Assembly (NCBI GenBank): GCA_900073065.1
Contig: FJOG01000011.1
Span: forward strand, 1,194,882 to 1,258,881
Source of the DNA: Phialocephala subalpina
Lineage: Eukaryota > Ascomycota > Leotiomycetes > Helotiales > Mollisiaceae
Reading direction: 5' to 3'
DNA: 64,000 nt
The translations under genes were made by a program, and so were the position numbers. Below are positions 1 through 64,000 of the stretch, piece by piece. A model generated the notes under the pieces. The model did no database searches. It saw only the letters and a list, made by a program, of their open reading frames with translations, and had not been told where the DNA came from. Each line of letters opens with the position of its first letter. Positions within the stretch are counted from its first letter, which is position 1.

Positions 1-778
1 TCGGCACACTCCGCATCAAGGTCGGCAAGAACCCAGCATAGAATCCCTTTGGCCCACTCTCCCTCATCACATTTCTCACCACCTGCCTAAGTCCTTCCTG
101 ATCTGAGCTTCTGGAGCCCACCACCCCTCCCACAGCAGCAACAGTGTCACTCGTCGCCACCTGATACCTCGTCTTGACCAATTCCAACGGATGAATAAAC
201 GCCGCAGAGCACATGGCTGCAACTCCTGCTCCGCACGCAATTTGTGTCACCATGCTTCTCTCCGACATGCTTCTTCTAATATTGCCGTACGTAGTCCACC
301 AAAGTACATTGAAGGGAATGTAACTGGCAATCCCCATGACGTACCCTCGGTAAAATCCTCGAAAGCCTTCGGTCCCTGCAATTTTCCGGAGTTGGTAAAG
401 AAGTTTGCCCTCTTCTCCTGAGCTCGAGATCTGTAGTCGAGCCTTCAGGACTTCCATTGGCGTGAAGAGAATGCTCCCCGCGAGCTCTGCCGTAACGCCA
501 GATGTTGCGTCATTGAGTGCGCCATCGCCGAGATGTGGGAGGAACGCATTGTGTGCAGCCTCGCGTGTAGTGAGATAAAGAGCAGTGGCGGGTGTGACAG
601 TGAGGATTGTGACCCCGATGCCTCGATAATACGCTTTCAAGGGGATGGAGAGGAGAGGTCTGCGTGTAGACGTTTGATATTGGACGGCGATTGTGTCAAG
701 CGGGTAACACGTGAGCTTCGAGATGATAGAGCCTGCAGCGCTGGCTCCGACATTTTCAACCAGACTTGTGATGTCCAT
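1..778 (-). CDS. mitochondrial carrier family protein, partial at window edge
   Basis: The minus strand reads open from an ATG at 778 to base 1, giving about 259 residues with no intron needed. Three copies of the carrier signature lie at the expected roughly 90-residue spacing: PLDTIAVQYQ, TPMEVLKARLQ and HPLELVKTRYQ, each at the end of the first helix of a repeat. Members of this family exchange metabolites across the inner mitochondrial membrane and are usually about 300 residues long, so the last helix or so lies beyond the window. The substrate cannot be told from the motifs. The start is chosen because the residues after it (MDITSLVENVGASAAGSI) lead directly into helix 1. Confidence 0.88.
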   Translation of the reverse strand, partial: MDITSLVENVGASAAGSIISKLTCYPLDTIAVQYQTSTRRPLLSIPLKAYYRGIGVTILTVTPATALYLTTREAAHNAFLPHLGDGALNDATSGVTAELAGSILFTPMEVLKARLQISSSGEEGKLLYQLRKIAGTEGFRGFYRGYVMGIASYIPFNVLWWTTYGNIRRSMSERSMVTQIACGAGVAAMCSAAFIHPLELVKTRYQVATSDTVAAVGGVVGSRSSDQEGLRQVVRNVMRESGPKGFYAGFLPTLMRSVP

Positions 779-1767
779 TCCCTGAGGAGGACGTTGAAGG
801 GAAGGTAGGATGAAAGGATCTGGAAAGAAGTTTTTGTCGAAGCCACTAGCACGTGATGGGTAATCTTCGGCCTTTGGGAGACGCTAAAGGTGGGGCGTGG
901 CGTGCAACAAGGAGGACCCCTTAAGTACCTGATCATAGGCTACCCAGGTGCCTGACTAATTTCTGGATTACAGGTATAAATTATGGTAGCGAAAATGTTA
1001 TCAAATATCTGGTTCTCTCGCCCTCGGGATATCTGGAATTCTTCCGTGCGAGAGTCTTTTGATGCAGCTTCTAAGCATGGCGAGTATGAAGAGAACGATT
1101 CATGTCTGTAGCCACTTATTGCAGAGCTTTTCTTGCACGAGGATTTAGACTTCTTTCTAATCTTTATATTGCACAACTTGATGAGCCGTCGTCACATATC
1201 TCATGCACACATAAACTGAGTCATCAATTCCTCGACTGGCACCCGTCCTCGAACTCCCCTTTGGAGCGCTGCAGCTTTCACCTTGACCACGAACACGTCG
1301 GCAGCATCCTTCCCATGGCCATACCTTCTTTTTAAATGCGTTTATCTTGTAAGTGACAAGAGTAACACATTGAAGATCTGGTTCTGATTTCCCAGTTGAG
1401 GACCGAAGTGCTGACGATTATCATCGGGGGATTCAGGGGTAAACTGTAACCAACGAATACGTCCGGACTTCGATGGAACTTGCACACCGCATTTTGTAAA
1501 GCTCGAAATAGTAGTGAAAGTATTCGGTAGTCCAGTTGTATTGGCTATCAAATCCTGGGACTTTTAGAGAGCGACACAAATGATCAAGGAGGCACCACTG
1601 TGGTGTATGCGGAAACACACTCGATGAAGGATAATTTGATAGATTGAACGAGAGTGATGCTCATTTCATGTCCGTCTAGAGAGGAATCATCTAACCCTTC
1701 ATTTACGCTTCATACCAAACAAGGGCGATATCCCAGTGTGACATCTACACCACCTGCTCGGGCCAGT
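779..1767. other. intergenic, promoter of the carrier gene
   Basis: No coding pattern or recognisable repeat is visible between the carrier start and the end of the epoxide hydrolase. The short ORFs here have no family resemblance and no consistent splice signals. The stretch must hold the carrier gene's promoter and the hydrolase 3' end. Confidence 0.5.
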
Positions 1768-3044
1768 TCAATAATTCTTGATATGCCCATTCTTGTAGAA
1801 GTAGGGCCAATAGTCCTCAACTTCCGTCGCAAGCCACTTCGCAATCGCCGCATTCGTCTCCTCTGTCCAACAAATTAGCACTGGTAAAAGTCATGATTTG
1901 GGATGAGCGCCCCGGGAGTTGGGAGCTGTCTTAGGAGCCTGCATACAAACGGATCGTGTCCGTTTGCTTAATGTATCGGCTGCTACGACAGCTCCCAACT
2001 CCGGAGCTGCCATCAAAAAAACTGCAAATTAGTATGGAAATAAGACGTACGGGGCGCCTCTTGGGCAACGAAATGCCCAGAAGCAATGCTCGCCCATGTC
2101 AACTTGCTCGCAGCTTGTCTCATCCCCTCCGGCAATCTCGAAGTGACCGTGTCGCAGATATTGTCCCACTTGGCCTCGATGAACAGCAATGGCTTTTCGA
2201 ACTGGCCCTCGTTCTTCTGGTGCTTCAGGTTGAACGCTCGATTTCTTTCATGATTCATGTAATACGAGTCCGCAGCGTAGAAGCCTGTCTTCTTCATCGA
2301 TTTGATGAGCTCTTCCAAGACATCCTTCCCCATGATCGAGCTTTCAGCTGGTATTTCGCGCCATTCGGGGAGAGGCTTGGGAATGCCTCCAAACCATCCA
2401 CCGTCTTGGGTAACAGTTGCCGTGAAAGCGGGTTTACCATAGTTGAGAGGTGCCGGTGTTCCAGCGGCCATTGCAACTTTGAGTAGAGCTTCAGGATCGG
2501 AATCGAACCATTCGGTCGCTTTGTCGAAAGATTCCTCATAGAAGACCATATAACTCCATTGACCATATGGAAACTTATCTTCGGGATAAATCTCCCGATT
2601 GACTAGTCTGAGTATGTCTGGGAGCCCAAGCTCAATCGTTCGGTACGGCACGGTCATCAGACATGATGCCTTGATGACTTCTGGATGTGTCGCCATCAGA
2701 CTGCTGAGAACACCCGCACCCCAATCATGGCCGAGCCAGACAGCTTCGGTCCTGGTAGTATGCTCCAACAGAGCGAGCAAACCAGTGAGAATCGTCTCGT
2801 GAGAGTAGTCTTCGCGGACTTTGGTGGATGTTGACTCGCCGTAACCAGGCATGTCGGGAGCGACGACAAGAAATCCTAGAGCCGCGAAGGCATCGATTTG
2901 ATGCTTCCATGTGTATGCGATTCCAGGCCATCCATGCAGAAAGATCAGGAGTTGGCCCTCAGATGGCCCAGCCTTGATGTAGGAGATTTCCTTCTCGCCA
3001 TTGGCCTGGTATTTGACGACCGATCTTGCGTAGGCAGACGCCAT
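1768..3044 (-). CDS. epoxide hydrolase-like alpha/beta hydrolase, two exons
   Basis: Exon 1 runs 3044-2051 and exon 2 1862-1768, separated by a 188-nt phase-1 intron. The spliced protein is 362 residues, normal for soluble epoxide hydrolases, which open epoxides through an Asp nucleophile. Visible landmarks are the oxyanion motif HGWPG at residues 37-41, the nucleophile elbow GHDWGAG with Asp107, a probable catalytic acid in KWDNICD (about residue 294), lid tyrosines, and the catalytic His at 324 in SGHFVAQEAP. Without splicing the frame runs into the intron and stops after SYFHTNLQFF. Splicing restores a typical C-terminus, QETNAAIAKWLATEV followed by EDYWPYFYKNGHIKNY. The intron is an introner-like element (see 1863-2050). 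Confidence 0.88.
1863..2050 (-). repeat. introner-like element, copy 1 (intron of the epoxide hydrolase)
   Basis: This 188-nt intron begins GTACGT (2050) and ends TTGGACAG (1863), with the branch-like TGCTAAT upstream of the acceptor. It contains a perfect 16-nt inverted repeat, ggagttgggagctgtc at 1915-1930 against 1987-2002, enclosing a second stem, caaacgga/tccgtttg (1946-1953 and 1959-1966), with a 5-nt loop. The intron at 41833-42006 in an unrelated gene aligns with it over its whole length, including the CTTATT..CATACTAA block after the donor, the inner hairpin and the branch region. Homology that runs from splice site to splice site defines an introner-like element rather than a transposon that landed inside an older intron. 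Confidence 0.8.
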
Positions 3045-4278
3045 CGTGGGAGGTGAAGCTGTTCAATGAAACTCAAAACAGCAAAAGAGGAAGTGACGAA
3101 AGTCGTAGTACTTATTTAAGTTCAGCAAAGGCAAAGCTATATAGGTATTCAGCTCGGCTTCGGCTTACACGGCGTGGGGTCGAGCGAGTAACTATTGGCG
3201 GGGAGCGATGCGGGGTCAGGGTCAGCAACAAGGGAGCTTCGTCTGACTGCGTCCAACATCAGGTCTCTTGGCTGTTCAATTTTGTACCACTGATAGGCTT
3301 CCAATGTGAACCTTACAGTCTTTCCCCTGGCAATACCAAAGCGAATGCGAGGGACAGCGGCTGTCTCTTGCAATGTGAATACCCCGCGTCGCGCGTCGGA
3401 CCTCGGGTTGCGGCTTGCAAAAACCATATGTTCGTACTGCAGTGTATGAAATACAAGGCTCGTAAGGGACTTGCAAGGAACACTCCAATCTGCTCTCCTG
3501 GATGAGGCTCCCGTCAGAAATAGGCTTGATGAATCTTGAGAATCGAATCATGCATGGCGCGGGACGTCGAGGATCGTCGAGAAGAAGTTGCTGGTGCTGT
3601 TGGACATGCCTAGATAATTAAGGCAAGTGGTTCTAGCTGCCAGTAACGGCTCCTTCAACTTTCAAGAAACATCTGCGGAATTCGGTCTCGACATCTGCTA
3701 CTCGAAAGAGAGATGTCTATAGCGATTCGCAGACCGGAGTCGATAGTTGTGAGGAGTTTGGGCCTGTCCTTGGGCGAGTTTGTTCCATGCAGCCATGCTG
3801 GGGGTCTCTTCGATGCGACCGGTCCTTCAGATCCCCCAACGCTTTCAACATCGTGTTCATAGGGGCCTCTGTCTGCTTGGAAAGCAGAAGAGCCCATATG
3901 CCATCCAATAGCCAAGAGTGTGTGCGGTAGAGCAGAATTGCTCTACACTCCTTCCCGAGATGGGTAATGTATTCGATGCGCCAATGGCTTTTCGCGCTCG
4001 TGGTACGTAGAAGGAGGCCGCATAGCTGAAAGAAGGGGTTGCGAATCGTTTCCCGTTGTTGATTTGTTGCTGGGACTCGTGGTCATTGGGTTTCCAAAGA
4101 TCTTCTTGGGAAAGTGAACAGTTGTGGAGAGCGGATGGATGTCTTTGCGGCCTGGATATCGAGGCACGAAGATTATTCCTGGACCGAAGCAAGTGCCCAC
4201 AAAATGCCTCCGAGAGACACTAGGAAATAATAACACCACGCCACAAACCGTATCGAAGGTGCGTTTGTACTCACGGCA
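3045..4278. other. intergenic, no gene recognised
   Basis: The stretch separates the divergent epoxide hydrolase and MYND genes. Overlapping ORFs of 60 to 160 codons exist on both strands but none shows a known domain, and the reading frames compete with each other. It holds both promoters. The MYND start context (cggcaATGTC) is favourable. Confidence 0.4.
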
Positions 4279-5388
4279 ATGTCTACGAGGAATTCTATTG
4301 AGAACACCAGTGCATCTGGTTCCTCATACAATCAGGAGCAGATCGATACTTGGAAGAAGATCTTCGAAGCAAGCAAACAGCCCACGACGGCCGAAATCCT
4401 AACACCGATTCCCCTGAGAACACTTACTACTCTCCTCAACTACGAACGATGCATATCAAATCCCAGGTTTCGAGGGGTTAAATTGTTACATTCGACCTTC
4501 GCGAGGCCAACCTTCATCGACGGCATGGACCCAGAGGTACGTCGGCAGATCCTTGGTAGCAAGCCTGCGTCGGTGAACCAGGTGCGCCTCCACGTCTTTG
4601 GCATAGACTCTGATTCTGACGAAGTCACTGGAACCCCATCTATGAATGATATCATTCATCCCGATGCTAGTCCCGAGCTTCAAGCTTTGACTTTTGCCCA
4701 GCGAGAGTCAATATATCACGAGTCTCGTGGACATGATGGATGCTACAAAGCTATTTTATTGTATCAGCATTTATTTGACCTTTGCCCTGCAGGGCAAAAG
4801 CTCTCAATCCAAATCAAGAATGAAGCACCAGTTTTGGTAGATCCGTCCGCTCGCAAAATCCTGGAATTCAAGATGAATGGCCCCAAATTGCTCACCATTT
4901 CTACAGGATTGAAAGGGAAGGACGGAGCCATTCTCACTGGATTGGGTCAAGAGAGTTCACACTCTGTTCTTGGATTCTCATGTCGTGGAAGCGGAGTTGT
5001 AGATTTCGTGGTTGACATGACTAGAATGCAGTGGGGAGAGGCAGGGCGAGGTTCATTTGGAGAAACATGCTACTTGGGAACTGAGGCCGGATTCGTTGAT
5101 ATCATGGCCAATGTCTGTGATGGTGTGAAGGAGGTGGGACACGATGCCACACACGTTGGGCCTTCAGAGCATACGATGACTATGGAAGCTTGTGCTACGC
5201 GAGTTTGGGAGCGATGGAACAACCGGGACAAAGAGGGCTGGTGCGACTATTGTGGTGTAGGCGCTTCTGAGTGGCCCTTGTTGGATTGCAGTGCGTGCAA
5301 GGAGACGAAGTTGAGATATTGTTGCAAAGAGCATCAGAGGGCAGCTTGGAAATTGCACAAATTTACTTGTGAGAAGAAGAAAACGTAA
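4279..5388 (+). CDS. MYND-type zinc finger protein
   Basis: This is an uninterrupted 369-residue ORF. The C-terminal 45 residues form a MYND zinc finger: WCDYCGVGASEWPLLDC, then CSACKETKLRYCC, then KEHQRAAWKLHKFTC. The Cys-x2-Cys, Cys-x2-Cys, YC-x3-(H) and final His/Cys ligands are in family order. MYND fingers mediate protein-protein contacts. The first 300 residues resemble nothing I can name, although they are clearly coding (even codon use, no stops). Fungi carry many such proteins with a lineage-specific body and a C-terminal MYND. No SET domain is visible, so a methyltransferase role is not supported. Confidence 0.85.
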   Translation: MSTRNSIENTSASGSSYNQEQIDTWKKIFEASKQPTTAEILTPIPLRTLTTLLNYERCISNPRFRGVKLLHSTFARPTFIDGMDPEVRRQILGSKPASVNQVRLHVFGIDSDSDEVTGTPSMNDIIHPDASPELQALTFAQRESIYHESRGHDGCYKAILLYQHLFDLCPAGQKLSIQIKNEAPVLVDPSARKILEFKMNGPKLLTISTGLKGKDGAILTGLGQESSHSVLGFSCRGSGVVDFVVDMTRMQWGEAGRGSFGETCYLGTEAGFVDIMANVCDGVKEVGHDATHVGPSEHTMTMEACATRVWERWNNRDKEGWCDYCGVGASEWPLLDCSACKETKLRYCCKEHQRAAWKLHKFTCEKKKT

Positions 5389-5942
5389 CTGGACACCATT
5401 CGTCGGATGTGTGGAGTGCGCTTGATAGTACAGTACTCGAGACAACACTATCCAAATTGGGACTCCAGCGAGGAAAATGGAGTCCATACCTCAGCACGGT
5501 AATACCTACCAGCAATTACCAAGTAGCTCGAAGGCACAGGAGTTATCGACGCATCTCGACTCACTATTAATCGAGACCATCGGACAATCATCGCCCCTAA
5601 GCTCGAGGAGTACTTCGTTCATTTGGCAAAGACTATACTGTCCATCGCCACAAGAGACAAATACTCGGGGGTGATACTGATGTATCTGACTTGTCTGCAC
5701 AGAGATAAAGGGGACTTCGGAGACGAGGGAAGGATACTTGTCGCAGTGAGGTTTCACGGAGATGATTTTTCAGCGACTGATCAACGAGGTTGATATTCAG
5801 TCTGGGATACCTATTTCTTTGTCGATATCCTTCCCTTCGCGAATAATCCCAAAATTTCATCATACACGCCGTAGCGTGGGGTAGCTTTGGTCCACCGGTC
5901 TGCGAAAACTGCCTGCATTATCGAAACACCATTCCTTCCCAT
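5389..5942. other. intergenic, 3' regions of convergent genes
   Basis: The region lies between the ends of the MYND gene (plus) and the SnoaL-like gene (minus). I see no gene, repeat or RNA in it. Confidence 0.5.
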
Positions 5943-6387
5943 CTACTTTTTCTCCCACGACTCCTTCGCGAAGTCCCCCAATTTAGCCATCCATTCAATC
6001 ATCCTCTGACTATCAATAAAATCATACTGATCAACCACCTTTCTCCCATCCTCCGTCATCCCCAACTTGATAACATACTCATTCTCATAATCCCCTGCAT
6101 CCGCCGTCGCAATCGCCTCCACGCTCAACACAACCTTCTTACTAACTTCATCAACCACTACATCTGTGATCGTAGCATGGTACGTGTGCAGTAGTTTGAA
6201 AACCTCGACATTAAACATCATGTATTCGTCGTTGTTACGGTCTAGACTTTTGACGGTGGGGGGTTCCGGCGCGGTGCACACACGTTTCGTCGCAGAGCGC
6301 GCGTATGCTGTCGAGGTCGCGGTTATTGTGGGCATTGAGATAGGCGTGGGCGGTTTGGAGGAGCTGGTCACGAAGAGACGAAGACAT
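5943..6387 (-). pseudogene. SnoaL/NTF2-like protein with a one-base frameshift
   Basis: The natural ATG is at 6387, and the first about 42 codons (MSSSLRDQLLQTAHAYL and on to DETCVHR) are in one frame. The remainder (LDRNNDEYMMFNVEVFKLLH, then ENEYVIKLGMTEDGRK) is in another. Together they match the small fungal NTF2-fold SnoaL-like family of about 145 residues, whose members are cyclase- or isomerase-like or only ligand-binding. The frame changes at a run of six G at 6258-6263 (C on the coding strand); one more C would restore a single frame. This is either a true one-base deletion or a consensus error. No intron fits. There are no other lesions, so the gene may be intact in reality. Confidence 0.7.
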
Positions 6388-7007
6388 CTTTGCTGGGTAA
6401 GGAACAGCGAAGGGTTTGAGGTCGACGCTTGTTTTGTCTTATGAATTGTTGCGAAAGACTATTTTGCTGCTAACTTGGTAGATTGGGCCATCTATTTAGC
6501 TCGTCGTAAGCTGACGGGGGCTGAGTCAAAGACTCCTATCCGAGGAGCTGACATGCTTAGAAAACGAAAATAAGGAGAATGAGAAAGTCGATGACGCTGC
6601 TCGCAGGAAAAGTTGGACTGGACAGATATGCGGCGGAAGACGCGAAGGTGCAGAGACAGAGGGAGAAGCAGCTGCAAGTCGCCTGCGAAGGCGAAGAGAG
6701 AGGTGAAAGAGCAGCAGTCGAAGTTTCGGCTCCTAGGAACCAATCGTTTATCGAAATTTGGTCTACCCCACAGCCGTGATTGATCCGGCCTTCAAGAACC
6801 CAGTCCTCGGTTTCAAAATCGAGGGTACGAGGGTGAAATCTCGCATTGAATACCTATCTCACCACCTCGTAAATTGAAGCCCTCCTTTATATATCTTAAA
6901 GAGCTCTATACATGAGGTCATAACACTCGACCTCATAGCTTACGTGTTGTAACGATAAAATGATCTTGTATTAAATGAGACTTTAAGTTCAAGGGCCTAC
7001 AAAGAGA
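6388..7007. other. intergenic, no gene recognised
   Basis: No supported gene. A short inverted repeat (tgaggtc ... gacctca, 6912-6936 region) is present but weak. The stretch contains the promoter of the SnoaL-like gene and the 3' side of the dsRBD gene. Confidence 0.4.
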
Positions 7008-8147
7008 TCATTGACCATTAGGTATTGATCGCGACAATTCCCAGAGAGCTTTTGAGGCTTCATGTCTTGCGCTCTTCTTACTACCACATTCTATTCCGCG
7101 TGCTTCCAATTCACCGAGGGTAACAGTACAAAGAAATCTTTCTGGATTGAGTTTTACTGTTTCGTAGTCGTACTTTGGGCGCAGACCTTGCTTGGCACCA
7201 TACTCTTGAATTTTCGTGATGTAAATTGGCAATGCTGGTCCGTTATTATTGGCTTCGCCTTGAAGAGTTTGAGTATCTTTTTGCGGGGGTGACGGTGGTG
7301 AAGCTATAATTCTGTTATCATTCAAATCTTGTCTAAGGTAAGGGCAAGACTTACGAGTTCGGTCTAAAAGACTTCCAGCTTTCGGTGTGTGATCAAGGTT
7401 AGACTCATCTTGAATGATGTATTTCTCGTTTTGATGTCGCCGAGGATCGTCAACAAAGTTTTCCAGGACTTCAAACAGTTCCGCTGAGCTGAGCCCCTGG
7501 TTTTGGCGGTTGATATGACCAACTTGACCCAAGAGAAGATCTCGAAAGCTGGGGCCAGGCGATGGAGGCTTGCTTGGACTACATAGTGCCCTGAAGCATT
7601 CTTCAAAGCGGAAGCTGCGTATGAGACTTTCGGATAAGTCCTATTTTGAGGCTTCCAAATTAGTTGTGATCTGGAACATGTTGAGTGGGCTAAAACTTAA
7701 TATGATTTTGCATACCTGAAGCTCGCTCTCTGAAGCATTTGGAGATATCGATCTCAAAGTCACATTTGCAATAGCGAATTCCAGTATTTTAAGACCTAGC
7801 CATCGATCTATCTTCATTAGTTTCATTTCAAATCCCGTAAAACACTCTCTGTCATTCCCATTCATACCTTGGATCACAACTGGCCCTTCAAACACTTCTC
7901 CAGTTGAACAAGATAACGATGTCGCCATTATATCACCTGATGGCAGCTCGGATATCTTATTTATAGGGTGGACGGACGAATAGGAATTCGAAGATTCCTC
8001 GAGGAAAATCTCGGCTACCGTCCTTTTAGACGATCGCCCTATGCTTAAGTTGCCAAAGAATTTTAGAAGATTTGGTTTCAAGCTCCTGGTAGGTAGATGG
8101 AAAGTGCCCATTGATAGGACAACTGTATAGCAGCTATGAAACCACAT
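7008..8147 (-). CDS. putative RNase III-like protein with C-terminal dsRNA-binding domain
   Basis: Exon 1 is 8147-7716, the intron 7715-7641 (GTATGC...AATAG, 75 nt, phase 0) and exon 2 7640-7008, giving about 354 residues. The C-terminus is a good double-stranded RNA binding motif: LPIYITKIQEYGAKQGLRP, then TVTLGELEARGIECGSKKSA and HEASKALWEL, with the GxG-SKK-A-xxA-L ending of the fold. Just before the intron, WLGLKILEFAIANVTLRS and SPNASESELQ recall the signature helix of RNase III (normally RLEFLGDAVL followed by P-A-S-E-G-E-L), but the catalytic Asp of LGD is not there. A catalytically dead RNase III-like protein is therefore possible. The N-terminal 90 residues are not recognised and the start could be further upstream. 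Confidence 0.5.
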
Positions 8148-8369
8148 GTATACGATGAGAAACCAGACTTCTTATTATATTTTAGAAGCGAGTAATATAG
8201 ATAAGATCTTCCAAAGACTGTGCCCCAGTGTCCAGTTAAGGCTTTCAGCCTCAGATGGACCTGACCCACTAAAATCAACAATGGATCAAATAAATCCTTC
8301 ACGACTACCGCATCAGCCAATTGCTACAGACAAAGTGGTATTGAGGCTGGGGTTACTGATTATTCATGC

Positions 8370-8950
8370 ATAAAGCAAGGCTTTCTCAGGCAACAATAAG
8401 AGGAATCATACCTATTGGTTTTTAGATCCAATCAACTACTCTGATAACGATAAAAATCAAACATTAGCGCACCTTCAATGGCGAATGATATTATCGCGAG
8501 GCTTACTTGCTGACCGTGTATGCATGTAACGATCGTTGTATTTAGGCAACACTGATTGAAGTGATGTAAGGGAATTTTCAGATCCAATTGATCACTTCAA
8601 CAACGATAAAGTCCCAAGCTAGGCAGCATGCAATGGCACATGTTTTATCGTGAGGCTGACTTGCTGATTGTGTGTGCATGTAGCAATCGCTATCTTTAGG
8701 CAACAATAATTAAAGTGACATAAGAGAAGATCCAATTGACTACTTCAACGACGAAGAAGTCCAACATCAGCCCGCCTTCAATGGCACACGCTGTCATTGC
8801 ATAAGGCTTTCCCTCTAGGCAGCAAATAATTCAGGCGAATCTCTCAGTCGAAAACATGTGAGCGCTTATATGCAATACTATCATACTTTGAGATGTAACT
8901 GCATAAGTAAACCTAGCCTTATCTCTAGGTAGTAATCACGAATACCATGA
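8370..8950. repeat. degenerate tandem repeat, unit about 150 bp
   Basis: The block beginning agatccaat recurs at 8425, 8580 and 8728 (spacings 155 and 148 bp). Each copy is followed by caacgataaa-like sequence, caatggc, a TTATCG/TCATTG stretch, tgcatgtarc and a terminal aggcaacaataa. Half-copies of the terminal part are visible just before (8385-8400) and after (about 8815 and 8925). Copies differ mainly by transitions. No coding capacity is seen. Confidence 0.65.
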
Positions 8951-9296
8951 CGTAGAGGTGGGTTTACTAGCCTCTCGACGGCGATGCTGATAGTGTTAAT
9001 AACTTAGATTAGCCCCTGTGGCATAGTTGTCACTGTTAAAGTACTTTGCTTAGAATTGGCCAAATACAACATGTCCAAAGCATAGGACGTCAACAGCGAC
9101 TACATTTTACACAACAACAATACGGGTTAGCCAGTCATGAATTATTAATCCAAGAGTTTGCCTGTTGGACTACCCAATCAAGAAGCGCCTTTATAAATAG
9201 CCCTTCCGATTGCAATTAGCTCAACTGACCTACAGTACATATAACGTCGAGTATTTTGATATCTCACATTGAGCTACTTCAAGAGTTTTTCCAAGT

Positions 9297-9971
9297 ATGA
9301 CGGCGGCAGTGGGGCTAGAAAGGAAGATCGAAGTATATGCTGTCAGTCATGGATATTCTCCAGCCCCAGGGGTCTTCTCTTCTTGGTAAGTTGTACTCAG
9401 AACAGAGCAACATAATCTGAGGACTAACCACAAGCAAATTATAAGGGGACATGTCCATCCTCTCGTCACTGGCTTCCCAAAGGCAAAATTTCGAAAGTTT
9501 TCAACTGTCTTGGATGCGAAAGCATATATGGAGACTCAAGGGCTCAAAGAATACGTCGAAATTATAGAGGGTATACTTGGGGATGCGAGTCTGAAGCGGG
9601 GAGAGAGAGCTTATTACGCAGTGGCAAATGGACGCTCGCCTGGGATACAAGAGTTTTATTTGTAAGAATATTCCACGGCTAATCCTAAATATGCTAAATA
9701 TAGTAGTGGGGATGCCGGGACCGAGCCGGAAGTGGTGAGCTTCTCTGGTGCATGCCACAAAAGTTTCCCTAGCTTGGTGCAAGCAGAGAGTTTTATAGCA
9801 GACTGGGTGGAAATGTATTCCTCTGTTTGCAAAGAACTCATTAAGCAGGAGCTTTCTCGAGGAACTCGCCCATTAGCCATGAATGGACCTCCAATTAGAT
9901 TTATCAGAGACCCTGAGGGGACTATCGTTGAAAAAAGCGGGGAGCACACGCTCAGTGAAATGAGAATATGA
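9297..9971 (+). CDS. protein with two viroplasmin (RNase H1 N-terminal-like) domains
   Basis: There are three exons, 9297-9385, 9446-9661 and 9704-9971, joined by canonical introns (GTAAGT...ATAAG and GTAAGA...TATAG, the second with a CTAAAT branch) that keep the frame. The 190-residue product holds two copies of the small hybrid-binding domain known from RNase H1 and caulimovirus P6. Copy 1 is EVYAVSHGYSPAPGVFSSW, then VTGFPKAKFRKFSTVLDA and AYM. Copy 2 is AYYAVANGRSPGIQEF, then SFSGACHKSFPSLVQAESF. The domain binds RNA/DNA hybrids or dsRNA in RNase H1. No RNase H catalytic domain follows, so the protein would be a binding module only. It is isolated, next to an AT-rich repeat island. Confidence 0.72.
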
Positions 9972-10740
9972 ATCTCAGACAGCACTTGATCGCCGCTAGT
10001 TCTCTCATATCGACTAGAAACTTCATATGCATATTCAATTAGAAAGAATGCTTAAGGGATCCGTATATTTCTCTTAAGAGGTGTTAAAAAATCACATTGC
10101 GGGTGGATGTCTGAAAGTTATCTTCAGCTAGAGTTGGAATATGGTTCGCGAAACTACACAGGCTTGGCCACATTGCCCGTCCTTGCCCCAACCTCGCGGC
10201 CGAACTAATCCAAGTGAATGGTCGTAAACTTGCAATTAGTGCACAATTGAAGAGTGGGTAATTGGGCTTTTACCAAACTCAATACGAATGTGATTATATT
10301 CAACTTTAAAATAGTCAAAGCGAGCTTTCGACACAATCTTTCGAGTTGTAATGGTTTTGCACAATTCAACTTTTCAGTGACAGGATTCTGAATGTGAAAC
10401 ATCTGATTTTTGACATGCACTTGGAAAGTGAAGTAACGGTCAGTGATCATTGCAACCAAGCTCTTTACAAGCGGCATACCAAATATCATTTCCGAGGTCT
10501 AGAAAACCGATTACTGAATCCACGATCTTATTCTGCAGCACTGCAAAGTGAGGAGAATTGGGCTATCTCAATAGTCTACAGTGACTCCAGCATCAGATCG
10601 GAACAGTCTACAATGACTCCAGCATCAAATCGTCAAATTATTGATAGCATCTTAAAAATGAGATCCAGTTTTGCAACCTTTTTTCCTTGGAGACAAATCT
10701 GAGATCCAAGAATCAATATCTTAGCCAACTTCCCCCAAAT
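9972..10740. other. transition into the AT-rich island; contains a decayed repeat related to 40.7 kb
   Basis: No gene is supported. The stretch 10506-10569 resembles 40698-40761 (shared core cacgatct, then gaggagaattgggc or gcaggagaattgggc), so a dispersed repeat is present. Within it, a 32-nt direct repeat (gtctacaatgactccagcatca type) occurs at about 10575 and 10606. Confidence 0.4.
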
Positions 10741-12809
10741 TTATTTCTAGTTTCTTGGTCTATTGAAGTCCTACAAATTATTTCTATTATTTTTACATAG
10801 CGATGATACTACTTTTTGAAAATGAGTTATTTATTAGATTACGGGTCGCTATTAGCCTTCGAATTACCGCTTTTTAACTCCAAATAAAATATCTCCTTAA
10901 TATGTTTTTTCTAATTTCCTTTTATATTATACCTCTCGCAATATTATCCTTCATGAATAATAACGGAATAAAGCGAAAACGTCGATAATTACCTCCTATT
11001 ACACGTGAAGTAATAAAAGCCAAAAAAGCCAAATATAATCAATTTAAGTATTATCCGCCAATTATAAAACCAACGACTAAAAGATATTTTCACGCGGTAA
11101 AACTATAAAAAGAGTATATAATATTCTTAGTATAATATTCTCCGACGTTAACGTGACAAGTTTCTTCAAGATTATATTCACGATAATAGGCTTTCTTTGT
11201 AGCGCCACGAGGATATCTCGTTGATTAAACGCTTAAGATATTTCGTGGAATAAGTATTTAATTCATTTGTTAGCGTTTTGATAAAGCGTATCACGTTAAA
11301 GACTCTTAAAAATACGTGGTTTTGTTTTTGGTTTATATATAAAAGAGAAATTGATAATATTATCTCGGAAAACGTAGGGATGGATATACTTTCCGTAAGT
11401 ATGCAAAATCGATATTTATAAAGAGGCTAACACGAGTCTTAATTTATTAAAATAAAACTTAAGAAGAAAAATCTTATGATAATCCGACGATAAAAAGTTA
11501 TAACTAATATATTAAACGTTATCTAATTATTAATAGGCTTATAATGCTATTATCCAGATAATTTCCTTTATCCCCGGTATATAATATAACTTAACTTCTT
11601 TTTGCTCTTGATAATATATACTAGAGCTAGGCTTAATATTATTATCGAATTATTAGTTTATCGCGGAAGTAACTAAGTAATATATTATAAAGTAAGCTTT
11701 TGATATCCCTTAAAATTATTAAGATTAACCTTTTTTACTTAGGATTTCGAATTAATTAGTCTTTTAATTAGACTAGAAAATACGTTTGAACTTATTTTAA
11801 AGGTTAGATTTTGTTACGAGAAAGGGAATTAAGATTAGGGAGGAAACGATTATAAGGATTACAAATAAGTAGTATTCCGTGAAGATTATACTTGCCGTGG
11901 AAAGTGTTCTATTACTTATTTCCTTGGTCTAATAATAGTTGATAACGTTTTCGATGACTTTAAAAGTCTAGGCCAGGTGAAGTACCTTAAATCTCTAGGT
12001 CTTAATTAGTGTTTACTTTTTAGATTTAAAAAGTCTAAGTTAAATTTGCTTGTCTTTTGGTATTGCGATAAGAGTAATATAATTTCTTTAGACTAAGTAA
12101 TGAATTATAACGAGGTGGTAAGAATTCTTGCGGAATTGGGAATATAATTAGAACTTCGAGATATTTTAAAACCGTATAATCTCCGTCGAGAAGCCGCTAA
12201 TAAATTTGAGGGTAAATTATACTCGAAACTTTTGGATTATAAATTTATGTAGTTAAGTGAAACTAAGATTAGCGCAAATTAGTATATTTAACTCTTAAGT
12301 TATATTATCAAAGTAATAGGGGAGAATTATATATCGAATATATCGGCTATTAATATCTAAGGGATTATAAATAACAAATCGCTTTGATAAGATTATATTT
12401 AAAAACTTCGAAATATAAGATTATATTTAAATTTAAATGCCTTTATTTACTTCCCTTTCTTAGAATATAAAGCTATTTTGGATAATCCGGAGCTTATATA
12501 ACTTGATGCTTATCTTAAGAGCCTCGAAGAAAAACGACGAATAGAAAGTAATAATAGTAAGCTTTATTAATAATATACTCGAGTAATATAAAAACGAAAA
12601 TATTATTTTGAATAATTTTATTATAAAGCTCGCATATAATTTCGAGATAACTTATTTGATCTCATTAACTTAAATAAGTTTCGAAAGATAATCCAAAACG
12701 GCGAGAACGAAATCTTTGCTAATAAAAACAACAAAAAACCGCTCGAAGTTCCTTGTCTTAAATTTATATTATCCGCCCATTTTCTTGATCGCTTTATGGT
12801 CGCCAATAG
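10741..12809 (+). pseudogene. RIP-degraded DUF3435-like (tyrosine recombinase-type) gene relic
   Basis: The DNA is very AT-rich and dotted with stops, yet plus-strand reading yields coherent stretches across changing frames. Examples are ITLKTLKNTWFCFWFIYKRE near 11300, YITQLNFFLLLITYTRARLS and IIIESLVYRE near 11570-11680, and LRDILKPYNLRREAANKF near 12160-12215, in the family order. The TYTGARPxxxxES-like block and the later LRR-AAN block are what DUF3435 proteins carry; this family includes Starship captain recombinases. Stops sit where Trp, Gln or Arg would be expected, which is RIP-type damage. The reading reaches the LTR at 12810, so the retrotransposon appears to have inserted into this gene. 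The assignment is by eye only. Confidence 0.45.
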
Positions 12810-13155
12810 TATAACGGTTGGCTCGCTCAACTAATTATAAGGTTGGTTGTATATGATAAAGATTAAGTGATTCCAATAAAAAGTAATATTTAAGCCTTGT
12901 TACCAAGTATAATATTAAGATATTATATTTAAGTTGAGCACGAAACTCTTATTTAAGGGAATCTTATCTGCTTATATAAAACCTTCTTACTCCTAGATCC
13001 CAGTGGATCCCTTGGAGTCCCCTGGAGTCCCACGGGGCTCTAACGGCTCCGTTACGTGACTTTAAGTCCCGTGCTCCCATGATTCTAGGGTCTATTATAA
13101 ACGAGCTTACTCGCTTATTGAGCTTATAGTCTACTAGATCATATGGGTTATAATA
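12810..13155 (-). repeat. 3' LTR of the chromovirus
   Basis: This is 346 bp, the same length as the copy at 19364-19709. The AT-rich flanks of the two LTRs differ by many transitions, but a GC-rich core (about 12985-13090) including gatcccagtggatccc and ggagtcccctggagtccc is nearly identical. A TATATAAAACC motif is conserved in plus orientation at about 12974. Confidence 0.85.
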
Positions 13156-13243
13156 TTATCCCTCTTTTAGCTAGCGTAGTCCCGACGCTTAAAGCGAGGT
13201 AAAGAAATATTATCCTAAGGTTATAATTTTTTTTTTTTAATAT

Positions 13244-13808
13244 ATCCTCTGATAGCGTTCGTAAATATAAAGAAAGAATTAAATTTGCCCGCGATATTAA
13301 AAACGCAAGTTTTAAAATGATACCTTATTCGCATTATATAAAAGAAAACCGGAAGTACGTAATAGCTTCCGAAAAATCGTTTTATTATATTAAGTGCATT
13401 TGTCGCAAGTATTGTGATAATTTATTTAATACCTAGGAGAAGAACGTTCCTCGGGAAAGTAATTAGGAAGTTATTAATCGGCAAGAACATAAGCTAAAGG
13501 AGTAAGAGGAGGAGGTAATAGCGAAAATATTACGTTTCCGGAAATAACATCATTTGCTTCGTGAGCGCCGCTCTAAAATGGCTATTTGAGGCCTTCGTTT
13601 TCTTGACGAGTTAGATGCTATAAAGGCAAAGGAGAAGGAGGAGCAAGAATGGCGCGAGCGCGAAGGCTCCATCGTATCTAGGCTTATCTTTTCCGACGCG
13701 ATTAATTTGTCCGCGGTCCTTGGTCTAGCCGACTAAAACATGGACCCTGCTTTCTGGGCAACCCTAGGTTTTAACGGTAAAACGATTTAAGCTTCTCAAG
13801 GCAGCTAA
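13244..13808 (+). pseudogene. antisense accessory ORF inside the chromovirus, RIP-interrupted
   Basis: One plus-strand frame reads through about 188 codons with only stop-type interruptions: SFYYIKCICRKYCDN, then VINRQEHKLKE, LLRERRSKMAI, GLRFLDELDAIKAKEKEEQE and MDPAFWATLGF. The stops fall at positions where Trp, Gln or Arg fits (TAG, TAA, TGA). The chain has a Cys cluster, a charged coiled-coil-like middle and a terminal PAFWATLGF. I recall similar ORFs accompanying fungal LTR elements, but I know of no function. Its 3' end overlaps the chromodomain codons of pol on the other strand by about 40 nt, and it sits downstream of the plus-strand TATA-like motif in the LTR. Confidence 0.6.
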
Positions 13809-14226
13809 GATTCCATTTGGGTTCCCATGTGTTTTCCGAATATAGGTATCCTTGCCATTTGATCAAATATTTAACTTGTTTTTTGACGCGTTAATAATCT
13901 AGGATATCTTCTATATTATATTCGGCGTTTAGGTTAATTAGTTCGATTTTAACTTTTAAAGCTCGCGATGCTCCTAGTAATGCTAGTTCGAGGAGGGATA
14001 TATAAAATACTGGGTGTATATTTATATTACTAGGTAAAATAAACTTGTAATTAATTAGACTTTTAATCTTTTTGATTTTATATAATCCGATTTTCTTATA
14101 ATTTAATTTATTGCTTAATCGTTTCGTTTTGATATTCCGACGAATTAAATAAACTTTATTCCCCTTTTTAAGCGTAAGTTCTATATTATAATGCCTATTA
14201 TAATATAATATTAATTTAATAGCCAT
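13768..14226 (-). pseudogene. integrase C-terminal region and chromodomain of the chromovirus
   Basis: An open stretch (14226-13891) reads KKGNKVYLIRRNIKTKRLSN, then KLNYKKIGLYKIKKI and INIHPVFYISLLELAL, the typical GPY/F-like end of gypsy integrases. After a stop it continues RVKKQVKYLIKWQGY, then SENTWEPKWNLSCLEKL, a chromodomain with its aromatic and W-E-P residues. Chromodomains steer integration to heterochromatin. Several residues show RIP-type changes. Confidence 0.8.
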
Positions 14227-14571
14227 AAATTATATATCTTCTGCAAGTCTTTCGCGTAAAAACTTTAACCTATTAATTTAAATCCTGGCATTTTGTGCTT
14301 TTAACTCTACTAAATATAATAATTAATATACCTTTAATTTATACTCATAATTAGTATAAAAGGGCAAAACTTTTATATTTTTTGTTATTATATTATTATA
14401 CGCGAATTATACTAATAGCAAAAATTCCGCCTAATTATTTTATTAGTAATTAACGTAATAATAAAGGTATATTTCCATAACCTAATTTAATCGTTTTATT
14501 TATTTGTTTATCTAGGGGTAAAAAGCTATTAAAAGCTTTTATTTGATTCCTAGTAGTACGATTAGGGTAAT

Positions 14572-14796
14572 TTAGAATTTCGAAGTAAAAAGCTTATTTT
14601 GGTCTAAAATAATCTCGTTTAATACCCCGTGGTTAACTACTATAATCCGCAAGAATATATAAGCCAAGTTTTTTGCCGTATATATCTTAGAGTATAAGAT
14701 CATATATGCGTATTTCGTGAGCCTATCCGTAATCATAAAGATAATATTATATTTAATACTTGATATTAGTTTTCTTGAGGGTAATAATTTTACCAC
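14572..14796 (-). pseudogene. integrase catalytic core fragment of the chromovirus
   Basis: The reading contains FMITDRLTKYAYMILYSKIY, then TAKNLAYIFLRIIVVNHGV and ILDQNKLFTSKF, matching the gypsy integrase core (V-DRLTKYAHF, HG-P--I-SDR---FTS-FW). The first catalytic Asp is present and the SDR Asp appears as LDQ. Stops bound the fragment on both sides. Confidence 0.78.
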
Positions 14797-15802
14797 GAAA
14801 TCCCAAGTAATAAACTTTTAAGCGCCTAAAGATATATTTAGTAATCGCATATTACTATAAGGAATATGCCTCGTGGCTTTATTCCGAATATATGTATCGC
14901 ATTTACTAATAACCTTAATAGCTTTCCCCTTAAGTCTTAAAATATAAAAATCCCTAGAGATTTACTTTATGGTTTTCGTAATTCCTTGGTATCCATAAGC
15001 TAAGAGTTTATACTATATCTTAATAAACTCTAATTAGAGGTTCTTAGGAATATAAAGTTTCCCTTGGAACTATAAAGCTTTAAACTTATTTATAAATAGC
15101 CTTATTAGTTATTATAAAGTTATCTTTGCGATAAAATCCTTATCGTAATTTCCTTTGAAATCATTAATAAGTATTATATCGATTAACTTCGAAATAATGG
15201 TAATTATTACCCCGTTAAATACTAAGCCGCTTTTAACTTCTTTAAGTATTATATATAAAAGTAATTTAATATCGTCTTAATATTCTAATTTCCGACTAAG
15301 AGTATTTACTTTACCGTTTTTTGATTCCTTAATATATAAAATCTTAAAGTTATATATAATTAACGTTTTAACTTATTATATTTATCTTCGATTAAATTCC
15401 TTTGTTATAATAAAAAATACTAAGTTCTTATGGTTAATATATACTTATACTTAATATTTCGATTTTTCTAAATAAATTCTTTATATTTAAAACGCTTTTA
15501 TAATCGCAAGTAGCTTTTTATTATAAATTTCATAATTTAATTTTATTAGTAATATTTTGCGAGAATAATATGCGATTAGTTACTATTTGCCTTACTCGCC
15601 GGGCTAATTAAATATTACGCTAATTATAAAGTCTAATATATTCGTTTTGATAACGATATATTTATCTAAGTTAAACGTAAAAAGGAATAATATTTCCGTG
15701 AAGCGTTATTTGAGTTAATTAAAGGCGCATTAGGCTTTATTTATCTATTTAAACGTTTAGTCCTTTTTCGTTAATTCCGTTAAGGGAATTATCACCGCAA
15801 AA

Positions 15803-16190
15803 NNNNNNNNNNNNNNNNNNNNNNNNNNNNNNNNNNNNNNNNNNNNNNNNNNNNNNNNNNNNNNNNNNNNNNNNNNNNNNNNNNNNNNNNNNNNNNNNNN
15901 NNNNNNNNNNNNNNNNNNNNNNNNNNNNNNNNNNNNNNNNNNNNNNNNNNNNNNNNNNNNNNNNNNNNNNNNNNNNNNNNNNNNNNNNNNNNNNNNNNNN
16001 NNNNNNNNNNNNNNNNNNNNNNNNNNNNNNNNNNNNNNNNNNNNNNNNNNNNNNNNNNNNNNNNNNNNNNNNNNNNNNNNNNNNNNNNNNNNNNNNNNNN
16101 NNNNNNNNNNNNNNNNNNNNNNNNNNNNNNNNNNNNNNNNNNNNNNNNNNNNNNNNNNNNNNNNNNNNNNNNNNNNNNNNNNNNNNNNNN
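15803..16190. other. assembly gap (388 N)
   Basis: The run of N interrupts the RT/RNase H region of the chromovirus. The sequence on both sides is equally AT-rich and belongs to the same element. Confidence 0.99.
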
Positions 16191-16740
16191 TACCCTTATA
16201 TAAAGCGTTAGTAAAAGTTCGCAAATCCTAAAAAAGACTATATATCCTTAATTATCTTAGGTACTTATTAACTAAGTATTATTAATACCTTCGTAGGGTT
16301 TATTAATAAGCCTTTAGCTAAGATTACATAGCCTAGGAAATCTATTTTTTCCATATGAAATTCGTATTCCTTAGGTTTATAAACTAAGTTTATATCCCTT
16401 AAAGTAGTTAATACCACTTTAATATTATTAATATATCTAGCGAGCATTTTAAAATATATTAAAATATTATCTAAATAACAAATAATTATAATATCTAAAA
16501 ATAGCTATAAAATAATATTTATTATGCGTATATATATAGCTAATATATTAATTAAGCCAAATAATATAATTAAATATTCGTAATATCCGTGTTTTATTCT
16601 AAACGCTATTTTTTATTCTTTTCCTTTTTTTATTTAAACTAAATTATAAACTCCACGCAAATTTAACTTATTAAAAACCTTAGCTCCTTGAAGTTTATCA
16701 CATAGCTTATCTACTAGTAATAATAAATATTAATTCTTAA

Positions 16741-16860
16741 TAATAATCTCGTTGATTTTCCGGTAGTTAATATATAATCATTTCGATCTATCTTTCTTTG
16801 GTATAAATAATATTAGGCTACCTACTAATAAAGTCGATAATCATATAAATCCTTTTATTA
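16741..16860 (-). pseudogene. reverse transcriptase fragment of the chromovirus
   Basis: The minus strand reads KGFIWLSTLLVGSLILFIPK, then KDRSKWLYINYRKINEI, which aligns with the conserved RT block [32 protein letters not shown] of gypsy elements. Further RT and RNase H sequence lies on both sides but is broken by stops and by the N gap. Confidence 0.75.
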
Positions 16861-18739
16861 AATTCTTATCGATATATTCCTTAAGTATCCTCAAGTCGTC
16901 CGCCAATATCTAGTAAATAGGCAAATATAATGATTCCTTTCCGTTTTATAGGGGTATCTCGTAGTCTTATTGCCTATACTTAGGGAGTACTTTAATTTCT
17001 TTCTTATTCCTAAAAAAGTTTAAAAACTCGTAGTATTTTATTAGTATTTACTTTAATAATAAATCTTAGGTATAATATCCTAGTTCTCTTAAGGAAATAG
17101 CGTAAATTTCTTTTTAGTTATTCGTTTTTATCTCGATAAACGAAATCCTATAAATTTAATATTTATTAAATATAAGTATTTTCTTAACCTAATTAATCAT
17201 TAGGTTATACTATCTAATTTATGGCATCCCAAGTATAAATAAGTAATTAATATTTACTACGTCAAAGTTTATTCTCTTAGTATATCCTCGTTATATAATT
17301 ATAATTTACGGTATTATTTCCACGTTAATTTATTCGGAATTTAACGGGCTTTTATTAACTATAATAATAAGGTATAATCGTGATTTGATTATTATAGCCT
17401 ATTTATTATTTAATATTAATTATTTTAACACGTAATTACTTATTACTCCCAAATCGATTATTACTTTAATCTTATATATACTTATTTATACCATATAAAA
17501 TAATTATCCGGCGTTTCTTCTAACGATATAAACCTTTTTATACCATTATTTACTAAGTATATCTTCCCACTAGTAGCTTAACCCGTTAGCGTAAATAAGC
17601 CGGAATATACGCCCTATACCAAGTAGTAACTATATTACTCGTTTAAAGGTTTCCTCGTGATATATAAAATCGTTTTTTATATTTTGCCACGTTTTTCGGC
17701 TCGCGCTTTCCGCGAATACCTCGTAATATCGCCCTATTACGAGTTCGTGATTAAGTATAAGAAGAATATTATTTAGTATAAATAGCTATTATATATAATA
17801 GCTAGTATTATTACGCTATTTCCATTTAATCCGTTGATAATCTTAATATATAACTTCGTATATTTGGCCGTATTTTGGTCCTCTCGAATTTAATTACGGT
17901 TTAATATACTAAGCTTCTTTATCCAGATTTTGCTATTCGCGAGTATAAACTATAAGATTATCTTCTCGTTAATAGATATATTACTCTTATTTTACTCGTG
18001 GGTAATATTCTGGTTAAAAGCTTAATGCTATAAGAGACCCTAATAACCCCTAGTTATTATATCTTAGTGGTTCTTCGTCCTTTGACTTAGAGTTTTCCAC
18101 AAATAGCTAATAACGGTTAACTAAAGTCTTAATTCTATCGAATTACCTTACTAAATCGTTTATATTATCGTTTATTCTATTAATCCTTTGCTATTAATTA
18201 TCCTTTAAAAGCTTTTCTCTTGCCGCTTATCTAGCGAAGTTTATTACTTACTCCTTTTAGAACCTCTAAAGGTTTTCTTCGGGGATTAATCAAAACGTTC
18301 TTAAATCGTCCTTTAGTTTAAACCACTTATTTTAAATGTTAATTTATTATTCGTTTAATTTCTCGTTCGTATATAATACTCTCCTCGTGATTATATATAC
18401 CTAATAGGGTTTATTATAACCTCTACGTTTAATCGCGTTAACTTATTTCTTCGGGCGTTTATTTTATGGTTTTTTATTCCCATATAAACTAACTATATAT
18501 CCTGGAAGGCCATATTCAAAGTATAACTTCTTTTCGTGATATCGATTTATTTTTTCTTTAGAGGATTATTTTTTCTTTCCCTTAAAGGTAACGTTAATCT
18601 CTATAAGTTACAATTAGTAACTATAAGAATTGGAGTTCTTTTTGCTTAATTTCTTATAATTATACCCGATTAAATATTATCCCTTTTTCTCTAAAGATTA
18701 TTTAAATAATTAATTATCGATTTAAATTATTATATTAAT

Positions 18740-19030
18740 TATCTTTTATAAGTCCTTAGGTTTATCGCGATATATAAACTCGTTTTTAATTATATCCCGA
18801 AGCCTTTTATAAAATTAAACCATTAATATTTTGTTATTCTAATTAATATATCCCACGTATTATTAAAACTTAGCTATATAGGCAAAAGTAGCGCCATATT
18901 AATATAGCCCTTAGAGCTTCCTTTCAACTAATCTTTCTTTATTCATATCTCTAAATGCCTTGGAAATCTTGCTCTTAAACCTATTAAAAGTTCTAAAGAT
19001 TTCCATAATAAAGTTATCCCATTTGCTGGC
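18740..19030 (-). pseudogene. gag fragment of the chromovirus
   Basis: The minus strand reads EIFRTFNRFKSKISKAFRDM, then NKERLVERKL and ATFAYIAKF, with stops between. This matches the capsid region of fungal gypsy gag (AFGD-D-ER-AE--L--L-Q---A--YA--F). It lies between the 5' LTR and the RT, as expected. Confidence 0.65.
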
Positions 19031-19363
19031 ATTTAATCCGCAATTAAAGTAATCTTTTTATGCCATTTTAATCTAATTAAAAGTAATACTTATAAGAAAA
19101 GTAATTACTTATAATATTTCCTTAAATTTTGCCCTAAATTTATTTTTATTAAACTTAATATATATCGTGTATTATATAAAGTAAAGGCATAGCTTATTTC
19201 GTGTTTTATTATATGGGTTAAATTCATGAACTTTTGGCGTTTTAGAAACCGCGCTAATCTCGACCGATAATAGTATAAACTTAAGAGTTAATTTGGTAAA
19301 TAAGGATCTAATAATAAATATAATAGAATATTTAACTAGTATTATAAGAGATAATACTCAAAG

Positions 19364-19709
19364 TATAACGGTTAGCTCGCTTAATTAACTATAAGGTTAG
19401 TTATATATGATAAGGACTAAGTAATTCCAATAAAAAATAATATTTAAATTTTATTACTAAGTATAATATTAAGATATTATATTTGAGTTAAGCATAAAGC
19501 TCCTATCTAAGGGAATCTTATCTGCTTATATAAAACCTTTTTACTCCTAGATCCCAGTGGATCCCTTGGAGTCCCCTGGAGTCCCACGGGGCTTTAGCGG
19601 CTCCATCACGTGACCCTAAGTCCCGTGCTCCCATGATCCTAGGGTTTACTATAGACGAGCTTACTCGCTTACTAAGCCTATGGTCCACTAGATCATATGG
19701 GTTATAATA
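19364..19709 (-). repeat. 5' LTR of the chromovirus
   Basis: This is the 346-bp partner of 12810-13155, beginning tataacggtt and ending gggttataata on the plus strand. On the minus strand these read as the TG...CA ends expected of an LTR, after C-to-T/G-to-A change. The same GC-rich core and TATATAAAACC motif are kept. Confidence 0.85.
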
Positions 19710-21900
19710 AACGGCTTCTAGAGATAAACTTCTTATTATGATTTTATTCCGGATATTAGCCTTATTTAAAGTTATTACTATAATCGGAGATATATATCAC
19801 TTAAGCGTACGCGTTTATGATAGAGGGTAATCGTAAAGTAAAATCAAAAATGCTATTTATTATTATCGTCTTGTCGAATCTAAGAGCTCGAGGTTTACTT
19901 TCTTATGGAAAGCATGCTTACGCTAGGCATATAGCTTAAAACACGTGATATTTATTCTAACAAAAGTCTTTGTAATCTCTATAATCCAGAAGAATATATC
20001 TATTACTACTTAGAAGAAGCACCAATCGAAAGTTACTACCTAATTTATAATTAGCAAATAGTAAATATTTCTAATAACTAGTAAACGGATTATATACACG
20101 ATTACTTTAGTCGTATATATAAAGAGAAAGCAAAAGTAATATTCTCGCTAACGCGTTTTTAGCATTATAAATAAGGGAAATGCAAAATTATATTCGTCTA
20201 AAAATCTAATTACTTTCCAAAAGACTTTGCTAATGATATATTCGATGTTAAATAGTAGCGAAATCTTAGAGCCAAAGAGTCGAAACGCTTGAATGATTTG
20301 AGGCGCAAAAAAGGGTTTAACGTTAGTCCTAATTAAGTAATTTAATCACGAAAGTCGATATTAACTTACTTTATATAATATTTGGCGAAAGATTTAACTT
20401 TTTGTCTTTAAGACAAATATAGTCTTTAGTGCGCTTCCGAGTAAGATCTTAAGCGTTACTTGTGAAAGTCACATAGAGTCACCTTAAAGCAGACCTATTT
20501 TGAGCCGAAGTTTTACTTCGAGTATCTCGATAATAGTTAATTTACTAATGAATTCGATTGAGAAAATTATTGCGAGATTTATATAAAAGCTTTTTATTAT
20601 AGTCTTAATCTCGCATGGTCTTATTATATGCTTATAGCTGGTCTATAGTACCTTTTCTATCTGAATACTAAAATGTTATTCTCGAAGCGATTTATTTAAT
20701 TTATGAATAAAGGGATATTTAACCGTTATATAAACGGCTATAAAAAGGCTTTTTGCGATTATCCGCTAAAGTATCCCGTTTAACTATGTATAAAAGACTT
20801 ATTTCCAAGTTATTTCGAGTTATAAATTCATTTTTTTAACGTTTATAATTATAAGTTAAAGGGATTTACGCGTAATCGTGGATTATAACAGAATAATATT
20901 AAGTCTTGCCTATAGCCCGATTATTTGCAAGAGCAAAATAATATGGAATATAACGTTAACGAGATTAAAGATATATTTAAAGAGAAGTTTAATAATTAGG
21001 TACTTGATTTGGAAGATAAGAGCAAAAACGGGGAAAATGATTAGGCGAATAATAGTGATAATAGATCAAAAGGTGGAATAAAGGATAGTATTTTACTTTT
21101 GAAAGATTAAAGTAAATGGAAGTTATTAGATGTTTATTTATGTAAACGTTAGAAATACTAAGAAACTTTTGATTTTCCCACGCAACCAAATTCCCTTGGA
21201 GGTCCCCGCAAGCGATAATTTCGTAGTGAGCTAGCCTTAGGCCTATAGTTGGCAACTTATGTAACTGCAAGATTTAGTCACCCGCGACCTTAATGAAATG
21301 CACTATCTTAAGCATATGAAAAGTAAGACAACGCGGAGAAATTATAAATATTGCCACTTGAATATACTTTATATTTAAGCTGCGTCACGCGAAGGTCGTC
21401 GATTACCTTGTCCTATACTATTAACCGCAATTCTCGAGGGAGATATTACTTTGATACTTCGTATTTGGTTTTGTCCACTCATTGATTTCGTTGATATTAC
21501 ATATGGAGGTAACTTTAATTAGACGTTTCTATTGAAAAGGACATCAAAAGTAATAATTAATGCTCTCGCTTATATAACTATATTAGGATAGAGTGGGAGC
21601 CTCTTGATTTACGCGCTTAAACGTATAATAGGTTACCAAGGTATCCAACAAAAGTGGTTAATCGCTTGGCGTCTCACTAGATGCCTTTATTCGAGTAAAT
21701 CGAGCTATGATCTAGATCTTAGACCTCGGATCTTAGATATAAAGGATGCGGGCGTTTGATAAGGATATAGCCGCTAAGGCCGTATTTGATATTCTTATTC
21801 GAGTAGGCTAAGCGTAATACGGTTTTCTAGATCTTAGACCTCGGATTTGGGAGACGAAGAATGCAAAAGGGGGCCGAGAGGCGGGGAGGGGTAGGGAGGG
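19710..21900. other. AT-rich, RIP-damaged sequence beyond the chromovirus
   Basis: This presumably continues the host element into which the chromovirus inserted. Patches of plus-strand reading without stops (for example TIIGDIYHLSVRVYDRG near 19780, and an acidic tail near 21000-21080) suggest the DUF3435-like relic continues, but I cannot assign domains. At 21711-21734 and 21826-21849 a 20-bp motif (ctagatcttagacctcggat) is repeated as part of a roughly 110-bp degenerate repeat. Base composition returns to normal near 21860. Confidence 0.45.
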
Positions 21901-22189
21901 GTTTAATAGGGATAGGACAAAGCGAGCGCCTCATTTAGTATCTAAGTATTAAGCTAGGATAACTGAGATCCCGAAATCTTGAACTGAGATTCAGAATAAT
22001 CGGGATTAGGACTAGAATCCCAAAAAGGAAAGAGGGGGAATAGCTACATCTTAGTTAATCTCGTGCTATTAATAGCATTCCTAACAACTTCTAACCCGCT
22101 GTATACTTCTCCTTATTTCTCAGGCTGGTTGGCGTTTGCGGGTTGCACGGGATTGGTTCATTAGCACCCGCAGCTCGATTCTGCCTTCA

Positions 22190-22300
22190 TAATTACGTAC
22201 GAAATGAAAGGTCTTGGGGGGAATAACCGATATCCCTGCGAGGCGAGAATCTCATAGTACACTCGACTACTTTACCCTGACCGCGAAAATCTTAACACAA
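22190..22300 (-). repeat. possible tRNA-Gly-derived remnant (SINE-like)
   Basis: On the minus strand, gtagtcgagtgtactatgag, then attctcgcctcgcagggat and cggttattcccc, resemble the D arm, anticodon arm (ATTCTCGCC) and T arm of a glycine tRNA, with damage in the B box (GGTTATTCC in place of GGTTCGATTCC). It cannot fold as a functional tRNA. The resemblance may be chance. Confidence 0.25.
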
Positions 22301-23245
22301 AATCATATAGCGCTTATTTCAAATACATGAATCTCGTATTTAAACGTTTCTATTTCTTCGTTATAAAATTTCTTTAAGAGAATATTTGTAAAGACTTATT
22401 TAACGTGTGTTTGTGATAGCTCTACGAAATGGAGTCTCACGCAATGAAGGCTCTTCGCAGAAGGTGTTGTATTTACGAGAATTCTAAGCTAAGGAAACAA
22501 GAGAGTTTAAGGGAACCCTAGTCTTAAGTACATGAAGAGAGCGCGTAGGCAGCCGCGAAGCTCAAGTGAGTCGCGTAGGCAAACGCGAGGTCAGGTGACA
22601 TTCCGCCAGAACTGTCACAGTGTTAATAATATAATTTTCTATTTTGATTTTATTCTATTATAAACTTTCTATCCCTTAATAATATTCTTGTAACTTGAAA
22701 CTCAAATAGAATTAATAATAGTTGATTTGTATAGTTTGTAAGTACTTTTTAGATGCTGCGAATCAAACGGTGGAGCAATTCAATGGGAGACAATCTTATA
22801 ATCTGCGAAAGTCGGAAATATTCTCGGCTTTAGTTGCCTTTTGTGGAGGCGCTGCGCCGCCACCCCCGCCTCACTGTGGCTAAAGTAATCCTGTAGCCTC
22901 AGGCATGACTTTGAAAGCCAGGCACATTACTAAGCAATTAGTTAACTTTTTGAATGCATGTTCAATTATGCATTCGTGCACGGATACACTATTAGGATAT
23001 CACGTGTGAGCTAAGCTAGATCCGTGCGAGGCTGTTAAGCGCCAGCCTGAAATTGGAGCTATTGAAATCGTAAAGTCTTCGAATATTAGCAGAATTTATT
23101 TCAATATTTGCTATATCGTGCAGCGTATAGTGATGCGCTCTTGATCTTATCATTAGCACTAAACCGTCTTTTGATTCGCCTCCTCTTGCATATTCGCAGA
23201 GCCTGATTTGTACGCAACCGTCGCGATGTCGCGACGGATCCTAAA
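22301..23245. other. intergenic, mixed relic sequence
   Basis: No gene is supported. The stretch holds tgacattccgccagaactgtcaca-like sequence near 22600 and a small GC-rich hairpin (gaggcgctgcgccgcc) near 22846. The promoter of the decayed NLR would lie at its right end. Confidence 0.35.
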
Positions 23246-23276
23246 ATGGCTCTAGCGCCAGTCGAAAAACCCCTCC

Positions 23277-26200
23277 ATGGTGGACCCTATGGTAAGCACC
23301 ACCGCGAACACTACCGCGAACACTATCGCGAGCTCCTCTACGATTGCTACCCCACAGAGAAAGACGTTCCCTTTTGGCATTAAGCTGCTCCATAATTCAG
23401 AACACAGCGTGGTCGAGTACGTTAGCTCTTTCAATCGCAGTTATAGGCTTGGTGGCTCAGACTAATTCATACTAAGGATCTTCGAAACTCTTTGACGCTC
23501 ACTAACTTTCTACTTTTCAATACAGTATCGTCTTAATCCACGGACTTATTGGAGACCGCGAGAAGATATAGACAGTAAAGAGTGCCGTTTCTTTATGGCC
23601 TTAATCCTTACTTCCCTCGAAAGTCTTTAACGCTCGCGTTCTCACATTCGGGTACGACGCATACGTTGCAGACTGGCGGGGCATAGTATCGCAGAATAGA
23701 ATCGGGAATTATTTAATGAATTTATTAATTAGTGTCGCAACTTTCAGGGAGGACGATGATACTGCAAGTAGTCTATAGCCCTTTGCTGTTTAGGAAAAGA
23801 ACTAATAATAGTAGAATAATCGCCTTATTATATTTATCTGCTATAGTTTGGGGGGTTTAATATGTGAAGATATAAGTAACGCGATTTATGGGCATACGAC
23901 GTCTTGCTAATATAAATATAGGCTCTATCGGTGGTAGGACGGCGATTAGAACGACATCTTCGGACTATTATCGATTGCATTTGTGGTATTATTTTCCTTG
24001 GCACTTCGCACTATGGCTCTACTTTCGCAAAGTGGGTTGGAATATTGGCCGTTGTGATCGGCGTCTTTAAGTAGACGAATCCGCAGATTCTAGTAGTACT
24101 TGAGAGCGACTTCGAGGTTCTTGCGCGGGTCTAAGATGAGTTCCACATTATAGTCAGGTCACGGAATCAAAAGAGGCTCTAACTAATCGAAACCACTTGC
24201 TTTTTTGAAGAATTACTTTTATTAGGCGTCGGTGTTATGAGTTAAGCAATATACTCTAATCGTTTCCTTGCTAATATCACCGTTTAAGTTGTTTTTAAAG
24301 ATTCCGCTATTTTACCCGGGTATATCCCGATAGGAATACATAGTAACTATATGGATATAACAAAATTCGAGCGTGAAGATGAGCCGGGCTTTATAGCGAT
24401 TGCGGGAGAGCTTCGTCGGTGGATTAAAGAATTGACCGTTTTAAGTAGGTAATAGTATAGTACGCAGTGTAAGTAAATGAGTTTGCAGAAGTGTTGAAAA
24501 TAACTTGATGTAATTCTTTTGGTAGATTCAATACTATTACGATTTCTTTCGTCGTTAATAAAGTTATGTTATGCATTCTTACTCACTTTTATTTAGACTA
24601 ACGTCATTTATTAGTGCAGAAGTCCTCGCCACTAGCTAGGAACTCGTCCTCTCCAAGCTCCTTATTGTAACAAATGCCGCATTCGACTCTTACGCCGAAG
24701 AGTAAAATACACGATACCATTCTAAAACCCGAATCGAACTTTTCGATCAAATACACAAATTGGTGGACGACTTTCACGGCCAATGCATTTTCTGGCTGAA
24801 GGGCATAGCTAGCACGGGCAAATCCACGATTTCCCGCACTGCCGCCCAGTTGTTTGCCAACAAAAGAAAGCTTAGTGCTAGTTTCTTCTTCAAAAAGGGC
24901 GAGCGTGATCGCGGACACGCACGCCTATTTTTCACGACGATTGCTTCCCAATTTATATCCAAAGAGCCCCGCATGGTACCCTTCGTCCGAGAGGCTATCG
25001 ATACCGATCCAACGATTGCTAGTAAAGCCTTAAAAGAGCAGTTCGAGAAGCTTATCTTAAAGCCTCTAGGCAAGCTTACAGGGAATCCAGACAAGCTCAA
25101 GCCGATCGTAATCGTGGTCGATACTTTGGACGAGTGTGAGGAACGCGATGTCAAAGTCATCATAAATATCCTTTCACAAGCGAAGTCCCTGACTTTAGTC
25201 AAGCTAAGCATTTTCGTAACCAGTAGACTTAAGTTGCCGATTCGGCTGGGCTTTAACGATATCAAGGGCAAATACCAGGATACGGCTCTACACGAAATAC
25301 TAGAGCTTATCATCGAGCACGATATCAATGAATTTTTGGACGACGAGCTCGCGAGAATCAGGAATGACTACAACAGCATACTTCCTGAGGACTTGCGACT
25401 ACCGTCAGATTGGCCGGGTGAGAACAATATTAAAATTCTCGTCCATATGGCCATCCCGCTGTTCATTTTTGCTGCAACTATCTACCGCTTCATTAAAGAT
25501 AAAGCTCGATTCAACCCAGCTGGCCAATTGAAGAAGGTCTTGGATTATCACACCAGCGCTAGCGATACTAAGCTTGACAAGCTCGACGCAACGTATCTCC
25601 CAATTCTCAACCAGCTGGTAGCTAGAAGTACTGCAAACGAGAGGACCAGCCGGGTAGAGGAGTTCCGAGAGCTTGTTGGACCGATTATCCTCCTGGCTGA
25701 ACCTCTCTCAGTATTGTCACTCTCTAGAGTTCTTAATATTGCTCCAGAAATCATATTCGGCAGGCTCAAATACCTCCACTCCGTTCTCAGCGTTCCATCA
25801 AAAACAAACGTCCCTGTTAAAATATTCCACCTATCGTTCCGCGACTTCCTCGTCGATCCGACCAAGCGCACTACGAACGAGTTCTAAGTGGACGAGATAG
25901 AGTATCACAAAGAGATTGCCGACCGCTGCCTGCGACTTTTGGATTCAAAGGACTACAACCGCGACTACGACCACCTCAAGAGAGACATCTACAACTTGAA
26001 AATGCCTAGAAAAGCTCGAATCGAGGTCGACGCCAAAACAATACGCGAGTCCCTGCCGCCACATGTTCAATATGCCTATCTATATTGAGTGTATCATCTA
26101 AAACGGAGCAAAAATCGCGTAAAAGATGGCGGCCAAGTCCACCTCTTCCTTAAACGCCACTTCCTTCACTGGCTTGAAGCATTAAGCTTAATGGGAAAGA

Positions 26201-27061
26201 TATCCGAGAGCATCGCTATAATAAGTAGCCTCCATTCGCTTTTAACAGTAAGTCAATTTTTAACGCCAATTCGCCTTATTACGCTAACAGGGCGGTATTT
26301 AGACTAATGAAAGCACGGAAACCACTTGCTTCGTCTCTAACGCAAAGCGCTTCATCCTACAGAATCGAAGGATAATAAATATCGCGCCGCTTCAAACATG
26401 CTCCTCTGCAATTGTCTTTACTCCTACAGAAAGTGTCATAAAAAGCATATTTGAACAGCCGATACCTTGGATTTCCCGGTTGCCGAAAGTGCCACCCGCC
26501 TAAAGTCTAGAGCTTCAGAAGCTCGAAGGCCACAGCGACTGGGTCAACGCCGTCGCATTCTCCACCGACGGCCAGCTACTCGCATCGGCATCTGACGACA
26601 GTACGGTCAGGCTCTGGAACCCGGCCACTGGAGAGCAGGTGCAGAAGCTCGAAGGCCACAGCGGCTCGGTCAGCGCCGTCGCATTCTCCACCGACGGCCA
26701 GCTGCTCGCATCGGCATCTCACGACAGTACGGTCAGGCTCTGGAACCCGGCCACAGGAGAAGAGGTAGAGATACTAGAACAAAGCGTTACTATCTATCAG
26801 CTATGCTTCTCGAGTGACAGCCAGTCTTTAAAGACTGACAAAGGGATTCTGCATCTGCATTCTAGCCAATCTAAAGTACGGTCACTTACGCCAAAATTAA
26901 CAAGTAATATCTTTCTGAATGGGGACTGGGTAGCTCGTAATGGCCGAAATCTACTTTAGCTTCCCCACGACTATCGAGGGAGATGCTCTACTTTAAGAGG
27001 CAGTATTCTGGTTATAAGGCAAAGTTCCGGCCAGGTTCATTTTTTTGAGTTTAGACCATAA
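23277..27061 (+). pseudogene. SesB-like hydrolase - NACHT - WD40 NLR, decayed
   Basis: An N-terminal SesB-like alpha/beta hydrolase is recognisable in pieces: GIKLLHNSEHSVVEY, an intron ending CAATACAG near 23526, IVLIHGLIGDREKI, GIIFLGTSHYGSTFAKWVG near 23990, and GFIAIAGELRRWIKELTVL near 24390. A NACHT domain follows, with a 375-codon open stretch after a TAA: CIFWLKGIASTGKSTISRTA (Walker A), then RARLFFTTIASQ-type sequence and PIVIVVDTLDECEE (Walker B). Two WD40 repeats and the usual tail (LFLNGDWV-type block, then LPHDYRG and SSGQVHFFEF) end at 27061. Such NLRs act in heterokaryon incompatibility. In-frame stops at the positions of Trp or Gln (for example 25885-25887, 26086-26088 and 26957-26959) and frame breaks in the hydrolase show it is dead. 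Confidence 0.82.
26516..26767 (+). repeat. two near-identical WD40 repeat units (126 bp each)
   Basis: The unit starting cagaagctcgaaggccacag occurs at 26516 and 26642, exactly 126 bp (42 codons) apart, with only about ten differences. Each encodes one WD repeat (SAVAFSTDGQLLASASHD type, then VRLWNPATGE). The block is clearly GC-richer than its surroundings. Highly similar WD repeats are the hallmark of fungal HNWD-type NLRs, where repeat number and surface residues vary under selection. Confidence 0.88.
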
Positions 27062-27314
27062 TCAGTTATTGTGTGAAGTTAGGCGGCTATTAAAGTCAAG
27101 GCCCCTATTCCAATCAATGCAATTATGTCAAGTTGGAATACTTTCCTATAGTCAAAGTCACCATATCTTAGAATATATTTTAATATAATCTCTATTTCAT
27201 ACAGGGGCCTGGGGGACGGTCTAAATATATACAATTCATTGGTTTGCCACTGATGATTCTCGAATCTTCTAGAAATTCAAAAATCGAAACTGGTGTCTTT
27301 AGGAGGCATTAAGG

Positions 27315-27633
27315 TTAGACGTAACATTTGGCCGCATTCTGGTACCAGCGAAACATTGAGTTGATAGCCTCCTGAAGCTCAGCGCTGCTTGACTTGTCGA
27401 TATAGCAGGTGTCCACCCAGAAGTATTGTAGGCCATTGTCGGCAGCCTGCTGCGCATAGAATCGGAACTTGTCATAGGCTAGCCTTGCTCTTACCAGTAC
27501 CATCTATCAGGTCTCTAAAGGTAACCTCCTTTGCTCCCCATGTGTGCGAAAGTATAGCAAACCGAGTCTTGTTGCCGAAGTCCTCAATCAGGCTGAACTG
27601 GCCATCGTTGTTGTGTTTCAGAAGTCGCATCAT
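27315..27633 (-). pseudogene. HET-domain fragment with frameshift
   Basis: From the ATG at 27633 the minus strand reads MMRLLKHNNDGQFSLIEDFG, then RFAILSHTWGAKEVTFRDL, the start of a HET (heterokaryon incompatibility) domain. A one-base change near 27480 shifts the frame, after which YDKFRFYAQQAADNGLQYFW, then VDTCYIDKSSSAELQEAINS and MFRWYQNAAKCYV follow. A stop comes immediately after this second HET block (27317-27315). The third block and any C-terminal part are missing, so it is a roughly 105-codon remnant. Confidence 0.8.
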
Positions 27634-28150
27634 TCGATCAGATTCGAGAGGAGAGGGGTTCTCAATGAATATTGAGTCGTAGAGTCGGCATGTATGTGAC
27701 GTTATTGTTGAGTTGGGATGAAGGTTAGATCTAAGCTACGCTAATATCGACTCAGCTAAACGGCAGCCTCGTGGCAGTGGTGCTATCGCTCCGAGAGCAA
27801 AAACGAACCAATCGCTAGCCAGCTATTATAGGAGGCCATGACTGCCTATGTAGACTATTCGACGTTTATGCGCGATTAAGAAATGATTTGTTTTTGTCGT
27901 TGATCTTCCGTAAAATATCTCCGTGTACTCTGAAAACGAATGCCTTCGAAATTTTTATCCGTAGGATAAAATAAGAAGGTTCTTCGAAGAGAGAGAGTGA
28001 GGGGCCTTCGGCGTTTCGTTATTCCGTACCGTGTTTAGTAATATCTTAAAAATCTTGTGGCTTCTAAGCTGGTGGCTTGCCTCGCTGTTTCTCTCTCCAT
28101 TCTTTACCACAACTGAAAAAGCCGACGCCGCCTCGACAACCAAGCACACC
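27634..28150. other. intergenic; promoter of the candidate gasdermin-like gene
   Basis: No gene is seen. The frame of the next gene stays open upstream to about 28031 and would encode a hydrophobic segment, but no ATG occurs there, so it is treated as 5' UTR or promoter. Confidence 0.5.
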
Positions 28151-29011
28151 ATGAAAGGAGACCCAGAGTTCGTCATCCTCAAATACTCAGCCTGGCTCGA
28201 AACCTCCGCATTCGAGTCCCGCATCCTCGGCTCAGTCATCAGGTATCCCCTGAAGCCCTCAAACGAGTACGTCCCCTCTGGCGTATCCCCCCTGCAATAC
28301 AACACATTCGACCTCGTCAAGGGCGCTCTGACCGACTTTGTCCTCGCCAACAAAAACACCACATCCCACGATGCATCCTTGTCCTTGACTTCCATCGCCG
28401 GCTTCGCCTTCAAAGGCAACACCGACGACAGCGTGCACCTGGCCGGCAAGCTGGTCCGGTACAAGCGCCTGCAGCAGCACGGGCAGTTCTGGGCCAAGCT
28501 GAAGGCCGATCAAGCCGTCCGCGACGCGGTTCCCGGGTGGGTGTCACTGCTGAACACGTGGCCGCCGTGCCTGGTAGTGGGCATCATGACCGCCGAGGAC
28601 GTGAAGCTCGACTTCTCGGACGAGGCGTCGCATGATAACAGCGGGCACGCAGAGGTCCCGCTGGCGACGCTGGCGGTCCCAGCCGCGAGCGCGGCTGGAA
28701 ACCTTCTGGGCGGGTCGGACGTGGGGAATTTGAAGGCCAAGGCCGGGGGGAGCCAGAAGGTGGCGAGGGTGTTTAAGGCAAAATCCGGGCAGAGTAGTAT
28801 CTTTGCGCTGGAGCTGCGGATTGTTACGACGGCGTGGATGAGGCAGCGGGAGTTGAAACTCAAAGAGGGTGGGCCGAAGATCAAGCCGGGACGCTTGGCG
28901 GGGGATGAAGATATCTCCGACTCCGAGAGTGAAGATGAGGAACCGCAAACGGTGGAGGATCTGGTCCTTGAGGGGTTTACCGAGAAGGAATATAGTCAGA
29001 TGATTGACTGA
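28151..29011 (+). CDS. candidate gasdermin-like protein (fungal RCD-1/HET-Q1 type), 286 aa
   Basis: A single exon starts at the only ATG of the frame (caagcacaccATGAAAGG). The chain starts DPEFVILKYSAWLETSAF, has a mid-block TWPPCLVVGIMTAEDVKLDF and a block SSIFALELRIVTTAW, and ends in a roughly 50-residue acidic tail (DEDISDSESEDEEPQTVEDL). The length, the alternation of beta-like segments, the P-LVVG-M-T-ED and S-IFALEL-I blocks, and the detachable tail are what I would expect of a fungal gasdermin-like pore former. It lies 392 bp from a convergent subtilisin-like protease gene, the partner arrangement known for het-Q1/het-Q2, in which cleavage of a C-terminal piece of about 5 kDa activates the toxin. 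I cannot confirm the fold. An unrelated fungal family of similar shape is the alternative. Confidence 0.45.
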   Translation: MKGDPEFVILKYSAWLETSAFESRILGSVIRYPLKPSNEYVPSGVSPLQYNTFDLVKGALTDFVLANKNTTSHDASLSLTSIAGFAFKGNTDDSVHLAGKLVRYKRLQQHGQFWAKLKADQAVRDAVPGWVSLLNTWPPCLVVGIMTAEDVKLDFSDEASHDNSGHAEVPLATLAVPAASAAGNLLGGSDVGNLKAKAGGSQKVARVFKAKSGQSSIFALELRIVTTAWMRQRELKLKEGGPKIKPGRLAGDEDISDSESEDEEPQTVEDLVLEGFTEKEYSQMID

Positions 29012-29403
29012 GTGGATTAGATATCTAAATTGAGCAGCGAAAGTGCTTTAATGGGTGGATCTATGATTTATAATGCGATGTAGCGAATGGAGGTCTTCAG
29101 TTGGCAAGTGACGGACACATAGTAGGAGACTTGATAGCGTCAAATATTCGATACAATTATCGTTCGATTAAACAAGATCAATGCTTGACTAGACATGGTA
29201 AAGTGTTAATAAGATCCTCGTTGGGCTAGACACAGGTTTCATAGTGACTGACTACCTATCTTTTGCCGTTTCTGTCCACTACTTGGTTAAATAACAAGCC
29301 GACGTCACGATTTCCACTCATCAGAAGTTTATTGATGGACGGAGAATTTCATCACTGGCTATCTGTCAGATACTTCTCACAATCTTCCTACTTCTTTTTC
29401 TTT
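29012..29403. other. short intergenic between convergent genes
   Basis: This 392-bp stretch lies between the stop codons of the candidate gasdermin-like gene and the protease gene. It is AT-rich and no gene is seen. Confidence 0.6.
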
Positions 29404-32400
29404 CTATCCGAACTTCTGCATGATATCCCCTTGAACCTTCATTGCCTTGTTATACTTGAGGTATCTGGTCGGACTAATCCAATCATACCCATCTATCTTC
29501 TTCGACATCAACTCGAAGATTGTTGCTATACCTTCGGGACTGCATGGCTCTGCAACCCATGGGTGATCTGGCCATCTTTTTCGGATATATCCGATCATGA
29601 ACGCCGCAATGGAGAGGGCCACGGGGGTAGCATATGAACTGCCAGACTTATATTGCAGACCGGCAGCGTCCTCCGGATCTTTGGATGGCCATTTTGGACG
29701 TACGTCTTCGCCCACGGTACAGAAATTCTCGTGACCCTCGGTTCCCGGGCTCTTGTCGGGCACTTTCCCTAGCCATGATGCTGAGTAGACACAAATAACC
29801 CGTTGGTACTTAGCGGGATATGTGCGCGCACCTTCGGCCGCCCCATCGTTAGAGGCAGAGGCGAACACTATGATACCATCATTAAGACATTTATGAATCT
29901 CGGCGCCCATGTTGTCGGGGTAGTGAACACTATCGAAGCCAAAGGAGAGAGAGATCATGTGGACGCCGCCCCAGTTCATTCTTACTTCGAACAGCGCCTT
30001 CCTGACTGTCAGCGTAAGTAGAGTCTGGGTACAAATGGACATATCACCTCTTTAACCTTCTCCCTTTGAATGGCAGTCTTAGAGTCTGTGATTTTCCCGA
30101 TATATAAATCTACATTCTTGGTCAGTTTGAGGATGATGGCGGCAATGTGAGTGCCATGGCCAGTTTCGTCGACCTCTGGGTTGCCACCAATGAATGTGAC
30201 CTTTTTCTTGATCCGCTCGCGATCCTCGGCGTTGAAGTCGGGATGATTAAGGTTGATGCCCGAGTCTAAGATGGCGACTTTCAGCCGTTCCGAGGAGGAG
30301 ATCCGCCCAATTTCGAACCTGGCAAGTAGTTTCTGAAAGTTCCGAAACCATTTGTCTGTTCTCTCCCGCCTTGAAAATGGGTCAGTAAATCGTTTACCTA
30401 CCTCATTGGAGATGGGAGAACTTGCCGAGACTTGGGTGTGTTCGGGTCATCTTCCTCGAGAAGTTCGCCATCTTCCAAGCTTGATAACTCCCAATTAATT
30501 GCAGCACCGCCTTGATTCGGCCTGGATTCCGCAGTGGCGGTGAGTTCTGGTATCAGAATCGAGTCCGAGGATGGAACGTGAACAAAGGACGGGGTTTCCA
30601 GGCCGTTACTCGTGGTAGCCTCGGAATTGAGCAGCTCAGAGTCATCAGAAGGGAGCTCTGTCGAATTGAAAGAGACCGGATCGGGGCTGAAAGTCTCGGG
30701 GTCTTTATCGCGAGACCATGCTTGTCTAAAGAGCCTACCTAGTGGCGCAACAACGTATGTGTACAAGTTATTGCGAATGCAAGCTTGGTCCGTCCCGAGT
30801 TTCCCGATGTCCGGCTTTAAACATATTTCGATCATCTCCTTGACAGCCTGGTATGTATTCCGACGCTCCCACATGGGTGACAAGATGATTCTGCCGGCAT
30901 TGTAGTGGTCGTAATTGTCAATCTGCTGTTCATCTTCGCCGGGAGACTCATCGGACAGATGCTGCTCGATACCTTTCCCGAGCTCGATCTCGAGGAGCAT
31001 GATTCCTAAAGCGAGAATCTTTGGGTAGGAGTGACTCATTGACGGGAACTTCTCAGTGAAATCTTTCTCGGATGACGAGTCGACTTCTTGTACAGGATTA
31101 CCTTGAGTAGGGACCGGTCTAAATTCAGCCGCGAAGAAAGGTTTATGTATCAGGGTGACGATCTCCTGCGGCTCGGGCGAACCGTTTATGCACTCACGCA
31201 TGAAATGGATCGTATGCTTCGTCCAGTCTTTCGTCATCCAATCCGAATCATAGGACTGCCACAATGCTTTCGCAAGTAGGTACGAGAGTAGTATTTTCAG
31301 CTGATCGTGGCCATCTAGTTTGCGCTTTTCAAGCACCGTGGCAAGTGACACACTCGACGCCTTCAGCAGGAAGAGCCGTTTTAAGCGCTCAAACTCGAGA
31401 TATAAACGCTCATAGACGAGGCCATCGTCTGCGGCTTTTAGAATCAGACAGCCATGTACTTCGTGACGAATGAGCTTGCAAAATTCCATGGGGGAGATCT
31501 TGTCGGTGCTGGAGATCTTGTTGCTGCCGAGCCATTGAACCTTCGAAGGCTTGGATGAGCAACTTGATTTCCGTCAGTAGCTCATAAAGATTAGATATGA
31601 AAGGAGCCTGGAGCACCGACCCCTGAAGAAAAACTCGTATCCGGACCTCCTTCCACCTCCATCTATCACCAACTACCTGCGGATGGCGATGTACGAAGAA
31701 CAGGTTGAAAGGGACGCCATCTTTTTCCTCTTTGAGTCTCTCGACGCGTGTCAAAGCCAGGTTGGCTCTGAAAACGCCGCCACAACCATCCATAGGGAGT
31801 GAACAACGGGACAGTGTCGTGTATAGCGCCTCGAGGCAGTCGGGATGTCCGTCATTCTCGGTCGGCTTAGGGTTGAGTATTATGAGATCCGAGAGCGGCG
31901 GCCCACGGGGGCGCTTCTGTGTGTTCGCAAACCTTTTGAATGATGTCTGGAACTTTTCTCGCTCTGCTGGCGCACGCGGATTTGTGCTTTTCGCGAGCTT
32001 TCTGATATTTGTTGTCGCGGCTTGCTGGGAACCGCGGACGAGACGGTCGAGTTGAGTGTAGCTGCTTCGATTGAACGGCTTATTCGGAACCACTTTGACT
32101 GCAGAGGGCCACTGCGAGAGATATAACTCAGATAAAATCCGGGCGAGTTGGGAGGCGGGGAATACTTGCCCCAGCAAGCGTTTCCAGGACGGCGAGAAGC
32201 TTTAGAAGCCTCTTTTCGTCGTTCGAGCCTATGGGGCAGCTGGGCTCATTCCATTCCTTCAGACGGACTTCTACATCTGACAGCAGAGGGGCGAGTGTGG
32301 TGAGGAACGGGTCGGGGTCTCGCACCTGCTTCGCTAGCCTGAGCGACTGGGCTGTCTTCTGAAGCGCTCTGGTCGCCTCAAGCGCGAAGGTTGCGGGGGC

Positions 32401-32436
32401 GGCACCTGCGTCCGCTGTTGGACTACGAGTACGCAT
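29404..32436 (-). CDS. DUF7580-subtilisin-like (S8) protease, frame breaks present
   Basis: From the ATG at 32436, exon 1 leads through a 67-nt intron (GTATTC...CTGCAG, near 32172-32106) into a DUF7580-type region (LLSYLLAKALWQSYDSDWM, then HKPFFAAEF and YPKILALGIMLLEIELG). A subtilase domain follows with the full triad: Asp in VAILDSGINLNHPDF, His in DETGHGTHIAAIIL and Ser in SGSSYATPVA, plus the oxyanion Asn in FASASND. Such proteins are about 900 residues long. The frame changes without a convincing intron near 31540 (one base extra) and at GGG 30414-30416 (one base missing), and the canonical-looking intron 30047-30006 leaves the frame off by one. It is either a decaying gene or a faulty consensus. 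Divergent from the NLR at 32773 and convergent with the candidate gasdermin. Confidence 0.75.
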
Positions 32437-32772
32437 GAGTCTCGACGGGACGGGTCACCACCTTGGCACCGCAAAAGGACGGGGTGCTAGTATGAGGAGA
32501 AAGGTGAAGCTGAAGTTCGTGATGTCCCCTCTGCTCCGAGCCGAGCAGCTCAGCTCAGCTCAGCTCAGTCACGCAGCCTGCAGCCTGCAGCCTGATGACC
32601 AACCCCAACCCCACCCCCACCACGTCAAGGAGGGAGATATGGCTCGTGCCGTGCTGTGCATCCATAAGGTAATCCACTTGAAGCCGCACCGCTGACCTAG
32701 CTTCGACCTTTCACTCTTGCTGCCAGAGATACCTTCCTTAAGACTCGACCGTCCGTTCGTTCCATCCATAAG
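32437..32772. promoter_or_regulatory. divergent promoter region with microsatellites
   Basis: This 336-bp region is shared by the protease gene (minus) and the NLR gene (plus). It contains an agctc pentamer array near 32547-32570 followed by three gcagcct heptamers (32574-32594) and a C-rich tract. Shared control of the two genes is possible but not shown by the sequence. Confidence 0.5.
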
Positions 32773-35700
32773 ATGGATGAACTCTCCGTCGAGCAACCAG
32801 CTGCAGGAGTACCAGTGCTCTTGACGGCCGATAGTATTGATCGCAATGCCAGAGCCTGCAGGGACCTGTTTGATGCCTGCGTCGCCAGCCCGGCCTTAAA
32901 AGACTATGCCTCCTCCATTCGATCCGCCCAAGGGGACTTCAATCTTTGGTGCTCAGGCATCAGAGCGATAAGCACGGGCAAGTCGTCGCTCGACTATCGC
33001 TTGAGAAACCACCATGACGTTCGGGAGGCTGTCTGTGACCTACTCACAAGCTTAGCCACCTCCCTAACAAAATGCGAGCAGAGAGTCGCTGGTGAGTTGA
33101 AGAACACAATGCCGCACATGATACTCTCTCCAGGTGCCTACCGGAGCGCTGACTCTGCGAATCTTAAGCACCACTCGAGCCCGAGCCATCCGGTGAGCCC
33201 AGTGAAGTCCTGGACTCATCGTCAAGCACAGCAAGCCCCGCCTCCTGGGATGCCATTTCAAACGAGGGGAGTGGGGAGGACTCTCTTGAAATGGACGATC
33301 CACTGAGTACGGATCCGGTCATAGCAGAACACATATCTTATGCTAGGACCATCCTCGATCAACTCGCTCGAATATCACTCGCTATTCGTAAAGCTGGAAC
33401 CAAATACCGGTTCGAGAAAGTTGACAAGGCCTTAGATGTTGACGCATTCAAGGATTTTCGCAGTCACCTTACTAGGATCATTCTGAGGGCATACTCAGAC
33501 ACTGAAGCGGCGCGCCTTACCTCTGAACAGAAGATGCTTCGAGCTTCGGACTATGAGAGATTAACACCAGTTCAAAAAGGACTTGTTCACGCCGACATTC
33601 TCAGGAAGCACCGTATTGAGTTCATTACGAAATCACGGTCTTCCAAGAAGCGCCCGAAGACCGACGAACTCGAAGGGCCAAATAAGCTACCCAGTTTAGC
33701 AGATCCTAACACTGATACCACCTCATACGTTAGTGGCAGTTCGAAGAGCCCCAAACCAACTCCCACTATATCCATTTCCCGACCACCAGCAGAGGTTGCA
33801 CAAAGAAAATCCACCACTGCATCCGCACTCTTTAGCACTGCTCCTACTGCTACCGATGTGGCTCCTGGGCTCGACATCAAGCGTTTCTTGTCAGGAAAGG
33901 CATCCTCAAAGGCCACCAACTTGACAAGAATAGGAGCGACCCAGCCTTATCCTCGCAGTCCAAAGTTTAAAACAGATGGGGCTTTGATATGTCCCTACTG
34001 TGACGATGTACTACCATCTTCCTATGCCAAAGACGAGCAGAGCTGGAGGTTTGTCCCCAAAGAAGTAATCCTTGCACTGCATAATGAAGTGTCCGAACTG
34101 ACCCAACACCCAGAGCGCACGTTGCTCAGGACATACTGCCCTACTCGTGCTTCGTCGAGGAATGCAACACCCCTTACGAGATGTATCTCACAGCAGAGAA
34201 GCTCCTTGCCCATATGGTCGAGAAGCATTCCTCAATGCGCTGGACATGCGACTACTGCCCCTCGAGAGATAAATCTAGCGAGCAGCGCAGCACCGACGCG
34301 CCACACGAGTTCACCAGCGCGGAGGCGTGGGTAGAGCATATGGAAAAGGTTCACAGCGACCGAGTCACGGCCAATCAGCGATCGACTCTTGCGGAATTGA
34401 ACAAACGACCGATGATGGGACCCCTTGCTTGCCCCCTCTGTGACTTCGTGATGGAGAATATGGGCTCGAAGATCGACGATCACATCTTGCAACATTTACA
34501 CGAGTTCGCACTCTGGGCTCTCCCCGAGGGTCCTGAAGCAATGAGTGACGAAAAGAGTAAGGCTTCCCAGGCATCTGGCACGCTCTCACATACGAAAGCG
34601 GCAAGCGGCGAAGTAGATCTTCCTTTGGAGTATCTCGCTACGGACCCTTCCCAGTTCGGCAACAATGTAGGGTCTCTATCGTTATTAGATATCGACTCTT
34701 CTTCATCCTTGGCAAATCTGTTATTGGACCGCGTTGGGAGCATTGCCTCCAGTTGGTACTCGAGTGACGCCACAACCGAACTTTGGGGCTCTCACCTCAG
34801 TAGGCTTCGCGATGTCCTCGAAACCTACGATCAAAGCCGTCAGGAGAAGTCTACGGATATCACGGGGGAAATGCTCCAAAGGCTTATCACAGAAACTTGT
34901 CATGATCTTTTGGATATTCTTGAAGTCCCACTGGGACCGCCGAAGGACCTCGCTAGACAAGGTAGGAGAGTTCCTCACATACCTACGGAGTATTTCGAGC
35001 GACGATGGCTATTTACCCGGCCCATTCACGTCTAATCCTAACTGACCGATCACAGCGGATTCTGTCTTTCACATGGATCTTCCCCAGAGGAACGCTGACT
35101 TCATCGGCCATGACGAGATATTAGTCGATCTGGATATCGAGTTATTTAGTCGTTCTAACGGTATTCTAACCTACGGATCTAAAAGTCAGGCAAAGCAGCA
35201 GTCTCGCGTTGTCCTCATGGGTGAGTCGGGCATCGGTAAGACCGCAGTCGCTGTGGAGCTGGCCTACCGAACTAGAGAGGAATGGGAGAACTGCTCGATC
35301 TTCTGGGTCAATGTAGAAGACATTGAACGGGTCGAGGAGTCATACCTGCGAATCTGGGAAGCTGTAGGGTCGCCACTCGGCCCCACCAACGACAGGATCC
35401 ATTCCCTGCTATACTACCTCACATGGACATTTAACGGCCGGTGGCTCATGATCCTCGACTGTCTTCAGCCCAAGAGTTTGCTATTTATGAGATCCATGGG
35501 CTGGTTTCCAGGGGCCCTTAAAGGTAGCCTTCTCATCACTGCCTCTGACTCACTCTGTCTCAGCCTCCTCAACCCGACCAAGATAGTTCAAGTCTCAGAT
35601 TTGGATGAGGCAGCCTCTCTAAAACTATTCACTAAGCTTCATCCTGGAGGGAGCCAACTACCTTCTTTGGATCTGTCAATTGCCAAATCCCTTGGCAATC

Positions 35701-38535
35701 GGACCGAAAACAAACTCCAGAAATTCCTGCAGTCTCTTCGCGTGACAGACCCGCGAGATGATCTGGAAGCCATTCGCAGGGCAAAGGGGGAGGGAGTCAA
35801 AGGGACTTGCGAATGGCTCTTTAACGTAAACGAATATCGTGCTTGGGAGCACAAAGACAGGCCTCAGCTTCTTCGACTACAGGGCGGTCCAGGCATGGGG
35901 AAGACGATGATATCCAGCTTTCTAGTGGATAAACTTGAAGAGAAGGAAAGACAAGATTCTACGATGACACTGGCATACTACTTCTGCGACAATAAAGACG
36001 AAAGACGTAATACAGCTTTGGTCTTGCTCCGTGGCCTTCTCTTTCAGCTATTGAGTAAACGACCTGACCTCTTCAAACACGCCGAAAAGGATTATGATGT
36101 GATGAAAGATCAACTCCCTAAGCTTTTCGAAAATCTACATCCTCTCTGGAGGATCATCCGAAGCATGCTGAAGGACCGTGAAGCTGGCAAGGTCTATATT
36201 CTCGTGGATGCTCTGGACGAGTGTGAAGGGTCGTCACGGAAGGACTTTCTTGACCTTCTTCAGATTCTATTTACTTCGCAGTCATTGGACGAACCCACGA
36301 ACCTCAAGTTTCTCATCACCTGCAGGCCAGAGCTAGAAATGGACGAGACCCTGCACAGCGTCGGAGGTTGTCTGTATCTGGACCCTGCCAAGATCAGTGC
36401 CGACCTATCCCAGTTCATTGACCACAAGGTTGACAAACTGCCCAGCCGCTACCCAGTCGCACTGAAGCAAGAAATAAAGGCCGCGTTGAAAAAGCGAGCC
36501 GGAGGCACCTTTTTATGGGCGTCGCTTGTCCTTGACGACATTTCTAAGACCAAGATGACCTCCAAGGTTATGGGAAAGCTTCAACAGGTACCTCCGAGTC
36601 TAGGTGCAGTGTACAAGAGGATTCTAAACAATATCGATGATGAGTACAGGGAAGAAGCAATGCTTATTCTTCGATGGGTGGTCATTGCACGGCGGCCTCT
36701 AACCGTTCGTGAACTCGCAATGGCGCGCGCTCTACATCTGCCAGAGTGGGAAAACAACATCCCACCGGCAGATACTCTGGACGAACTGGAGGATGACTTC
36801 AGAATATGCGAGCCCCTGCTCTACCGAGATCCCGAAAGTGACGCCATCAATCTCGTGCACCAATCCTTGAAAGATTATCTTCTTGGTGAAGACCTCCGGG
36901 GGAATGGAGAACTCTCACAGTATCATGTGGCAGAAGATAAGACAAATATCCTCATATTTCAGATTTGCTGGAGATACCTAAGCATGGAAGAATTTGACCG
37001 AGGGAACAAGATCATCAGTCGCCGTCGAAATAACAGGCTAGAGGAAGAGTATCTGTCTGAAAAATATTTACGAGAACATTGCTTCCTCCGCTACGCATCT
37101 CAAGAATGGCAGGAGCACGCAGTGGCAGCTAGTCCGGCCTTGGTAATTGACTACGAATTCAAGAAGGACGCTTTAGCTAAAGTGTCGACATTACGTGATT
37201 CTTGGCTGTTCCGAGCAGCTAAAGAAGGACAACAGGCGGTGGTGCGGCTGCTGCTAGAGAATGGCGCTGAGCTAGAGACCAAGGATGGGTATAGTCAGAC
37301 GCCGCTGTCGTGGGCTGCCCGGAAGGGGCACGAGGCCGTCGTGAAGCTGCTGCTGGACAAGGGCGCTGAGCTAGAGACCAAGGATGGGTATAGTCAGACG
37401 CCGCTGTCGTGGGCTGCCCGGAACGGGCACGAGGCCATCGTGAAGCTGCTGCTGGACAAGGGCGCTGAGCTAGAGACCAAGGATAGGTATAGTCAGACGC
37501 CGCTGTCGTGGGCTGCCCGGAAGGGGCACGAGGCCATCGTGAAGCANNNNNNNNNNNNNNNNNNNNNNNNNNNNNNNNNNNNNNNNNNNNNNNNNNNNNN
37601 NNNNNNNNNNNNNNNNNNNNNNNNNNNNNNNNNNNNNNNNNNNNNNNNNNNNNNNNNNNNNNNNNNNNNNNNNNNNNNNNNNNNNNNNNNNNNNNNNNNN
37701 NNNNNNNNNNNNNNNNNNNNNNNNNNNNNNNNNNNNNNNNNNNNNNNNNNNNNNNNNNNNNNNNNNNNNNNNNNNNNNNNNNNNNNNNNNNNNNNNNNNN
37801 NNNNNNNNNNNNNNNNNNNNNNNNNNNNNNNNNNNNNNNNNNNNNNNNNNNNNNNNNNNNNNNNNNNNNNNNNNNNNNNNNNNNNNNNNNNNNNNNNNNN
37901 NNNNNNNNNNNNNNNNNNNNNNNNNNNNNNNNNNNNNNNNNNNNNNNNNNNNNNNNNNNNNNNNNNNNNNNNNNNNNNNNNNNNNNNNNNNNNNNNNNNN
38001 NNNNNNNNNNNNNNNNNNNNNNNNNNNNNNNNNNNNNNNNNNNNNNNNNNNNNNNNNNNNNNNNNNNNNNNNNNNNNNNNNNNNNNCCGAGCTAGAGACC
38101 AAGGATAAAGATGCCCAGACGCCGCTGTCGTGGGCTGCTCAGAAGGGGCACGAGGCCGTCGTGAAGCTGCTGCTGGACAAGGGCGCTGAGCTAGAGACCA
38201 AGGACGGGTAGTATGGTCAGACGCCGCTGTGGTGGGCTGCTCAGAAGGGGCACGAGGCTGTCGTGAAGCTGCTGCTTGATACAGGCAAGGTCGATGTCGA
38301 CGCGAAGGATGAGGACGGTTCGACGCCGCTGTCGTGGGCTGCCCGGAACGGGCACGAGGCTGTCGTCAGGCTGCTGCTTGATAATGGCGCAGATATCAGC
38401 ACAGAGAACAGAAGTAGCTAGACTACCTTACAACTAGCAGTACTCAATAGTCATGACAGTGTAGAACAGCTCTTGGTAATACGCGGGGTACTTGAGCCAG
38501 AAGACTTTTATGGGCTTCAAAAACTGTTTTTGTAA
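32773..38535 (+). CDS. C2H2 - NB-ARC - NACHT - ankyrin NLR-type protein
   Basis: Exons 32773-33091, 33169-34048, 34114-34961 and 35056 onward join in frame through canonical introns (GTGAGT...CTTAAG with CGCTGAC branch; GTTTGT...CCCAG; GTAGGA...ATCACAG with CTAACTGAC branch). The N-terminus has the fungal SLDYRLRNHHDVRE-type domain, then four C2H2-like fingers (about residues 370-560). Next is an NB-ARC-like P-loop (VLMGESGIGKTAVAVELAY, about residue 737; Walker B WLMILDCL). About 220 residues later comes a complete NACHT domain (LRLQGGPGMGKTMISSFLVD, Walker B VYILVDALDECEG). Ankyrin repeats follow, with a 540-N gap at 37547-38086. An extra TAG codon (38208-38210) and a TAG at a Trp position near 38420 cut the C-terminus, so the annotated end at 38535 is that of the ancestral frame. 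Confidence 0.8.
37266..38420 (+). repeat. homogenised ankyrin repeat array, 99-bp units
   Basis: Units starting gctgagctagagaccaagga recur every 99 bp (33 codons; 37266, 37365, 37464, and again after the gap). They are almost identical at DNA level: QTPLSWAARKGHEAVVKLLL, then DKGAELETKD. The assembly gap 37547-38086 (540 N, not a multiple of 99) falls inside the array, most likely because repeats collapsed. After the gap the units diverge towards the end. Confidence 0.88.
37547..38086. other. assembly gap (540 N)
   Basis: The run of N lies within the ankyrin array. The true number of units is unknown. Confidence 0.99.
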
Positions 38536-38965
38536 AGCAGTATTTAAATTGTATTATATATATTTTTATAACTTTGATAAAATGCTACTACTGGGCGATT
38601 TCTAATCATGCTGAATGACTCAATCGGAATATTCTAGAAGCTTTACTTTCATTCTTCAGGCTACTTAATTCTAATGCTCTCTCAATTTAAAGTTATCTGG
38701 GCAATCCGAGCAATGGTGATCTGTGACAGATAATATAATGCTCGGATATCTCCGTCATTTTGATTGGGCCAAAAAGTATCTTATTCTTCAATGTCTACAA
38801 GGGCCAAAACTTGAACTTAAACATTACTTTTGAATGTCAAATATCAAATTTAACCAGGAACTAGATAATCAAATGCGGAGCGCGCAGCGCGACGCTAGGC
38901 ACTCGTTTTTTTTAATAAGATTGTGTACCACTCACGTGCTGTACTGTCACATGTTGTAACGCCAC
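38536..38965. other. intergenic, no gene recognised
   Basis: AT-rich sequence with no coding pattern. A short palindromic GC patch (gcggagcgcgcagcgcgacgc, 38875-38895) stands out but is unassigned. Confidence 0.4.
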
Positions 38966-39150
38966 GTGATATTCCTCGAAAGTTCGACTCTCTTTAGCTT
39001 TATAAAGAAAGGGGTATGTTCACATATGGATGCCCTTAAGCTAATAGAGGAATGCGTATCTTTACAGGCCCGGATCTTAGGTGCTAATCATCCTTATACT
39101 TCGTTTTCCATAATATTATATAGATGGCAGATAGAAATTGAGATTGGTGG
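38966..39150 (+). pseudogene. TPR (kinesin light chain-like) repeat fragment
   Basis: The reading KGVCSHMDALKLIEECVSLQ, then ARILGANHPYTSFS, matches one and a half units of the TPR repeats (A--L-EECV-L--RILG-NHP-T) that end many fungal NB-ARC-TPR proteins. There is no start codon and no remaining domain, so it is a relic of another NLR-type gene. Confidence 0.6.
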
Positions 39151-39380
39151 CTTAGCCGACAAAAATCCGGGTAATAAGATCTTTTCGAGAATTCTATACT
39201 AACCGATTTTGGCTAGTCAGTTTCAGGACCTTTGATATGTGGAAGGCCATTAAGGCAGGAAGGATGCACGGCCCACGTTGCGCGTTGCCGAGGGCGCTAG
39301 TCAAAACAAATCGCCTCGATCGCATTAATATTGGCTTTGACTATTCTTTTAACGATAATACCATAACGATTCGACTTGCG

Positions 39381-40118
39381 ATGCCTCGAGTTGCGCAAAA
39401 CCCCCGCGGAGCTAGCAATAGCCGAGTGGCTTCCGGTTCTATTGCTGCGTCGCCTTTCAAGTCGCCGGTTAAGTACGATTTCGTTGACGTGCAAATCCAC
39501 TTCTTTTAATATGCACTTAAGATTCCTCTAAACGATAACGCGCAAAAGAAGGCGAAGCGGCTGCAATCACAGCATGCTCTCCATGATATACACATAAATC
39601 AAATCAAAGCTACGGCGTCTTTTATGCGAAAACTCACTAATTTCAAACGAGCAGGTAGTTCTTCGCTATCCTCTAACCCCAAAACACTGCGATAAACACT
39701 AGGAAAGGAAAATAATCTTGACGGAGGAGTCATAATAATCGGTGGAACGGCTGTTACTCCCATGAAGCGTGTGCTAATACTAGCTAATTTCGAGGAATAG
39801 ATAAAGATGGCCACAGATAACAAGATCAATATAGCCAATTCTTAGAGCTTCGCTCTTATCGATTATTTCCACGACATGTCCCTGCTGAAGGAAGGCGACG
39901 GCATTAATTTCCAAAAAGCCAGTTGTACCTTAAATGGCTATGTCAAGATTTATACTAGTAGAGTCGATAGCGTAGCCACCGAGACCGGCAAACTTCTAAG
40001 CGGCCTAGCAGACGGTAGCAATGGCAAGAAGAAGAAGAGCGAAAGCGAAGAAGGGGAAGAAAGTAAAGAAGAGGTAAAGAATGAAAACGGAGTTGTCAGG
40101 AAGAGGCCAAAGAAGCGA
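39381..40118 (+). pseudogene. RIP-damaged copy of the 5' part of a condensin subunit 2 (BRN1/CAP-H) gene
   Basis: Starting at an ATG (MPRVAQNPRGASNSRV), the frame continues as IPLNDNAQKKAKRLQSQHAL, then INQIKATASFMRKLTNFKRA, MATDNKINIANS, SFALIDYFHDMSLLKEGDGI and KIYTSRVDSVATETGKLLSG. This is the unmistakable N-terminal half of the non-SMC condensin subunit 2, a chromosome compaction factor found as a single essential copy. Stops replace Trp in FEEW- and NSW-type positions (TAG), and one Arg/Gln-type position (TAA). The copy ends at what looks like an authentic donor (GTAAGT at 40119). About 33 nt between VD and IPLND resemble a shrunken intron. It is a partial duplicate, not the working gene. 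Confidence 0.85.
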
Positions 40119-40391
40119 GTAAGTCAACATAACTTTCTCACGTTTGTTTCGAATTTTGGGCCGCTATTTTGATATCTATTAAAGTGTATCTCATGAAGTT
40201 TTGGCAGTGTGGATTAAACACTCGAATTAAGTTGAATTGTAAGCGCGATTTATCCCAAGCACTTTTAGTGAATACGACTGCTTCTCTCGGCTATCACTCC
40301 ACCTTGCCAAGTAACAACGGCAAAAATAACGACATTTGACCATTATTCTATCGTTACACGCTATTTGTAGCCGAATAACAGTTTCTTTGCC

Positions 40392-40432
40392 ACATACGAC
40401 CATAGACTGAGAATTAGGCATGCCCACTGAGA
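40392..40432 (+). pseudogene. 5S rRNA 5' fragment
   Basis: acatacgaccatagactgag is the conserved beginning of fungal 5S rRNA (ACATACGACCATA...), followed by gaattaggcatgccc, which resembles the next segment. The 3' half is missing. Confidence 0.6.
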
Positions 40433-40717
40433 ATATCCAAGTAGGAAAGCCGGTTTTGCAAGCATAAACCGAGTCTAGTTATCGCGTAAAATTGTAGCAT
40501 TCTATCTCCTGCAAATCCACTTTGGGCGTGTAATGCCTCAGGCAGCGCGGAGGAACTCGTCCCCGAGCTGACATTTAGGCAGCAGCGTTCTATTTCCACT
40601 TAGCTGCCAAGAACCAAGTTTCAAGTTCTTTGATTGGAAAGTCGAGATCCAAGCGAAGGAAAAAGCGGCGGTCGAGATCTAAGTTCCGAGAGCCCGAGCA
40701 CTAATCACTGGATCCAC

Positions 40718-40793
40718 GATCTGAGGCTGCGGCACCGCCAGACGCAGGAGAATTGGGCATCCCGTCCGCTCTGCCATACACAAGCCTCAGATC
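40718..40793 (+). repeat. 5S rRNA-derived repeat flanked by an 11-bp inverted repeat
   Basis: The middle (40748-40785, gaattgggcatcccgtccgc, then tctgccatacacaagc) matches the internal promoter segment of fungal 5S rRNA (GGG-TCCCGTCCGCTCT-CC-TA--AAGC). It is enclosed by gatctgaggct (40718-40728) and agcctcagatc (40783-40793), a perfect 11-bp inverted repeat. A related but decayed copy lies at 10506-10600. This could be a 5S-derived SINE. Confidence 0.5.
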
Positions 40794-41061
40794 GGCCGAA
40801 TAAAATTTTGGTGATATGCACCTTTACAAGCAAGGAAAAGTATTCCATTGGTTTCTTGGTCATTGGCGGATACGAAAAACAACATCTGCAAAAGTATCTA
40901 CAAAAGAACTGAATCATCCTCCGCAACTTTTCCTCAAATAAGATCGGTTTAGCTATCCTCGTTGCACTCTTCACGCTCTGCCTCCACTTCTCCTAGAAGA
41001 CCCACCCTTATACATTCCCTTGCCTTTCCCTCCAGCATGTTGATTCAAGAGTACATTTGTC

Positions 41062-42082
41062 CTACGAAGTATGAACAAACGTCTCCCCAGCAACATTCAG
41101 TGCATCGTTGGTAACAAAGTAGTCAGCCATGAATGGGCTATACCGATCAATATAGCTCTGAGCATCCAGCCATGGGATGGCAACGTCTAAGAAGTTGCTC
41201 ATAAGCTGGACGTCACTAGTTGGCATTGGCGAGAACTCGGTGACCCAGATGAGCATGGTGGTCCCGAAGAAGCTATTCACCTGGCTTGCTGTCGATTCAA
41301 TGTAAACGATGAAGGAATTCGCCTGGTCCACGGCACTTTGTCCAGTTGTCCCATACCAATGTAGTGCCTGAGCACTGCATCTGAACTGCGACGGCCCCTC
41401 TCCACTCGGGGGCTTGATGTTGGTAAAATCTTTCAACCACGTGAGGCCCGAGGGTCCCCCAGGAGGCCGCTGGCTGGTTATCGGAGGTGATGGCAGGGCA
41501 GACAAGGCTTGCGCCCCCGTCGTAGAACTGGAACATGTCGTCGCCCCAAGCGTTGTATGCGGCTTGTGGCGAGGCATCGCAGCCGCCGTTGGCATTCGTC
41601 ATGTCGGGCTCGTTGTAACCCAGCACCCACGGGCTATCGTTCTTGATCATGGCGAGGACGGCAGCGGTATCGCCTTCACTACCCGGGCCCTAATACATAG
41701 GGATTTGCTGGAACAAAGGCGCGTCTGCGGTTGAGGCCCAGTTATAGGCCCAGGTGGTGGAGCCAGATGTGGATAGGACGCTGGTGAGGGCGCCATTGCT
41801 GTAAGCCAGGCCCTTCTTGTCGCCATACGGGGCTTTAACTCATTAGCATATTGAAAAGCCATTTTGATTGATGGGAGCTCCCAGAGCTGGGAGTTTTGGG
41901 GGAGGTGCAAACAGATTGTGTCCGTTTGTTGCTCCTGAAACAACTCCTAGCTCCTGGAGCTCCCATAAGAAACGGTAGGATTTTAGTATGAGAATAAGTT
42001 GCTCACCATCAGAGCGTCGAGTCAGGTTTGCCAGTGCTACTGTCACAACTGCTACCAAGGCTGTAGCAAAAAAGGCTTTCAT
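41062..42082 (-). pseudogene. GH128-type (asl1-like) glycosyl hydrolase pseudogene
   Basis: The ATG at 42082 begins a signal peptide (MKAFFATALVAVVTVALA). After a 174-nt phase-1 intron (42006-41833) comes the asl1-like glycosidase domain: KKGLAYSNGALTSVL, TWAYNWAS, VLGYNEPDM (with the acid/base Glu), TWLKDFTNIKPPSG, ALHWYG and MLIWVTEFSPM (with the nucleophile Glu). GH128 enzymes cut beta-1,3-glucan and are secreted or wall-bound. Two lesions are seen: TAG at 41691-41693, where PM-W-G is expected (Trp to stop), and one extra G in the GGGGG run near 41457, which shifts the frame. Both catalytic Glu residues remain, so inactivation looks recent. Confidence 0.8.
41833..42006 (-). repeat. introner-like element, copy 2 (intron of the GH128 gene)
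   Basis: This 174-nt intron runs from GTGAGC to AGTTAAAG and is homologous over its length to the intron at 1863-2050. It shows the CTTATT..CATACTAA block after the donor, an imperfect inverted repeat (gggagctcccagagctggga at 41873-41892 against its partner at 41945-41964; 20 of 23 positions pair over the full 23-nt arms), the inner stem caaacaga/tccgtttg with loop ttgtg, GGCTTTT, and a TGCTAAT branch before the acceptor. Like copy 1 it interrupts a codon in phase 1. The host genes are unrelated. Confidence 0.8.
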
Positions 42083-42283
42083 AATTTGCAAAGAGAGATT
42101 GAAAATCTACTAAAAAGTGTGGTGTTGAATGAGTCAAAGGAGTAATAGTACGATGCCAAGCTGCTGTAGCATAGGAGAGACCGAAAGAAATCCAGGAGAT
42201 ACGACCTAACTTTTATAGATGGCTGAACACTGGTTCGGTGAGGATGGATGCTATGCTTCATGACCATTTTGATCGGACGCTCC

Positions 42284-42660
42284 GTACAGGAGACAAGAGA
42301 GAAGGAAGGAAGAATTGGAACTTTGCAATCATTCTGCACATTGGCATGGTATAATGGTGTGCCATTACGGTTTATGAGGCGACTCAAATAAATACTACCA
42401 AAAGGTGTTTCGATTAGTAACGTTTGGAAACAATATGGCATACTGTATATGCAAATTTGAATATCAAGCTAGGAATTATGTAGACCACATTCATCCCAGC
42501 CCTCTATACAGGAGACTAAAGAGAAAACTCAAGCAAATACCGCCGAGAGGTGTTTGAATGTTTCGATTAATCACGTTCGGGAGCAATGTGGTATGCTTTA
42601 CGTACAGATTCGAACGTCAGGCTAGGAACTATGCAGACCACATTCGTCCCACAAAATGAA
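42284..42660. repeat. degenerate direct repeat
   Basis: The segment with tacaggaga-acaagagaga (42284) and, further on, tttcgattagtaacgtttgg, then gctaggaattatgtagacca, is repeated with transitions at 42507-42660 (tacaggagactaaagaga, tttcgattaatcacgttcgg, gctaggaactatgcagacca). The spacing is 158 bp for the conserved part, and the first copy has an extra internal stretch. It lies upstream of the GH128 pseudogene and has no coding function. Confidence 0.6.
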
Positions 42661-43525
42661 GGAGTCCATCCTGCAAGATCGAAAGGTTTCTCAGACCGTA
42701 TTTCGAACCCGGGACGTAAGCCTGAAAATTCTTGAAAGATCATTTTCAACAGTCGATCATTGATTACTGTACTTCCATCACAAAAAGACTAATTTTTGTA
42801 TCGAAATCAGACCTTGTACTCTTAATAATTATAGAGGAAACTAGCGACCAAAAACATAGAGCAATAAGTGATATTAGGGACTTGGCCCCTGCCTACTTTT
42901 GACTACACCGCGCCCTAGCTGTGGAAGTCATGCAGGAACTTCCTGTAGGATCTAGAAGATCAGATGAAGTGGTTCGTGCTCGCGAACAAGGAAACCGGAC
43001 AGCGCCAGTGAAAACATTAGATCACAGTCATGCAGGCCATGCCTCGTGGTGACAAGCTTTGAGCCCTTGTAAGTCAGGGTCTTGCATTCGAATGACGAGA
43101 GGCTTTCTTCGCTCTGGCCCTGGCCACAAATTGAATGAGGAAGGCGACTTCCAAAATCTAGCTAGGAAGGATTCAAAGGACTATATCGATTCCTACCGTC
43201 TGCCTACGCGGACTTCTAGCCAATGGCACTCCCCGGCTCGCATTAAAAACCCCTTAATGCCTTCCTATCTAAACGTGACCCTTCAAAAGAGCAGGAGACC
43301 AATTACTTTCCTCACATACAGATGTTTAATGAACTGTGCCTTTGAAAACGAAAGAAGAAAGAACGTGGTGATAGAAAGGGGAGCTGAAAGGGCCAGCTGT
43401 CACGTGCCCTAATTTGGACCGCGCTGGAACATTCTTGAGGATATAAAACCGCTGGTTCTGCCATAGAAAACAAACAACCCCCAACCCCTTCCACCGTCCC
43501 TCCCCCTCCAACTCCAACTCGACCT
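42661..43525. other. no gene recognised
   Basis: Mixed sequence without a supported gene; a C-rich tract lies at 43480-43525. Confidence 0.4.
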
Positions 43526-44026
43526 GCTCGTTCGTGGGAGGGAGCGTGCGGTTGTGGTACCGCGGAAGGCTCCATCCCACCTGATACTAGTGGGCCAGTT
43601 AGCCTGACACAAAAAAAGAGCTTGAATGGAAGGAGCAAAACCAGATATATAACGACTCAAGCAAGGAAGAACGTATGAGCTGGAGCTTCAGCCCTCAAAA
43701 TGCAAACGAAAGAGAAATCAAAAATGCAGATTAGTAGTTGGGTGGGTGACCACCAGCGAATACCTGCTGTTGTATGCTCGTTCGTGGGAGGGAGCGTGCG
43801 GTTGTGGTACCGCGGAAGGCTCCATCCCACCTGATACTAGTGGGCCAGTTAGCCTGACACAAAAAAAGAGCTTGAATGGAAGGAGCAAAACCAGATATAT
43901 AACGACTCAAGCAAGGAAGAACGTATGAGCTGGAGCTTCAGCCCTCAAAATGCAAACGAAAGAGAAATCAAAAATGCAGATTAGTAGTTGGGTGGGTGAC
44001 CACCAGCGAATACCTGCTGTTGTATG
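43526..44026 (+). repeat. exact tandem duplication of a 250-bp unit ending in a 5S rRNA fragment
   Basis: The unit starting gctcgttcgtgggagggagc begins at 43526 and again at 43776, and I see no difference between the copies. The last 46 nt of each copy (43731-43776 and 43981-44026: ttagtagttgggtgggtgac, then caccagcgaatacctgctgt and tgtatg) are the 3' end of fungal 5S rRNA. The other about 204 bp are unrelated to 5S. The duplication must be young compared with nearby decay, and is apparently untouched by RIP (it is well below the usual length threshold). Confidence 0.85.
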
Positions 44027-44988
44027 AACATCTAATCGTGATCCAGCCTTTACATGTGAAAGCCCACGAAATCGAGTCAGCCGCACGCCGTGAAAGACCA
44101 TTTATTGCGTGCTTATTGGGTCTTCGGTGGCCGAAGCCATAGTTTTCGGCGACCAAAACTCACCACCAGTTTCCTGACATTCCAGCTTCAGTTTTGCTTC
44201 GCATTCAGGAATTGTGAACTCTGGAGTCGAGATAAGATGTCAAATATAAGTCAAAGCATCTAAACATTCCTTCTGGGAATCATCCGTGGCCCCGATATTC
44301 ATTTTAAGATCTGTGAAGGAGTTCTCGCTTGCGGCTTCGGTTCGGCCCCCTTCTAACAAACCCACCGAAAAGGGACGAAAAGATCCCACGATCCTTCCAA
44401 GGCTCATCGAAGCTAATTGAGCGCCATGCGAAAATACTTACGTATTCTGACATGTGACAGGATCTTCATGTCATCTTCGGGGCTTGTCGATGACCTTCGA
44501 CTGGGTATTACCGTCTCATATGCGGGTCATGCTTCAGCACCACCACGGAGACCTTCCCCCACACCACGAGGGGTTCAACACGTCAAACTGCCAGCATCTC
44601 CCTTGATGGAAATCCGCCGACTCCCCTCCGCATTGGTTACCAGTATCCGTGGCGGAGTAAAGTCTCAGGTACAAGACGAAATCTGAAGTCTCCCGACACC
44701 CTCTCAACCCACAAGCTTGCGTTATCCGGAACATATATGATCTAAAAAAGCTTCCGTTTCCCCAGATCTCAGATTCTCACCGGTGGCTCAGCATGTCGGA
44801 CGCCTAAAGATAGCTGAGAGGTCGAATATTTAATCAGGGGAGTTCCCGCCGAGATCATCGACAATCGCCAAGCTGCATCAAATACTCAGCACCGGTCAAT
44901 CAACCAAAAGCAAAGATATATCGCTTCGTCAGACATATATCAATTCAATCATCTCCTCCAACCTCATCTGCAACACCTCACAAATAAA
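44027..44988. other. intergenic, upstream region of the gag-like gene
   Basis: No gene is recognised. The part near 44115-44140 forms a small hairpin (ttcggtggccgaa). Confidence 0.4.
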
Positions 44989-45675
44989 ATGCATTCTCCA
45001 CGCTCACCTCGCTCCCCTCGATTTCGCGGCTCCCGCCCTTCCTTCCGCCCCTCCGCTCCCCGCAGCCGTACATCCAGCTACTCCTCCGGCGGCGGCAGTT
45101 CCGACGACGGCCTCGAAGACGCGAGCTGGACCGATACCATCGGTGGCGTAACCATCCACCTCACCAAATTCGGCGGCGCGGGCCAATCACCCCGCTGCCG
45201 CGCCTGGAAAGCAGATATGAAAGTCTACCTCGACGCCAAGGGAATGGGCGACTACATCCGACCAGATATGCAAGGCGATAACTTCCACTACATCGAAGAC
45301 GAAGTTTTAGCGAAAATGGATAGAGAGAGAAAGGCCATGATCTGGTTTTCTGTTGATGAGGATGTTAGGAGAGAGCATTTGATGGATCTTTGTGAGAGGG
45401 AGGCGACGAGTGAGGATGTTTGGAGGAGATTGCATGAGAGACTTGGTGCAGACAAGCCATACGAGCCTCTGCCACCGTTGAGCTTGGATGACCAGGAGTG
45501 ACTGCTTGATCTGAGCCAGGGATCGCTGCATCTTGGTGCGTTTGAAGATGCTGTGGATGAAGAGGATTCGGAAATGAGTTTCACCAAGGCTTTCTCTGAG
45601 ATGAGTTCGAGAAGATATCCAGGACTTTTTGGGTTGCTTGTTATGAGATTGCATCTTGAGCAACGGAGTTCTTAG
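44989..45675 (+). CDS. copia gag-like uncharacterised protein with in-frame TGA
   Basis: The ATG (acaaataaaATGCATTC) opens 170 codons: a Ser/Arg/Pro-rich N-terminus (SPRSPRSPRFRGSRPSFRPS), then CRAWKADMKVYLDAKGMGDY, RKAMIWFSVDEDV and TSEDVWRRLHERLG. This resembles the small N-terminal gag domain of copia elements (W---M--YL---G--DYI ... KA---I------- T--E-W--L---YG). A TGA at 45499-45501 (codon before CTG CTT) ends it, but the same frame continues open and codon-like for 57 more residues (LLDLSQGSLHLGAFEDAVDE, then FTKAFSEMSSRRYPGLFGLL) to a TAG at 45673. Trp-to-TGA mutation or readthrough are both possible. There is no LTR or pol nearby, so it may be a domesticated or stranded gag. Confidence 0.45.
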
Positions 45676-45852
45676 GATTTGATGGGACAATGTACCACTA
45701 CTGGCGAGATATTCTGGCTTCGGTCTACGACACTCTCCTTCAGAAGGCGATTCTTAATGTCTCTTTTGTAGTTGGCATTTATTTGCAAGGAGGTACTAAA
45801 ACGAAATATGATACCAAAGTCCGGCCCATGTTCAGTCTTTTTTCGGTCTTCT

Positions 45853-47003
45853 TCACACTTGCCCATTGGCAAATAACGTTCTCCCACCATCGATCGCAAT
45901 GCATCGCCCATCAACATACGCACCCGCTTTGCTCACGAGGAACAACACAATGCCCGCAAGGTCATCTGTCCCTCCCGCTCTCTTAGCAGGGACCTTTTGC
46001 ACCAGATCGCCAAAGATATCCGCTCCTTTCCCTGTCCCCATCGGGTTCATATTACTTGGCACGACTGGTCATAGTCAGTTCCGATTCTTCTTCTTATTTC
46101 AAAATCCCAAGCTCGTCCAATGAATGAGAACAAAAAAAGATGAAGACTCACAACCAGGATTAATCCCGACAACTCTCACATACCACCTCGCGAATTTCGA
46201 TGCAAGCAACGCAACAAGATGATCTGTCGCAGCCTTCGTACTTGCATAACTCATCATATCAACATTCGTTGCATTGTGAAGGCTTGCGATCGAGCTGGTG
46301 ATCACCACAACACCTCGTCCGTGGTCTCTTCCCTTGCTTCCATCTGGCATATCGAGGTCACCCGCCGCCACGAGGAGGTCGAGCAAGGCGACAGAAAGGT
46401 AGTAATGCGCCATGGTATTGACTTGGAAGGACTTCGTCCAGTCTTCGTATTTCGAGGACCAGAGAGAGGTTTGCAATTCCTCGAGCGATGCTGTCAAAGG
46501 ATTGCATGCGATTGGTGGATCGCGACGGATGCCAGCGTTTGAGATCAAGATGTCGAGATGAGCTTCTCGCGCGCGAACAAACTTGGACGCCTTTTCGATG
46601 CCGTCTTTTGATAAGAGGTCGCAGAAGAACCTTGATTTCGTTCAGCAAGAGTTGGAGTAGGCAAACAGGATGGGAACGTTACGTTCGACATCCATCGAGA
46701 ACGAGAAGAATTGTGAGTTTAGAGTATCTCACCCAACAGCGCTGCCCCCAGAACTATTCCCTACTTCGTTCAGTTCTTTCTCAACTTCTACGATAGGGTC
46801 AATCGCCAATCCACAAACGTAGACCTTAACACCATTGGTCACGAGACCCTACCCCTGCGTCAGCAACATCGCAACAGCACGTCAAACACACAGGAAGAGA
46901 ACCACACCTTTGCGATCATAAGCCCAATCCCGCTCGTCCCTCCTGTCACTAAAGCGACTCGTCCCTTCACAGAAAACAAGCTGTTGATCTCCGTCGAAGC
47001 CAT
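45853..47003 (-). CDS. short-chain dehydrogenase/reductase (SDR), four exons
   Basis: Exons 47003-46908, 46848-46733, 46630-46152 and 46064-45853 join in frame with canonical introns. The product of about 300 residues is a classical SDR: cofactor motif VALVTGGTSGIGLMIAKG, the ISNAG structural motif, the catalytic Ser in VVVITSSIASL, the active-site YASTK, and NPGFVPSNM after it. The end (AYVDGRCIAIDGGRTLFANG) is typical. The substrate is unknown. It is transcribed away from the SnoaL-like gene at 47640 and near a P450, so a shared small pathway is conceivable. No lesions are seen. Confidence 0.88.
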
Positions 47004-47639
47004 CTTTTCGACTCGCTTGTCGATGAACCCCTGAATGAAGCGAAGGACCTTGATGATGTGATATTTCAATCAGGCAGAATACAGGTGGGTTGAGCCAATA
47101 AAGAACCAGACGTGATGTTTAAGATTGGGAAGGTAGGGTCGAATCTTCATCTAGCCTGGCCCGAGCAGAAAAGAGAGGGAGCGTCCAAGAGTGGGGTCCA
47201 ACTTGAATGAGATCTCATCTAATCTTATCGCCGAAACCCTTCCCTCCATGCCCGAAACTTGAAAGAGGTTCACTCAAACATATCAAAACTTCAACGCAGC
47301 ATCCATCCAATCTTGGCGACGGATCGGACGGAGCGCGCGCATCGAGTTGTGAAAACGAAAAGTTGATTTCTAAGCTAGGTGGCCTCACTCGTCAATTTGA
47401 ACGCGCTAACTCGTCAGTGTGGAGAGCATGTGAGATGCATCTTCACCCGGGGGGGTCTATCTCTCACAAAATAATGCCTGTTGTGGAGATTATTGGCATT
47501 CTGCTTTCCAAGCAGAAGGCTTGTCACTCGTCACCGTGCTCTTCCAATGGGCATAAAAGTCGAGAGAAGTTCCTTTTGAACACACAGATTATGTCCAACA
47601 CGCACCTTCACATGGTTTCCAGCTCACGATATTGCCAAA

Positions 47640-48244
47640 ATGCCGTTTCAACTCACACCAGCCCACATTGAAGCCATCGTCGGTCCCGCCGCTTATGGGG
47701 AATGGAAACCGTTCCTCGATGCCCTGGACCCGAATGTGAATTGGATGATCGGAGATCATGTCTCAAACGAGAAACAACGAACTGGGACATATGTATGTCT
47801 CCCCTCGTTCACTTCTCCACTATTACATCGAAGTGAGAATGAATGCCAAGCTGATGAAATCAAGTAGAATGTCCAAACCTGGCTTGCAAATGTCCAGAAG
47901 CCACTCTTCCAACGCCTCACAGGACCCGTGCACATGAAGATCGATCACCTCGACGTTGTTGGATCCAAAGCAATCTTCGAGGCGAGTGGATTCGCGACTC
48001 AAAAGTAAGTGATTGTCTTGGAGGTTGTCCGACATTGCTGACGAGGAATGTAGGAACGGGAAGCCATATAATAACAAGTGAGTGAAAAGTTCAAGGTGTT
48101 TGAGGAGACGACAGGTGCTGACTTGAGGATTATAGATTCTGCTGGATCATGATCTTTAATGACGATACTGGTAAGGTGGTGGCGATCAGGGAATACATCA
48201 ACAGCGCATTATTGAGAGAGGTGTTTGAGGAGAACGAGGTCTGA
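47640..48244 (+). CDS. SnoaL/NTF2-like protein, four exons
   Basis: Exon 1 (47640-47792) reads MPFQLTPAHIEAIVGPAAYG, then NVNWMIGD. After three short introns the chain continues NVQTWLANVQKPLFQRLTGP, KIDHLDVVGSKAIFEASGFA, TQKNGKPYNNKFCWIMIFND and KVVAIREYINSALLREV, about 145 residues. The W-I-D/NNKFCWI pattern is that of small NTF2-fold proteins (SnoaL-like), some of which are polyketide cyclases or isomerases, while others have no known activity. It lies between an SDR and a P450. Confidence 0.75.
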
Positions 48245-48381
48245 GGGCTTGAATGGCTGCAGCATTGCAGGCGACTCGAAGGATGCCATTATTGATGTGA
48301 TGAGCAATGTTGAGGATTTGCCCATCTGACTGTCCACTTTATTGACGGGTTCTTGAAATTGTGACTTCTGCGGAGCAAGCT

Positions 48382-50298
48382 TCATCTTCGAGCACTGAGC
48401 GTGACCTCGAAATCCTTATTGTACGCTACACCGCCAGCGACAACATATCGACCTTGATTGATCACCTCGACATCGAATCGTCGAATAATCTAGAGAACAA
48501 TGTCAGTTCTACTACAGGTGATTGGATGCGGGATTTCAAAGTGTGGCTCACCTCTGGAAGGAGTTTGTACAGTTCCATAATTGCGATGTCCTTTCCCAAG
48601 CAGACTCTCGGTCCCATGCCGAAAACAAAGCTGCATGCATCATATTCATTCGCCTTCTGAGTGCTCTCAAGCCATCGCTCTGGGCGGAAGCTGTCTGGGT
48701 CTGGGGCATAGAGAGTAGGATCTCGTTGAACCACATATGCATTGCTAGTGATTTCTATTCCTGGGGGGATAAAATGCCCATCGATCGTCTTACCTTCCTT
48801 GCCCGCGACTCGAGCGAACAGGTTGGTAGCCGGTGGTTCGAGGCGAAGAGATTCCTTGATACAGGCCACGAAATATGGTAAATGGACTCGAACCTCCTCG
48901 TACTGAACGGGAGTAGAGAGTTCCCCGGCAATATCAGCAGCTTCGATCTCCTGCCGTGCACGGGACATTTTCTCGGGATTTGTTGAGAGAAATCGAAGGG
49001 TAGATCCGAGAGCCGTTCCAGTCGTGTCTGCTCCTGCTTGAATGAGCAGGGCGACATGAGCACGCTTCTGCACAGGACTGAGTGGCTCGCCATCAATTCG
49101 AGCGTCAAGGGCGCTGTGCATTAGTCAGAATTCTGTATTTAGTGATAGATAGGTCCAGCTTACTGTTGCATGAAGTCAGGCTTTTCAGGACAGATTTCGT
49201 TGCTCAGCTGAGCTTCGCGATCGGTAACCTGCTTATCAGCTTGTGATATCAACCAGCCCATACCAGTGTCGTTGGAATAGGCAGGGAGCAACCACACGTT
49301 GAAACCTGGAATTTTCATAATGACTTCTCGAAAGAATCTAAAGCGTCCGACAAAGCCAAAGAAGTCGAGGCCTTGCCTCCAATTCATGAGAATTTGATGC
49401 TCATCACGACTATTGGCGACGAAACCCCACGGTTCTGTGAAGGAGAGCATGGTCATGATATCGGCTGCAAATTCCCTGCAGAGAAATTAGTCCGAGACAC
49501 TGTGGTGATGTGGGAAGCACTTACGCTACTTTGTCTGACAAGCATACTTTCTCGTGAGTTTCAGCTCTCTGGTTCATTTTTCTAACGAAAAGTGACACTT
49601 GGTCGTCGATTCTGCTCTCCCAGCTCTTTTTTAACCCACCAATGGACCACGGCGCATTCGAAAGGGCCTTCCTCAGTCCCTTGTGGTATTCTCCATCGAG
49701 CGTAGTGAATAGATGAGGCGGTCCCAGAACCCCAGAACCATAAAGACCAGATTTTTGGTTGCACTTTGGATCCCAATATATTTCCTTCAGCGCAGAGGGT
49801 TTAGGGAAGAGTAGCATTGTTGGTGAGATGCGAATTGGAGTATTGGCTGTGAGGAATGGTTATCAGCCTTATACAGCGAGCCCAGGAAATGCGCAACCTT
49901 TGCAATCTCCTAGCCTTGCCTGGGACATTCAAGGCATACCTCCCCCAACAAAAGACGTTCGTTGGCTTGAACAGCAACGTGAATTCAAAAGGAGTATCTC
50001 AGCCCAGCCTAGGCTTTGCCATTCTCCAGGACAGGCTGGGAGATTGAAGACGCTGAAAATGCGAATAGGTGTACGTACTTCCATATTTCTTGACGAGGCC
50101 ATGAAGCCAGTGTGGCTCAATCCGAAGCACCGAGATGATGGCGCCAGACAGTGAGAATGCTGATGTATACCACGGACCAGGATATTTGGAAAGAGGGTGT
50201 AGACTGATATTGTAAAAAGCTCGAAAGAAGAGGGACGATGCGATAGCGACTGCTATTAACATGAGAATCTCCACTAGCGTGGCTTGAACACCAGCCAT
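48382..50298 (-). CDS. cytochrome P450 monooxygenase
   Basis: The N-terminus at 50298 has a membrane anchor (MAGVQATLVEILMLIAVAIA) followed by the Pro-rich hinge HPLSKYPGPW. Internal exons show the I-helix LIQAGADTTGTALGS, the ExxR motif in CIKESLRLEPPA, the PERW block (FRPERWLES) and the heme loop FVFGMGPRVCLGKDIA with the Cys ligand. A last intron (GTGAGC...CTCTAG) leads to IIRRFDVEVINQG and a stop at 48384-48382. It is an ER-bound haem oxygenase of about 500 residues, probably secondary metabolic or detoxifying. The subfamily is not determinable here. Confidence 0.88.
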
Positions 50299-50953
50299 CT
50301 TACGATGTTGTAAATGGTCAAGCCACAATTAGACCTCTGAGGATGAAGTTCTTACACGAGATAAAAGTTGGAGGGCGCGGTGAAGAACGTCGCCTCATGT
50401 TGCTAGAAGTCGAAGGAGGGGCGGATAAACACCTACCGCAACGATAATACAGGAGGCCAAGCTTGGCCAGTTGCTTGTAGATACCGAGTGGGTGCTCCAC
50501 GCTCCGTGGGACATCGATGCAGGGAACCTAGTCGAGTTGCGTTTAAGTGGTTTTGGCAGGGGATTTCGTTCTGTACGGACCGGGGAAGAGTCCAGGGTTG
50601 CCCAATGTCCAACTCGATAGCGCGCATGCAACACAAACGGCTACGACGATCTTTGCCAAATCTTCCGAAGAGATTGTGATTAACGGGGGCACGCAAATAT
50701 TGCCTGTGTAGGAGGAGACGGCGAAGACAAATAAGACCTGCAAGCTGCGGCTTCGCAGAGTATTTCTGACGCCTCAAGATGCTTTATGATCAAGATCTAG
50801 AAAAAGGAGAAGTCAAATGCCTCGAGCCGTGTTCGAAACCTTCATATACCACATACCTATTATACAGTCAATCCCAACCATCATATGCACCCACCTCATG
50901 CAAGCTGCCTATTCATACAATTCCACCCGTAACCCATTCAGCCACCCACGAAG
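50299..50953. other. intergenic between P450 and acidic-protein gene
   Basis: This holds the P450 promoter and the 3' end of the next gene. A minus-strand reading with a hydrophobic segment (LAKIVVAVCVACALSSW, near 50660) is present, but it has no clear start, splice structure or family. Confidence 0.4.
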
Positions 50954-51929
50954 TCACTTCCCCTCAACCCCCTGTGTCTCCGCATGATGAACCTCGACCA
51001 ACTCCTCATCGTCTCCCTCTCTCACCACCCCTTTTTCCGCATTAGCCTCCACATCCGCCTCCGCCATCGCCACATGCACAACCTCCTCATCCTCATCATC
51101 ATCCTCCAAACTCGTCCTCCTCTTCGCTTCCGTCGTAGCAGACAACCTCCTCTTCCCCTTGAACCCTTCACCATCACCACCACAGTCTCTCCCATCATCA
51201 GAATCATCGCTATCATCGCTCTGTACATCATCTCTATTAGCACTATTCTCGCCTCTGTCATGGCCGCTAGCGTGAATATCATAGATATGATTCCCATCAT
51301 CATCGCCTACAGCGAACGTGTTGTTTTTGGGACTTGTGCTGGTGGAAGTGGAAGTGGAAGTGTTGAAGGGCCACATGGACGGGAAGGCAGCTCTTCCGAG
51401 ACCAGTGATGGACGTGGAGACGGAGGTTTGTGTAGAAGATAAAATGCTTGCGAGGTGGTTGCTGGGGATACCCACATTCTTACTGTTGCTGTTTCCGTTG
51501 CCTTGCTCATTATCGTCCGTCTTGCTTGAGCCTAGTAGGCCTTTGCCATCATCTTCGCCTTCGAGGTCTCCGATGGAGAAGTCGTTGTCGTTGTCATCGT
51601 TGTCTGAATCGTCGTCTTCTTCTGTGGCGAAGGGATTTAGGTTCTTTTGATGCTCGGCTTGCTCGGCCTTGTTTCCGTTCTCGTTGTTCTCCGCGTTGTG
51701 TTTGTGGAGTGCGAGACGGGCAGCTAGCTGGCGACGTGCACGCGAGGGTGTGATGTTCAATGGTGGTGGTGGAGGGGGCGGCACTGATGGTGGGTCAAGA
51801 TCTGAGCTCGTGGCTGTTGTTGTCGATGGCGTCGAGATGTATCTTGAGAACTAGAAGACAAGAAGTCAGTACTACAACCCTGTGTCACACTCTGTAAGAA
51901 GCACGAAGTCCGCTCAATGGAGCAGTCAT
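50954..51929 (-). CDS. acidic low-complexity protein, function unknown
   Basis: A short first exon from the ATG at 51929 (MTAPLSGLRASYR) is joined by a 40-nt intron (GTGTGA...CTTCTAG with TACTGAC branch) to FSRYISTPSTTTATSSD and a long second exon. The chain has a Pro run, a basic helix SRARRQLAARLALHKHN, then Asp/Glu/Asn-rich stretches, a (TS)5 run from a microsatellite, and a Lys/Arg patch (KGKRRLSATTEAKRR). It is about 310 residues and probably disordered. I do not recognise a family. It lies directly downstream of the SAPS gene on the same strand. Confidence 0.6.
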
Positions 51930-52063
51930 CAATCGCAAGAGAGAGACATGTTCATAAATCTAGATTTAAGAACTGGTCTCCCAATGTTGACAAGATCGCC
52001 ATCATCAAGCCAAAGAAACGCCGGTCATGATGCAAAATAATGTACAAGAAAATACAACATGGT

Positions 52064-55000
52064 TCACTCGTCCCGGACTCCGCCCTCTGGGAACAAGGGG
52101 GTCTCGCGATCGAGTTGTTCCAAATATTCGTAATCGATTTCTTCGTCGTCGAACTTATCAAGATTAGGGGCTGGAGGAACAGAATGACCCACTTCAGCCG
52201 CGCCACTATTATTCCTTGCTCCTTCTTCATCGTTGTCTTCATCCATTTCATCATCCTCTTCGTCGCTAGAGCTTCCGAAACCACTGAGGAGTGTGCCACT
52301 GCTGAGGGTGAACCCCGAGGTGCCGTTTCCATTTGCGAGGTCGATGGTGTCGAGTCCCGCTGCTCCGTTCAATCCAGCTTCTGCCAAGGCCGATGAACCA
52401 CCGAAAGAACTATTCGCTGCGTTGACGGCGTTCATCACTGCTTGTCGCGGGCCGACCGACATATCTGGTCTGACACCTCCGAGGATAGCATTATCTCGTT
52501 CCCTGGTCTCGGCGAGAGTAACCTCGACATAGGTGATCCATTCACCATTCATGACCTTCTCCAAGACAGAATCTGACAGGAGCTCAGGTGGATGTCGCTC
52601 TGTGAACTTTACGACCTCCTCGGCGATTAGAGTTAGGTGACCCATGTATCCCAGCCTCATCTTGTTCTTCTCCTGAGCCTCGTCACTCTTCCTCTGCCCA
52701 TCAACGATGCGCATAGTGATATCGCCGGTTTCGAAAAGATCGATGGCAAGAGATCGGTTGAAACCACGGTCCATTGGACCATTGAAGACCTGTTGTACAA
52801 CGTCATAGACGACATTATGTAGAAAATTATTCCATGGGAAGCGAAAGAAGAAATCCTAATTGAGTTAGTAGCGATTATTGGCCAGCACAATTTGTTACTT
52901 ACTAGAATAGTTGGAACAACTTTGTGCTCCACGAATTGCATCTTGAGGAAGTCTCCGACGACAGGGGTAATCCGTCCTTCTTCAAGCCCCGACTGGCCGT
53001 CCATGTTGGCCATGACAACTGAATGAGAACTATCTCCAACTTCGCCCATCGTGGTATCGACGCTTTCGACAGCGGTGGCGACTTCGGGCACCGGTGGTGG
53101 CACTTCCTCCTGCTCTGGCTCGGCCTTCTTCGCAAACAGTGGTGCAGGCACATCTTCCGGCCGAGCAGCTTCTAATGGGTCCGGAATTAAGGTATCTACA
53201 GCCGCGACAGCAGGTGGCTGTTCTTGGTGTTCCTCTTCTTTGGGAGGGCTGTCGGCCGATTCCTCTGATGTCTCCGGCGAGGGCTTGCTTGTTTCGCTCG
53301 AGGACGCTTCGCTGTCTTCCGGATCCGTGCTCTCGACAGATGGAGGTGGGGAAGTCATGAGAGTGTCCTCATGCTGGATATCGAGAGATCCGACTTGCTG
53401 AGACAGCTCCTTTGTGGGCGAGAGAGGTTGAACAGCCATGTCCGGCTCTTCCATCTGATGCGAGAGATCCATCTCTTCAGTCTTCAAGCGAGGCGAACTC
53501 AGGGGCTCATCCACAAATTCCTCATCATCCTTGTCCATAAATGAGAGTGGAGCAGGGGTAGGAGTCAGAGCATTCTCCTCGCCTTCGGGCTTCTCATCAA
53601 ATTTCTCGTCAAAGTCGTCCTTCGTTTCATCGTCAATTGAGTGGTTGACCTCTTCAAATCCATCGTCGTCAGAAGCATTCTGAACCTCAAGTTTTCGAGA
53701 ACCGTCAGGCGAGCCAAGGCGAGTTTGGGTCGAGGATTTCATCGTAAGGTCATCACCACTGGAAAGTCCCGATTGGTTTGCCACAACACCCAATTTCCCT
53801 TCGGCCTTCAGCCTCTCGCGCTCCATGTCTCTCGTCTTGACAAATTCTTCGCTGCCTACCTCATTCAAGAGACCCATGTTGCTGCAGTGAAGAAGCTCGG
53901 CCATAAGTTCGCAAGTCTTGAAGCGATCGAAACCAAGAGGTTCAATCTTTCCTCCAAATGCAGCTCTCAGCTCCTTTCTTCTGATCGTCACAGGTCCATC
54001 GCCGCCTCCAATGGTATGGTTTGGGCTCAAAATTAGCTCCATGAAGTCTGGAACTCTTTGTGCAAACATTCGGAGGAGAGTACCAAGGTAAATTGGATCT
54101 CGAGATGAAGGCACAGAATTTGCTTCCGCCCCAACATCTGGATCGTAGTCGGAATTGTTCTTGCGAATAACTTCAATGACAATCCCAACACCGACCGTCA
54201 AAGGATTTCCTCCCTTCAGCATATCCGATATAAGCTTCTCGATGCACGGTTTGGATACCAATTGTCTTGTCAACTCATTTGGACCAATGCATGACTGTTC
54301 ATTTTGCGAGGCATTGGCAGATATGGTAATGATAGCTTTCAGGAAATCTCCAGCAGATGTTTGCGTTGCCCAAGAGTGTTCGGAGGAGAGGAAGGATAGT
54401 AGAATCGGCATTAAATCCTGGGAATGGAGCCACTGGTGTATTGTTAGCTAGAAATCTGTGGCTTAATGCCTGAAACATACGTCAACAATTCCTTGTCCGC
54501 CCTCTGCCTTCTCTAAGCTTATGATCTTGAGAAGCAAGTCCATAACCATGGGAGAGTCAACGTGTTGAAGCATATTCTTGACCGCTCCATCGATCGACTT
54601 GAAAAACTCGAGCATCTCCTCGGTCTTCTTGTCGAGTAATGCTTCATTGACCTTGGTGAAATAACTGGCCTGGAGAGGATCGAGAGGTGGAGGCAATTTC
54701 AGGAACTCCCAGAACTTTCGCAACAGTCCTTGGTTCTCCATCAAAGATTCGCATATCGACCAATTGTCCGAAGACAGTACTTCGGCAGCAACGTACGCAT
54801 ATCGATTTCGCTTCTTCTCCTTTTCGTCTTCATCTTCTGCTGGTGGGGTCGTTGCCGAAAATCGTTCCTTTCCCTTCCCCTCTGCTTCGTCTTTCTCGAC
54901 AGAAGCCTCGACATCAGACGCAACGACCTCTAACTTGGGTGCTACAACGTATTCTAGAAGTCTCTCTAGGATTTTGTCCTCCCTCAAATACTCAATAAGC

Positions 55001-55131
55001 TTTGTGTTGTGTTGCTTGAGTTCTTGTATCAGATCACTCTCGTCCAACAGCTCTTCAAGTGTAACATCAGGCTTGTCGAGAATTGTATCAATTGTGGAGA
55101 TGTTGGCGTATCCGCCGAATCGCCAGAACAT
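52064..55131 (-). CDS. SAPS-family protein (Sit4-associated/PP6 regulatory subunit)
   Basis: Exons 55131-54481, 54432-52903 and 52855-52064 are joined by short introns (GTATGT...CACCAG; GTAAGT...AATTAG with CTAAC branch) into about 990 residues. The opening MFWRFGGYANISTIDTILDK, then VTLEELLDESDLIQELKQHN, is the diagnostic start of SAPS proteins. Further on come NPLTVGVGIVIEVIRKNNSD and, in exon 3, NVVYDVVQQVFNGPMDRGFN. SAPS proteins bind the PP6-type phosphatase Sit4 and act in the G1/S transition and stress signalling. The middle has an acidic, Pro/Ser-rich insertion and the end an acidic DEEDDEMDEDNDEEG stretch, both usual. Confidence 0.9.
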
Positions 55132-56799
55132 CTTGGATTATGTGACGGCACTCGTCTGCCACCTGGAATAGGGCGGCGGATGGAGATGTATATCGTTTTG
55201 TAATACAGAAAGTAGCTGGGAGTTGGTCATGCGAGATGTCGTATGTCGCTAGAAATGTATTCCCAACAAGGACACTTTGTCAAATGTCGCAATGCGCGTG
55301 GACCGTCTATGTATGCTTATATTCTGATTCGCGAGGAAGAGGCTGCTGTCGCAGAGACACTGCGAAGACAAATGTTAGCTCTGAGGTCATCTGGAGATCG
55401 GTGGCTCGGTGAGCACTGATGCCTCAGACACGGCGCGGTTCAGCCCTGCACAGAGCCTTCGCATCCGCATGGTGGGAGTGTGGGGAGAGGGGCCATACAG
55501 AAGGCGACCTTGAGGTCGTAAACTATTGTACAATTGAAGGAGGTCTTTGGTCAGGTCGAGGGTCGTGTGCCGAGGGTATGATGGACGGAGGATTTAGTTG
55601 AGGCTCAAAAACAAGTTGGTGATGCGGCGCGAGACCGTTAGGGCAACCGAAGATTAGAAGGTGACGGTAAAGAGGCGTCGGGTATCAAAATAGTAATAGG
55701 AAAGAAGCAGAGAATAGTAGTACAATCGGGCGTGATCGGTCGTGGATGGGCGGGCGGTTGTCTTCGGATTGTTTTGGTGAGAACGTCAGTTTTTGCAGCG
55801 AGGTTTTGCTGATATGATCTGGGTTTGGCTGGTCGTTCCCGCAGATCCTTGTCAGAGCGTGGAAAATGTGTGGTGGCCAGCGCTAGAGAGCCCCTTTCTT
55901 CTTTGCCTGTGAAAACGCGACGACGAGCATGTGTGAGGGGAAAGAGATCAGTAATTCTTGGAATAATAGCTTGTGAATCATTTTGCCTCTTCTTCTCTAT
56001 TCTCTCTGCCTCTACACGGCACTTCATCAATTCTACACCTGCATGCCACGTCGTGCATGAAACATGTCACTCGTCACTTTCGCAACACGGATTTCTCCAG
56101 ATCTCTGGGACATTGAGGATGTTTATAGTTTCAAGCGGGAATGATGTCACGAAAGCTGTATAAGATAACGAATATCGATATTCGTAAATGAGTAGCTTTC
56201 TTCCTATCCCTTTCGCATGGATGGCCGTGGCGGGCTGGGACAATGAAACCAAATATAGTGTTCTGCCACGTGACGGACACTCTCGCCTATTTTTGCCAAG
56301 GCTTGCCTTCCCAAGTGAGAGTGACGAATGATTGGAAGAGATGACCTGGAGACTTCATCCTGATCATTTGCGACGCCAGCCTTACGACGCCAAAGAACCC
56401 ATTCCAAACAAGAAACATCTCCGCATTCAAGATACCCGAGTTTCGACTTTGATCTGGTCCACATCCGTCGAGAAGCTACCCCTCATTCGTGCGAGACACA
56501 GCGCCGATACCTCTCTCAGCCTCGAGCTTCAACGGCCTCGAGAAACATTCCACAAGCCACGCAAGCCGGTGCACGTACGACTGCCTTCCTTTAGGTAACA
56601 ATAGCACAATAACGCAATATAACGGCTTAATCTCTGCGACGGCCACGCACATTACGAGCACAATAAGGAGCTTCGTAGAATCTCAGCCTCTGAGGATTAA
56701 ACCGCAGCCTGGTGGAACGTGGTACCAGAGCAGATACGAAGGTACAACTGAGGGCGTGTGGACGTAGATCAAAGATCCGGACGGCCTAGGTCTTTCAAG
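55132..56799. other. long divergent intergenic region (SAPS / Vps60)
   Basis: This is 1.7 kb without a supported gene. ORFs of 60 to 130 codons overlap on both strands without domains. It would contain both promoters and 5' UTRs. Confidence 0.45.
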
Positions 56800-57483
56800 A
56801 TGAATAGATTATTCGGAGCAAAGAGCTCGGCGCCGAAGCCAAATCTCAATCAAGCAATCTCCAATGTACGTCTCTGTCCTGGGAATCCACGACCCCGCTA
56901 ATCAGCCTTGCAGGTCGACGAACGAGTCTCCTCGATCGATGTCAAACTCGCCGCCATAAATGCCGAACTCCAAGGGTACCAAACGAAGCTCTCCAAGATG
57001 CGCGACGGTCCCGGCAAGACTGCGATCAAGCAAAAGGCACTGAAGGTCTTACAACGGCGGAAAATGTATGAAGGGCAGCGAGATCAATTACAACAACAGT
57101 CATGGAACATGGAGCAAGCAGGCATGATGCAAGACAACCTCAAGAACGTCATGACGACCGTAGATGCGATGAAGCAGACGAATAAGGCGCTCAAGCAGCA
57201 ATACGGAAAGATAGACATCGACAAGATAGAACGGATGCAGGACGAGATGGCGGATCTGATGGATATTGGGAACGATATTAACGAGAGCATAAGCCGGAGC
57301 TACGATATACCTGAAGATGTGGATGAGGCGGAACTAGATGCTGAGCTTGAGGCTTTGGGTGAGGAAGTCGAGTTCGAAAATATGGGAGCAGAGAGTACGC
57401 CGAGCTTCATGGTGGATGAGGTACCGCAATTCATTGACGAGCCACCGCAGAAGGAAGGTCAAGTCAAAGAGGCCGCTGGATGA
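56800..57483 (+). CDS. VPS60: ESCRT-III-like protein Vps60 (CHMP5 family)
   Basis: Exon 1 (56800-56865, MNRLFGAKSSAPKPNLNQAI) is joined by a 48-nt intron to exon 2 (56914-57483). The product is 211 residues. The Snf7 fold is clear: basic N-terminal helices (ISNVDERVSSIDVKLAAINA, LKVLQRRKMYEGQRDQL), then the acidic C-terminal half (DEMADLMDIGNDINESISRS, DVDEAELDAELEALGEEVEF). The MNRLFG start and the DEAELDAELEALG block identify the Vps60/CHMP5 branch. It binds Vta1 and stimulates Vps4 during ESCRT-III disassembly at endosomes. Confidence 0.92.
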
Positions 57484-59064
57484 CGAGGGGGCTCCCAGAC
57501 AAAGACTCTTTAGGACGATGGGAGTGGAAGTTATACAACATAATTGCGAAGCATTTGACCAGCGATTGCCTTCTTCGTTCGAATCTGAGTTTTCTCCTCA
57601 TATATCCTTCTCCTTTGTCGTCTCACTTAGACTCCTTTTCCACCACCATCCTTTTAGCCCCTTTCTCGTCTCGCTAGTCCCCAGCACGCAACAGATCACC
57701 TTCGAACGTCTCTTGACTTTGACCTTGACAGGGACGATAGTTCAGTCTCTCTCTCCACTGCATGATGAGCAATCATATACAACAGCTAACGAAGAGGAAC
57801 GAACGTCAGAGAAATTCTAAGCTCCCAAATTATCCGCAAAACGTTACTAGCATTCCGAAAACTTGTTGGCATCCATTTGATATCTCACATACTACACTGT
57901 ATTTCTCACTCCCTCGCAACAACCCTTTCAGCAGGATCCCTAGGCAAGAGCCGATCCAACACTTGGAGTGTATAACCGTACAGAAGAAGAGGTCCAGCAA
58001 ACTCGCACCGTGGCTCCATCGACTTCGGTACTCCTTGTGGTTGTTCCTGGTCTGGTAATCGACGAGGTGGTGGGGAAAATGGCTTTCGCAAAGATGCCAT
58101 GGGCCTGGGTAACTCATTGACTTGGTTATATGCTTCTAGTTTATCAGCTTGGAGCACTTGTGTCAGAATTATCAACGCAGAATCAGAAAGAAAGAAGGGA
58201 AGGAGAAGCTAGATTTATAATCTTCTAACGAACTTTCGAATATCTGTCCTTGATCAAGACATGTTTCATGGTGTGCAGATATATCATTGTTGATCCCAGG
58301 CACAGACTTTCAAACTTTCATCTTCATATTCTACGAGTTTCAAGGCTTCAAAGGCTGGGTCTGCGACGTCGGAACGCACATTGAAGAATAAGAAGTTCGG
58401 ATGACTTGGTCACACATCGAAGCTCAGCTCAGAGCTCTAATTTTTAACAGACAACGCAACATTGTTAATGTTCCGAGGCTTCCAAAATGGTTGAAACCTA
58501 ACCAAGGAGTTCTCAGTATCGATTTCCCTCCACGACAAAGGATGACGGGGACAGGCGGCAACTCACATGCCCCTCCATGCCCCTCCACGTATAGGAAATA
58601 TCGCGGCAATCATCCCGACAAATTTCCTCAACCCCGCCAAAAAGTGAACAGTCCCACCTCCTATTCGTGCGGTAAAATCACTTCACATCTTTACCCCTCC
58701 ATCGCACCCCCAATCTCCATTGGTGGAAAAGCTATTATCAAACGCCGGGTCAGGTGTCACGAGGCAAAACCAATCAAGACCTCAAAGTATGAAATTCGAG
58801 ACCCCACTTCACCCACTTCTTCCGGCTTGGGCTACGAAGCACGACAACGAAGAGCGAAGGCGAAGTGAGCGGGTTATAAAATCTCTCGTCGGATCTTTCT
58901 ACCGACGAGGTTCATACTTTTGATTCTTGAAAGTTCGAATTACTTGGGACTTTGACAGTGTTTGTGAGCATAGCGGAGTATCAAATTAAGTCATCTTTAC
59001 AAGCAAACAACCAAGACCAACGTTCAGATTTCGAACCGGAGAATTTTCCAAAGAATAGTTCATC
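57484..59064. other. intergenic; one doubtful minus-strand reading
   Basis: On the minus strand 57906-58150 reads LQADKLEAYNQVNELPRPMA, then EFAGPLLLYGYTLQVLDRLL, preceded by an acceptor-like CTGACACAAG, but I find no convincing first exon. A plus ORF at 58401-58868 shows no family. Neither is called as a gene. A repeat catgcccctc occurs twice at about 58567. Confidence 0.35.
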
Positions 59065-60839
59065 ATGTCTCTTCGTAAAGCTGTTACTTTGAACTCGGGC
59101 CAGAAGCTCCTGTGAGTCTTCATTCCCTCCATGCCGGTTTGTTTCCCGAGCTGATTTGGTTGTGTTAAGGACTTTGGGATATGGAACTTGGCAGTCAGCT
59201 CCGGGAGAGGTATCTGTTGGTGTTTTTGAGGCGCTGAAGGCTGGGTATCGACACCTGGTGAGTATCTTGTGAGCTAGGAGGAGATTAAGTGTTTGCTGAC
59301 TGGAATGGATAGGATCTTGCTAAGATGTGAGTATGCACGTGACGATGCTCAATTCTCCCCTTTCCGGAGTATCTCGCGCGATATTGGCTTTGTGATCGAA
59401 TGCTGAACATGGTTTTCTTAGCTATGAGAACCAAAAGGAGGTCGCTCAAGGTTTGAAGAAGGCATTTGCTGAGATCCCAGGCTTGAAGCGAGAGGATATC
59501 TTCATCGTAGGTCCTCCTTCCTAGATGTCTATGACATGCAGCTAACACGCTCAATAGACCTCAAAGCTATGGAACACGTAATTCGTCCCCTTTCATTCCA
59601 ACTAAAGCCCTCTAATCATTCTCAGTGACCATCACGCCGAGCACGTTGAGGCAGCACTAGACGACACCCTCGCAGAGCTTGATCTGGAGTACCTCGACGT
59701 ACGCACCACTTCCCATCTCCTCTTTTTAAAGACACGAAGCTCACTGATTTCCTGTCCAGCTCTATCTCGTCCACTGGCCCTCCGCATTTCCCTACGCAGG
59801 AGGAAATCTCTTCCCAATGGTCGAAGGCGAATTCCGACCCGAAGGCGAAGTAGCCATCGATGACTCTGTCTCCATCGTCGAGACATGGAAAGGTTCGTCT
59901 CCCCCAGAATTCCATCCCTCATAATCTTCTTCTCTACTAACGATCTCATAGCTATGTTGAAGCTCCCAAAGAGCAAGGCTCGAGCAGTCGGTGTCTCCAA
60001 CCACACTATTGAGCACGTGAGTTCCTCTTTTCTTTCCCTTACATCTGAGAAGGAAGATCTGACAATTGAACAGTTGGAAACCATCATCAAAGCCACCGGC
60101 GTCGTCCCAGCCGTCAACCAAGTCGAACGCCACCCCATGCTCCCGCAACCCGACCTCGTAAAATACTGCAAAGAGAAGGGAATCCACATCACAGCTTACT
60201 CCGTACCTCTCCCCTCTCCCTCTCCCCTCTCCCTCTCCCACACTTTGAAAAAGTAATGAACTGACGAACGAAACAGGCATTCGGCAACAACGCCTACGGC
60301 AAACCTCTTCTCATCACCCGCCCTGAAATCCTCGCTATCGCTGAAAAGCACTCAAAGAAGACCGGCAAGAAGATCACCGGTGCTCACGTCATGTACGTTA
60401 CCCTTCCCACTTTCCTTCCTTCACTCTCTCAGATATCCTCCTCTCACCCCTCACCACCTCACCTCCCTTACCCTCACCTCACCCAATCTTGCTCCTCAGT
60501 ATTTCATGCTGACAAAACCACAGCCTAGCATGGTCTCAAGTCGGCGGTCACAGTGTGATCCCGAAATCCGTGACGCCAAGTAGGATTGCGGATAATTTCC
60601 AGGAGATTGAGTTGGATGACGAGGATGTGAAGGCTATTGAGAAGATGACGGAGAAGGGTTATGAGAGGTTTAATGTTCCGTATCTTTGCAGTGAGTCTTC
60701 CTCTCCCTTGGTTGTTTTGGGTTGAGTAAGGAGGAGCGCAAGTATGCTAACATGTGAAACAGACAAACCAAGATGGGACGTCGAGATCTTCGGAGAGGAA
60801 GGCGAGAAGCCAGCTACGCACAAAATTGTATTGGCATAG
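59065..60839 (+). CDS. aldo-keto reductase, about ten short exons
   Basis: The ATG at 59065 starts [16 protein letters not shown]. In-frame exons follow through many small introns: [127 protein letters not shown] and the end ATHKIVLA. The catalytic tetrad Asp (HLDLAKIY), Tyr, Lys (TSKLW) and His (LVHWP) is complete, as is the NADPH-binding [10 protein letters not shown] loop. AKRs reduce aldehydes and ketones in the cytosol. The length of about 325 residues is normal. Confidence 0.88.
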
Positions 60840-61207
60840 GTCTCAAGCGATTGTATTGAAATAGACCAGAAAGTCGAATCAATGAAAAGCACGTTCGTTT
60901 GCAATAGCCTGTTTTCGATGTCTCTGAGTGCTTAGGTCCTCACGTGTGAGAAGTCTCACATGGCATGATGATTGCAAGTGCAAGATGAGAAGAGGAAAAC
61001 AATTCCATTCCAATTGAGCGAGAATTCAAGCTAGGCTGGGTATCTAAAAGGGCTCATCTAATAAGCAAAACTGATTGATGTTGCAAGTAGCCAGTTCGTT
61101 GGGGGCATTCGTGTCCATGCTTCCGAGCTCTAAATCGAAGCCGTGCTCTGCGCCGCCGTTGATATGCGCCAAATGTTGAAAAATATAATGATGCTCTCAA
61201 AGCGATA
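60840..61207. other. intergenic
   Basis: Between the convergent aldo-keto reductase and RTA1-like genes. Nothing is recognised here. Confidence 0.5.
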
Positions 61208-62344
61208 TCAAATCCACGTCCGCTCTTCTTCACTCCTGCTCAATGAAACCTTGCTCTCGCCCGCCGTTGTGTCTCGCCCCTCCATCACGATGATGATTTG
61301 GCTTAGTGGTCTCCTGCTGATGATCTTTCCAGGATGGATGAAGTTGAAAGAAACCATGACACACAGCATCAACAGCCCCTCAAAGACGTACACGAACACC
61401 TCGCTTCTCATTAGGAATCCATCGTTGCCTCCCGAGAACTCGATGACGCGGAAGATTGATCGGATGAAGATCAGAATGCTTACCGCGTAGAGGATGTACA
61501 TGTACTTCCGCCAGTTGACTTGGAGGGATGCGGGTGTTGGCGAACGAACCACACGGTAGTGGAAGATTCCAGCGGTGATAATGAAGATACCAAACGAGAT
61601 TATCTGTATCAAGAGGCCGAGGACAACGAGATGTTCGCCAATGGCCATCATGCCGGGGACGGCCATGAGACCGCCTTTTAAGTGTCAGACGTAGGCTTAT
61701 GCCGAGAAGGGGAGATCTCACCTCCAGATTGTACCACAAATGAAAGGACATCGCCGCAGACAAAGATTTTGGTGAGCCACTTTGCTGGAATCGGGGTAAG
61801 CCTCTCGCCTTGGGTGAGAAGAATCATGCGTCCCAGGGTCATGTACACGCTGGCCGCGAAGAGTGCTGGCGCCAGCAGAAGGAGAAGCCTGTGGCATTGA
61901 AATCAGTATGCCTCTTCTGCGCTCCGAGCTGAATGTCCCAGGAACTGCAGGCAATGTGTTGAAGTAACGTACTCTTGCATGATGTATATACCCAGGCTCC
62001 ATCTATTGCTGTGCGCTAGACTTCGTGCGATATATCCGACGACCTCAACTGGACCCCAATCAGCCAAAGTCCGACGACAGATGAGAGACTGGAAAGTGGT
62101 TCATACAACATCCGCCAACTATGAGAGGCACGAAGTAGACTGTCCGAAGCGTGGTTGCTTGACGGGTGTGGAACAGTGTTGTAATGAGGAAGAAGGACAT
62201 CGATATCAAGGCTGTAACCTGAGAGGGGTCGTATCTGGAGGGAGTCAATGACCTGCAAGTACTAGGCCATTGGAAGTGCTACCTGTAGAAGACGAACACA
62301 TTCGGGTCATTGGCATCTGGATGGTTTGGCGCTGGCTCAGGCAT
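61208..62344 (-). CDS. RTA1-like seven-transmembrane protein
   Basis: The first exon from 62344 (MPEPAPNHPDANDPNVFVFY) is followed by exons reading YDPSQVTALISMSFFLITTL, FEVVGYIARSLAHSNRWSLG, LLLLLAPALFAASVYMTLGR, IFVCGDVLSFVVQSGGGGL and a last exon (FRVIEFSGGNDGFLMRSEVF, then YVFEGLLMLCVMVSFNFIHP). The G-D-LSF-VQ-GG and FR-IEF--G--G-L---E---Y--E blocks define the RTA1/RTM1 family. Its members are plasma-membrane proteins linked to lipid translocation and resistance to aminocholesterols, and are about 300 residues long. No lesions are seen. It lies next to a Zn2Cys6 regulator, transcribed divergently. Confidence 0.88.
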
Positions 62345-63166
62345 TGTGGCAGAAGTGACGAAAGGAGGGAATCAAGAGATTGTTCGAAGGCGTCAGGGAC
62401 AATGATGGCCCGCAGGAAGAGGAAATCGTTCGAGAGACTGTCAAAGGAGTGTGTTGTGGAAGAATATGGTCGCGGTACAAAATCAGAGAAAAGAGTGTGT
62501 GAGTAATAGAAGTACGCGCGACAGTTTATTTTAGACATCGTGTACTTTGAGGCAGGAACATCCTCTGCGACGGCGACATCGGATACCTACTCGAGGAAGG
62601 AACGACTACCAAAGCAATGACGCGCTGATAACGGTACTCACTTCGAATGGATTCCTGCAAAATAAACGACACCGTATAGTAAACGTAACATTTGTGTATC
62701 TACCTCGAGCAAGAACAATAGTCGTGTAGATGTAATACATTTTTGTACCTACTCGAGGGAGGAACGACTTGGAAGGTGCAGCCACAACTTGCACTCTGCA
62801 TCGCGATCTCAGCACAAGTAAGACGAAAACGAACTCGACAAACGCAATGTCCAGCACAAACATGGCCTCTTTATCGACGTTGCAAAAGGGATTCAGGGGA
62901 TGGTTCGCTTCTCGCACTTCTCCAAATACGTGAGTGTCTGACCAATGAGACGGCGCTCAATACGGAGTGGGATGACAAAAATAAGCACTGCCCCAATGTT
63001 CGTCCCGCTCCGGATCTGCCATCAACAGATAATCTCGTGCATCGTGCTGCAACATTTTGCCATCGAAACGACTCCTCTCGAGCTGCTACCGTCGGACACA
63101 GCGCCATCTCATTCGACACTCGAGACGACCCAGAAAACAGTCCACCAACCTCCTGCCCGCGGACCA
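62345..63166. other. divergent intergenic region with short direct repeats
   Basis: This lies between the RTA1-like and Zn2Cys6 genes. The 21-nt element cctactcgaggraggaacga occurs at about 62587 and 62750, with a half-copy at 62701 (cctcgagcaagaacaat) and flanking gtaatacat/gtaacatt similarity. These could be regulator sites or a small tandem duplication. The Zn2Cys6 frame is open upstream to about 62945, so a longer N-terminus cannot be excluded. Confidence 0.45.
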
Positions 63167-64000
63167 ATGACGGAGCCACCACAACGAGGAAAGCCGAGAC
63201 GTCCTCATCACAAATCGAGGACCGGATGTGTTCAATGCAAGCAAAGGAAGATCAAGGTATGTGCCGTTTTTGCGTCCTGCAGCTCTTCATGGCAGTGTTG
63301 AGGCGGAGTACATATGCTTGGGCAGGGACAACGTCGTCTTCTGCTCCTAACAGTATTTCACGTGATGAGCTATTCATTGGGAACTCAACCCAAGCTGGGA
63401 ATGAGTGCTTATGCATGAAGCTAGTCGAATGCTTTATGACTACGGAATCTTGATAATGGAGACTTCAAGGCTCGACCCTCCTTCATCAGAACTTCCAATA
63501 TCCTTCTTTATCCTGCTCTTCGAACTCTACGTCAAGCCTTCTTGCCCGCCTCTGTTGTTGAAAGTACGATGTCTTACGGTATATGAAAGATTTAGAATCT
63601 CACAATCCTATAGTGCGATGAAGAAAAGCCGGTCTGCAAGAAATGTCAACTGTATGGGACATCATGTTCCTTCTTACAGACACATCCTCTGCAAAGAGCA
63701 CCACAACCACAGGAGCCAGCAGCGGCAACATCGCCCTCACGGCAGCCGACAATTCAGTCTATGCTTACTCCAGAAGCAGCACCATTGTCGTCTTCAATCT
63801 CCAGTCCAGCGCTCTCCTCGGGCTTTTCGGATATAAATTACCTCTCACCTACCACGAACAACTTCTCGATGCTTGATCTCGAGCTCCTCCATTTCTACAC
63901 AACGGTGTCAATCCATGACTTTCTCGACACCAACACATATATGAAACTATTTGGACAAGAAGTGGTCCAGCTGGCGTTGCAATTTCCATTTCTGATGCAC
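63167..64000 (+). CDS. Zn2Cys6 (fungal binuclear cluster) transcription factor, partial at window end
   Basis: Exon 1 from the ATG at 63167 reads MTEPPQRGKPRRPHHKSRTG, then CVQCKQRKIK. A 357-nt intron (63257-63613, GTATGT...CTATAG) splits the zinc cluster, and exon 2 starts with CDEEKPVCKKCQLYGTSC. The six cysteines give C-x2-C-x6-C-x6-C-x2-C-x6-C exactly. A Pro/Gln/Ser-rich linker follows, and then the start of a domain (LDLELLHFYTTVSIHDFL), as in regulators with the DUF3468-type C-terminus. It continues beyond 64000. The intron is long for this genome. The neighbouring RTA1-like gene may be a target, but nothing in the sequence proves it. Confidence 0.88.

Follow-up and report, generated by a model that had tools for sequence, protein, structure and literature searches.

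A dispersed family of hairpin introns in Phialocephala subalpina, with lineage-specific base preferences beside the insertion point

The window analyzed here, a stretch of 64,000 nucleotides from Phialocephala subalpina, contains two introns of similar sequence on its minus strand. One interrupts an epoxide-hydrolase-like gene (copy 1) and the other a GH128-like gene (copy 2). The features of both genes are as follows.

1863-2050, minus strand: copy 1 of the introner (lineage A), a phase 1 intron of 188 nt in the epoxide-hydrolase-like gene
2024-2050, minus strand: donor GTACGT and the 5' core CTTATTTCCATACTAATTTGC, conserved family-wide
1978-2002: second arm of the main inverted repeat
1946-1966: inner hairpin core CAAACGGA..TCCGTTTG, inverted in 14 of the 66 modelled copies
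1915-1939: first arm of this repeat, its bases 92% complementary to those at 1978-2002 (the main inverted repeat)
1874-1880, minus strand: branch-site motif TGCTAAT
1863-1865, minus strand: acceptor CAG
1771-1862, minus strand: 3' exon of the epoxide-hydrolase-like gene, stop codon at 1768-1770
2051-3044, minus strand: 5' exon of the epoxide-hydrolase-like gene, beginning at the open frame's first Met, the putative start codon
41833-42006, minus strand: introner copy 2, a diverged phase 1 intron of 174 nt with acceptor AAG, placed closest to lineage C by the intron tree
42007-42082, minus strand: 5' exon of the GH128-like gene, with a signal peptide (MKAFFATALVAVVTVALA..) recognized by eye
41690-41692, minus strand: in-frame TAG in the next GH128-like stretch, the further match lying in another frame

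Copy 1 runs from GTACGT to ACAG and copy 2 from GTGAGC to AAAG. A sequence-only reading of the window had placed both introns at these positions on the minus strand and described them as related, and this was borne out by nhmmer, which with copy 1 as query against the 64-kb window recovered copy 2 over query positions 6-182 (E = 1.6e-10), as well as by copies elsewhere in the genome. Plain blastn gave E = 0.002-0.003 for the same pair. The window pair alone is a modest match, and it is the genome-wide family that settles the kinship. The inverted repeats and the inner stem CAAACGGA/TCCGTTTG were found again in the window introns, and both introns were in phase 1 in the best spliced frame, as that reading had it. 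Its further claim that splicing restores the protein held for one gene and needed correction for the other. When copy 1 is removed, the junction reads HFVAQEAP|QETNAA, and the alignment with EphA is gapless there. When copy 2 is removed, the signal peptide is joined to a start that reads as GH128-like, but a Pfam scan of this spliced start piece alone gave no match, and downstream the Glyco_hydro_cc (GH128) match shifts to another frame past the TAG. The GH128-like gene (window 41200-42082, minus strand) thus looks damaged; an extra small intron is possible.

Elsewhere in the window, the region from about 11000 to 22000 is AT-rich with many A/T-rich repeats, and two segments of it (12808-13107 and 19362-19661) are similar to positions 3645-4053 of one of the loci retrieved from the genome (L013; loci are numbered with an L below). 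It looks like a decayed transposon region. Positions 43525-44024 form a perfect tandem duplication of 250 bases.

The genome (68.1 Mb in 119 contigs, with the window at 1194882-1258881 of one of them) was searched with both introns, a check proposed together with the first reading. At least 54 matches were obtained with copy 1, many of them full length at 70-85% identity, and at least 4 matches at 3 places, itself included, with copy 2. Two further members used as queries gave at least 43 matches (best non-self 98% identical) and at least 32 matches (best non-self 92%). The lists of 54, 43 and 32 overlap and each of them is a lower bound. Loci were retrieved with about 3 kb on each side (40) or with shorter flanks (30), and a profile search followed by end-fitting yielded 69 candidates, of which 66 were kept after removal of two fragments in L038 and of L077. 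These 66 modelled copies are also a lower bound, from a census that favours copies close to the queries. With up to 3 mismatches allowed, the 5' core CTTATTTCCATACTAATTTGC had 57 hits in the genome against 2 for the reversed control, and the 3' core had 92 against 13. Nearly all copies start with GTACGT, GTAAGC, GTATGT or near variants and finish with CAG, TAG or AAG; the donor of L063 is apparently lost. Because the fitting sought GT and AG within about 10 bases, this agreement arises partly by construction, and the unfitted view gives the same ends.

Thus, the two window introns are true relatives within a dispersed family of introner-like elements (ILEs). The hosts are unrelated: in pairs of copies that are 97.6% and 95.9% identical the flanks have nothing in common, and an all-against-all comparison of the flanks (300 nt on each side) found only two related pairs, the two copies in one gene and the second introner family described below. 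Two copies of the family lie about 540 bases apart at L015:2614-3358, seemingly in one gene. The proposal of an ILE family in unrelated hosts is therefore upheld by the genome-wide copies, by their GT and AG limits and by the protein domains that run across the exon junctions; the description of the family as old needs correction, since the most similar pairs show that it is not only old. Short copies of 97-107 nt (L046, L062, L063) have no strong hairpin and L076 is another short copy; these look like decayed or cropped versions.

Most of the elements have a stable predicted fold. The fold z score was below -3 in 51 of 66 copies (median -4.4) and in 1 of 61 neighbouring exons (median -0.1). 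The 14 copies with an inverted hairpin core are adjacent in the intron tree, so that one inherited inversion would explain them, at nodes that are weakly supported and in a grouping to which the core itself contributes. RNAalifold gave no common pairs for the family, for which the inverted cores may be the reason, and the family profile was accordingly built from sequence only. Near-terminal pairing of the intron ends, of the NTIRE type of stwintrons, scored no higher for the two ends of one copy than for ends taken from different copies (p = 0.66). A [D1,2] stwintron was considered and rejected: GT is often preceded by a base other than G, and about 18 nt lie beyond the possible inner acceptor.

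Several lines of evidence indicate that the copies lie in protein-coding genes. Flanks of 390 nt or more were available for 61 copies, and in 53 of these removal of the element left a sense frame of 100 codons or more; random cut-outs of the same loci pass at 37.6%, so that this test alone is weak and only supportive. When the element was retained, the best frame was broken in all 61. The spliced frame was longer in sense than in antisense in 53 of 61 copies and longer in antisense in 8. Among the latter, a sense Pfam domain was present in L021, L041, L047 and L049, while L013, L026, L056 and L066 were outside the Pfam scan; L026 shows no convincing sense gene. The scan covered sense products only, 30 of the 66, hand-picked for long or recognizable frames. 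In 25 of these 30 spliced proteins a Pfam domain runs across the exon junction, counting L016 (below the Pfam cut-off), L049 (which barely spans the junction) and L018 (donor uncertain), and in L020, L022, L027, L035 and L062 no Pfam domain across the junction was found. Protein and profile have equal lengths across the junction in a glutamate synthase (L011) and a HisKA protein (L057), and differ by one or two residues in the sugar transporters L028 and L045. The data thus support the view that the copies behave as introns, probably excised by the spliceosome. Phase 1, seen in both window introns and first taken as a shared trait, does not characterize the family: the 53 copies with a long spliced frame comprise 19 in phase 0, 15 in phase 1 and 19 in phase 2.

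The histidine kinase gene of L057 (HisKA and HAMP domains) made it possible to examine the insertion at base level. Its protein match is split in two by the copy. Paralogue 1 (89% identical) is unbroken through the site in a frame of 950 residues, and paralogue 2 (75% identical) also continues through it, with a stop within the matched stretch; 17 of 33 protein matches in the genome cross the site without a stop. In the DNA alignment, the empty sites CCAATG^AACGG and CCCATG^AATGG face the filled site CCCATG|intron|AATGG. The insertion in L057 was therefore seamless, with no target-site duplication and no base lost; its junction carries a one-base ambiguity, because the last exon base is the same as the last intron base. 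For the oligopeptide transporter of L010, 9 of 26 paralogue matches (24-43% identity) cross the site without a stop. These paralogues of the same genome, used here as substitutes for orthologues, may point to gain rather than loss of copies.

Across 61 copies and 400 offset pairs (-10 to +9 on each side), no target-site duplication adjoining the element was found. The strongest excesses lay inside the element. Outside it, positions -10/-9 with +3/+4 and -3/-2 with +7/+8 agreed at 0.39-0.43 against 0.25-0.27 expected from 40 shuffles; these do not adjoin the element and were taken as chance. No terminal inverted repeats were found at the element ends either, as the inverted self-matches are internal and the ends are GT.. 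and ..AG. A mostly intergenic position with target-site duplications, which the sequence-only reading had named as the mark of a MITE, was not what the sampled copies showed.

Other repeats were seen in the same loci. Nine places in the genome carry members of a second introner family, about 119 nt long (GTAACCTACCC..CTAATTCGTTGTAG). A third introner-like family (GTGAGTCGACTTCTC..GTAAACAG) measures about 147 nt in L009. A fourth intron-like repeat extends from GTAAGCCCAATTTCTC.. to a branch-like site CTGAC/CTAAC, with two copies within 600 bases. One further element, whose L033 copy has inverted ends (CAGCGTTTTCAATCTCCCAGCCT), is MITE-like and not obviously an intron. Their positions are as follows.

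L030:2643-2762 and L038:3352-3469, minus strand: second introner family
L009:2686-2832 (minus strand), L038 near 4664-4733 (minus strand) and L036:3435-3560: third introner-like family
L015:5701-5827 (minus strand), L034:5394-5515 and 4825-4944 (plus strand): fourth intron-like repeat
window 49896-50056, L033:416-577 and L046:3915-4048: MITE-like element

The bases beside the insertion point differed between lineages of the family. This pattern was first noticed in groups made by end sequence, and the groups were then set from a tree of the intron sequences only, as A, B, C and E, with D as the remainder, which for this reason is mixed and not one lineage. The base before the intron is C in 10 of 12 copies of lineage A, G in 17 of 19 of lineage B, G in 16 of 22 of group D and T in 4 of 6 of lineage E; no preference was found at this position in the 6 copies of lineage C. 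In lineage B the two preceding bases are TG in 16 of 19 copies (background of TG 6.9%) and the following base is G in 13 of 19. The second, unrelated introner family mostly has A before (7 of 9 places) and T after (8 of 9). When the labels were shuffled, p was about 5e-5 at -1 (the lowest value that 20,000 shuffles can give), 1e-4 at -2, 9e-4 at +1, 0.16 at +2 and 0.05 at +3. With the second family and the copies added later left aside, p was 0.0005 at -2, 0.0005 at -1 and 0.002 at +1, and elsewhere only -12 (p = 0.001) and +3 (p = 0.04) stood out; the signal at -12, one among 30 positions, was taken as chance. Over all copies, a Mantel test related flank similarity to element similarity at -2,-1 (p = 0.002) and at +1 to +3 (p = 0.004); inside lineages A, B and D it gave no significant inheritance of the flanks.

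Seven later copies, which had played no part in the first recognition of the pattern, were placed in lineages by eye (L069, L078, L082, L084, L086, L071, L076): G precedes 3 of 4 copies in D, T precedes the single copy in E, and two copies in B have CC and GG. Thus, the lineage bases are a strong preference and not a rule. Copies with uncertain ends or lineage were kept out of the flank statistics (L074, L066, L037, L073, L018, L017, the second copy of L015, L063), as were L077, L081, L083, L085 (A before) and L087 (G before), where ends or lineage were unclear or masked. The TG copies of lineage B lie in all three phases (8, 1 and 7 in phases 0, 1 and 2), which points to a preference for nucleotides and not for one reading frame. 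Also, TG was already present at both empty sites of the L057 paralogues. It follows from the lineage-specific bases that the choice of target, or survival after insertion, depends on the lineage.

Fungal introner-like elements are already known as a kind: van der Burgt in 2012 reportedly described them in Dothideomycetes (Fulvia fulva, Dothistroma), and DNA-transposon introners are said to have been described in algae by Huff in 2016. As portrayed in the passages concerned of PMC8469720 and PMC4457414, the ILEs of Dothideomycetes resemble the present family in being similar hairpin introns that lie in unrelated genes and carry both splice sites, and their content is unique to each species. PMC8469720, citing van der Burgt 2012, gives their site preference as AG/GY, whereas here the flanking bases vary by lineage and are mostly not AG, a comparison made by description only. 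The sister stwintrons and cropped introns of Hypoxylaceae and Xylariaceae, as described in PMC8469720 and PMC12403724, are also seamless, without duplications and with inverted repeats, and those accounts likewise involve the coding strand and paralogues without the intron. However, the present elements are single introns and not nested twins, and the near-terminal pairing of intron ends described for stwintrons (PMC12403724) finds no support in them. In the passages of Fekete and co-workers on the exons bordering stwintrons no base bias is reported (PMC12403724, PMC8469720), in contrast to the lineage-specific bias seen here.

In a survey across eukaryotes, ascomycete introners appear as an outlier without duplications or terminal inverted repeats, most other introners bearing signs of DNA transposition which, by that account, the ascomycete ones do not bear (PMC9860276). 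The present family is like them in both respects. The survey presents the introners of Alternaria as direct insertions (PMC9860276). Compared with what its passages on ascomycetes describe, target bases resolved by lineage, paralogous empty sites at base level and an inverted core were seen only here. Algal DNA-transposon introners, which according to the same source have target-site duplications and take one splice site from the target (PMC9860276), are alike in being dispersed and in making introns, but neither the duplications nor a target-derived splice site was seen in our copies. PMC8469720 and PMC9860276 discuss reverse splicing as the model that earlier authors preferred for the ILEs of ascomycetes. 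A search by title and abstract, over literature without most subscription journals, found no paper on lineage-specific introner targets, and no paper with the letters of the 5' core CTTATTTCCATACTAATTTGC was found in the literature searched. The lineage-specific bases beside the insertion are possibly new.

We consider it very probable that the family belongs to the fungal introner-like elements. These are then non-coding hairpin introns that bring their own donor, branch site and acceptor and enter coding exons in sense orientation; splicing would leave the host protein unchanged. An RNA route appears the likelier way of spread: the excised intron RNA would re-enter transcribed DNA or mRNA through reverse splicing or some similar reaction, and would then be copied to DNA. 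The splice-to-splice ends and the sense direction fit this route best, since the spliceosome would set the ends. That these are ordinary old introns, alike through shared splice signals and gene duplication, is hardly credible: splice signals are indeed common to all introns, but the similarity covers the whole intron, up to 97.6%, between hosts with unrelated flanks. An intron-making DNA transposon or MITE of the kind found in Micromonas and other algae, where the target-site duplication supplies a splice site, could account for the long inverted repeats, the genome does contain a MITE-like element with inverted ends, and the lineage-specific bases resemble the target preference of an integrase. 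We nevertheless judge it very unlikely, since the inverted repeats are internal and not terminal, both splice sites belong to the element, no duplication adjoins any of the 61 copies and the two empty sites of one copy are seamless. Another proposal is break repair with template switching, in which a broken exon is mended from a donor gene, the switches falling where 1-3 bases match on either side of the donor's intron, so that each lineage keeps the flank bases of its donor. It would explain why bases at -2, -1 and +1 are linked to lineage with little further out, as well as the lack of duplications, and hairpins are known to promote template switching; 14 copies carry an inverted core. However, it predicts that some donor exon would often be copied as well or the copying would stop short, giving imprecise copies outside genes, of which none came to notice among the sampled copies; and within lineages A, B and D, more similar elements do not have more similar flanks. 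We regard it as improbable, with some weight left to it.

Even under the RNA route, the lineage-specific bases are not predicted by simple reverse splicing that is blind to the flanks. They would be accounted for if the intron paired with its target, or if repair made use of short homology with the exon ends of the donor; selection acting once the element is in place may add to the effect. In its strongest form this last idea reduces the pattern to a filter, by which only well-spliced contexts survive and no targeting takes place. New introns will certainly come under selection for splicing; yet the donor is GTACGT in lineage A, in lineage E and in most of D, where it follows C, T and G, respectively, a difference not readily derived from a filter on donor strength, and exon ends in TG, C or A are not the AG usual before an intron. 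We find the filter doubtful as the whole cause. A sequence-guided insertion, in which each lineage would inherit a preference for one to three bases around the insertion point through pairing of intron RNA and target or through homology of donor exon ends, is a tentative proposal, to which we give somewhat less than an even chance.

The origin of new spliceosomal introns is still an open question, and the present genome provides material with which to approach it: dozens of copies, some of them in pairs that are 96-98% identical, an empty site at base level and at least one unrelated introner family. The lineage-specific bases are a definite pattern for which any mechanism put forward has to account. 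If insertion is indeed sequence-guided, guided placement would replace blind reverse splicing or random breaks, and new spliceosomal introns would be placed by a lineage-specific recognition, somewhat as group II introns choose their targets.
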